From positions 1 through 33,285 of the forward strand of contig VMSP01000043.1 in NCBI GenBank assembly GCA_013792135.1: a stretch of DNA of 33,285 bases, given 5' to 3'. The position numbers were made by a program, and so were the translations under genes. This DNA comes from Desulfocapsa sp. GTDB lineage: Bacteria > Desulfobacterota > Desulfobulbia > Desulfobulbales > Desulfocapsaceae. How positions within the stretch are numbered: the stretch's first letter is position 1; every line of letters starts with the position of its first letter. Under the pieces are notes generated by a model that was given only the letters and a program-made list of their open reading frames with translations, did not search any database and had not been told where the DNA came from. Below are positions 1 to 33,285 of this stretch, piece by piece.

Positions 1-1560
1 ATTCGCTCTGACTACGGGCATCAGGGTATAGGGATGTTCGGCAAAGAGATGGAAGACACGTTCCATATCATCATGTTCATTTACTGTCACCAGATCCCGG
101 CTCATGAAATCAGCGGCACACATGTCTGACTGCAGCTGCTCGGGGTGAGCCATAATCCCCTTCAGATCGCGCAGGGTAAGGATCCCTGTGAGCAGTCCCC
201 CTGTGTCCAGAACCAGAAAATGGGGAAAGAGGCTTCGTTCAACTTGAGCTATCACCTCGCTGAGCTTCGTGCCTTCAGCTATTGTCTGAAACTCCCTGTC
301 CATATAGTCCGCCACCCACATACTCCTCAACAGATTCACATCATGACCGCGAACAATGTGCACGCCCCGGAGGTGAAGCTTGGTCTCATAGATGGAATAG
401 CCGTGGAAAAAACGGACCACGAGAAGACTGGCAATACAGGCCACCATCAGCGGCAGGATAACCTGGTAGCTGTAGGTCAGCTCAAAGATGGTAAGGATGG
501 CGGTAATCGGAGCAAGGGTTGTCCCGGAAACCACGGCACCCATACCGATAAGGGCATAGTAGGCAGGGAAGATGGCCTGTTCGGGCCAAATAACCTGGGC
601 CAGATAGCCGACACAACTCCCGAGCATGGCTCCCAGAACCAGGGACGGGGCAAAGATACCGCCGCTCATGCCTGACCCCAGGGAAAAGCCGGTGGCCAGC
701 AGTTTCCAGAAGAGGATAAACAGGACCAGGGAGAGGGAGAGATCACCGGCCAGGGCATCATTGATGCTCTCATAGCCAACTCCCAGGGCACGGGGCATGA
801 CCAGCCCCACACAGCCCACCAGCAGACCTCCGCAGGCCGGGGTAAGCCAAGCTGGGACACGCAGCCGTTCGTAGAGGCGCGGCAGGCTGAACACCGCCAG
901 CATGAGCAACAGGGAGAGGAAACCGGCCATCAGCCCCAGGCCGAGATAGAGACCCAGCTCGGCACTGTGGTTGAGACTGAACTCCGGGATCGTAAAAATG
1001 GAGATCTCATGGAGAAAGGGTCGGGAGATCAGAGTACCGGTGACCGCAGCAATAACGATATTGGAAAGGCTTACCACCTCCAGATCAAAGAGCAGGATCT
1101 CCACCACAAAAAGGGTGCCGGCCATTGGTGCCTGAAAGGTTGCGGCAATCCCTGCCGCCGCCCCACAGGCCACGGCCAGACGTCGCTGTTCTGTGGACAG
1201 GTGAAAGAGGGACGTGATGGTCGAACCGATGGAAGAACCAATCTGGACAATGGGTCCTTCACGGCCGAGGGAACCACCCGCAGAAATCATGAGCGCTGTC
1301 ACGGCAGTTTTTAAGAGGACAACCCGACCGCGTATCCTGCCTTCAGACAAGGCCATGGCCTCCATCACCTCCGGGACCCCTGGTCCTCGCAGCTCAGGTG
1401 CCAGCCAGGTGATTACCGGACCCACCACGAGCCCTGCGAGACATGGGATGACAAGCTTCAAATACCAGGGAGCTGCAGCAAAACGGTGACAAAATGCACC
1501 ATCTCCTGCCCAGAGCAGATCGACACCAAGCACCAGAAGGAATTTGAAAGCGACTGATGG
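1..1560 (-). CDS. ClC-family chloride channel/antiporter with CBS region; 5'-truncated, runs off the window
   Basis: The minus frame is open from about 1560 to base 1 with no stop. It carries the ClC signatures: RGPGVPEVMEA (the GSGIP region), GGSLGREGPIVQIG with the gating glutamate near 1252-1266, and GMSGGIFAPSLVLGA (the GxFxP motif), between many hydrophobic helices. After the channel comes a soluble CBS-like part (LRDLKGIMAHPEQLQ, then DFMSRDLVTVNEHDD). Such proteins move chloride, often in exchange for protons, in the inner membrane. The N-terminal helix and a start codon are missing: reading begins abruptly at SVAFKFLLVLGVDLLWAG, just where the neighbouring desaturase loses its own frame, and no ribosome site precedes any candidate start. 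An internal GTG near 1533 could start a shortened protein. Family is sure; whether it is expressed is not. Confidence 0.82.
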
Positions 1561-2167
1561 TGACGGAATGGTGCACCCTGTGCATATCAGGCGTCACGAC
1601 AAAGAAGCGTAGGGTGCGGTCCAGGGACAAGGGGAGTTTGAGATTGCCGTGGTTGAACATTGCTGTCCCGTTGAGAATTATTTCAAAAATAATTACAGTC
1701 AGAACAGAAGGACCGAGGGCTGCGATGGCGGTCATTTTAATAAGCATACTAAGGACTATTTCGATGGGGTGAAAGCGAAGTCCCGTAGTCACATCAATAT
1801 CCAGGTCAGCGTGGTGCATCATGTGCACCCTCCATAAGAGCGGCACGGCATGAAACATGACATGTTGCAGATAGACGATGAGATCAAGGGCCAGCATGGC
1901 CAGCAGAAAGGAAAGCCCGTCAGGCAGGTTGAGGACATTGAGAAGCCCCCAGCCCTTCTCCTGAGCTGCACCAGCCACCTGGACAGCGATTATCGGAAAC
2001 AAAAGGCGCACGGTAAAGGTATCAACGGCCACGACACCTAAATTGCTCAACCAGCGCCCAGTCTTTGATGTGGTCAGCGCCCGGCGCGGAAAAAGCAGTT
2101 CGCCAAGGGCCACTAACACAAGAATACCGAAGAAAAAGCCGAGTTGAATGGCTGCTTCATTTTCCAT
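1394..2167 (-). CDS. Sterol desaturase/fatty acid hydroxylase family protein with lost C-terminus and out-of-frame tail
   Basis: Starts at ATG 2167 behind a GGGGGGA ribosome site. Residues 1-200 form a membrane di-iron hydroxylase of the ERG3 superfamily: several hydrophobic helices and three histidine clusters, HVMFH, HMMHH and HRVHH. Family members hydroxylate or desaturate lipids with oxygen. Right after the third cluster (PDMHRVHHS) the usual ending with an NFG..LPWWDR-type segment is absent. The remaining 50-odd residues are basic, Cys/Ser/Arg-rich and are the +1 shadow of the downstream ClC gene. The ORF is therefore a chimera: a real desaturase to about base 1565, then out-of-frame ClC DNA to the stop at 1394. 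The iron ligands remain but roughly 80 C-terminal residues are lost, so activity is doubtful. Confidence 0.75.
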   Translation of the reverse strand: MENEAAIQLGFFFGILVLVALGELLFPRRALTTSKTGRWLSNLGVVAVDTFTVRLLFPIIAVQVAGAAQEKGWGLLNVLNLPDGLSFLLAMLALDLIVYLQHVMFHAVPLLWRVHMMHHADLDIDVTTGLRFHPIEIVLSMLIKMTAIAALGPSVLTVIIFEIILNGTAMFNHGNLKLPLSLDRTLRFFVVTPDMHRVHHSVTISRFQIPSGAWCRSALGRRWCILSPFCCSSLVFEACHPMSRRARGGSGNHLAGT

Positions 2168-2495
2168 GGTCCCCCCTGCAATTTGAAGATGTTTTCAGAA
2201 TTCATTATGGAGGCCACTGGCTGATTCCTCTTTAACCTCTTTGTGGTAGTTGTGCAGCCCCGCAAGATACTTGAGCAACCCATCCCCTCTATAATACCCC
2301 TATGCTTACTGCGAAACCAGAATTATTGACTCCCGGCTGCCACCTCTGGGAATTTCAGCCTGAAACTTGAAACTTCCTGATAAAATCTTATCATACTTCT
2401 GCAACAAGCAGGCAATCTCATTTTTCTTGCATGCCTTTCGACATTTTTTACCTAGAAATTATGCATACTGCATCGAAACTGCTATAAGTGATCCT

Positions 2496-3482
2496 ATGAC
2501 TGAACGAAACTCCAAACTGATTTCCACCATTTCCTTTGCCGCCAGCATCCTGGTACTTATCCAGATTCTGGTCATTCTCTTCCGCGGGGAAGCGGCATGC
2601 CTGAATCAGGGCTGTAAGATCGTTGAAAATCTGATAGCCATTCCGCCCTTATATTTTAATCTTGTCGGGCTTTTTTATTTCCAGGCTGTCTGCTGGCTCT
2701 TTTTTCTGGCCCGCCGAAAAGGCCCCCGTCTCATGGATCTTTCCAGGCTCTTCCTGCTCACAGGAGTAGCTGTCGAAAGTGTGCTCATAGCCTATCAGAT
2801 GTATGTTGCTGAGGCATTTTGTTCATATTGTCTCATCTTGTTTGCAATCGTTCTGCTGTTAAACGCCCTGGCTGGATGGAAACAGTCTCTTGCCGGAATC
2901 AGCATACTTTCCGGCATCATACTCATCTCTTCCATGTTGAGTTACGGCCCGACCACTCTTTTATCCAAGCAGGAAACAATCAACAGCGGCACCTATGGGA
3001 CACGAACCTGCCTCAATCCGCAGAAAGAACTGTACCTCTTCTTTTCAGCAGATTGCCCCCACTGCAAAAATGTCATTCAGGCCCTGGAGGGCTGCAGCAG
3101 TTGCAATTTCCATTTTAATCCCATTGAAAAGCTGGATAAGTTTGAGCTCAATGGAATGAAACGCACAGCTTCTTATGACCCTGAATTAAATAAGCTTTTA
3201 CTCAAATTGCTGGAAATCGACTCTATTCCGGTTTTGCTTGAAAAAAATCAATCAGGATTTTCTATCATCAAAGGCGAAAAACAGATTATCCACTATATTC
3301 AACAGGCATGTTACCTGGCTAACCCGCTCCTTTATCTAAACACTGAAGGGCAGAGTTCTCAGAACCCCATTCCGGTTTTCAATGAGGAAGGAGAATGTTC
3401 GCTGAACATCGAGTGTGACACGGAAGGGCAACAGAAATTACCCGCCGACAAATATCCCGAAGAAGCCCTTCCGACGCATTAA
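2496..3482 (+). CDS. VKOR-thioredoxin fusion, disulfide-bond-forming oxidoreductase
   Basis: A 328-residue membrane protein from ATG 2496; a longer frame opens at TTG 2367 but its extra 43 residues do not look family-like. Four to five hydrophobic helices carry the loop cysteine pair C35/C40 (CLNQGC) and the VKOR active site C109-S-Y-C112. A thioredoxin-like domain follows with C187-P-H-C190 (FFSADCPHCKNV). Bacterial VKORs of this layout replace DsbB: the thioredoxin part oxidises exported proteins, the VKOR part reoxidises it and passes electrons to quinone. More cysteines lie beyond the active sites (GCSSC, and two in the acidic tail). It stands alone; no DsbA-like gene is adjacent. The identification is firm, the start less so. 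Confidence 0.87.
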   Translation: MTERNSKLISTISFAASILVLIQILVILFRGEAACLNQGCKIVENLIAIPPLYFNLVGLFYFQAVCWLFFLARRKGPRLMDLSRLFLLTGVAVESVLIAYQMYVAEAFCSYCLILFAIVLLLNALAGWKQSLAGISILSGIILISSMLSYGPTTLLSKQETINSGTYGTRTCLNPQKELYLFFSADCPHCKNVIQALEGCSSCNFHFNPIEKLDKFELNGMKRTASYDPELNKLLLKLLEIDSIPVLLEKNQSGFSIIKGEKQIIHYIQQACYLANPLLYLNTEGQSSQNPIPVFNEEGECSLNIECDTEGQQKLPADKYPEEALPTH

Positions 3483-3510
3483 ATACATTGAACCGGTCAG
3501 GGGGGCTGTC

Positions 3511-3526
3511 TTTTTTTTTGGGGGGG
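3511..3526 (+). other. T9-G7 homopolymer tract between the VKOR and thiF-like genes
   Basis: Nine T are followed by seven G in the short gap between the two genes. Such a tract can slip during replication or sequencing. I see no stem before the T run that would make it a terminator. Confidence 0.6.
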
Positions 3527-3587
3527 AGAATGGCTCCAAAAAGATACCTATTACGGAAATCCTGCGGAAATGGTATAATTGACCACC

Positions 3588-4217
3588 ATGGAAAAAGAAC
3601 CCTATCTAAGAGAGTTATACGCCAGAAATCCACCAGGCTCTCTGGACAAGTTGAAAGACAAGGTAGTGGGCATTGCCGGGGCCGGGGGACTGGGATCCAA
3701 CATCGCGGTCAGCCTGCTTCGCGCCGGGATTCAGCAATTCATCATCGCCGATGATGACCGGGTGGAGATCAGCAATCTTAATCGGCAGTATTATTTTCTT
3801 GATCAAGTGGGGATGGAAAAGACAGCAGCCCTGCAGCAAAACCTGCTGCGCATCAATCCCCATGTGCAGGTGACACTGCATTGTACCCGGGTCACTGCTG
3901 ACAATCTGACTCAGCTCTTTGCGGATGCCCATCTCCTGATTGAGGCCTTTGATGCACCCGAGATGAAGGCCTTAGCGGCCCATTGCTGGACCAAGGATTT
4001 TCCCGATCGCTTTCTGATTATGGGTTCAGGGATTTCCGGCTACGGCATGAACAACAGCTTGAGCACCACTGTTCGCGGCAAGATGGTTATCTGCGGCGAC
4101 CAGCAAACCCAATACAGCACAGAGAATGGCCTGACCGCCCCCCGCCTGGGAGCGGTCGCCCAGATGCAGGCCAATGCCGCCCTGGAAATCCTCCTCGATG
4201 GCAAGATAAGCTATTGA
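3588..4217 (+). CDS. thiF: ThiF-family adenylyltransferase (short form, likely acts on ThiS)
   Basis: About 209 residues from ATG 3588; an in-frame TTG at 3579 is an alternative. The Rossmann nucleotide-binding loop GAGGLGSN lies near residue 35, followed by the E1/ThiF/MoeB signature DDDRVEISNLNRQ and a downstream MEKTAAL helix. The length and absence of CxxC zinc pairs match the short ThiF variant common in anaerobes, which adenylates the C-terminal glycine of ThiS or a similar sulfur carrier for thiamine biosynthesis. No thiS, thiG or thiH gene is near, so the partner is unknown. A TATAAT box at 3574-3579 lies just before the start, without a good -35. The family is certain; the exact partner is inferred. 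Confidence 0.85.
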   Translation: MEKEPYLRELYARNPPGSLDKLKDKVVGIAGAGGLGSNIAVSLLRAGIQQFIIADDDRVEISNLNRQYYFLDQVGMEKTAALQQNLLRINPHVQVTLHCTRVTADNLTQLFADAHLLIEAFDAPEMKALAAHCWTKDFPDRFLIMGSGISGYGMNNSLSTTVRGKMVICGDQQTQYSTENGLTAPRLGAVAQMQANAALEILLDGKISY

Positions 4218-4272
4218 TTGCAGGATCCCCTGAAAAGATCCCCTCTTGATAGCTGACCGATCCAAATTTATT

Positions 4273-5973
4273 GTGAGCAAACCAACTTTGTCCCTCATCA
4301 CGATTTTCTTCAATCGCTACTTGGCCTTTTTCTTATTTATACTGGCCTACTCTTCCGTGCTGCACAATCATGGAGGCCTGCCTTCCCTCTGGTCAAGCCT
4401 GCGCCTGGAAGCCCCTCTGCTCCTCTATAGCTATTTTCTCTGCAACTGTGTGCTGAAGAAATCACCATGGCAACCCTGGCTGGCCGCCCTGCCACTGATT
4501 CTCGCCTATACCATTACCGACATCTATTATATGGTGTACGGCCGTTTTGTCCGCATAGTGGAAGTCACCGAGATTCCAGAACTCCTGGACATCCTGCCTT
4601 TTCATTATGCCACCCTTGTCGGACTGGTCTGCATCATTTTTTTGCTCGTCCTTTTTCTCTCCCTTGACTGGAAACATTGGCGCATGAGCCTGGTCGCAGC
4701 CATACCGGCACTGGTATTGATCTTTGCCGTTGAGTTTGCGCCCGGCAGCTTCCTGACCGCGTCTCAGCCCCTATACAACCAGATTATAGGATGGTCGGAT
4801 GCTCTCAGTGTCGGCAATAACGGTCGTCTCACCATGGCGACCTATTTTGAGGCCCTGCGTAAAAATTCCATTGAAAAGACCCTGGCCTTCCGCGACAGGA
4901 AAGAGTTTATTGAGCAGATGGCTGCTCTGTCACAACAGATCAAGACATCAGCCAGGAACAGGAATGTGCATCTGGTCGTGCTCGAAAGCTTTCTTGATCC
5001 CAAAATATTTTCCGGCCTGAAGCTTTCTCAACCAGCGGCAGCTCCGGCCTTCAGAAAACTGATTGGGAAAACAGACACCTATTCCATCTCTCCGGTCTTT
5101 GGCGGGGGAACGGCACAGTCCGAATTTGAGGTACTCTGTGGTGTACCTGCCCTGCGGGCCCTCTCCAGTATTGAATTCAATGTTTTCACCGGGGGTAAAA
5201 CCTATTGCCTGCCATCGATCCTGGATGACGCCGGGTATCAGACCATGGTTTCCAACGGCCACAAGCCCAAGTTTTTCAATGCGATTCCGGCCTACAAGGG
5301 AACGGGATTTAACAACATCTTTTTCCCCCTGGAAAATGCCCCCGACACGGATACCTATCTGAGCACCGGCGACACCAAAAAAGAATGGTATATGTTTGAC
5401 GGCAATCTTTTGAACCAAAATCTTGCCTATGTCGCCAAATATCTTCAGGAACACCCGGGGAAACCGCTGTTCAATTATATCATGACTATTTACGGACACA
5501 CCCCCCACTACCTTGATGAGACTATCCGACCCAGGATCATCAAGGTAGTGGGGGGCAAAAAAGACGCACAACTTGAGCGGGCAGTCAACCAACATTACTA
5601 CCGAACCGAGGCCATCGCCAAATATGTCCAAGGCTTGCTGAAGATTGATCCGCACAGCCTGATCATTCTGGTCAGCGACCATGTCCCGCCACTCTCTTTG
5701 GGCCCGCTCACTTATAAAAAATTCCACTACATGAAAAATATTGAGAACAGCATCTACTATAATCGCATCGTTATTATCGAAAACGGCAAGACCATGCAAT
5801 ATGACACCATGCATCATTATGACGTTCCCAAGATTGTTGCCAATTACCTGACCGATGGCGTATATTGCCGCAACAATCAATGCAATTTTGACAAAAAAAC
5901 ACTCGCCGGACGAGCCGCTCCCGTCGATAGTCAGGATAACTACATGACGATCATGGCTCATGCCACCATGTAA
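4273..5973 (+). CDS. LTA synthase/MdoB-type phosphoglycerol transferase (sulfatase fold)
   Basis: A membrane protein of about 566 residues: five N-terminal transmembrane helices (to about residue 175) and an external alkaline-phosphatase/sulfatase-fold domain. Visible active-site parts are VVLESF (metal ligand Glu), GGGTAQSEFEVLCG (Thr nucleophile near 280), YGHTPH and the metal-binding VSDHVPP. Relatives move phosphoglycerol or phosphoethanolamine from lipids to periplasmic glucans, lipoteichoic acid or lipid A. In a Gram-negative host, decoration of glucans or envelope glycans is the best guess. GTG 4273 is chosen because MSKPTLSL leads directly into the first helix; TTG 4246 is possible, and neither has a clear ribosome site. 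It lies 55 bases after the ThiF-like gene, perhaps co-transcribed. Confidence 0.83.
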   Translation: MSKPTLSLITIFFNRYLAFFLFILAYSSVLHNHGGLPSLWSSLRLEAPLLLYSYFLCNCVLKKSPWQPWLAALPLILAYTITDIYYMVYGRFVRIVEVTEIPELLDILPFHYATLVGLVCIIFLLVLFLSLDWKHWRMSLVAAIPALVLIFAVEFAPGSFLTASQPLYNQIIGWSDALSVGNNGRLTMATYFEALRKNSIEKTLAFRDRKEFIEQMAALSQQIKTSARNRNVHLVVLESFLDPKIFSGLKLSQPAAAPAFRKLIGKTDTYSISPVFGGGTAQSEFEVLCGVPALRALSSIEFNVFTGGKTYCLPSILDDAGYQTMVSNGHKPKFFNAIPAYKGTGFNNIFFPLENAPDTDTYLSTGDTKKEWYMFDGNLLNQNLAYVAKYLQEHPGKPLFNYIMTIYGHTPHYLDETIRPRIIKVVGGKKDAQLERAVNQHYYRTEAIAKYVQGLLKIDPHSLIILVSDHVPPLSLGPLTYKKFHYMKNIENSIYYNRIVIIENGKTMQYDTMHHYDVPKIVANYLTDGVYCRNNQCNFDKKTLAGRAAPVDSQDNYMTIMAHATM

Positions 5974-6054
5974 CAAAGGGAAAACGCTGCAAAGCTTCTC
6001 TTTTGACAGGTTTAGATCAGTTTCCACACAACATTAATAACAGGAGTACAAGAA

Positions 6055-6612
6055 ATGGGCAAACAGATGGTCATGTCAGTCATGTCGAAAGACAGGCCCG
6101 GCATTGTCGCCGATATCACCGGGGTCATTTATACACTGCAGGGGGATCTGGCGGACCTGAACCAGTCCGTTCTCTGTGATTATTTTTCCATGATCCTTAT
6201 TGCCACCTTTGATGACTCGGTGACCCCTGAAGATGTGGTAGCCGCCTTTTCCCATATCCCCTCTGAAACCAGACTGGAGGCGGTGGTCAAAGAGATGAAA
6301 ATTCCCATGGAAATTGCCAAGGCCAAAAGATCGCCAGAGACCTATATCCTGACCGCTCAGGGAAAAAATAAAAGTGGACTGGTGCACCGGATCAGTCTCT
6401 TCTGTTATCAGCACAGGATCAATATCCTCGATCTTGCCACCACCCTCAGTGGCGATCAGTACACCATGATCCTGCAGCTTGATTTCAGCGCCGTGGAATC
6501 CGTTGACGATATCCGTAGCAGCCTTACCAGTTGTGCAGAAGACGCCGGCCTGACCGTCGTGCTGCAGCATGAAGATATCTTCAAGGCCACCAGCGAAATC
6601 ACGCTGTTTTAA
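6055..6612 (+). CDS. ACT-domain regulator, GcvR-like (tandem ACT)
   Basis: Starts at ATG 6055 with AGGAG eight bases upstream; 185 residues. The first ACT domain (about 5-80) opens with MSVMSKDRPGIVADITGVI, and the second (about 95-175) with YILTAQGKNKSGLVHRISLFC. ACT domains bind amino acids and modulate enzymes or regulators; tandem versions include GcvR, which restrains the glycine-cleavage activator. The next gene, 65 bases on, is a UPF0210 protein. A small ACT protein next to UPF0210 is a recurrent pairing in bacteria, so the two probably act together. The ligand is unknown. Confidence 0.85.
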   Translation: MGKQMVMSVMSKDRPGIVADITGVIYTLQGDLADLNQSVLCDYFSMILIATFDDSVTPEDVVAAFSHIPSETRLEAVVKEMKIPMEIAKAKRSPETYILTAQGKNKSGLVHRISLFCYQHRINILDLATTLSGDQYTMILQLDFSAVESVDDIRSSLTSCAEDAGLTVVLQHEDIFKATSEITLF

Positions 6613-6677
6613 TCCCGGGTACCATCCTCTTATCCCCCGTTGACGTTTTTCCTCTACAAAACCGGAGCCAGACCAAT

Positions 6678-8057
6678 ATGTTACGATCAGACCATATTCT
6701 TGCCACTGTTGAGATGATCCAGAAGGAAAATCTTGATGTACGCGCTGTTACCATGGGTATTAATCTTCTCGACTGTCGAGGTGGTGATGTCAGCGAGACC
6801 TGTCACCGAGTGGAAGAAAAGATAGGCACAGCGGCCTCCCGTTTTGTGGCAACCTGTAACAAGGTGAGCCAGAAATATGGGATTCCGGTGGTCAACAAAC
6901 GGATATCGGTCACCCCCATTGCCTTTGTCGGGGCCGGTTTTGACCGCCATGGTTTCGTGGAGCTGGCACTCGCCCTTGATCGTGCCGCCACAGCCGCCGG
7001 CGTCGATATCCTCGGCGGCTTCTCGGCTCAAGTGGAAAAAGGGATGACGGCCACCGATCGGGAATATATCGCCTCCATTCCTGAGGCCCTGGCCCGGACG
7101 AGCAAGCTCTGTGCCTCCATAAATATTGCCAGCAGTCAGAAGGGGATCAACATGGACGCTCTGGCCCTGATCGGCCAGACGGTGAAGGATCTGGCCGAGA
7201 TAACCCGGGAGCAGAATGGTTTTGGAGCAGCCAAATTTGTGGTCTTCTGTAATCAGCCGGGTGATAATCCCTTTATGGCCGGTGCCATCCATGGCCTGGA
7301 AGAGGCGGATCTGGTGCTCAACGTGGGCGTCAGCGGACCAGGAGTCATTGCCAGGGCACTCGACAGGCTGATCCACGCTAGAGGCCGGGAGAATCTGGGA
7401 CTGGATGATATTGCCGAAGAGATCAAGCAGACCACCTTCCGGGTGACCCGCTGCGGGGAACTGATCGGCCGCAAGGTTTCAGAGGAACTTGGGATTGAAT
7501 TCGGGGTAGTTGACCTCTCCTTGGCCCCGACCCCGACAGTGGGTGACAGCGTCGGTGAAATACTGGAGATTCTGGGCGTGGATGTTGTGGGCGCACCAGG
7601 CTCCACCGCCATCCTCGCCATGCTCAATGACGCGGTTAAGAAAGGCGGCATCTTTGCCAGCAAGGCCGTGGGCGGACTGAGTGGGGCCTTTATTCCGGTG
7701 ATGGAGGACGAGGTCCTGGCCGCAGCTGTCGGCAGCGGCGCCCTCTGCCTGGAAAAGCTCGAAGCCATGACCTGCGTCTGTTCGGTTGGACTCGACATGA
7801 TCCCTATTCCCGGCTCGGTGGATGCCGACACCATCTCGGCTATTATTGCCGACGAAATGGCTCTGGGGATGATCAACAACAAGACCACCGCCGTCCGCCT
7901 GATCCCGGTCCCCGGCAAAGAGGCCGGAGAGGTCGTCAGCTTCGGCGGCCTCTTCGGGGCCAGCCCGATCATGCCGGTGCGCAATGTGGGCAAGTCCAGC
8001 CGCTTCATCGCCTGGGGCGGCAGGATCCCGGCGCCGATTCACAGTTTCAAGAACTGA
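6678..8057 (+). CDS. UPF0210 (DUF711, PFL-like) family protein
   Basis: 459 residues from ATG 6678, with GGAG ten bases upstream. Recognised by family segments such as ITREQNGFGAAKFVVFCNQPGDNPFMAGA... (given here only in part), GVSGPGVIARAL, DLSLAPTPTVGDSVGEILE and the Gly-rich C-terminus SFGGLFGASPIMPV. The family has a glycyl-radical-like fold but is uncharacterised biochemically, and I assign no reaction. It directly follows the ACT-domain gene in the same direction and likely forms a two-gene operon with it. Length is as usual for the family. Confidence 0.87.
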   Translation: MLRSDHILATVEMIQKENLDVRAVTMGINLLDCRGGDVSETCHRVEEKIGTAASRFVATCNKVSQKYGIPVVNKRISVTPIAFVGAGFDRHGFVELALALDRAATAAGVDILGGFSAQVEKGMTATDREYIASIPEALARTSKLCASINIASSQKGINMDALALIGQTVKDLAEITREQNGFGAAKFVVFCNQPGDNPFMAGAIHGLEEADLVLNVGVSGPGVIARALDRLIHARGRENLGLDDIAEEIKQTTFRVTRCGELIGRKVSEELGIEFGVVDLSLAPTPTVGDSVGEILEILGVDVVGAPGSTAILAMLNDAVKKGGIFASKAVGGLSGAFIPVMEDEVLAAAVGSGALCLEKLEAMTCVCSVGLDMIPIPGSVDADTISAIIADEMALGMINNKTTAVRLIPVPGKEAGEVVSFGGLFGASPIMPVRNVGKSSRFIAWGGRIPAPIHSFKN

Positions 8058-8346
8058 TGATTATTCCAATTTGCATTTAAGCCGTCCCCTTCTTCGGTGC
8101 GTGCTTTCGCCATCCCTGGCTCGTACGATACTGAAGCGTCCATGCTTGGCGGCTGCACTGCACAACTCCTCACCATATAACCGCACTGCTTCCTCGCAGC
8201 TCACGTTGCAATCTCGCCTGCTCGCTCAAGCTGTTCACAAAAACATCAAAGAAAGATCATCTGACCTGTAGTTATTCAGACTTAATTTGATATAAATTGG
8301 GAAAAGATCCGAGCTAATCTGACACCTTGTTATTCCATTTCTAAAT
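8058..8346. other. Gene-free spacer between UPF0210 and the IS scar
   Basis: No start with a ribosome site or recognisable reading frame was found. The first part is GC-rich and the last 70 bases AT-rich as the IS630 fragment is approached. Confidence 0.5.
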
Positions 8347-8748
8347 CTAAAGTGAATTTATTATCCAAGGCCAAGCGACTATAGAATGCACCAACTGATG
8401 GTTTTGTTCCATTTTTAATAATGATGCCGACAAGTGATCTTCAAGAGCGTCAATGCTTTTGAAGACACGATTGTGAAAACACTTTTCTCTTAATTCGTCC
8501 CATAAATGCTCAACTGGATTAAGTTCAGGGGCATAGGGTGGTAATTTTATCAGTCGCATATTCTTCGGGATAACAAGCGTTTCCGAGCGATGCTAACCAG
8601 CACCATCAACAATCATGACGATCCGATCAGTCGCATGTCTTGCTGCCACCTCATCAAGAAACAACTGCATACAAGAGGTGTTGACATACGGCAAGATCAA
8701 TGAATCAAGAACACCATCGACTACAGAAACAGCGGCATATACACAAAA
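8347..8748 (-). pseudogene. IS630-family transposase fragment with internal stop
   Basis: Minus-strand translation from about 8748 down to the stop at 8347 gives typical IS630 sequence: VYAAVSVVDGVLDSLILPYVN, then CMQLFLDEVAARH, IVMIVDGAG, a TAG where the family has Trp (GAGWHRS), and SETLVIPKNMRLIKLPPYAP with ELNPVEHLWDELREK. The middle Asp and final Glu of the DDE triad remain, but the N-terminal half is missing. The interruption lies at about 8750, where an IS3-type fragment begins on the other strand. The gene is dead by both truncation and nonsense mutation. Confidence 0.85.
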
Positions 8749-8749
8749 A

Positions 8750-9395
8750 AACATCTCTGAAAGGAACTGGATTTATTCAACCGCTACGTCCCCATGAGCA
8801 TTGGCATGTGGACATCTCTTATCTCAATATCCATGGCACCTTCTACTACCTGGGCAGCTTCCTGGATGGCTGCAGTCGCTCTATCATCCATTGGGAGATC
8901 AGAGGACAGATGACTGAGACAGACGTGGAAATCATCCTCCAGCGGGCCAAGGAGAAATACCCAGAAGCCAAGCCAAGGATTATTTCCGACAACGGCCCCC
9001 AGTTCATTGCAAAAGATTTCAAGGAGTTCATCCGGATCTCTGGGATGACCCATGTACGAACTTCGCCCTATTACCCACAGTCAAACGGTAAGCTGGAGCG
9101 ATTCCATAAAACCATTAAAACTGAATGCATACGTCCTGGTGTTCCACTTTCCCTTGACGATGCCCGAAGAATTGTAGAAAAGTACATTGAGCATTACAAC
9201 ACTGTCAGGCTGCACAGCGCTATTGGCTACGTTACCCCAGCAGACAAGCTGAATGGTAGAGACCAAGAAATATTCAAAGAGCGAGACAAAAAGCTTGAGG
9301 AAGCCAGAGAACTGAGAAAGCAAAAACGACAGAAAGCCTTCTCTGAAATCATGCGTCTAGGGGAACATGATACACCCTTACTGCAGGCGGTCTGA
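8750..9395 (+). pseudogene. IS3-type orfB (integrase catalytic domain) fragment, 5'-truncated
   Basis: The frame is open from 8700, but transposase sequence starts near 8750 with SLKGTGFIQPLRPHEHWHVD. The retroviral-integrase-like core is complete: Asp in HWHVDISYLN, Asp in IISDNGPQF, Glu in SNGKLERFH, then VRLHSAIGYVTP and a basic coiled-coil tail to the stop at 9393-9395. The residues before 8750 come from antisense IS630 DNA, so the natural N-terminal helix-turn-helix region and orfA are gone. The element cannot move by itself. Confidence 0.85.
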
Positions 9396-9826
9396 AAGTC
9401 CATTTCCGACTGAGGCAAAACAGAGTGCTGTATGCAAAAAAAATACTGGCGTATTAAAAACTATGACTAATCACGGGTTGACTTACAGCTAGAAGTTTAG
9501 TCTTCATTGTGGCGGAGTATGTTTGGAAATATGTTTACTTTAGAATTTACCGGCAAGGGGCAAGAGCAGCTCTGGCCCCTTCCTTTAACGAATATATACA
9601 AAATTTGAGCTACTCCAGCTTTCAACGCTAGTTAACATGCTGGTTTTTTTGGCTTTTCTTTGAAATCCCGGTAAAATCTGGTTTCTTATCGACTGCTCAG
9701 GGATACTATTTTTAGCAGCAGAAATAATCAACAAACGCTCCAGTTTGGCATTATGATCAAAAATTCTGCAATCGAGCAGAACGCTTCGCCCGTTGCTGCA
9801 AATGATCACAAAAGAGGTCTATCCGC
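9396..9826. other. Gene-free stretch with one stem-loop (9555-9581)
   Basis: No coding frame was recognised. AAGGGGC at 9555-9561 pairs with GCCCCTT at 9575-9581, with an inner partly paired AGAGC/GCTCT. There is no T run after it, so a terminator is unlikely. A second weak pair, CCAGC/GCTGG followed by seven T near 9645, could end transcripts coming from the IS scar. Confidence 0.4.
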
Positions 9827-10948
9827 ATGCATAAGATTTTAATAGTTCTCGGTTTGCTGTCAGCGATTCTCTCATCCTCTATTTCAATGGTATGGGCAGA
9901 TGACGAGGTTAAGATAGCCGCCATTTTCGCAAAGTCGGGGGAGGCCGCTGAAGATAATCTTGAGTTTTTCGAGGCTGCTCGCTTCGCAGTCGATGAGGTC
10001 AACAGTGCAGGCGGGGTGCATGGCAGGAAGATCAAGCTTGTCGAGTATGATAATCACAGCACGCCTATCCAGAGCAAACTGGCAGCTAAGAAGGCTGTAG
10101 CAGATGGAGCGGTTGCCGTCATTGGCGCATCCTGGAGTTCACACTCGCTGGCGATGGCGCCGTATCTGCAGAAGATGAAGGTGCCGATGATCAGTCCGAA
10201 TTCGACCCATCCGGATGTCACCTTAACCGGAGATTTTATCTTTCGGGCCTGTTTCAATGATAATTTCCAGGGCAAAACCCTCGCCAAGTTCGCCAGGGAG
10301 AACTTGAAGGCCGCAACGGCTGTGGTCGTCATGAATATTTCCAGCGACTACGGCATCGGTCTCTCAAAGATATTTAAAGAGCATTTTACCGTAACTGGCG
10401 GCAAGGTGCTGGCAATTCTCAACTATAAATCCGAGCAGACTGATTTCAAGGATCTTCTCCAGGAGGTAAAGGCATTGAACCCGGATGTCCTCTTTATCCC
10501 AGGTTATGCAGAAAGCGGATATGTGGTGCGACAGGCGCAGGATATGGGAATCACAGCGATGATGCTCGGTGGTGACGGCTGGCCTGATCGTCAGTTTTAT
10601 GCCAATGGCGGACAGGACCTGAAAGAAGGCTATTTCACAGTACATTGGAGCGAGGATCTGGACACGGATAAATCCAGGGAGTTTGTAGCCCGATACAAGA
10701 GGGGGTATGAGATCCCCGATTTTGCGACGATTGCCTATGATGCGTCCATGCTGCTGTTTGATGCAATGAAGCGCGCGGAATCTCTCGATAGCCAGTCAAT
10801 CCGTGATGCGCTTGCAGCGACCGAAAATTTCGACGGTGTTACGGGCAAGATCTCCTTTGACGAAAACGGCGACCCGGTGAAGCAAGCATTGGTGATGAAA
10901 ATCACCAATGGCCGACCTGCCTTGTTCATGATCATCAAACCTAACTGA
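9827..10948 (+). CDS. Periplasmic ligand-binding protein, LivJ/Peripla_BP_6 family
   Basis: 373 residues from ATG 9827, preceded by AAAGAGG. A signal peptide covers residues 1-24 (hydrophobic to MVWADDE). The mature part is a two-lobe type I periplasmic binding protein: KIAAIFAKSGEAA, an EAARFAVDEVNSAGGVHGRKI segment (shown in part) and IGASWSSHSLAMAPYLQKMK. Relatives bind branched-chain amino acids, amides or urea for ABC import. No permease or ATPase gene is near. The next gene begins 24 bases later and is a membrane diguanylate cyclase, so this protein more likely serves as its periplasmic sensor partner, or as an orphan receptor. The ligand cannot be read from the sequence. Confidence 0.86.
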   Translation: MHKILIVLGLLSAILSSSISMVWADDEVKIAAIFAKSGEAAEDNLEFFEAARFAVDEVNSAGGVHGRKIKLVEYDNHSTPIQSKLAAKKAVADGAVAVIGASWSSHSLAMAPYLQKMKVPMISPNSTHPDVTLTGDFIFRACFNDNFQGKTLAKFARENLKAATAVVVMNISSDYGIGLSKIFKEHFTVTGGKVLAILNYKSEQTDFKDLLQEVKALNPDVLFIPGYAESGYVVRQAQDMGITAMMLGGDGWPDRQFYANGGQDLKEGYFTVHWSEDLDTDKSREFVARYKRGYEIPDFATIAYDASMLLFDAMKRAESLDSQSIRDALAATENFDGVTGKISFDENGDPVKQALVMKITNGRPALFMIIKPN

Positions 10949-10971
10949 ACGATCATCGACTGGGGATATAT

Positions 10972-12246
10972 ATGTTCAGCAGGCAGAGTCTTCGCTACAA
11001 AATCAACCTTACCATTACTCTGACTCTGGTGTCAGTTACCCTCGTATTCGGTGCCGCTCTTACGGTCTATGAAATTCAGCGGCGTACCGCAGTCATCCAA
11101 CAGATCGAGCAATCCTTAAACGATCTGACTTCACAGTATAACGAAGTGCTGGGCAATGAGATTTTTTCCGCCCATATCCTGGCGATCCAGGTAATCATGA
11201 ATGATATCATGCAGCGCAAGAGTATACTGGCCATAACCGCCTATAATGAATTTGGAGAGCTGTTGGTTTCTTCCAGCGAATCGGAGCAGGATGACTTACA
11301 GGAGCAGGTGATCGCAGCATTGCACTCTGCGCCGGCTTCAGCATTGCAAGAATGGGAAGGTCAATCCATACTCACCTTTACCAGTCCAATTGTAGCTTAT
11401 GGTGAAAATGTGGGTTTCTGGCGGATTGGATATTCCCTGGCCACCATGGAAACCCAGACGCTGCAGCTCATCATTATCTTTGTCACCCTGATCTTTTCCT
11501 TAGCGGTTCTGATCGGCCTGCTGCTGAACAGTATACTGGTCCGGTTTGTCCTCAGACCTGTCTACAGGTTGCGTAATGCTATGCAGCATATCCAGGGCAC
11601 CGACGGTGAAATGCACCGGGATACCGGAAAGGCCGACAAACATCAGCGACTTGAGGGGATGATTGAAGCCTTTGACGAACTGCCGCAAGATCTGGTTCAC
11701 GCCCACGCCAAGGGTGATGAAATAGGTTCTCTTGCCTGTTCGTTTCAGCAGATGCTGTATGCCCTGAAAAGCGCCTATGTCGCTATGCATACCGATGCCC
11801 TCACCGGCCTGAACAACCGGCGCAAGCTCGATGAAGCCTTAAAAAATGAGATCAACCGTGCACAAAGATATAAAAATTCGTTCTCGATCATCTTACTAGA
11901 TATAGACAACTTCAAGGAAGTCAATGATGCCTACGGCCATCTTGTGGGAGATGATGTCTTGAAGAGGCTTACTCAGGTCCTGAAAAGCAGTTTCCGCCAA
12001 ACGGATATAGCGGGGAGATGGGGTGGAGATGAATTCCTCATCCTGTTGCCTCTGCAGGACCGGGGCGTTGCTGTCATGTTTGCCGAAAGGCTGCGTGCCG
12101 CCATTGCCGGAAGTCAGTTCCCCGAGGTCGGCACAGTCACTTCCAGCTTTGGTGTGGCTGAATTGGTTTCTGGAGATTCAGTGGAGGATCTGATCAATCG
12201 GGCAGATGCTGCGCTCTACCGAGCAAAGGAACAGGGACGAAAGTGA
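10972..12246 (+). CDS. Membrane diguanylate cyclase with HAMP and GGDEF domains
   Basis: 424 residues. Transmembrane helix 1 (about 11-32), a periplasmic sensor region of about 135 residues, helix 2 (about 165-188), a HAMP-like linker (about 190-265) and a GGDEF domain (268-424) beginning HTDALTGLNNRRKLDEAL. The active-site GGDEF is intact at residues 351-355. The allosteric inhibitory site RxxD is R342-Q-T-D345, five residues before it, so the enzyme should make c-di-GMP and be feedback-inhibited. It follows the binding-protein gene by 24 bases, which suggests one operon and ligand-controlled c-di-GMP production. A c-di-GMP riboswitch lies 3.4 kb downstream. Confidence 0.92.
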   Translation: MFSRQSLRYKINLTITLTLVSVTLVFGAALTVYEIQRRTAVIQQIEQSLNDLTSQYNEVLGNEIFSAHILAIQVIMNDIMQRKSILAITAYNEFGELLVSSSESEQDDLQEQVIAALHSAPASALQEWEGQSILTFTSPIVAYGENVGFWRIGYSLATMETQTLQLIIIFVTLIFSLAVLIGLLLNSILVRFVLRPVYRLRNAMQHIQGTDGEMHRDTGKADKHQRLEGMIEAFDELPQDLVHAHAKGDEIGSLACSFQQMLYALKSAYVAMHTDALTGLNNRRKLDEALKNEINRAQRYKNSFSIILLDIDNFKEVNDAYGHLVGDDVLKRLTQVLKSSFRQTDIAGRWGGDEFLILLPLQDRGVAVMFAERLRAAIAGSQFPEVGTVTSSFGVAELVSGDSVEDLINRADAALYRAKEQGRK

Positions 12247-12307
12247 GTTGAGGTGGGGTAAACGGCGTCTAATACACCCTGGAGCCGACGCGCCCGACGG
12301 TCTTGTG

Positions 12308-12363
12308 AAATCCTGTTTGAATAAAATTCAATAGAAGATACTGTGAAATACGACAAGAGACAC
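12308..12363 (+). repeat. 56-bp repeat, inverted copy at 28711-28766
   Basis: The reverse complement of 28711-28766 matches this stretch in 54 of 56 positions, with a 45-base identical core (12308-12352). It holds the small palindrome TTGAATAAAATTCAA. In the other copy the block contains the end of a small reading frame (ILFE, stop). Here a frame ending in the same ILFE and stop exists but has no recognisable start. I read it as the 3' end of an unnamed mobile or repeated element left behind the cyclase gene. Confidence 0.75.
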
Positions 12364-12641
12364 TTACTTACTTGCTTGTATACCTTCCCATTGCCTGGTT
12401 CCCTTTCTAGAGAAAATTATATTTTTTGACAATTTCTTATTAAAGAAATAATCTCATAAAAGAGGATAAGCATATGGTTCTCGTGGTCGGGACAAATTGG
12501 GACATCCTCCCTTTCCTATCAGACCATGTTTTGCTCTCCCCATTTCACACTCTTTGACACTTTGTGCTTTCTGCACTCTTTCAAGGTGTGTTATCTGCCG
12601 GTAAACGGTCATGTCTCTATCTCCACAATAAGGTTTCCCTT
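12364..12641. promoter_or_regulatory. Leader of the hybrid kinase gene with a candidate promoter
   Basis: There is no gene between the cyclase and the kinase. TTGACA at 12426-12431 is a perfect -35; 17 bases later TAATCT (12449-12454) is a poor -10. Between them lies the near-palindrome TTTCTTATTAAAGAAA (12433-12448), a possible operator. The evidence is weak. Confidence 0.3.
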
Positions 12642-15323
12642 ATGAATCTCATCTCCCGTTATCCAGTACGCTTCGTTCTCCCGTTTCTACTTCTGTTCCT
12701 GGCTTTTATAGGGACCGGTGCCAGTTATCTATTTCTCCACGGTACCAGAAACAGATTGATCGAAAAACAGGCTCTGCACTTTGTCACTGAGACCATGGGG
12801 CGGAATCAGAGCCGCCTGAATGCTGCCCTGCGAGACAAGGACATGAAACGCCTGAAGATGAATATGGACCTCCTTGCTGATGATGCTGCCCGTCAAGGGA
12901 CCACCCTGGTGGCGGACGACAAACAAACGATTCTCAGCGCCTCAAATCCGGCCTGGGTAGGACAGTCCTTGGTGAAAGTCGCCATTCCCGGCGAGGGAAA
13001 AGTGTTGCTGGAAGACTTTTCCCATAACCGGGACCGGAGTCAGTCGGGAAGAGTTGTTGTCAGCCGGGACCGGCAGACCATCCTTGCCGTCACCCCTCTG
13101 ATAGTTGGCGAGGACCCGACCGGGATAGGGCTGGTCTATCATGAACATGATCTGCGCATCCTCAAGCAGGCGGCGCAGCAGACCCTGCGGAGGAATATGT
13201 TCTTTGTTTTCTCCCTGTTTGCGGTCATCGCCCTGCTTATCTGGCTCTATCTCTATTTTGTCTTTTTTCGGCGTGTGCTTCGAATTATTCAGACGACGGA
13301 GCAATTTGGCCAAGGAGATAACACAGCCCGTTCCGCGCTTACCGGGAGTGACGAGCTGGCCCTTGTCTCCACCGCGCTGGACGGGATGCTGACGCAGCGG
13401 GTGGCCGAGGAAAAACGGATTCGGGAAAATGCCAGGATGCTCAAGCTGCTGACGGACGGGCTGCCGGTACTCATCGCCTATGTGGACAAAGATGAGCGCT
13501 ACCGTCTGGTTAACCAAGAGTTTGAACACTGGTTTTATCTGCAGCCGGATCAGATTGTCGGTAAGCAGGTTCGTGACCTGCTCGGCGAAAAGGGTTATGG
13601 CGAGATCGCTGAGTATGTCCATCAGGCCCTGAGTGGTAAGGTGGTGGAGTATGAAGCCGCCATGCCTATCGTCAATGGTGGTATGCGCCAGTTCCGCGCC
13701 ACCCTGCTTCCCCATTTTGAGAATGGCAGCGGGGTGCAGGGTTGTTTCCTGCTGGCCCAAGATATCACCCAGCAGAGATTGGACCAGGACCTGCTCAGGA
13801 AAGCCAAGGCGCTCTGGGAGCGCACCTTTGACTCGATTCTCGAAGAAATTATTACGGTGCAGGATAAGGATTTCCGCATCCTGCAGGCTAACAGCGCCGC
13901 TGCTCAGTTCTTCGATACCACAAAGGAAGATCTCATTGGCCGTCATTGCTATGAGCTGTTTCGGGAAGAAAATATCCCCTGTCTTGAGTGTCCGGCCCAT
14001 GCGGTCCTTCAGGGGGGCAAAATCCACAGCATCGAACTCTATCATGCCCGATTGAAAAAGAACTTTCTAGTCACCGTCTCACCTATGCTCGATGAGCAGG
14101 GAGACTTCTTCGGCATCGTCCATTCGGCGAAGGATATTACGGAGTTTAAGCTGTTGGAGGGGCAGCTGCGCCAGGCCCAGAAGATGGAGGCCATCGGCAC
14201 CCTGGCCGGTGGCATCGCTCACGATTTCAATAATATTCTTACTCCGATCCTCGGTTACAGTGAAATGCTGGCCGAACGGCTACCTGAAAACAGTGATGAG
14301 CGGAAGATGGTGCTGGATATCCGCACAGCAGGCATGCGAGCCACGGAACTGGTCAAGCAGATCCTCACCTTCAGTCGCCAGTCTGAACAGCAGCGACAAC
14401 CCCTGCAAATCCATCTGATCATCAAAGAAGCGCTCAAACTGCTGCGTTCCTCCATCCCGACCACCATTGCCATTCATCAGGATGTTGTTGATTGTGGGCT
14501 GGTCATGGCCGATCCGACCCAGGTCCACCAGATAATTATGAACCTCTGCACCAATGCCTACCACGCCATGCGCGAGACTGGTGGAGAGTTGAACGTCAGC
14601 ATGGAAGTGGTTGAGTTGACGGCGCAGGATTACCTCGATAGTCTGGCCCTGCAACCGGGTCCACATGTGAAACTGAGTGTTTGTGACACCGGCTGTGGCA
14701 TGTCGAAAGAGCTGCAGGAACGGATCTTTGAACCCTATTATACCACCAAAAAACAGGGAGAGGGGACAGGGCTGGGGTTGTCGGTGGTGCATGGCATTAT
14801 CAAGAGCCATCATGGACATATCACCGTCTACAGCGAACCGGGCAAGGGCACCGAGTTTCATGTCTACCTGCCCCAGATGCAGGCCCATGATCAGATCCTG
14901 GCCGAGGAAACTGGTGCAAAAATCCCGAAGGGAAGCGGCACGGTTCTGGTCGTAGATGATGAACCGATAATAGGTGAGATGTTGCAAAGGATGTTGTGTA
15001 ATATGGGCTACGAAGTCCTGCTCTGTTCCAGCAGTACTCAGGCACTGGAGGTCTTTACGCAGCAGAGGGCGCGCATCGCCCTGGTGCTCACTGACATGAA
15101 CATGCCGGTCATGAATGGTGGGGAGCTGGCCCGGAGGATCAAGCAGCTTAGTCCGGTCATGCCGGTGGTACTCTGCACCGGGTTCAGCGAGATCATGGAT
15201 GAAGAAAAGGCCAGACGGATGGGGATTGATGGCTATATGACGAAGCCGGTCATTCAACGCCAGCTTGCCCAGACCCTCCATGATGTTTTGGAAAAAAAGG
15301 GCGGCAGCGGGCCTGCTGCGTGA
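12642..15323 (+). CDS. Hybrid sensor histidine kinase with PAS domains and C-terminal receiver
   Basis: 893 residues from ATG 12642, with AAGG at 12630-12633; the frame is open from 12564 but those extra residues are not membrane- or domain-like. Order: helix 1 (about 8-30), periplasmic sensor (31-182), helix 2 (183-209), HAMP (to about 265), two PAS domains (about 275-385 and 395-510), HisKA with phospho-acceptor H527 in GGIAHDFNNIL, HATPase_c (DTGCGMSKE, GEGTGLGLSVVHGI) and a receiver (VLVVDDEP) with phospho-acceptor D818 in LTDMNMPVMNG. The second PAS has a cysteine cluster CLECPAH, perhaps for metal or redox sensing. It autophosphorylates and relays inward to its own receiver; no separate output protein is adjacent. 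Confidence 0.92.
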   Translation: MNLISRYPVRFVLPFLLLFLAFIGTGASYLFLHGTRNRLIEKQALHFVTETMGRNQSRLNAALRDKDMKRLKMNMDLLADDAARQGTTLVADDKQTILSASNPAWVGQSLVKVAIPGEGKVLLEDFSHNRDRSQSGRVVVSRDRQTILAVTPLIVGEDPTGIGLVYHEHDLRILKQAAQQTLRRNMFFVFSLFAVIALLIWLYLYFVFFRRVLRIIQTTEQFGQGDNTARSALTGSDELALVSTALDGMLTQRVAEEKRIRENARMLKLLTDGLPVLIAYVDKDERYRLVNQEFEHWFYLQPDQIVGKQVRDLLGEKGYGEIAEYVHQALSGKVVEYEAAMPIVNGGMRQFRATLLPHFENGSGVQGCFLLAQDITQQRLDQDLLRKAKALWERTFDSILEEIITVQDKDFRILQANSAAAQFFDTTKEDLIGRHCYELFREENIPCLECPAHAVLQGGKIHSIELYHARLKKNFLVTVSPMLDEQGDFFGIVHSAKDITEFKLLEGQLRQAQKMEAIGTLAGGIAHDFNNILTPILGYSEMLAERLPENSDERKMVLDIRTAGMRATELVKQILTFSRQSEQQRQPLQIHLIIKEALKLLRSSIPTTIAIHQDVVDCGLVMADPTQVHQIIMNLCTNAYHAMRETGGELNVSMEVVELTAQDYLDSLALQPGPHVKLSVCDTGCGMSKELQERIFEPYYTTKKQGEGTGLGLSVVHGIIKSHHGHITVYSEPGKGTEFHVYLPQMQAHDQILAEETGAKIPKGSGTVLVVDDEPIIGEMLQRMLCNMGYEVLLCSSSTQALEVFTQQRARIALVLTDMNMPVMNGGELARRIKQLSPVMPVVLCTGFSEIMDEEKARRMGIDGYMTKPVIQRQLAQTLHDVLEKKGGSGPAA

Positions 15324-15615
15324 GTTGAGGAAAGGGATTGGGGGTGCACTTAAATATTATAGTCTTGCTCTATCAGAGTCAATATTCTCCGAACATGTTG
15401 ACTCTGGTTCTGACTCACAAAATTAATATTGCCACATTGAATATTTGACAAGATCCAACTTTCCTCAGGTTGAGATGTCTACTGTATATACGAACCTGAT
15501 GAGTTCAGATATCTCAATATTATCGAAATGTTATCATTGCCAGTGCCAATGTACCACATCTTACTAATTGACTTTTTTTTCTTAAATTATAAACTGAAAT
15601 ATACAATTTAGTTTA
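15324..15615. promoter_or_regulatory. Spacer with inverted repeat, a direct-repeat copy and candidate promoter for the riboswitch transcript
   Basis: AGAGTCAA (15375-15382) and TTGACTCT (15398-15405) form an 8-bp inverted repeat without a T tract. A 23-bp block at 15470-15492 recurs at 16681-16703. TTGACT (15568-15573) with TATAAA (15589-15594, 15-bp spacing) could start the riboswitch RNA close to its first conserved base. No coding frame was recognised. Confidence 0.4.
15470..15492 (+). repeat. 23-bp direct repeat, second copy at 16681-16703
   Basis: Sequence TTGAGATGTCTACTGTATAT plus ACG; the copy at 16681 differs at one base (G for A). The two copies lie 1211 bp apart and enclose the riboswitch, the secreted-protein gene and its downstream hairpin. 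The second copy runs into the 168-bp repeat at 16690. Confidence 0.7.
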
Positions 15616-15684
15616 AGACAATGCCAAACCTGTTGTGAAGCAGAGACGGAAAACCACAGGTCTTTATAAGATAGCCGAGTTGCC
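15616..15684 (+). ncRNA. GEMM-I cyclic-di-GMP riboswitch aptamer
   Basis: The conserved GEMM-I parts appear in order: CCAAACC (15624-15630), a 5-bp hairpin CTGTT/AGCAG closed by a GNRA loop GTGA (15630-15643), GACGGAAAACCACAGG (near the consensus GACGCAAAGCCACGGG), a second hairpin GG-TCTT...AAGA-TAG-CC (15659-15676) and the closing GAGTTGCC. GEMM-I aptamers bind c-di-GMP at a three-way junction while the GNRA loop docks on the second arm. The outer stem (15623-15627 with 15680-15684) has one C-C mismatch where most examples have a pair. The closing strand is shared with a terminator, and a secreted-protein gene follows. Confidence 0.83.
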
Positions 15685-15711
15685 TTATGAAAGAGGCGAC
15701 TCGTTTTTTTT
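15676..15711 (+). terminator. Rho-independent terminator of the c-di-GMP riboswitch expression platform
   Basis: CGAGTTGCC (15676-15684) pairs with GGCGACTCG (15695-15703), nine pairs with one G-U, a 10-base loop and eight T right after. The 5' half contains the 3' strand of the aptamer's outer stem, so aptamer and terminator compete. Ligand binding should hold that strand and let RNA polymerase pass: a predicted ON switch. Confidence 0.83.
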
Positions 15712-15728
15712 AAAATATAGGAGGGAAC

Positions 15729-16520
15729 ATGAGCAGAACCTTAGCCCTGTATATGCTTTTGTATTTTATTGTCTTTCCAGGACGTGCCATGGCAGGCAAT
15801 ATATTGTTCGTCAACTACAACGGTAGTGACAACGGCATCCCGACCGCCATATCTACAGATGGCCATTCGGTCACTTCTGTCGATGTACCACCCGAAACCG
15901 CCAGCACCTACTTCCAGAGTGCCAATCTGAATCAATATTGCGCCGTCGTCTGGAGCGCCGCTTATGCTTACAACAAGGACGTTTCTGGAGCAGTCACCAC
16001 ATTGTCAAACTGGGTAACCTCGGGTGGGCATGTGTTAATCACGACGCCGGATGCAATTCGCCTTGATGGCGGCCTAATCAGCCTAATAGGTGGCTCTGGC
16101 GGTACTGACCAAGGGAACGGATACAGCACTATCGCAAACGTAGCCAATAGCGTTACAACTGGCTTATTCGATATACGTGGCCAGCAACCTTATGACGTTA
16201 CTGACGAAGACTCGCTTTGTGCTCCGCTCACCCCTGGCACGATTGGATTGGTTACCTCGGGGTCTACCGGGTGCCCATCCGAACCGGGCTACACATGGAC
16301 ACTCCGGACTTTGGGGTGCGGACAAGTGGCGTTCATTACCAGTGGAAATTTCAGTAGCTCCACAACCAACGATCCCGATTGGACTTTAACCACCATTCCA
16401 GGTCACGGCGTCTATAATGCGGGTTTGAGAAATTTTGTATATAATGCTTGCACAAGTCAGAACGCTTGTTTTCCGTGGAGCATGTTCTTGCCGGCAATGA
16501 CAAACATGGGAAAAAGATAG
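15729..16520 (+). CDS. Secreted protein of unknown function under c-di-GMP riboswitch control (ThuA/GATase1-like fold suspected)
   Basis: 263 residues from ATG 15729, with a strong AGGAGGGA ribosome site 18 bases after the riboswitch terminator. A signal peptide ends near residue 22 (FPGRAMAG). The mature protein starts NILFVNYNGSDNGIPTAIS and goes on to LNQYCAVVWSAAYAYN and LSNWVTSGGHVLITTPDAI. This is a strand, then D/C-A-V-V-W, then helix plus G-G-H-V-L-I pattern reminiscent of ThuA or glutamine-amidotransferase-like Rossmann domains, without a clear catalytic Cys-His pair. Five cysteines remain, four in the last third. The C-terminus is CFPWSMFLPAMTNMGKR. It is probably exported and made when c-di-GMP is high, so a surface, adhesion or matrix role is plausible, but I do not recognise the family. 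Confidence 0.75.
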   Translation: MSRTLALYMLLYFIVFPGRAMAGNILFVNYNGSDNGIPTAISTDGHSVTSVDVPPETASTYFQSANLNQYCAVVWSAAYAYNKDVSGAVTTLSNWVTSGGHVLITTPDAIRLDGGLISLIGGSGGTDQGNGYSTIANVANSVTTGLFDIRGQQPYDVTDEDSLCAPLTPGTIGLVTSGSTGCPSEPGYTWTLRTLGCGQVAFITSGNFSSSTTNDPDWTLTTIPGHGVYNAGLRNFVYNACTSQNACFPWSMFLPAMTNMGKR

Positions 16521-16564
16521 CATTCCCATTGCAAACCTTTACCAAATAGTAAGAATCATAAATT

Positions 16565-16605
16565 AAAGATTCTCTGCGAGAAGATATGCTTTAACGAGAA
16601 TCTTT
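16565..16605 (+). terminator. Hairpin after the riboswitch-controlled gene
   Basis: AAAGATTCTC (16565-16574) and GAGAATCTTT (16596-16605) are perfect 10-bp complements around a 21-base loop. It lies 45 bases after the stop. There is no long T run, so it may be a transcript-end stabiliser rather than a classical terminator. Confidence 0.45.
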
Positions 16606-16689
16606 GATCTTGAAGATTAGTTGATGTGTCTCGGTAGAGATTCGCACTGGCAGTCCTAACAGTTTGCCCATTTCCCCAAATTGAGGTGT

Positions 16690-16857
16690 CTACTGTATAT
16701 ACGTAATAAAATAACGATCGAGCTTATGGTATAATAAGGTCATCAACATCCTGTTTTTTCTATAAAAGAAGAAGGAGGACAGCATGGCCGCACAAAATAG
16801 TATATTCGAGAGTTTTTATCCCACCGATTGGAGTGACCCCACCCAATCATCTCAATC
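16690..16857 (+). repeat. 168-bp repeat carrying promoter, ribosome site and start of a small ORF; inverted copy at 28835-29000
   Basis: The reverse complement of 28835-29000 matches here with about five substitutions and a 2-base gap. The block includes TATAAT (16730-16735), AAGGAGG and the start ATG 16784 of a frame MAAQNSIFESFYPTDWSD. After 16857 the copies diverge: here the frame runs on to 17008 over the 3' end of the opposite gene, with no family resemblance. I take this as the 5' end of an unnamed element whose 3' end is the 12308 repeat. Confidence 0.78.
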
Positions 16858-16948
16858 CTATCTCATTTTATCACTTCAACATCCTGCAAGGCAAAATACC
16901 GGGTTGATGGATAAGTTATTCCTTCCTCTTTGTTGCCATCCCGCCACT

Positions 16949-17671
16949 TCACTTCTCAACATCCGACTGATCCTGGCGCCAATCCCCAGTAAAATCCCGT
17001 TTCAATAAATCCTGGGCCTGTCCCTGATCAAGGATCTCATTGATCCCATAAAACACCGACCGCACCTCTTGAGGCATATCGACCCCTGAACAACGGCGCC
17101 TGGTCTCTCCCTTACGATAGGCGGTAATGACAGCATGGAGCTCAACCATCGGTGTCACCACCCGTCGCAATAGGCTGCGGGTAAAAAGCAGACCAACTCC
17201 AAAGACCGCGATCGCCATAAAGACAACGCCCCAGATCCCGGCCTCACCAAATTGTCTGACACGTTTATCCGCCTGATTCATCGCCTCACGATTGATATTA
17301 CCAAGCCGAACAATGGCCGACACCATTTGCTGGCGGGCAGAAAGATTGCCGGCAAAGGCCGCAGGTGAACTGGCGGCAATAACCTTCAGAGCTGCCGATT
17401 CACCTTTTTCAGTCACATTCTCTTGAGCCCGCTTCAAAGCCACCTCAAATCGACGGAGATGCTGCTCCTCATCAGAGGCCATATCATCACCGACCAGGAC
17501 AAGCGCGGCAAGCATCTCCTCGCAGGCGTAGAGGGAACGATCGTTCCGTTCAATAATACCAGACATTGCCGGTGCCATACGCATAAGAATCCAGATAGCT
17601 CCAAGGGCCATGAACAGGTTCAACCCTACCAGCAGCCAGGCTCCAACCCGAACAGCTTGTGCCAACCGCAT
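16949..17671 (-). CDS. Membrane HAMP-type sensor-like protein without output domain
   Basis: 240 residues from ATG 17671; the ribosome site GAGGAG lies in the last codons of the ktrA-like gene, whose stop is one base upstream, so the two are coupled. A helix at about 10-32 and another at about 145-168 flank a periplasmic, mostly helical region like the four-helix-bundle sensor of chemoreceptors. After the second helix comes a HAMP-like stretch (SLLRRVVTPMVELHAVITAY), then about 45 hydrophilic residues and the end. No methyl-accepting, kinase or cyclase domain follows. The operon position suggests a role in sensing or modulating the potassium system. The function is inferred only. Confidence 0.7.
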   Translation of the reverse strand: MRLAQAVRVGAWLLVGLNLFMALGAIWILMRMAPAMSGIIERNDRSLYACEEMLAALVLVGDDMASDEEQHLRRFEVALKRAQENVTEKGESAALKVIAASSPAAFAGNLSARQQMVSAIVRLGNINREAMNQADKRVRQFGEAGIWGVVFMAIAVFGVGLLFTRSLLRRVVTPMVELHAVITAYRKGETRRRCSGVDMPQEVRSVFYGINEILDQGQAQDLLKRDFTGDWRQDQSDVEK

Positions 17672-17672
17672 C

Positions 17673-18332
17673 TTAAAACTCCTCTGTCAATTTAGGAATT
17701 GCCGCCTCATTGGAGACGATGACCAGATTATCACCTTCCTGTAGCGGGGAATTCGGCGTGGGCTGCACAATCCGGCCAGGTGAACCCCGCCTGATAGCGA
17801 CCACCATCACCCCAAATCGCTTGGGCAGTTCCAGTTCGATCAAGGTCTTACCGATCATGGTGGGCAGGACCTTGATCTCGGTGAGATGCAGATCATCTCC
17901 AAAGGGCATGTCGGCCACCACATGCCGATAGATCAGACGATTGGCAAAACGTTTGGCAAACTCCTGCTCCGGGTTCACCACCTGATGTGCCCCCACCAGA
18001 TGCAGGATACGCTGGTGCATGGCATCATTGGCGCGGGCAATGACCAAGGGAGCACCCATCTGTCGCAGCAATGCCGTACAGATAATAGAAGCCTCCTTTG
18101 AATCATCACCGATAGCGCACACAACCACATCTCTTTGCCCTGGCTGCAGACGGGCCAGTTCTTTCTCATCAGAGGCATCCATGACCATGGCCTCGGTCAC
18201 AAAAGACGACGCCTCTTCAACCAGATCTTGACGCCGATCAACGGCCAGGACCTCAGCACCCTTGTCCGACAGGGTATGAGCCAGAGACATGCCAAACTGA
18301 CCAAGTCCGACAATCAATATTTGTTGAGCCAC
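17673..18332 (-). CDS. ktrA: KtrA/TrkA-type potassium channel regulatory subunit (single RCK)
   Basis: 219 residues from GTG 18332, with AAGGAG at the right distance. The N-terminal Rossmann (RCK_N) domain has the dinucleotide loop GLGQFGMSLA, an acidic end of strand two (AVDRR) and MVMDASDEKELARL. RCK_C follows from about 135 (LTEIKVLPTMIGKTLIELELP). A single RCK unit fits KtrA, which forms an octameric gating ring on KtrB dimers and responds to ATP/ADP, Na+ or c-di-AMP in studied species. It is the second gene of the minus operon; a MITE-like insertion separates it from ktrB. Confidence 0.9.
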   Translation of the reverse strand: MAQQILIVGLGQFGMSLAHTLSDKGAEVLAVDRRQDLVEEASSFVTEAMVMDASDEKELARLQPGQRDVVVCAIGDDSKEASIICTALLRQMGAPLVIARANDAMHQRILHLVGAHQVVNPEQEFAKRFANRLIYRHVVADMPFGDDLHLTEIKVLPTMIGKTLIELELPKRFGVMVVAIRRGSPGRIVQPTPNSPLQEGDNLVIVSNEAAIPKLTEEF

Positions 18333-18424
18333 AGTTGCAATCTCCTTCAGGTTGTTTAGGGGTTGTTGCGAAATACCTATTACATTTTAATCTCTTTCGT
18401 TACGGACCATTATGCCGTTTACGA

Positions 18425-18439
18425 TATTACAATGTAATA
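18425..18439 (-). promoter_or_regulatory. 15-bp perfect palindrome in the ktrA leader
   Basis: TATTACA-A-TGTAATA is a perfect inverted repeat about 90 bases upstream of the ktrA start. CTATTACATT at 18377-18386 adds a further half that pairs with AATGTAATAG (18431-18440). It may be an operator or a leader hairpin. No regulator is known for it. Confidence 0.4.
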
Positions 18440-18520
18440 GATAGCTTACAACGGCTTAATCTGCAGGTGTTTAACCAATAGCCTGAAAGACTACAGATTA
18501 TCCACCTGAGTACTTAGGTT

Positions 18521-18663
18521 AGTGCCTGTCCATAAATGGTCTTTTTGTCCGATCTCTACGTCATGCTCAAAAAATAATGCTCGGAATATCATTTATATGC
18601 CTGTGCTTATTTTTCTCGCAGTCCTTGATATCGAACAAAAATCCTTATTTCTGGATAGACACT
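18521..18663. mobile_element. MITE-like element, 143 bp, with 5-bp target duplication
   Basis: The ends are imperfect inverted repeats: AGTGCCTGTCCATAAATGG at the left, AGTGTCTATCCAGAAATAAGG read inward from the right, and similarity continues inward (CTTTTTGTCCGAT against ATTTTTGTTCGAT). AGGTT flanks both sides (18516-18520 and 18664-18668). There is no coding content. Its right end abuts the last codons of ktrB and supplies the TAG stop, so insertion reset that C-terminus and split ktrB from ktrA. The family of the mobilising transposase is unknown. Confidence 0.72.
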
Positions 18664-20686
18664 AGGTTAACGAAATTTTAGCATCCAGGCAGCGGGTAAC
18701 AGACACCGACCTTTCCTCACTCAAGAGCATGAACAAGGTCATGGGCCCGATGCGCCCTGCAAACATGGCAAGCATCACAATAATTTTGCCGATACCATCA
18801 AGATGATTGGTGGCCCCCAGAGAAAGCCCAACCGTCCCCAGCGCTGACGTTACCTCGAAGAGGAGTTCGCGGGCCGGAATCTGTTGGGTCATCTCCAGCA
18901 TGAGGACCATGACAATCCACACAAGGGCACCCGAGATGACAATGGTTATGGCACGATTAATCGTGCCAGGAGGGATCCGCCGGTTCTGGACAATAACCTC
19001 GGAACGGCCGGTGACACTTGCCCAAAAGGTCAGGACCAGAAGAGCAATGGTCGTGGTCTTTACGCCACCGGCGGTACCGCCGGGACTGCCGCCAATAAAC
19101 ATGAGACAGATCATGATCAGGCAGGAAGGATTCATCACACCGGCAATATCAACAGAATTAAAACCGGCGGTACGCAGCGTGACAGACTGAAACCAGGCAT
19201 TGTGAATCTTGTCACTTACAGTCATCCCGGACAAGGCGCCGTGCCATTCAAAGGCAAGAAAGAATAAGGCACCGCTGATTAAGAGAATAGTCGTTGTCAT
19301 CAGAACCAGACGCACGCCAACCGCAACAGGTCGCCCTGCCAACCAGCGCGGAACCAGCAGGCTGGTTGCAGGCGCCAGACCGCCAAAAATAATCAACAAG
19401 GCGACAACATGAAGGATGAACGGATTTCCCTGATAGGGGATCAGGTTATCACTCTGCAGGGCAAAACCGGCATTACAAAAGGCAGAAATGGCCGTAAACA
19501 GGCCGCGCCAGACAGCCTGCCCCCAATTATCACCAGAGATATGAAATAATCCAGCCAGGGTCAACGTTCCCATTGCCTCGGCAATAAGGGTGAAGCGGAG
19601 AATAGTAACAAGTGAAACCACCAGATCCTGATGGTCAGTGTCCGTCATTGAGGTCAGAAGACGCTCATGATGCAGGCTCATTCGCCGTCCCAAGGCATGC
19701 ATGCCCACGGTGGCAATCGACATGATGCCAAGACCGCCCAGTTGAATAAGCAACAGAATCAAGCCCTGTCCAAACAGGGTAAAATCATGGGGAGTATCAA
19801 GAACGGTCAGACCGGTTACACAGACCGCACTCACCGAGGTAAACGCGGCATCCACAAAGGCAATGCCTTGCACGTGGGTTGCTGCACCGGGCAGTAGCAG
19901 CAAAAACGTTCCCAGACTGCAAAGGGCAAGAAAGGTAGTAAGCAGAACGCGGGCCGGATGACTGAGCAGAACCTTCCACCAGTGATCTTCCCACTCTTGC
20001 GCCTGAGTTGAATCCGGCAGGACAAGAATGGCCAGGATACCGACAATAAATGCCGTCATCCGGAAATAGCCATTCATAAAAGAAAAGATCACGGCGCAAA
20101 TCGCAACCAGACTCACCATGATCAAGGCTATCGCAGGCACTGGCGAAAACTGTCTCCAGATCCAATGCATCACCAGGATTATTGTCACCCCGACAGAGAC
20201 GATAAGCGCCGTATTCACCAAGGCATGACTTCCCCTGTCAACAATGACCACCGCCAGAACAAGTCCAGACATGGTCATCGCCGCCCAGCGTGCCCGTTGC
20301 AGACAGCGATCAACAGGACTACTGCGCTGCAGCCCGTCCATGCAGGGCCGAAATTCAGTCAGGGCGTAGCCCGCTCCGATAATCATCACCGCGCCCAGAA
20401 GCACCGTAATTGGATTACTCTCAAAAAAGGGAATGATTACAATCGTACTGCCGGCCAGGGCCAGTCCCCCAAAGATCCGCCCCAGTTGTGGACGGCGCAG
20501 GAGCAGAAACGCTGCGGCCAGGCAGGAGAAGGAAGCAACACCTGCTGCCACCATCCTCCAGAGTGGCGGAGTAGCAGTGTCGCCTATCATGGCGGCAAGC
20601 ATAAAAGGGACAGAGGAAAGTACCACTAACAGGCCCTCGGCCCCAACCCGCTGCAATGATGTGCGGGAAAGACATTTTAGTTCCAT
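18662..20686 (-). CDS. ktrB: KtrB/TrkH-type potassium transporter with extra N-terminal membrane domain
   Basis: 674 residues from ATG 20686. Residues from about 230 on are a full Ktr/Trk transporter with four pore loops, each with its filter glycine: SAVCVTGLTVLDT, SAFCNAGFALQ, LRTAGFNSVDI and SALGTVGLSLGAT, plus the GGSPGGTAGGVKTTT segment typical of KtrB/TrkH. About 215 residues in front, with some six helices (VDRGSHALVN, WIWRQFSPVP between them), are additional to the usual 450-residue protein. The last residues (DAKISLT, stop) run into a MITE-like element that provides the stop. No ribosome site is visible; a TGTGA-N6-TCACC palindrome overlaps the start codon. It imports K+ with the KtrA-like subunit downstream. 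Confidence 0.9.
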   Translation of the reverse strand: MELKCLSRTSLQRVGAEGLLVVLSSVPFMLAAMIGDTATPPLWRMVAAGVASFSCLAAAFLLLRRPQLGRIFGGLALAGSTIVIIPFFESNPITVLLGAVMIIGAGYALTEFRPCMDGLQRSSPVDRCLQRARWAAMTMSGLVLAVVIVDRGSHALVNTALIVSVGVTIILVMHWIWRQFSPVPAIALIMVSLVAICAVIFSFMNGYFRMTAFIVGILAILVLPDSTQAQEWEDHWWKVLLSHPARVLLTTFLALCSLGTFLLLLPGAATHVQGIAFVDAAFTSVSAVCVTGLTVLDTPHDFTLFGQGLILLLIQLGGLGIMSIATVGMHALGRRMSLHHERLLTSMTDTDHQDLVVSLVTILRFTLIAEAMGTLTLAGLFHISGDNWGQAVWRGLFTAISAFCNAGFALQSDNLIPYQGNPFILHVVALLIIFGGLAPATSLLVPRWLAGRPVAVGVRLVLMTTTILLISGALFFLAFEWHGALSGMTVSDKIHNAWFQSVTLRTAGFNSVDIAGVMNPSCLIMICLMFIGGSPGGTAGGVKTTTIALLVLTFWASVTGRSEVIVQNRRIPPGTINRAITIVISGALVWIVMVLMLEMTQQIPARELLFEVTSALGTVGLSLGATNHLDGIGKIIVMLAMFAGRIGPMTLFMLLSEERSVSVTRCLDAKISLT

Positions 20687-20701
20687 GTGACTTTTGTCAC
20701 C
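20686..20701. promoter_or_regulatory. CRP/FNR-type palindrome overlapping the ktrB start
   Basis: TGTGA-CTTTTG-TCACC matches nine of ten conserved positions of the CRP consensus. It overlaps the ktrB start codon, a place where binding would repress. A chance match is possible at this length. Confidence 0.35.
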
Positions 20702-21201
20702 ATGACATGAGAGTAATTTTTCATTTGTTCTCCGATCCCCTTTCAGTAGCCGCCTTTTCCGAAACTTTTACGCATAGTTCCCGTTGACAATCCTTTCCAT
20801 ACTGCAGAAAACCTTTGTTTTCAACTTAAGAAATTGGCGCTCTGGTAGCCACTTTTTTTCCACCTACTTCAGTACGCTCTAGTGCACCACACACTGGGAG
20901 TTACTCTTCGAGGGTAAATCCGCCATATGACAGGAAGGGAGTGAATGTCAAAAATAATGGGCTTGTAAGAAAATGAACTTCAGAATAGCCAAGCCAAAGT
21001 TTGCAGATACGCAGCGAACAGGGATCCGGGGGAAGTACTGCATTTCTCGGCAAAGGACTTCCCCCGTTCTCATTTCTGGTGTATGATAGCAAATAGAATC
21101 ACCTATAACATCTTATAATATCTTACTTTATTAATAAAGCTACACGGCTTGTGGTATTGACTGCCACTCAATCTGTACTGTATCTCAAAAAAGGGTCCAC
21201 T
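20702..21201. other. Divergent intergenic region between ktrB and trkA, with a strong stem-loop
   Basis: No gene was recognised; a 63-codon minus frame (20901-21092) has no ribosome site. GGGGGAAGT (21029-21037) and ACTTCCCCC (21058-21066) form a perfect 9-bp stem with a 20-base loop, with GAAC/GTTC outside. It does not fit the c-di-AMP (ydaO) riboswitch pattern. Promoters for both directions should lie here. Confidence 0.45.
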
Positions 21202-22554
21202 GTGCGAATAATAATCGTCGGAGCCGGACAGGTCGGTTTCTATCTCTGTGAACGCTTTTCCCAAGAAGGTCAGGAAGTCGTCCTGATCGATTGCGACAAG
21301 GCAAAACTGCAGCGCATTGAACGGGATCTGAATATCATGACGGTCCATGGCAGCGGCGCCTCCGCCCGGATTCTTGCCGAGGCCGGGATAGCCAAAACAA
21401 ATCTTTTCATCGCCGTCACCGACAGCGACGAAGTCAATCTCATCTCCTGCATCATGTCCCGCCCCTATGAGGTGACCACCCGGGTTGCCAGGGTCAAAAA
21501 TGAGGACTTTCTGGAAGGAGGTTTATTCCATGAGAAAAACGACCTGGGCATTGACCTGATCATCAGTCCGGACTGGGCCCTGACTGATGAGATCCTCGGC
21601 CTCTGCCGTGTTTCGGCAGCCTTTCATATGGCAGAATTTGCCAATGGCCAACTCATCCTTCTCGGCTATAAAATTCTCGAGGACAACCCCCGGGTCGGCC
21701 TGAGTCTCTTCGAGATCCAGAAGCTGCATGGTTCGCACCGCTTTATCATTACCGCCATCATCCGGGAGGGACAAACCATCATTCCCCGGGGCGAAGATCA
21801 TATCCTGGCCGGAGACAAGATCTACGTCACGGTCCGCCGCAGTGATATCAAAGCCCTGGAACAACTTTTTGCCTTGAGTTCCAAGCGCCCCGAAAAAGTT
21901 TTCATTATCGGCGGCGGCAGCATCGGCTACATAGTTGCCCGCAGTCTGGAAGAGATGAATATTGATGTAACCATCGTCGAGAGCAACAAGGAACGGTGCG
22001 AATTCCTCTCCGAAAATCTGAATCAGACGATGGTTCTCAACTGTGACGGACTTGAAGCCCATGAGCTCCTGGAAGAAGGGATTGATCGTGCCGATCTGGT
22101 AATCAGCCTGACCGAAAGCGATACCACCAATATCCTCTCCTCCCTGCTGGCCAAACACCACGGGACCAAGAAATGCATCACCAAGATCACCCGCCACGAT
22201 TTTGTCCCCCTGCTCGGCAACCTTGGTATCGACGTGGCCCTCAGTGCACGCCAGGTTGCGGCCAGCATGATTCTCCGTTACGTTCGGCGCGGTGTGGTCG
22301 GTGCGGTGGCCACCATTATGGACAGTGATGCCGAGGTTATGGAGATGCGAGTCCCGGCCAGAGAAAAATTTAACAGTGTCCACCTCAAAGAACTTCACTT
22401 CCCCAAAGGTTCAATCGTCGGCGCCATTGTCCGCGATCAGCAGGTATTGCTCCCATCCGGCGAAACCATTATTGAGATCGGAGACAACCTGGTGATCTTT
22501 TTCACCAAAAAGGCCGCTGCCGATCTTGAAAGATTTCTGAGCGACGAGGGCTGA
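21202..22554 (+). CDS. trkA: TrkA potassium uptake regulator (two RCK units)
   Basis: 450 residues from GTG 21202 (VRIIIVGAGQVG, AAGGG upstream); the frame is open from 21151 but those residues precede the Rossmann strand. Two RCK units in tandem: N-lobes with GAGQVGFYLC (about 7) and GGGSIGYIVA (about 237), each followed by a TrkA_C domain (LGYKILEDNPRVGLSLFEI and MRVPAREKFNSVHLKEL). TrkA binds NAD(H) and forms a tetrameric gating ring under TrkH. The stop is three bases before the trkH start, a clear operon. Length agrees with E. coli TrkA. Confidence 0.95.
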   Translation: MRIIIVGAGQVGFYLCERFSQEGQEVVLIDCDKAKLQRIERDLNIMTVHGSGASARILAEAGIAKTNLFIAVTDSDEVNLISCIMSRPYEVTTRVARVKNEDFLEGGLFHEKNDLGIDLIISPDWALTDEILGLCRVSAAFHMAEFANGQLILLGYKILEDNPRVGLSLFEIQKLHGSHRFIITAIIREGQTIIPRGEDHILAGDKIYVTVRRSDIKALEQLFALSSKRPEKVFIIGGGSIGYIVARSLEEMNIDVTIVESNKERCEFLSENLNQTMVLNCDGLEAHELLEEGIDRADLVISLTESDTTNILSSLLAKHHGTKKCITKITRHDFVPLLGNLGIDVALSARQVAASMILRYVRRGVVGAVATIMDSDAEVMEMRVPAREKFNSVHLKELHFPKGSIVGAIVRDQQVLLPSGETIIEIGDNLVIFFTKKAAADLERFLSDEG

Positions 22555-22557
22555 TTC

Positions 22558-24069
22558 ATGCGCAGCGGCGGCGTTCTTAATCTTCTGGGCAAACTCCTTC
22601 TTGTCCTTTCACTCTTCCTCCTCACTCCCATTCCCTTCTCCTTCTATTATGATGACCAGATGGCCACAGCCTTTCTGCTTTCCTCTCTGGTAGGCGGTGT
22701 GTGCGGGGGGGCACTGGTCTTTCTCTTTCTGCCGGAAAAGGAGCTGGGCTATAAGGATGGCTTTGCCATAGTCGTCCTCAGCTGGGTGGGCCTTGCCTTT
22801 CTCGGTGCCCTGCCCTATCTGTTCTCCGGCAAGATGCCGTCTTTCATTGACTGTTACTTTGAATCCATGTCCGGTTTCACCACCACCGGCTCCACCATTC
22901 TCAGCACCATCGAGATCCTGCCCCATTCCCTTCTCTTCTGGAGAGCCCTTACCCACTGGATCGGGGGCATGGGGATCATCGTCCTCACCTTGGCCATCCT
23001 GCCGCTCCTCGGTATCGGCGGCATGCAGCTTTTTCAGGCCGAGATGCCAGGGCCCACCAAGGATCGTCTGGCGCCCCGCATCCAGGATACGGCCCGTATT
23101 CTCTGGTCCGTCTATGTGCTGCTGACCGTTGCTGAAATTGTTCTGCTCATGCTGGGAGGCGTAGATTTTTTCGATGCCATGTGCCACTCCTTTGCAACGC
23201 TTGCCACCGGCGGATTTTCCAACCACTCGCTTTCTGTTGCCTATTACAATTCCGCCTATGTGGAGGGGGTCATCATTCTTTTCATGTTTCTGGCCGGTGT
23301 CAACTTCTCCCTCCATTTTCACTTCTTGCGCGGTAGACTGAACGCCTTCTGGCAGAATGAGGAATTTCGCCTCTACCTGGGACTGATCATCGGCTCAACC
23401 ATCCTTATCATGGTCGCTAATTTTTTCAGCGGGACGATCACCTCCTTTGACCGCAACCTGCGTGACGTCCTGTTCCAGGTCGTTTCCATTATCACCACCA
23501 CCGGTTTCGGCACGGCCGATTTTGAACTCTGGCCCCCCGTATGCAAGGTCATGCTGGTTGCCCTCATGTTCATCGGCGGCTGCTCCGGATCTACCAGCGG
23601 CGGGATCAAGGTAGTCCGCGTTCTCCTCTTTTTCAAATATGCCCACCTGCAACTGCACCGACTGGTCCATCCACGCCAGGTAGGGACCATCAAACTGGGT
23701 GCGGTCAAGGTTCCCCAGGAAGTCCTGATCGGCATCCTTGGATTCCTGGCCCTGTACATTGCCTTTTTTATTTTCGCCACCCTCATGGTCACCGCCACAG
23801 GGGTAGACATTGTGACCGGGACCACAGCGGTGGTTGCCACTCTCAACAACGTTGGGCCTGGACTTCAGCTGGTGGGACCAACCCAGAATTTCGGCCACCT
23901 GCCGGGACTTGCCAAGATCGTTCTCATCTTCTGCATGCTGGCCGGACGCCTGGAACTCTATACCGTCGCTGTTCTTCTTACTCCCGGATTCTGGAAAATG
24001 GCAAGACCTCCAAAATTCAGACCCAATCTATTTCACACTAAAAAACTGAACGAGATCAACAACAGCTGA
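22558..24069 (+). CDS. trkH: TrkH potassium uptake channel subunit
   Basis: 503 residues from ATG 22558, immediately after trkA. An integral membrane protein of ten or so helices with four pore loops: SGFTTTGSTIL, FATLATGGFSNHSLS, ITTTGFGTADF and LNNVGPGLQLVGP, and the family segment GGCSGSTSGGIKVVRVL. It moves K+ into the cell through the TrkA-gated pore. It is distinct in sequence and arrangement from the ktrB-like gene on the other strand, so the organism has two Trk/Ktr systems here. The convergent P-type ATPase gene ends 83 bases further. Confidence 0.95.
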   Translation: MRSGGVLNLLGKLLLVLSLFLLTPIPFSFYYDDQMATAFLLSSLVGGVCGGALVFLFLPEKELGYKDGFAIVVLSWVGLAFLGALPYLFSGKMPSFIDCYFESMSGFTTTGSTILSTIEILPHSLLFWRALTHWIGGMGIIVLTLAILPLLGIGGMQLFQAEMPGPTKDRLAPRIQDTARILWSVYVLLTVAEIVLLMLGGVDFFDAMCHSFATLATGGFSNHSLSVAYYNSAYVEGVIILFMFLAGVNFSLHFHFLRGRLNAFWQNEEFRLYLGLIIGSTILIMVANFFSGTITSFDRNLRDVLFQVVSIITTTGFGTADFELWPPVCKVMLVALMFIGGCSGSTSGGIKVVRVLLFFKYAHLQLHRLVHPRQVGTIKLGAVKVPQEVLIGILGFLALYIAFFIFATLMVTATGVDIVTGTTAVVATLNNVGPGLQLVGPTQNFGHLPGLAKIVLIFCMLAGRLELYTVAVLLTPGFWKMARPPKFRPNLFHTKKLNEINNS

Positions 24070-24152
24070 TTCCCCTCATTGCCGAGATCTCGCGGTCATC
24101 AACGTCCATCGATCACCTACAGATTCTGACGGCAGAGGCTTGTCAAACATGC

Positions 24153-26855
24153 TCAAACCGGATCCGGCCTGGGAAGTATTCGACTCTTCCTGCGGCGTCG
24201 CAGCCATTTATACCCTTCATGGCTTAGAAAAAGGAGTATGGGAAAGGGAAGCAAGATCCAGAGGTCGCCTAACGGAACATGGGCCGTATTAAACACCTTC
24301 TGCACCGGTTCCACGTTGAGAAGAGCCCATACCCAGACCAATTCGACGGCCATGGCCAGCAGCATCAGGCGATTGGAGAAGAATCCCAGACTGAAGGCGG
24401 AAAATTCCCAGCTGCGCATGGTCCAGGCATTGAGGAGCTGACAGGATACAGCACCGAGCAGGGTCATGGTCATGGCCTGCCGGTGCAGGAATGGATCTCC
24501 AAGATCCACGATACCATACTGCCAGCCATGCAGAAGCAGAAAGAAGAGAAAGGCGGCCATGGCGGCAGTGGCCTCGATAACACCTAAGAAAAAATAACCG
24601 CGTTTGAATACCTCCCAGTCAAGGATCTTTTCGTCCCTGCCCACCGGAGGTCGGTTCATGATATTCTTTTCCGGCTTCTCGCTGCCCAGAGCCAGTCCCG
24701 GCAGCATGTCCGTACCCAGATCGATAAAAAGGATCTGGATCACCGAAAGGGGCAGAGGGATCATCAGAAAAAACTGCAGGATATAGGGAACGATCTCCGG
24801 CACGTTGGAGGAGAGGATATAGGTGACGAATTTCTTGATATTGAAATAGACGGTACGTCCCTCCTCGATAGCAATGACGATGGAGGAAAAATTGTCATCC
24901 AGGAGCACCATGTCGGCCGCCTCCTTTGCCACCTCGGTACCGGAAAGGCCCATGGCAATGCCAAGGTCCGCCTTTTTCAAGGCCGGGGCGTCATTAACCC
25001 CATCACCGGTCATGGCCACCACCTCGCCATTGTTCTGCAGAGCCGTGGCAATCCGCAGCTTCTGACTGCTGGCCATTCTGGCAAAGAGTACGGTTTCTGC
25101 GACAAGAATATGCTCCAGCTCTTCGTCGCGAATTGCTTCCAATTCAGGGCCGGTAATAACCCGGTCGAAATCCATGCCGATCTGCCGGGCAATGGCCGCG
25201 GCGGTGCGCGGATTGTCACCGGTGATCATCATGGTGCGGATACCGGCGGCCTTGCAGGTGGCCAAGGCCTCATGTACTTCACTGCGGGGCAGATCCATGA
25301 TGGCAACAAGCCCGAGCAGAGTCAGCTCCGTCTCTTCCGCCTTTATGCCACGGGCAATAAGCAGGACACGAAAGGCCTGGTTCTCAAAACCATTGGCCTG
25401 GGCCAGGGCAGCCGCCCGCTCCGCCTCACTCAAGGGATGTTCTTTGTCATCAACACCCAAGAAGCTTGTACACTTAGGTAACAAAACCTCCACCGCCCCC
25501 TTGGCAAAAAGCCGCGTTTCATTCCCCTCCTGATAGAGACTGGACATCATCTTACGATCGCTGGTGAAGATGAACTCCTGCACTTTTTTCATCTCCGGGG
25601 TCTCAACCCCTTTTTTTCGAGCGGCCGCGACAATGGCCAGCTCGGTCGGATCCCCTCGCAGATTCTCTTCATCAATACTCGCCCGGCAGTTGAGAAGACC
25701 GGCGGTAAGCAGGGCTACAAGGCGGGACTCCGTACTTTCGTTCTGCTGATCAAATGAGAATTCTCCCGGCTCACGATAGCCTTCTCCCGAGATGTTGACC
25801 TCCTCCCCGCCTGCAAGCCAGATCAGCTTGAGGGTCATCTCATTTCTGGTCAGGGTTCCGGTCTTGTCGGTACAGATCACCGTGGCACGTCCCAGGGTCT
25901 CAACCGAGTCGAGATTCTTGATCAGAGCATTCCGCCTGGCCATGCGCTGACTGGCCAGGGAAAGAGAGAGGGTAATGGTCGGCAGCAGTCCCTCAGGGAC
26001 GTTGGCGACGATAAGGGAAAGGGCAAAGATCGAGGCCATAAGAATTCCCTTACCCGAGAAAAATCCTAAGGCGAAGAAGACGCAGCCCATGAGCAGAGCG
26101 ATCACTGTCAGTATCCGGGTAATATGGATAATCTCGCGCTGCATGGGAGTTAGGGTGGCGCGTACGTTCTTGGTGAGACTGGCAATCTTACCAAACTCCG
26201 TGGCATTGCCCGTCGCACTTGCCACCGCTACCCCACTGCCTGAAACTACAGTGGTACCGGCAAAGATCATATTCTTGGCCTCCAGAGGACGGCTCGCCTT
26301 GCTCGGCTCGGTTGTGCGAGAGGCAGGTGCCGATTCCCCATTCAAAGAGGCCAGATTCAGGTAAAGGGAATTAGCGGCGAGGAGAATACCGTCCGCCGCT
26401 ACCTTGTCCCCTTCTTCCAAAAGCATGATGTCGCCGGGCACCAACTCCTCCGCCTGGGCTTGCACCACTTCCCCATTACGCTTTACCGAGACCAGAGTGG
26501 GAATCAGCTTGAGCAGGGCCTCCATGGCCTTGTCCACCCGGTATTCCTGCCAGAAGGTAAAGGTGGCGTTGATGATTACTGCTCCAAGGATGGCATAGCC
26601 AAGCATATCACTCCCCTGGCCGGGAAGATAAGCATCGGCGATGAAGGAGAGCAGAGCAGCCACCTCAAGAAGGATGGCAAAAAACTGGATGTACTGGCCG
26701 CAATAGGCGAGCAAGTAATTTTTTTCCGCGGCCCGCTCCAGAACATTGGGACCGAATTCACGCAGACGCCTGGCGACCAGGGCGGAGGAGAGTCCATTTT
26801 CCGAGGTCTTCAGCTGACGGAGCAGCGCTTTCTTTTCCAGGGTGAAAAGTTGCAT
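24153..26855 (-). CDS. P-type cation-transporting ATPase, type II (Na,K-ATPase-like M4 motif)
   Basis: 900 residues from ATG 26855, sharing one base with the upstream UspA stop (TGATG). Complete P-ATPase layout: actuator domain with LNGESAPASR (the TGES-like loop), phosphorylation site D330-KTGTLT, nucleotide domain, hinge TGDGVNDAPALKKADLGIAMG and ten helices. Helix 4 reads VANVPEGLLPTITLSLSLASQRMARRNALIKNLDSVETLG (shown for position; key part VPEGLLPT), the form of Na,K- and H,K-ATPases rather than the PEGLP of calcium pumps. Ions may be Na+, K+ or Ca2+. Location between two K+ uptake systems supports alkali-cation transport, but this is inference. Confidence 0.88.
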   Translation of the reverse strand: MQLFTLEKKALLRQLKTSENGLSSALVARRLREFGPNVLERAAEKNYLLAYCGQYIQFFAILLEVAALLSFIADAYLPGQGSDMLGYAILGAVIINATFTFWQEYRVDKAMEALLKLIPTLVSVKRNGEVVQAQAEELVPGDIMLLEEGDKVAADGILLAANSLYLNLASLNGESAPASRTTEPSKASRPLEAKNMIFAGTTVVSGSGVAVASATGNATEFGKIASLTKNVRATLTPMQREIIHITRILTVIALLMGCVFFALGFFSGKGILMASIFALSLIVANVPEGLLPTITLSLSLASQRMARRNALIKNLDSVETLGRATVICTDKTGTLTRNEMTLKLIWLAGGEEVNISGEGYREPGEFSFDQQNESTESRLVALLTAGLLNCRASIDEENLRGDPTELAIVAAARKKGVETPEMKKVQEFIFTSDRKMMSSLYQEGNETRLFAKGAVEVLLPKCTSFLGVDDKEHPLSEAERAAALAQANGFENQAFRVLLIARGIKAEETELTLLGLVAIMDLPRSEVHEALATCKAAGIRTMMITGDNPRTAAAIARQIGMDFDRVITGPELEAIRDEELEHILVAETVLFARMASSQKLRIATALQNNGEVVAMTGDGVNDAPALKKADLGIAMGLSGTEVAKEAADMVLLDDNFSSIVIAIEEGRTVYFNIKKFVTYILSSNVPEIVPYILQFFLMIPLPLSVIQILFIDLGTDMLPGLALGSEKPEKNIMNRPPVGRDEKILDWEVFKRGYFFLGVIEATAAMAAFLFFLLLHGWQYGIVDLGDPFLHRQAMTMTLLGAVSCQLLNAWTMRSWEFSAFSLGFFSNRLMLLAMAVELVWVWALLNVEPVQKVFNTAHVPLGDLWILLPFPILLFLSHEGYKWLRRRRKSRILPRPDPV

Positions 26856-27676
26856 CACTCTTCTTCCCGGGCATAAAAGGCAATGGTGTTCACCAGCGTA
26901 TAACGGAAAAGGCGGGCGATGGGATTTCCCTTAAACAACCGGGAGAAAACCGACAATCTTCTCCCGCCGATAATCATCAGCTGAGACTCATGGTGCGCCA
27001 GATGGTGCAGGATCTGATCGACCTCATTTTTGGCCAGGGCATGTTTGATCCGCAAAGGGATGCCCAGAAGCGTGAAACCTTTTGCGTAGTGGCTGAGCCG
27101 CTCGTTGGTTTTCTGGAAAAGCGCCTTGGTGCGGCCGATATCAAAGTCTGCCAGACGTCGGTTTCCTGCCAGGGAGATGCTGTAGATCTCCGTGCCTGCG
27201 CCAAAGGCCTTGGCAATGGAGCTTACGAAAATGAATTTTTTAACGGAGAGGCGATCTTCGCGGATGGGCAGGAGGATATTTTGGGTTCGTGAGGCAGCAC
27301 CCACATGCGCCACCCGGACGATGGCCAGATCAACCGGCAGATGCAACCGGGTAAGTTTGTCGCTGAGCGAGTTCTCAAAGAAGCTCTTACGCATCCGGGT
27401 GCTGCAGAAGAGAATATCGGCGTTGGTTTTCAGAAGATGGGCCTGAATGACCGGTGCCGGCTCTCCTTGCAGAAAGATCCGTTCGATTTTGACCTGATAT
27501 TGTTCGGCCGCCTCTTCGATGGCCGCCATGCTCGTTTCCACCTCTTCCCGGCTATCGTCGGGATTTTCAACATGGAGCAGAGTCAGGGTGTAGTTAAAGA
27601 GAGCTGCGTAGCGCAGAGCATAAAGCGCCGCTATGTCCGAAGTGACAAGACCGTTGACCGCTGCGATGACTTTCAT
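26855..27676 (-). CDS. UspA-type universal stress protein, two-lobed, coupled to the P-type ATPase
   Basis: 273 residues from ATG 27676 (MKVIAAVNG); an upstream frame to 27712 is not needed because AGGAGG lies nine bases before this ATG. The first lobe (1-125) starts on the Usp strand and ends with DILFCSTRMRKS...LPVDLAIVRV; the second (about 130-270) starts ILLPIREDRLSVKKFIFVSSIA and ends with LMIIGGRRLSVFSRLF. The classic ATP motif G-x2-G-x9-G-S/T is poorly preserved. Usp proteins bind ATP or other nucleotides and often regulate transporters. The 1-base overlap with the ATPase gene indicates translational coupling. Confidence 0.82.
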   Translation of the reverse strand: MKVIAAVNGLVTSDIAALYALRYAALFNYTLTLLHVENPDDSREEVETSMAAIEEAAEQYQVKIERIFLQGEPAPVIQAHLLKTNADILFCSTRMRKSFFENSLSDKLTRLHLPVDLAIVRVAHVGAASRTQNILLPIREDRLSVKKFIFVSSIAKAFGAGTEIYSISLAGNRRLADFDIGRTKALFQKTNERLSHYAKGFTLLGIPLRIKHALAKNEVDQILHHLAHHESQLMIIGGRRLSVFSRLFKGNPIARLFRYTLVNTIAFYAREEE

Positions 27677-27677
27677 G

Positions 27678-27691
27678 GAGGTGTGCCTCCT
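27678..27691 (-). promoter_or_regulatory. Stem-loop hiding the uspA ribosome site
   Basis: In the mRNA, GGAGG-CACA-CCTCC lies directly before the ATG; the ribosome site AGGAGG is itself the 5' arm. The five G-C-rich pairs could block translation until melted. Confidence 0.45.
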
Positions 27692-27712
27692 CTTTGTGGC
27701 CGGGACGGCCAT

Positions 27713-27961
27713 GAGGGTGGGCCATCTGTATCACCAATGCCCTTATCACCTCAAATTTTATGATACCTTACTGGAATCTACCAAACAACAGAAAAAAAGG
27801 ACCTGATTTTTCAGACCATTAAAGATGATATTGAATGATACGGGATTGTTCAATGGTCAAGGGTGACCTTCCCCCTAAAAACTATACCATTGGAAATGGT
27901 TATCGAAGCGCCGCGAACCCTTGATAACGGTTGGCTATGTAGCGGTGCCGGTAAAGCGATC
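27713..27961. other. AT-rich spacer, no gene seen
   Basis: It holds only a small inverted repeat ACCATT-GGA-AATGGT near 27889-27903. Base composition shifts to GC-rich as the hydrolase remnant starts. Confidence 0.45.
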
Positions 27962-28270
27962 TCAGGTTTTAAGGAATGCCAGCAGGTCGGCGTTGAGCTG
28001 GTCTTTGTGCGTGTATGCGAGGCCATGGGGTGCGCCCGCGTAAATCTTCAGGGTCGCGCCCTTGACCAGTTTTGCTGGAAAGATGCCTGCGGCACCGATC
28101 GGTACGATCTGGTCGTCGTCACCATGAATGATCAGCGTCGGCACGTCGAACTTCTTGAGGTCTTCGGTGAAATCCGTCTCGGAGAACGCCTTGATGCAGT
28201 CGAAGGTGTTCTTGTGACCGGCCTAGATCCCCTGAAGCCAGAACGAGTCGATCATGCCCATCGACCGCCT
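27962..28270 (-). pseudogene. Alpha/beta hydrolase (chloroperoxidase/esterase type) remnant
   Basis: Minus-strand translation from about 28260 gives MGMIDSFWLQGI, a TAG stop, then [38 protein letters not shown] and the C-terminus [24 protein letters not shown]. This is the last third of a cofactor-free haloperoxidase-like hydrolase, with the catalytic Asp (HGDDDQIVP) and His (APHGL) still present. The nucleophile half is missing and the stop breaks what is left. The stretch is visibly GC-richer than its neighbours, which points to foreign origin. Confidence 0.8.
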
Positions 28271-28340
28271 TAATCAGCGCGCTTCGAACTCCACCGCCAC
28301 CACTTCCACAGGCTGCCGCTACCTCTCTCGGCTAAGCCCT

Positions 28341-28533
28341 TTACTTCCCTATATGAATCGTTGAGATGTTTCCTATGAGTCCGAAGACATTCAAGAGCCA
28401 TATAATCACCAAAATAACCACTACCACATTCAATATTTTCTTTATGGTAGACTGCATCGGTATATAGCTGTTAATCACCCCATAGGATCACTCCAACGAC
28501 AACCAAAACAATCACTAATTGAATCAATGGCAT
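28341..28533 (-). pseudogene. Small membrane protein gene (Thivi_2564 type) with a +1 frameshift
   Basis: ATG 28533 follows AGGAG. The frame reads MPLIQLVIVLVVVGVILWGD and stops. Dropping one G from the GGGG run (plus-strand C run 28478-28481) continues it as LWVINSYIPMQSTIKKILN, VVVVILVIIWLLNVFGL and IGNISTIHIGK to TAA at 28341, a normal protein of this two-helix family, about 63 residues. Length 193 is 3n+1. Either a real mutation or a base-call error in the G run. The family's function is unknown to me. Confidence 0.8.
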
Positions 28534-28710
28534 AGATTGTCTCCTTTTTAGCTTGTTTTGTTCTATTAACTGGAGTTTAGAGTTTCATAATGATTCCCAT
28601 CGTCATGATGGGGACGGGCAATTTCTCGTTATATTGTTTTCTGACATAGAAAAAACCTGATATTTTGCGATCGATTGCTTATCTAGCGGCAACGCGGGCT
28701 CAATCCCCCT

Positions 28711-29000
28711 GTGTTTCTTTTCGTATTTCACAGTATCTTCTATTGAATTTTATTCAAACAGGATTTTAGTAGAGAAAGATGTCCCTTGGAAAGATTCAAG
28801 CTCGTGCAATACAGGGTGACTTAACCTTTTTCGTGATTGAGACAATTGGGTGGTGTCACTCCAATCGGTGGGATAAAAACTCTCGAATAGACTATTTTGT
28901 GCGGTCATGCTGTCCTCCTTCTTCTTTTATAGAAAAAACAGGATGTTGATGACCTTATTATACCATAAGCTCGATCGTTATTTTATTACGTATACAGTAG
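28711..29000 (-). mobile_element. Internally deleted element containing both repeat ends and a 52-residue ORF
   Basis: On the minus strand it begins with the 16690-type block (28835-29000), with promoter-like TATAAT, AAGGAGG and ATG 28908. It ends with the 12308-type block (28711-28766). The frame between (28908 to 28750) is MTAQNSLFESFYPTDWSD..., then SQSRKRLSHPVLHELESFQG, then STKILFE and stop, 52 residues. Since the two ends also exist apart in the window, this copy looks like a deletion derivative of a longer element whose protein began MTAQNSLFES and ended ILFE. A true small gene is the alternative. I do not recognise the parent. Confidence 0.6.
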
Positions 29001-29027
29001 TAGTGGTGCGAGATTGGTTATGTTGTG

Positions 29028-29130
29028 TGTTTTCTTCTCTGTTTGCTTTTCTTCCCTCCTTTTGTAGTTCTTAATTTTTGTCTCTTCTTCCTCCTTTTTC
29101 TTTGGATTTTGTTCTTTTTCTTCCTGTTTG
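29028..29130. other. Pyrimidine-rich tract at the left edge of the RIT region
   Basis: About 100 bases are almost only T and C on the plus strand, apart from scattered G. The opposite strand would encode an Arg/Lys-rich tail (RKRRKKRQK), part of a 90-codon minus frame (29018-29290) that I do not believe to be a gene. Confidence 0.55.
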
Positions 29131-29159
29131 GCCGATAAGTACCGGGAAAGTACTCATAA

Positions 29160-29278
29160 CCAACAAAAGACCCGAAGTAACCACCACTTCGAGCCTTTTG
29201 TTGGACATCCCGTAAATACGGAAGCCCAACAAGCACCTTCATATATTCATGGCTTCCGTATTTGTTCAAGTACGGAAG
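29160..29278. repeat. Palindrome array in front of the RIT operon
   Basis: There are three stems. First, CCAACAAAAG (29160-29169) pairs with CTTTTGTTGG (29195-29204), with CGAAGT/ACTTCG inside. Second, AAATACGGAAGCC (29214-29226) pairs with GGCTTCCGTATTT (29251-29263), 13 perfect bases. Third, CTTCCGTA (29253-29260) pairs with TACGGAAG (29271-29278). Stems two and three share bases 29253-29260 and exclude one another; the third covers the sequence just before ATG 29280. TACGGAAG thus occurs three times, once inverted, as recombinase or regulator binding sites often do. Confidence 0.8.
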
Positions 29279-29279
29279 A

Positions 29280-29705
29280 ATGGAAATCATTCTACTGAAG
29301 ACTGTTTCGTGCAGTCGGTGTGCCAGGATTTTTTATATCTGCCAGAGCTGTTGGCGAGGGCAGGCCTATTGTTGTGATGCTTGTCGACAGGCATCACAAC
29401 GAGAAGCACACTGTCTGACACAAAGGAAATATCGCCAAACAGCAAAAGGTCGGGAGACCCACCGGCAAGCGGAAAGAAGGCGAAGAATGCACGATCCCGA
29501 AAAAACCGTGGCTGATACATCTTCAATACCTGCTATTGAACATGATAGATTACCTCCAGATCGCCTGTTTATCGTTCCTCGTTGCCATTTTTGCGGTGAA
29601 AAAGGTGTGGTTGTGGAACATTTTCCACGACGGGGCTATGGAAAAAGAAATTCAGTAACCAATATCAAGTCATTTTGTCATCCTGGAGGCGCACATGATC
29701 AATAA
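29280..29705 (+). CDS. Small zinc-finger protein at the head of the recombinase operon
   Basis: 141 residues from ATG 29280 (a TTG at 29262 is less likely). Two cysteine groups: CSRCARIFYICQSCWRGQAY then CCDACRQASQ (a zinc ribbon of CxxC pairs), and CHFCGEKGVVVEHF near the end. In between is a strongly basic helix (RKYRQTAKGRETHRQAERRRR). This looks like a DNA- or RNA-binding protein. It overlaps the next gene by 11 bases, and GGAAG before the ATG lies in a hairpin arm. I do not know a named function; association with the recombinases suggests a role in the element's transposition or its control. Confidence 0.7.
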   Translation: MEIILLKTVSCSRCARIFYICQSCWRGQAYCCDACRQASQREAHCLTQRKYRQTAKGRETHRQAERRRRMHDPEKTVADTSSIPAIEHDRLPPDRLFIVPRCHFCGEKGVVVEHFPRRGYGKRNSVTNIKSFCHPGGAHDQ

Positions 29706-30114
29706 AAACCCCCTTGTTAGCAATCGCATCAGGAAGATAGACGAAAGTTTTGCCTGGATCAGTCACAGCTTTCTTAGAAGGGGATTTTTTACCAGCCTCA
29801 CCCAAAATGAATTGCTCCTGTATTTTTTCCTGGTTCTTGTGGCCGATCGCCAAGGACTTTCCTATTACCACTATGACAAGATCTGCTCTTTGCTCTGTTT
29901 TTCTGTAGATGACTATATTGTTGTCCGCGATCAGTTGATAGAAAAAGACCTGATTGCCTTTGACGGCAACTTTTTTCAAGTCCTCTCTTTGCCGCAAATC
30001 ACTGTGAATCAATCCGCCAAGTTGCTTAAAAACCAAGACGACATGGAAACATTTGATCCTGCCACAATCAGGCAAATACTCCGCAGACAATTCAACCGTG
30101 ACCATGAATCATAA
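29695..30114 (+). CDS. Small helix-turn-helix-like accessory protein
   Basis: 139 residues from ATG 29695, overlapping the zinc-finger gene by 11 bases. The sequence FFTSLTQNELLLYFFLVLVAD, then SYYHYDKICSLLCFSVDDYIVV and DQLIEKDLIAFDGNFFQVLSLP has the helix/helix/wing order of a winged helix protein of replication-initiator or MarR-like shape. The tail (FDPATIRQILRRQFNRDHES) is basic. It overlaps the first recombinase start by 11 bases. Probable DNA-binding partner of the recombinases, by inference. Confidence 0.65.
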   Translation: MINKNPLVSNRIRKIDESFAWISHSFLRRGFFTSLTQNELLLYFFLVLVADRQGLSYYHYDKICSLLCFSVDDYIVVRDQLIEKDLIAFDGNFFQVLSLPQITVNQSAKLLKNQDDMETFDPATIRQILRRQFNRDHES

Positions 30115-31285
30115 GGATTCGAAAAGACTCTCGCAGGCAGTTGATCAATATCTCCTGCAGCGGATCGAACAGGGATATCCGGATACGTACGTCAACACTA
30201 AGTGCAAGATCCTTCAGCATTTCTGCCTTTTTGTGGAGCGGCAGCCAAAAGAATGGGACGAAATATTTACCCTTGAAATATTGAAAGAATTTATGCAGCA
30301 AGGCAACAGTAATGAACGACGACGCGCAGTTCGGGGGCTGGCAAAGTTCCTGTATCAACTGAAGCAAATCTCTCGTCCCATTCCGTTAAAATCAAGACAA
30401 AAACTACCGGGCATTTTTGAGGACTATCTGCATTATTGCGCCACTGCCCGTTATGATACAGAAAAAACGGCACAACATATCCGGCGAGTTCTCGAGGCCT
30501 TCTATCACTATCTGGGGCGGAATAATCTCAACCTTTCGGCAATAACCATAGAGAGAATAGACGCCTTCAATCAGGAATATAATGTAGCTTATGCCCGGCA
30601 GAGCCAAAAACTTAACCGGAGCTGCCTCAAGCTTTTCCTGAAATATCTATACAATGAGCATCGTGTGCTCAAACGCGACATTGCCGCATTGCTCAACCCT
30701 CCGCGAATATTTCATCGGACAAAAGCACCCTGTTTCCTGCGTACTGATGAAATCCAACAACTCTTTGATCACATGACACTTTCAACACCTGCGGACTTAC
30801 GAACCAATGCCATAATTCATATAGCGTATACTATGGGGCTGCGCCCTCAGGAAATTTGTAGACTAACCCTGGATGATATTCAATTCAGCAAGGCAGAGAT
30901 GCACATAAAACATCGTAAGGCCGGCTCCCCGGTCACGCTGCCAATTCCACTGAAGACACTCAAGGCTATTGTCGCCTATCTAGTCGGAGGACGCCCTGAG
31001 AATAACTATCGCGAGCTTTTCCTGCAATGCCAGCGTCCCAACGGGCCTGTCAACCAACCGAATGTGTCCTATGCCATAAAAACATGTATGCGGAAGGCTG
31101 GTTTGCCTAAAGAGGCTACCCCCTATCGGCTGCGGCACACCCATGCACAGCATCTGCTGGAGGCTGGAGTCTCTGTCTTTGAGATCAAGGAAATGCTTGG
31201 TCATGACGACATCGAGGCGACCAAAAGATATCTCCATATTCATATCAAACTCATGAAGAGGGTTATTCTTGGTGAACTCGTTTGA
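30104..31285 (+). CDS. ritA: Tyrosine recombinase, RIT first gene (RitA-like)
   Basis: 393 residues from ATG 30104, which overlaps the previous stop. An N-terminal SAM-like core-binding domain (about 75-190) and a C-terminal catalytic domain with R (GLRPQEICRL), K (HRKAGSPVTLP), RLRHTHAQHLLEAG, LGH and nucleophile Tyr in ATKRYLHIH. The first His of the usual HxxRH box is Tyr here (PYRLRH). An extra N-terminal segment of some 70 residues makes it the longest of the three, as in known RIT elements. It cuts and rejoins DNA through a phosphotyrosine. Confidence 0.9.
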   Translation: MNHKDSKRLSQAVDQYLLQRIEQGYPDTYVNTKCKILQHFCLFVERQPKEWDEIFTLEILKEFMQQGNSNERRRAVRGLAKFLYQLKQISRPIPLKSRQKLPGIFEDYLHYCATARYDTEKTAQHIRRVLEAFYHYLGRNNLNLSAITIERIDAFNQEYNVAYARQSQKLNRSCLKLFLKYLYNEHRVLKRDIAALLNPPRIFHRTKAPCFLRTDEIQQLFDHMTLSTPADLRTNAIIHIAYTMGLRPQEICRLTLDDIQFSKAEMHIKHRKAGSPVTLPIPLKTLKAIVAYLVGGRPENNYRELFLQCQRPNGPVNQPNVSYAIKTCMRKAGLPKEATPYRLRHTHAQHLLEAGVSVFEIKEMLGHDDIEATKRYLHIHIKLMKRVILGELV

Positions 31286-32258
31286 AAGTTTCCTGGCGGC
31301 ACAGATGGAAAGCTACTCCGAATATCGCTGTAGTCTTGGCTATTCCGCAGAAGCAATGGACAGTCTGAGGCGATTAGATCGTTACCTGGTAACGAAGAAT
31401 GTTACCACGCTCAAGACACTGACACCTTTCTTCTTTCTGCAGATGCGGACTGATCTTGCGATAAATCAGAATACAATAAATAGAGTAATCTATGCCTTGC
31501 GTGGCTTTTTTCAATATCTCGTACGGATTGAGTTCTGTCAGCATAATCCACTTGCCGGAATTCCCCGTTTCAAGGAAAACAACCTTATCCCTTTTATTTT
31601 CTCCGACCAAGAGAGTGAACATCTGCTCGAAGCAACATGGAGACAGGTTCGTAGAGAAAAACAGGCTTTCTTCCTCAAGGACATGAGTTGTTGCCTGGCT
31701 CTACAGCTTCTGGCGCGTTGTGGCTTGCGGATCTCTGAACCCCTGCGACTGAAACTCAAGGATTTTAGATCTGACGAAAGGACAATCTATATTAGAGAAA
31801 CAAAATTCCGTAAAGATCGTTTGATCCCCATCCCCATCCCTGTTGATGTAGCAAAGCATCTGTCGGATTACCTCTCCCTTCGCAACACCTTGCTACCTTC
31901 AGATAATCGGAATCCGTACCTTCTGGTCAGCGATCCCGTTAAGGGACTGCATAATCAACAAGTACGTAATTTTTTCCATCAGGCTGTTAGAAAAATCGGA
32001 CTTGCTCAACCCAAACGGGTTATCGGCAACACCAACATCAGCGCCCCAACCCCACACAGTCTACGGCATTCCTTTGCGGTCAACACCCTCAGGCGGATAA
32101 CAGCGAGAGGTGATTCGCCACAGAGTGCGCTTTCAGTTCTTGCGGTATACATGGGACACAAAAAATACACCTATACAATCTATTACCTCAAACTGATCGA
32201 TGCAGACCAGCGTCGGAATCTCGTTGATTTTATGACTACGTATCCAGCGAAGCTATGA
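31272..32258 (+). CDS. ritB: Tyrosine recombinase, RIT second gene (RitB-like)
   Basis: 328 residues from GTG 31272, with GAGGG ten bases upstream, overlapping ritA by 14 bases; TTG 31269 is an alternative. Catalytic residues are complete: R in ARCGLRISEPLRL, K in ETKFRKDRLIPIP, HSLRHSFAVNTLRR, MGH in VYMGHKKYTYT and Tyr in TIYYLKL. The N-terminal core-binding domain starts FLAAQMESYSEYRCSLGYS. It differs strongly from both neighbours, so the trio did not arise by recent duplication. Confidence 0.9.
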   Translation: MNSFESFLAAQMESYSEYRCSLGYSAEAMDSLRRLDRYLVTKNVTTLKTLTPFFFLQMRTDLAINQNTINRVIYALRGFFQYLVRIEFCQHNPLAGIPRFKENNLIPFIFSDQESEHLLEATWRQVRREKQAFFLKDMSCCLALQLLARCGLRISEPLRLKLKDFRSDERTIYIRETKFRKDRLIPIPIPVDVAKHLSDYLSLRNTLLPSDNRNPYLLVSDPVKGLHNQQVRNFFHQAVRKIGLAQPKRVIGNTNISAPTPHSLRHSFAVNTLRRITARGDSPQSALSVLAVYMGHKKYTYTIYYLKLIDADQRRNLVDFMTTYPAKL

Positions 32259-33274
32259 AACTTTCAGTCTGCATTCACCAATTCTTTGAGCAGTATCTAC
32301 CTCGGATCAAAGGGTGCGGGACCAATACGACCAAGAGCTACCGTGATGCCTTCTCTCTTTTTTTGCCCTTTGCCAGGGATACACTTGGAACTCCCATCGA
32401 TTCTTTGCAGGTTGAGCAACTCACCCCGGAACTGATTGTGAACTTTCTTGGTTGGCTCGAAAAAGAGCGGGAAAATGGTGCCAGAACCAGAAATCACCGA
32501 CTGGCGGCCTTAAAATCACTGGCCAAGATGATTCTCTATATGCATCCGAACAAGAGAGAGGTTGCAGAAAGGATATTGGATATTCCCAAAAAGCGTTACC
32601 ACAAAAATATAATCGGCTTTCTTTATCAGGAAGAAATTCTGGCTGTCCTTGATTCGGTCGATCTCACTTCAGCACAAGGCTTCAGAGATTATACCATCCT
32701 CCATTTGCTTTTCGACTCCGGTGCCAGGGCCAGCGAAGTGGCAACTCTCGACCTTGATTTTTTTGATCCACAGAAAAAAACGCTGGCCATTCTCGGTAAG
32801 GGAGGCCGCTTCAGAATGATAAATCTCTGGCCCAAAACGACAGATCTTCTTTGCCAGTATATCAAGAAGTACCGGATTATACAGCATACTCTCTATCGGA
32901 ATCGTTTGTTTCCCAATCAGCAGGGAAAGGAATTTACCCGGCACGGAATATATCGGCTCTGTCGAAAATATCTGGAAAAAGTCCTGCCGGTAAAACGGTT
33001 GCAAGACATCAATCCTGCCCACAGTTTCAGACATTCCTGTGCGGTAAATATGCTCTTGGCCGGTCACCCCATATCTGACATAAAAAACCGTCTCGGTCAT
33101 GAAAGCGTAAATTCAACAATGGTCTATCTACATCTTGATTTAGGGCACCGACAGCAGATCCAGAAAAAATTTATCACCTACACACAGTCACTGACCAATC
33201 AAGATGACAAGATAGATGAATTGATCGACTGGAAGAACAAGGAGGAAATTTTAAATTGGCTTGATAGCCTTTAG
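32255..33274 (+). CDS. ritC: Tyrosine recombinase, RIT third gene (RitC-like)
   Basis: 339 residues from ATG 32255, overlapping ritB by four bases (ATGA). Catalytic residues: R in DSGARASEVATL, K in LGKGGRFRMINL, HSFRHSCAVNML, LGH in NRLGHESVNST and Tyr in MVYLHLDLGH. It resembles XerC/XerD in the catalytic half. The stop lies 11 bases before the window end, so the right terminus of the element is not visible. Confidence 0.9.
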   Translation: MKLSVCIHQFFEQYLPRIKGCGTNTTKSYRDAFSLFLPFARDTLGTPIDSLQVEQLTPELIVNFLGWLEKERENGARTRNHRLAALKSLAKMILYMHPNKREVAERILDIPKKRYHKNIIGFLYQEEILAVLDSVDLTSAQGFRDYTILHLLFDSGARASEVATLDLDFFDPQKKTLAILGKGGRFRMINLWPKTTDLLCQYIKKYRIIQHTLYRNRLFPNQQGKEFTRHGIYRLCRKYLEKVLPVKRLQDINPAHSFRHSCAVNMLLAGHPISDIKNRLGHESVNSTMVYLHLDLGHRQQIQKKFITYTQSLTNQDDKIDELIDWKNKEEILNWLDSL

Positions 33275-33285
33275 GGGGCTTCTTG

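Follow-up and report, generated by a model that had tools for sequence, protein, structure and literature searches.

The window analysed here is the whole of contig VMSP01000043.1 from Desulfocapsa sp., 33,285 nucleotides in length, and five open reading frames of its forward strand form one overlapping run (Table 1). The overlaps, which agree with the first-pass annotation, are of 11 bases between the zinc-finger and winged-helix (HTH) genes, 11 between the latter and ritA, 14 between ritA and ritB (17 if the TTG start of ritB is taken in place of the GTG) and 4 between ritB and ritC. The match to the Z1 zinc-finger profile covers positions 29280–29642. Position 29160, formerly taken as the beginning of the element, turned out to lie inside it: the actual start is close to 28995, and 29160–29204 is an internal hairpin. 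Terminator-like stems in this leader number one (29173–29191), against 0.6 expected in shuffled sequences; a hairpin GCCCGAAG..CTTCGGGC is found at a similar position in one of the Desulfosarcina alkanivorans copies (L053), and no sigma-70 promoter was found in 28900–29400. The full five-gene order, for which a search of other genomes had been proposed, recurs in G034 (L025), with all five proteins 70–79% identical to those of the source element, and in a second relative (L208) with 71–82% identity; since the same order recurs in both, the arrangement is not due to chance.

Table 1. Positions of the genes, terminal sequences and empty site within the window
Feature	Position	Strand	Basis or remark
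Empty target site, paralogue of the left flank 28835–28994	16690..16857	-	one CAGTAG (16690–16695), no element
Six-base core CAGTAG, candidate crossover region, left end	28995..29000	+	same core at both ends of L045
Outer left half-site TAGTGGTGCGAGA, degenerate TTATGTTGYGAGT	29001..29013	+	from alignment to conserved left ends in relatives
Inner left half-site TTATGTTGTGTGT	29018..29030	+	17 bases inside the outer one
Inverted repeat, terminator-like hairpin in leader	29160..29204	.	inverted repeat I4
Accessory gene 1, small zinc-finger protein of type Z1	29280..29705	+	ATG start; ORF opens with TTG at 29262
Accessory gene 2, winged-helix (HTH_36-like) protein, 139 aa	29695..30114	+	Pfam, predicted model
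RitA-type tyrosine recombinase, 393 aa	30104..31285	+	best RIT match RitA
RitB-type tyrosine recombinase	31272 (GTG) or 31269 (TTG)..32258	+	best match RitB
RitC-type tyrosine recombinase, 339 aa	32255..33274	+	best match RitC
Start of right terminal region	33275..33285	+	contig ends here

All three large proteins match the Pfam family Phage_integrase (4.7e-34, 3.4e-20 and 7.8e-24). Each finds its namesake as best match in the three reference RIT (recombinase in trio) elements, by BLAST as well as with profiles, which bears out the earlier assignment of the trio to the RIT type; identity to the reference proteins is 19–27% for RitA and about 30% for RitC. RitB retains R, K, HxLRH, GH and Y; the set R, K, HxxR, H and Y is present in RitB and RitC, and in RitA a tyrosine replaces the first histidine of HxxRH. 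As read from the sequences, the main catalytic residues are retained in all three. The predicted model of RitA (pLDDT 83, pTM 0.48) contains helices 3–85 and 103–185 as two bundles N-terminal to the catalytic domain, a call taken from the secondary structure of the model and not from superposition, and in RitC a further 48 residues follow the catalytic Y291, the last of them forming a conserved WLDSL or WLDTL. In the accessible text of PMC8138268, RitA is described with two sequential core-binding domains and RitC with an extra C-terminal helix; that of PMC3414803 describes adjacent RIT genes overlapping by 4–8 bases. The source element shares with RIT elements, as far as these are presented in the available parts of PMC3414803, PMC8138268 and PMC10214605, the order RitA-RitB-RitC, the orthology, the overlapping genes and the two helical bundles of RitA. 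Its RitB/RitC overlap falls within the published range, whereas the RitA/RitB overlap exceeds it.

The two small proteins are less readily classified. The HTH protein matches Pfam HTH_36 weakly (1e-4, below the cut-off of that family), and its model has a mean pLDDT of 74, with residues 31–100 at 85–95. Foldseek neighbours of this model are generic winged-helix proteins, including MarR- and CRP-type regulators and Rep initiators, none of them at E ≤ 0.001; as judged from a predicted structure, they say winged helix and nothing more. The zinc-finger protein is without a Pfam family and was recognised from its cysteines and its relatives. No gathering-level Pfam match was obtained for the HTH or Z1–Z3 proteins scanned, and no NCBIfam match for the two small proteins of the source element; PHROGs gave one weak match for the zinc finger (E 0.0028), to a family of unknown function, and IMG/VR one distant HTH relative (L277).

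Comparison of the flanks, a route suggested in the first-pass annotation, led to the left end at 28995 and to the empty site at 16690–16857. The ends consist of a 6-base core beside Xer-like half-sites (TTATGTTGYGAGT). At the source left end, 20 of the 25 positions scored over both half-sites match, and the outer half-site is degenerate, with TAGTGGTG where TTATGTTG is expected. The 13-base outer half-sites are inverted relative to each other, and a clear inner half-site is seen at the left end alone. The source contig extends only 11 bases beyond ritC and therefore does not include the right end. The first 141 bases of contig C59 of the same genome, once reversed, are the last 141 bases of the source contig, and C59 appears, from its sequence, to continue the element; if so, the right half-site and core lie at 33450–33468 and the right end about 190 bases after ritC. 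Contig C10 of this genome carries a second right end (2 differences over 141 bases), and on their own contigs both right ends read CAACATAA-CAGTAG. The pairing of the left end with C59, and not with C10, rests on the 141-base assembly overlap. In the empty sites and on C10, CAGTAG is followed by ACA, which is missing from the C59 flank (GAAGG).

Among the elements with both ends found (16, having at least 20 of 25 left and at least 10 of 13 right positions, the others being one-ended or cut), the core is identical at both ends in 14, and eight different core sequences occur among them; the exceptions are L071, with wholly different cores, and L072, with one base different. The empty-site paralogue is 97% identical to the occupied left flank over 160 bases and differs from it by two bases beside the core (GTATATA, where the occupied flank has GTATA); in G011 (L264) and G015 (L263), too, this left flank runs into CAGTAG-ACA without an element. 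The chromosome of D. alkanivorans carries two copies of a related element at different places, 4493 bases long with 3 mismatches. Since the joined flanks of nine elements gave only short or unconvincing stop-to-stop frames, we do not claim that a gene was interrupted by the insertion.

Taking the anatomy and the recombination model together, we consider it likely that the locus holds a RIT-derived mobile element some 4.47 kb long. The three recombinases would recombine the two element ends, probably through a circle with the predicted joint ACTCGCAACATAA-core-TTATGTTGYGAGT, and the circle would integrate at a chromosomal site offering the same core and weak flanking half-sites. It is rather improbable that the five-gene unit is a fixed remnant, now immobile in the source genome. 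A remnant would fit the single HTH copy found in that genome, the degenerate outer left half-site and the lack of a recognised second left end there, obtained with a loose pattern that also missed the left end of the source element itself; however, all five frames are open, and the second right end on C10 argues against immobility, as does the contig break after ritC, which suggests repeated sequence.

We further analysed the distribution of the small genes among related trios. Forty-three of the 44 trios with readable upstream DNA (RitA match above 200 bits and more than 300 bases before it) have a small gene of DNA-binding type before ritA, 39 of winged-helix and 4 of CHC2 type, so that related trios do not consistently lack such genes, an outcome for which the first-pass annotation had allowed. 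A first gene is present in all 38 of these trios with enough upstream DNA to judge, although some are broken. Left out of the 44 are L046, L049, L050, L052, L056, L070, L077, L081, L084 and the distant L091 and L094, none of which has such a RitA match, as well as L096 (where tblastn did not find the HTH) and more distant loci; duplicates were removed (L209=L089, L210=L045, L025=L083, L038=L061, L039=L067, L040=L080), both D. alkanivorans copies (L053, L093) were counted, and the first-gene count leaves out L048, L062, L068, L082, L085 and L087. This conservation rules out that the zinc-finger and HTH genes are chance neighbours. Not every relative has the overlap, and the HTH or CHC2 match may end anywhere from 47 bases inside the RitA match to 73 bases before it. 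Several families occur at each position, Z1–Z3 and others in the first, HTH or CHC2 in the second.

One relative (L095) is 87% identical to the source element over the first 105 bases and 89% identical over 2447 bases, from about 29950 to a point early in ritC where the L095 contig ends, and BLASTN gave no match in the intervening stretch; by this comparison it has another zinc-finger gene (Z2) and a replaced helper head. As L095 keeps CAGTAG with a different helper head, the helpers seem not to set the core; that the accessory type determines it is not supported, L095 (Z2) and L045 (Z1) sharing the same one. Z2-type elements have three repeats about 69 bases apart directly upstream of the HTH gene, and such repeats are absent upstream of the HTH gene in the Z1-type source element. 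The repeat ATTGCAAAGATGGAYGC, tried genome-wide, was not retained; it has exact matches in 2 of 58 genomes, at three places on contigs of the IS21 elements found in this analysis.

Canonical RIT elements differ from this anatomy in several respects. They comprise three coding regions only, in about 3.5 kb, whereas here two more genes lie inside the ends of an element about 1 kb longer; the canonical copies compared are without the two small genes, and L125 and L126 share a left end just 143 bases before ritA. The canonical ends examined form an inverted repeat, whereas the ends here are asymmetric and the core is a direct repeat. RIT trios are described with flanking terminal inverted repeats of 28–34 bases, to which the inverted 13-base outer half-sites here may in part correspond. 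On the other hand, the canonical RIT of Sphingobium herbicidovorans has TTATG-type half-sites 17 bases apart at its left end, as here. The accessible text of PMC3414803 reports no convincing sites beyond the inverted repeat and a palindrome. Because of the two extra genes inside its ends, the element is RIT-derived and not a canonical RIT.

The small genes are not specific to RIT elements. Across 395 genomes of the phylum the HTH was located at 25 places, of which 4 lie next to a trio, 18 next to an IS21 and one next to an IS110; one is without a following transposase, and the remaining one (L153) was left aside. Another HTH survey comprises 42 places and leaves out G499, G579 twice, G546 twice and G496:C356. 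The pair of zinc-finger and HTH genes lies inside IS21 boundaries in six identical copies in G051 and three near-identical ones in G519, and in single cases beside IS110 and beside another putative, ATPase-assisted transposase. The six G051 elements were considered as possible copies of the source element, but prove to be IS21 elements that share its accessory pair. Such IS21 elements move by IstA and the ATPase IstB instead of tyrosine recombinases, and tblastn found neither IstA nor IstB in the source contig. HTH proteins of the nearer IS21 group, IS21b, are 49–67% identical to that of the source, and the zinc-finger genes are also homologous, upstream of istA-istB. Some IS21-like operons contain extra genes resembling those of partition or replication proteins, CHC2 matching above its cut-off and the KorB-, Noc- and borfam-like matches below theirs.

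A single clade of RIT-linked HTH proteins is rejected by the AU test (p 7e-7), and so is a single clade of IS21b HTH proteins (p 5e-5); bootstrapping of the HTH tree had not converged, and one of its branches, L027, is long. L048, L064, L085, L090, L177, L178, L093 and L024 were omitted from this tree, and L069, L090 and L093 from the RitA+RitB tree. At the level of sequence comparison, exchange of the winged-helix gene between RIT elements and IS21-family insertion sequences is demonstrated, and the gene is therefore unlikely to depend on one strand-exchange chemistry. Since the HTH tail is alike in IS21 and RIT (20 of 37 residues between the source and L167), it gives no sign of partner-specific contact. 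The HTH gene mostly occurs without the trio, an outcome that the first-pass annotation had named as refuting its interpretation; the five genes therefore consist of a trio and a portable module and do not form an indivisible system. The distinct subtype proposed in the first-pass annotation is justified because related trios consistently carry two small upstream genes, and loses its exclusiveness in that the helpers are not confined to RIT.

Concerning the function of the two small proteins, an evenly balanced judgement is that they constitute a portable module of DNA-binding proteins that, synthesised first and in coupling with ritA, would bind element or target DNA and help to assemble or regulate the recombination complex, a role that may be comparable to that of GinD in GInts or TnpC in Tn554. 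With equal reserve in either direction we propose that unrelated transposons (tyrosine-recombinase trios, IS21 with its DDE enzyme, and perhaps also IS110 with DEDD and an ATPase-assisted transposase) share a stock of exchangeable two-gene modules, in which a zinc finger with a winged helix or CHC2 zinc ribbon would serve as a plug-in head setting where or when the element moves, replaced as a cassette with the recombinase kept. Alternatively, the small proteins might be an autoregulatory pair only, repressing or timing transcription of the operon without a part in recombination. We hold this to be possible, though clearly the less favoured explanation: the small genes come first in the run, the model of the HTH protein has MarR- and CRP-type neighbours (though Rep initiators too, and none of significant E-value), the repeats of Z2-type elements resemble operators, and such a role would account for the sharing with IS21, whereas the source element is without those repeats and several exchangeable families per position exceed the needs of a simple repressor. 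To our knowledge, a DnaG-type zinc ribbon is not usual as a repressor, which also counts against it.

Still less probable is a host-directed action of the small genes, such as anti-silencing or an effect at the replication fork, with the genes as passengers useful to any element. The range of partners (many IS21, RIT, one IS110 and the one other putative transposase) and the partition- or replication-like extra genes of some IS21-like operons are in line with this, but a known host target is lacking, and the overlap of helper with recombinase genes in the source element suggests a fixed ratio between them. An island of the GInt kind, with three integrases, a small HTH protein and cargo, is very improbable, since the likeness in logic (GInts, ginABCD, likewise combine three tyrosine recombinases with a small DNA-binding-like protein, and all gin genes are described as essential in the accessible text of PMC5385486) is opposed by the order ginA-ginB-ginC-ginD with the helper last and cargo after the operon, where here the helpers precede the trio, by the loss of the first arginine in GinC, where here all three recombinases keep their main catalytic residues, and by the short stretch of about 190 bases from ritC to the right end, too small for cargo.

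Other systems resemble the element in part. Strand-biased circularizing elements (SEs) and Tn554 likewise have several recombinases, a small auxiliary protein (Srap, TnpC) and a 6-base footprint, according to the available portion of PMC10214605; here, however, the auxiliary genes lie upstream and one of them has zinc-finger cysteines, and the three recombinases of the trio, unlike Tfp of SEs, all retain catalytic residues. Gene order and three catalytic recombinases argue against the SE gene set of IntA, Tfp, IntB and Srap, as SEs are described. The half-sites have the form ATAA-N6-TTATG, which we take to be that of Xer/dif sites; in contrast to Xer/dif, recombinases are encoded within the element itself, and the D. 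alkanivorans copies occupy different chromosomal places. No paper on a RIT with these helpers, or on the module in IS21, was found in the open-access literature searched by title and beginning of abstract. The best reading of these comparisons is a RIT-derived, site-specific element with a portable helper module.

The cooperation of the three recombinases, the element ends and the choice of target have been open questions for RIT elements. With the ends, the 6-base core, the empty site and the auxiliary genes now defined by comparison, excision, the circle and the need for each gene become directly testable. The sharing of helpers with IS21 was unexpected and suggests a function independent of how DNA is cut, and swappable helpers hint that bacterial mobile elements use interchangeable helper parts.

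Five genes on the same strand, overlapping from left to right by 11, 11, 14 and 4 bases as stated in the first-pass annotation, are present in the window sequence (see the table), which spans one whole contig of a genome in 186 contigs and ends 11 bases past ritC. The proposal that the last three form a RIT (recombinase in trio) held as well: in both BLAST and profile comparisons with three reference RITs from plasmids of Cupriavidus necator (pHG1), Sphingobium herbicidovorans and Rhizobium leguminosarum, their products correspond in order to RitA, RitB and RitC. The relationship is distant, RitA being 19–27% identical to three RitA-type proteins and RitC approximately 30% identical to the reference RitCs. 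Catalytic residues were found in all three recombinases, the first histidine of the HxLRH motif being replaced by tyrosine in RitA. In the RitA model (pLDDT 83, pTM 0.48) two helical bundles, read from the secondary structure, precede the catalytic domain, a feature given for RitA in an excerpt of PMC8138268. The element is best called a RIT-derived variant, because most of the RIT features compared were either found or left undecided, but it has two genes more than the three coding regions expected of a RIT.

Coordinates of the features discussed in the text
Feature	Sequence	Position	Strand	Remark
Empty site, copy of the left-flank repeat	window	16698–16857	minus	
Left core CAGTAG	window	28995–29000		
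Zinc-finger gene	window	29280–29705		first of run
Winged-helix gene	window	29695–30114		second of run
RitA tyrosine recombinase gene	window	30104–31285		third of run
RitB tyrosine recombinase gene	window	31272–32258		fourth of run
RitC tyrosine recombinase gene	window	32255–33274		fifth of run
Direct-repeat array	L054	695–840		
Direct-repeat array	L086	3246–3391		
Direct-repeat array	L080	878–1039		
Direct-repeat array	L026		minus	
Direct-repeat array	L027		minus	

A RitB search revealed close trios in 4 of 395 genomes of the phylum, the window's own included, and scanning genome contigs with an alignment of RitC yielded 85 relatives, 80 of which were kept, approximately 50 being close. Upstream genes were counted in the 44 trios with readable DNA 5' of ritA: 39 have the winged-helix (HTH) gene before ritA, and four have a CHC2 zinc-ribbon gene instead (the CHC2 protein of locus L075 matches PF01807 at 8e-8). 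The small genes thus belong to the element, as had been suggested, one or the other preceding ritA in 43 of 44 trios; the last, L082, is decayed, with 574 bases upstream. The first gene, its type judged in 38 trios, is by profile Z1 (the zinc-finger type of the window) in 15, Z2 in 14 and Z3 in six, and, read by eye, of another kind in three (L061, L069, L078); it is broken in some trios (e.g. L045, L060, L069). No such small genes lie in the 143 bases between the shared left end and ritA in the canonical RIT copies compared. Among plasmids, the window HTH was matched in six records (E 1e-5), all from Caballeronia, the one inspected preceding istA; RitA was matched in 961 records (E 1e-8), of which 83 cover 80% or more of the protein, so that many of the matches are other integrases.

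Two copies of the element in Desulfosarcina alkanivorans, with three differing positions over 4493 bases and unrelated flanks, define ends that were found again across the subfamily. At the left end a 6-base core is followed by TTATGTTGYGAGT and, 17 bases further inward, by a second half-site; at the right end ACTCGCAACATAA is followed by the same core, approximately 186–200 bases past ritC in most elements and 244–311 bases in the four CHC2 elements. Left and right cores are identical in 14 of the 16 elements with both ends found (eight different cores among these 14), and mismatched at one base in L072 and throughout in L071. Immediately outside the right core, relatives often have NNATC, by eye a weak half-site. 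A matching right end is present on two other contigs of the window's genome: the first 141 bases of C59 are the last 141 bases of the window, and C10 holds a second copy with two differences in 141 bases. Should the window continue into C59, the right core would lie at 33463–33468 and the element would measure 4474 bases including both cores. The contig of another locus (L076:1–4798) runs from one end of an element to its other end, and therefore represents either a circular form or a repeat that was collapsed. Two identical canonical RIT copies (L125, L126) have in common, approximately 36 bases beyond the right end, a palindromic stretch with TTATG/CATAA half-sites lying outside the inverted repeat; their outer six bases at the two ends look inverted, not direct.

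The element is flanked on its left by a 160-base repeat, with copies at least 93% identical in four genomes of the same genus (G007, G011, G015, G016) and an empty copy in the window itself, which reads ...TTACGTATATA-CAGTAG-ACACCTCAATTTGGGG. The occupied site reads ...TTACGTATA-CAGTAG on its left side, the right flank on C10 is CAGTAG-ACATCTCAACCTGAG, and in L264 (G011) and L263 (G015) the same left flank leads into CAGTAG-ACA. From these empty and occupied sequences it follows that the core is present once in the target and at both ends after insertion. The fit is imperfect in two respects, the flank of the occupied copy being two bases shorter than that of the empty one, and that on C59 being GAAGG, not ACA. 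In the window, two equally oriented CAGTAG-ACA(C/T)CTCAA sites at a distance of 1211 bases delimit a region (15479–16695) containing a c-di-GMP-I riboswitch (15613–15687) and a 263-aa ORF (15729–16520), which resembles a cassette between two target sites. In same-genus genomes (L257–L276) the sequence to the right of CAGTAG is a dispersed repeat that adjoins several unlike sequences on its left, which gives the impression that recombination in this genus often joins DNA at CAGTAG.

The helper genes are not exclusive to the trio; the first-pass annotation had named, as a refutation of its proposal, small genes occurring mostly without the trio, and this is the case for the HTH gene. Indeed, 18 of the 25 HTH places found in the 395 phylum genomes (24 classified by neighbour) adjoin IS21, that is ten IS21b, seven IS21a (groups labelled in this analysis) and one further IS21; four adjoin a RIT trio, one (L173) an IS110 transposase (PF01548, 3.8e-39), and at one (L177) a truncated HTH is not followed by a transposase. 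The class survey (42 places in 257 genomes, 36 classified by neighbour) gave six RIT, 11 IS21b, 16 IS21a, six of these being one element in genome G051, and two other IS21. At one further place (L216) the HTH lies beside a putative transposase, whose class is a guess by eye since it has no Pfam match at 0.001, and a weak AAA match. That the pair is internal to the IS21 ends is shown by repeated copies, of which G051 has six without a mismatch and genome G519 three with at most one. In the single IS110 case (L173:1949–4233, minus strand) a Z2 zinc-finger gene and the HTH gene lie directly upstream of the transposase, and one run at L216 (392–4113) encodes a Z1 zinc finger, the HTH and proteins of 191 aa (weak partition-protein match), 585 aa (the putative transposase) and 248 aa (the AAA match). 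IS21-like operons at L212 and on plasmid pHRM2a (L228) have an extra gene weakly matching KorB or Noc, pHRM2a also carrying a CHC2 gene after istB. On a Rhizobium tropici plasmid (L130:1697–7495) a canonical RIT is flanked by two transposase fragments, with istB next in line, and seems to be located within an IS21 element.

In the HTH tree (59 proteins, bootstrap not settled) seven changes are needed for the RIT rows and six for the IS21b rows; well-supported branches force at least three and at least two, respectively, and the AU test rejected a single clade for both (p 7e-7 and 5e-5). On the RitA+RitB tree of 35 trios the types Z1–Z3 need ten changes; Z1 is clustered, its six changes being matched or undercut in 1 of 500 shuffles, and there is hardly any clustering of Z2 or Z3 (125 and 145 of 500). 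The clearest case of exchange is L095. Its identity to the window is 87% over the first 105 bases and 89% over 2447 bases, which run from approximately 29950 to the point early in ritC where the L095 contig ends; BLASTN finds no match between these stretches. In the unmatched part L095 has a gene of type Z2 and an HTH whose head is less similar (57 of 85 positions identical, against 41 of 52 in the tail). With this different head L095 retains CAGTAG, so that the core does not seem to be dictated by the head. The Z2 zinc-finger gene is separated from the HTH or CHC2 gene by a stretch with three direct repeats approximately 69 bases apart, e.g. GATTGCAAAGATGGACGC; such arrays are common to RIT and IS21 elements, that of L080 being non-coding, and their sequence differs between elements (L059, L063, L092, L095), with a spacing that remains at about 59–78 bases.

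At Xer/dif sites, strands are swapped site-specifically around a 6-base core between two half-sites, and the ends described here are probably those of a site-specific recombinase acting around such a core. The element would be excised as a circle and integrate at a site carrying the same core; the two small proteins would be made first, coupled to ritA, and may bind DNA and help to assemble or regulate the recombination complex. The association of the helpers with IS21 as well favours a role at the level of DNA or expression over one in strand exchange. They could also be an autoregulatory pair of the operon only, with no part in recombination, which we consider less likely. In GInts all four gin genes are essential, including ginD, whose product resembles TnpC (excerpt of PMC5385486), and Srap and TnpC auxiliaries and a 6-bp footprint appear in an excerpt of PMC10214605. 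For RIT ends, PMC3414803 reported nothing convincing apart from an inverted repeat and a palindrome; titles and the beginnings of abstracts of the open-access papers surveyed contain no description of these ends, accessory genes or exchange with IS21. New for a RIT-type element are the defined ends, core and empty site, together with conserved, modular accessory genes that are exchanged with IS21.
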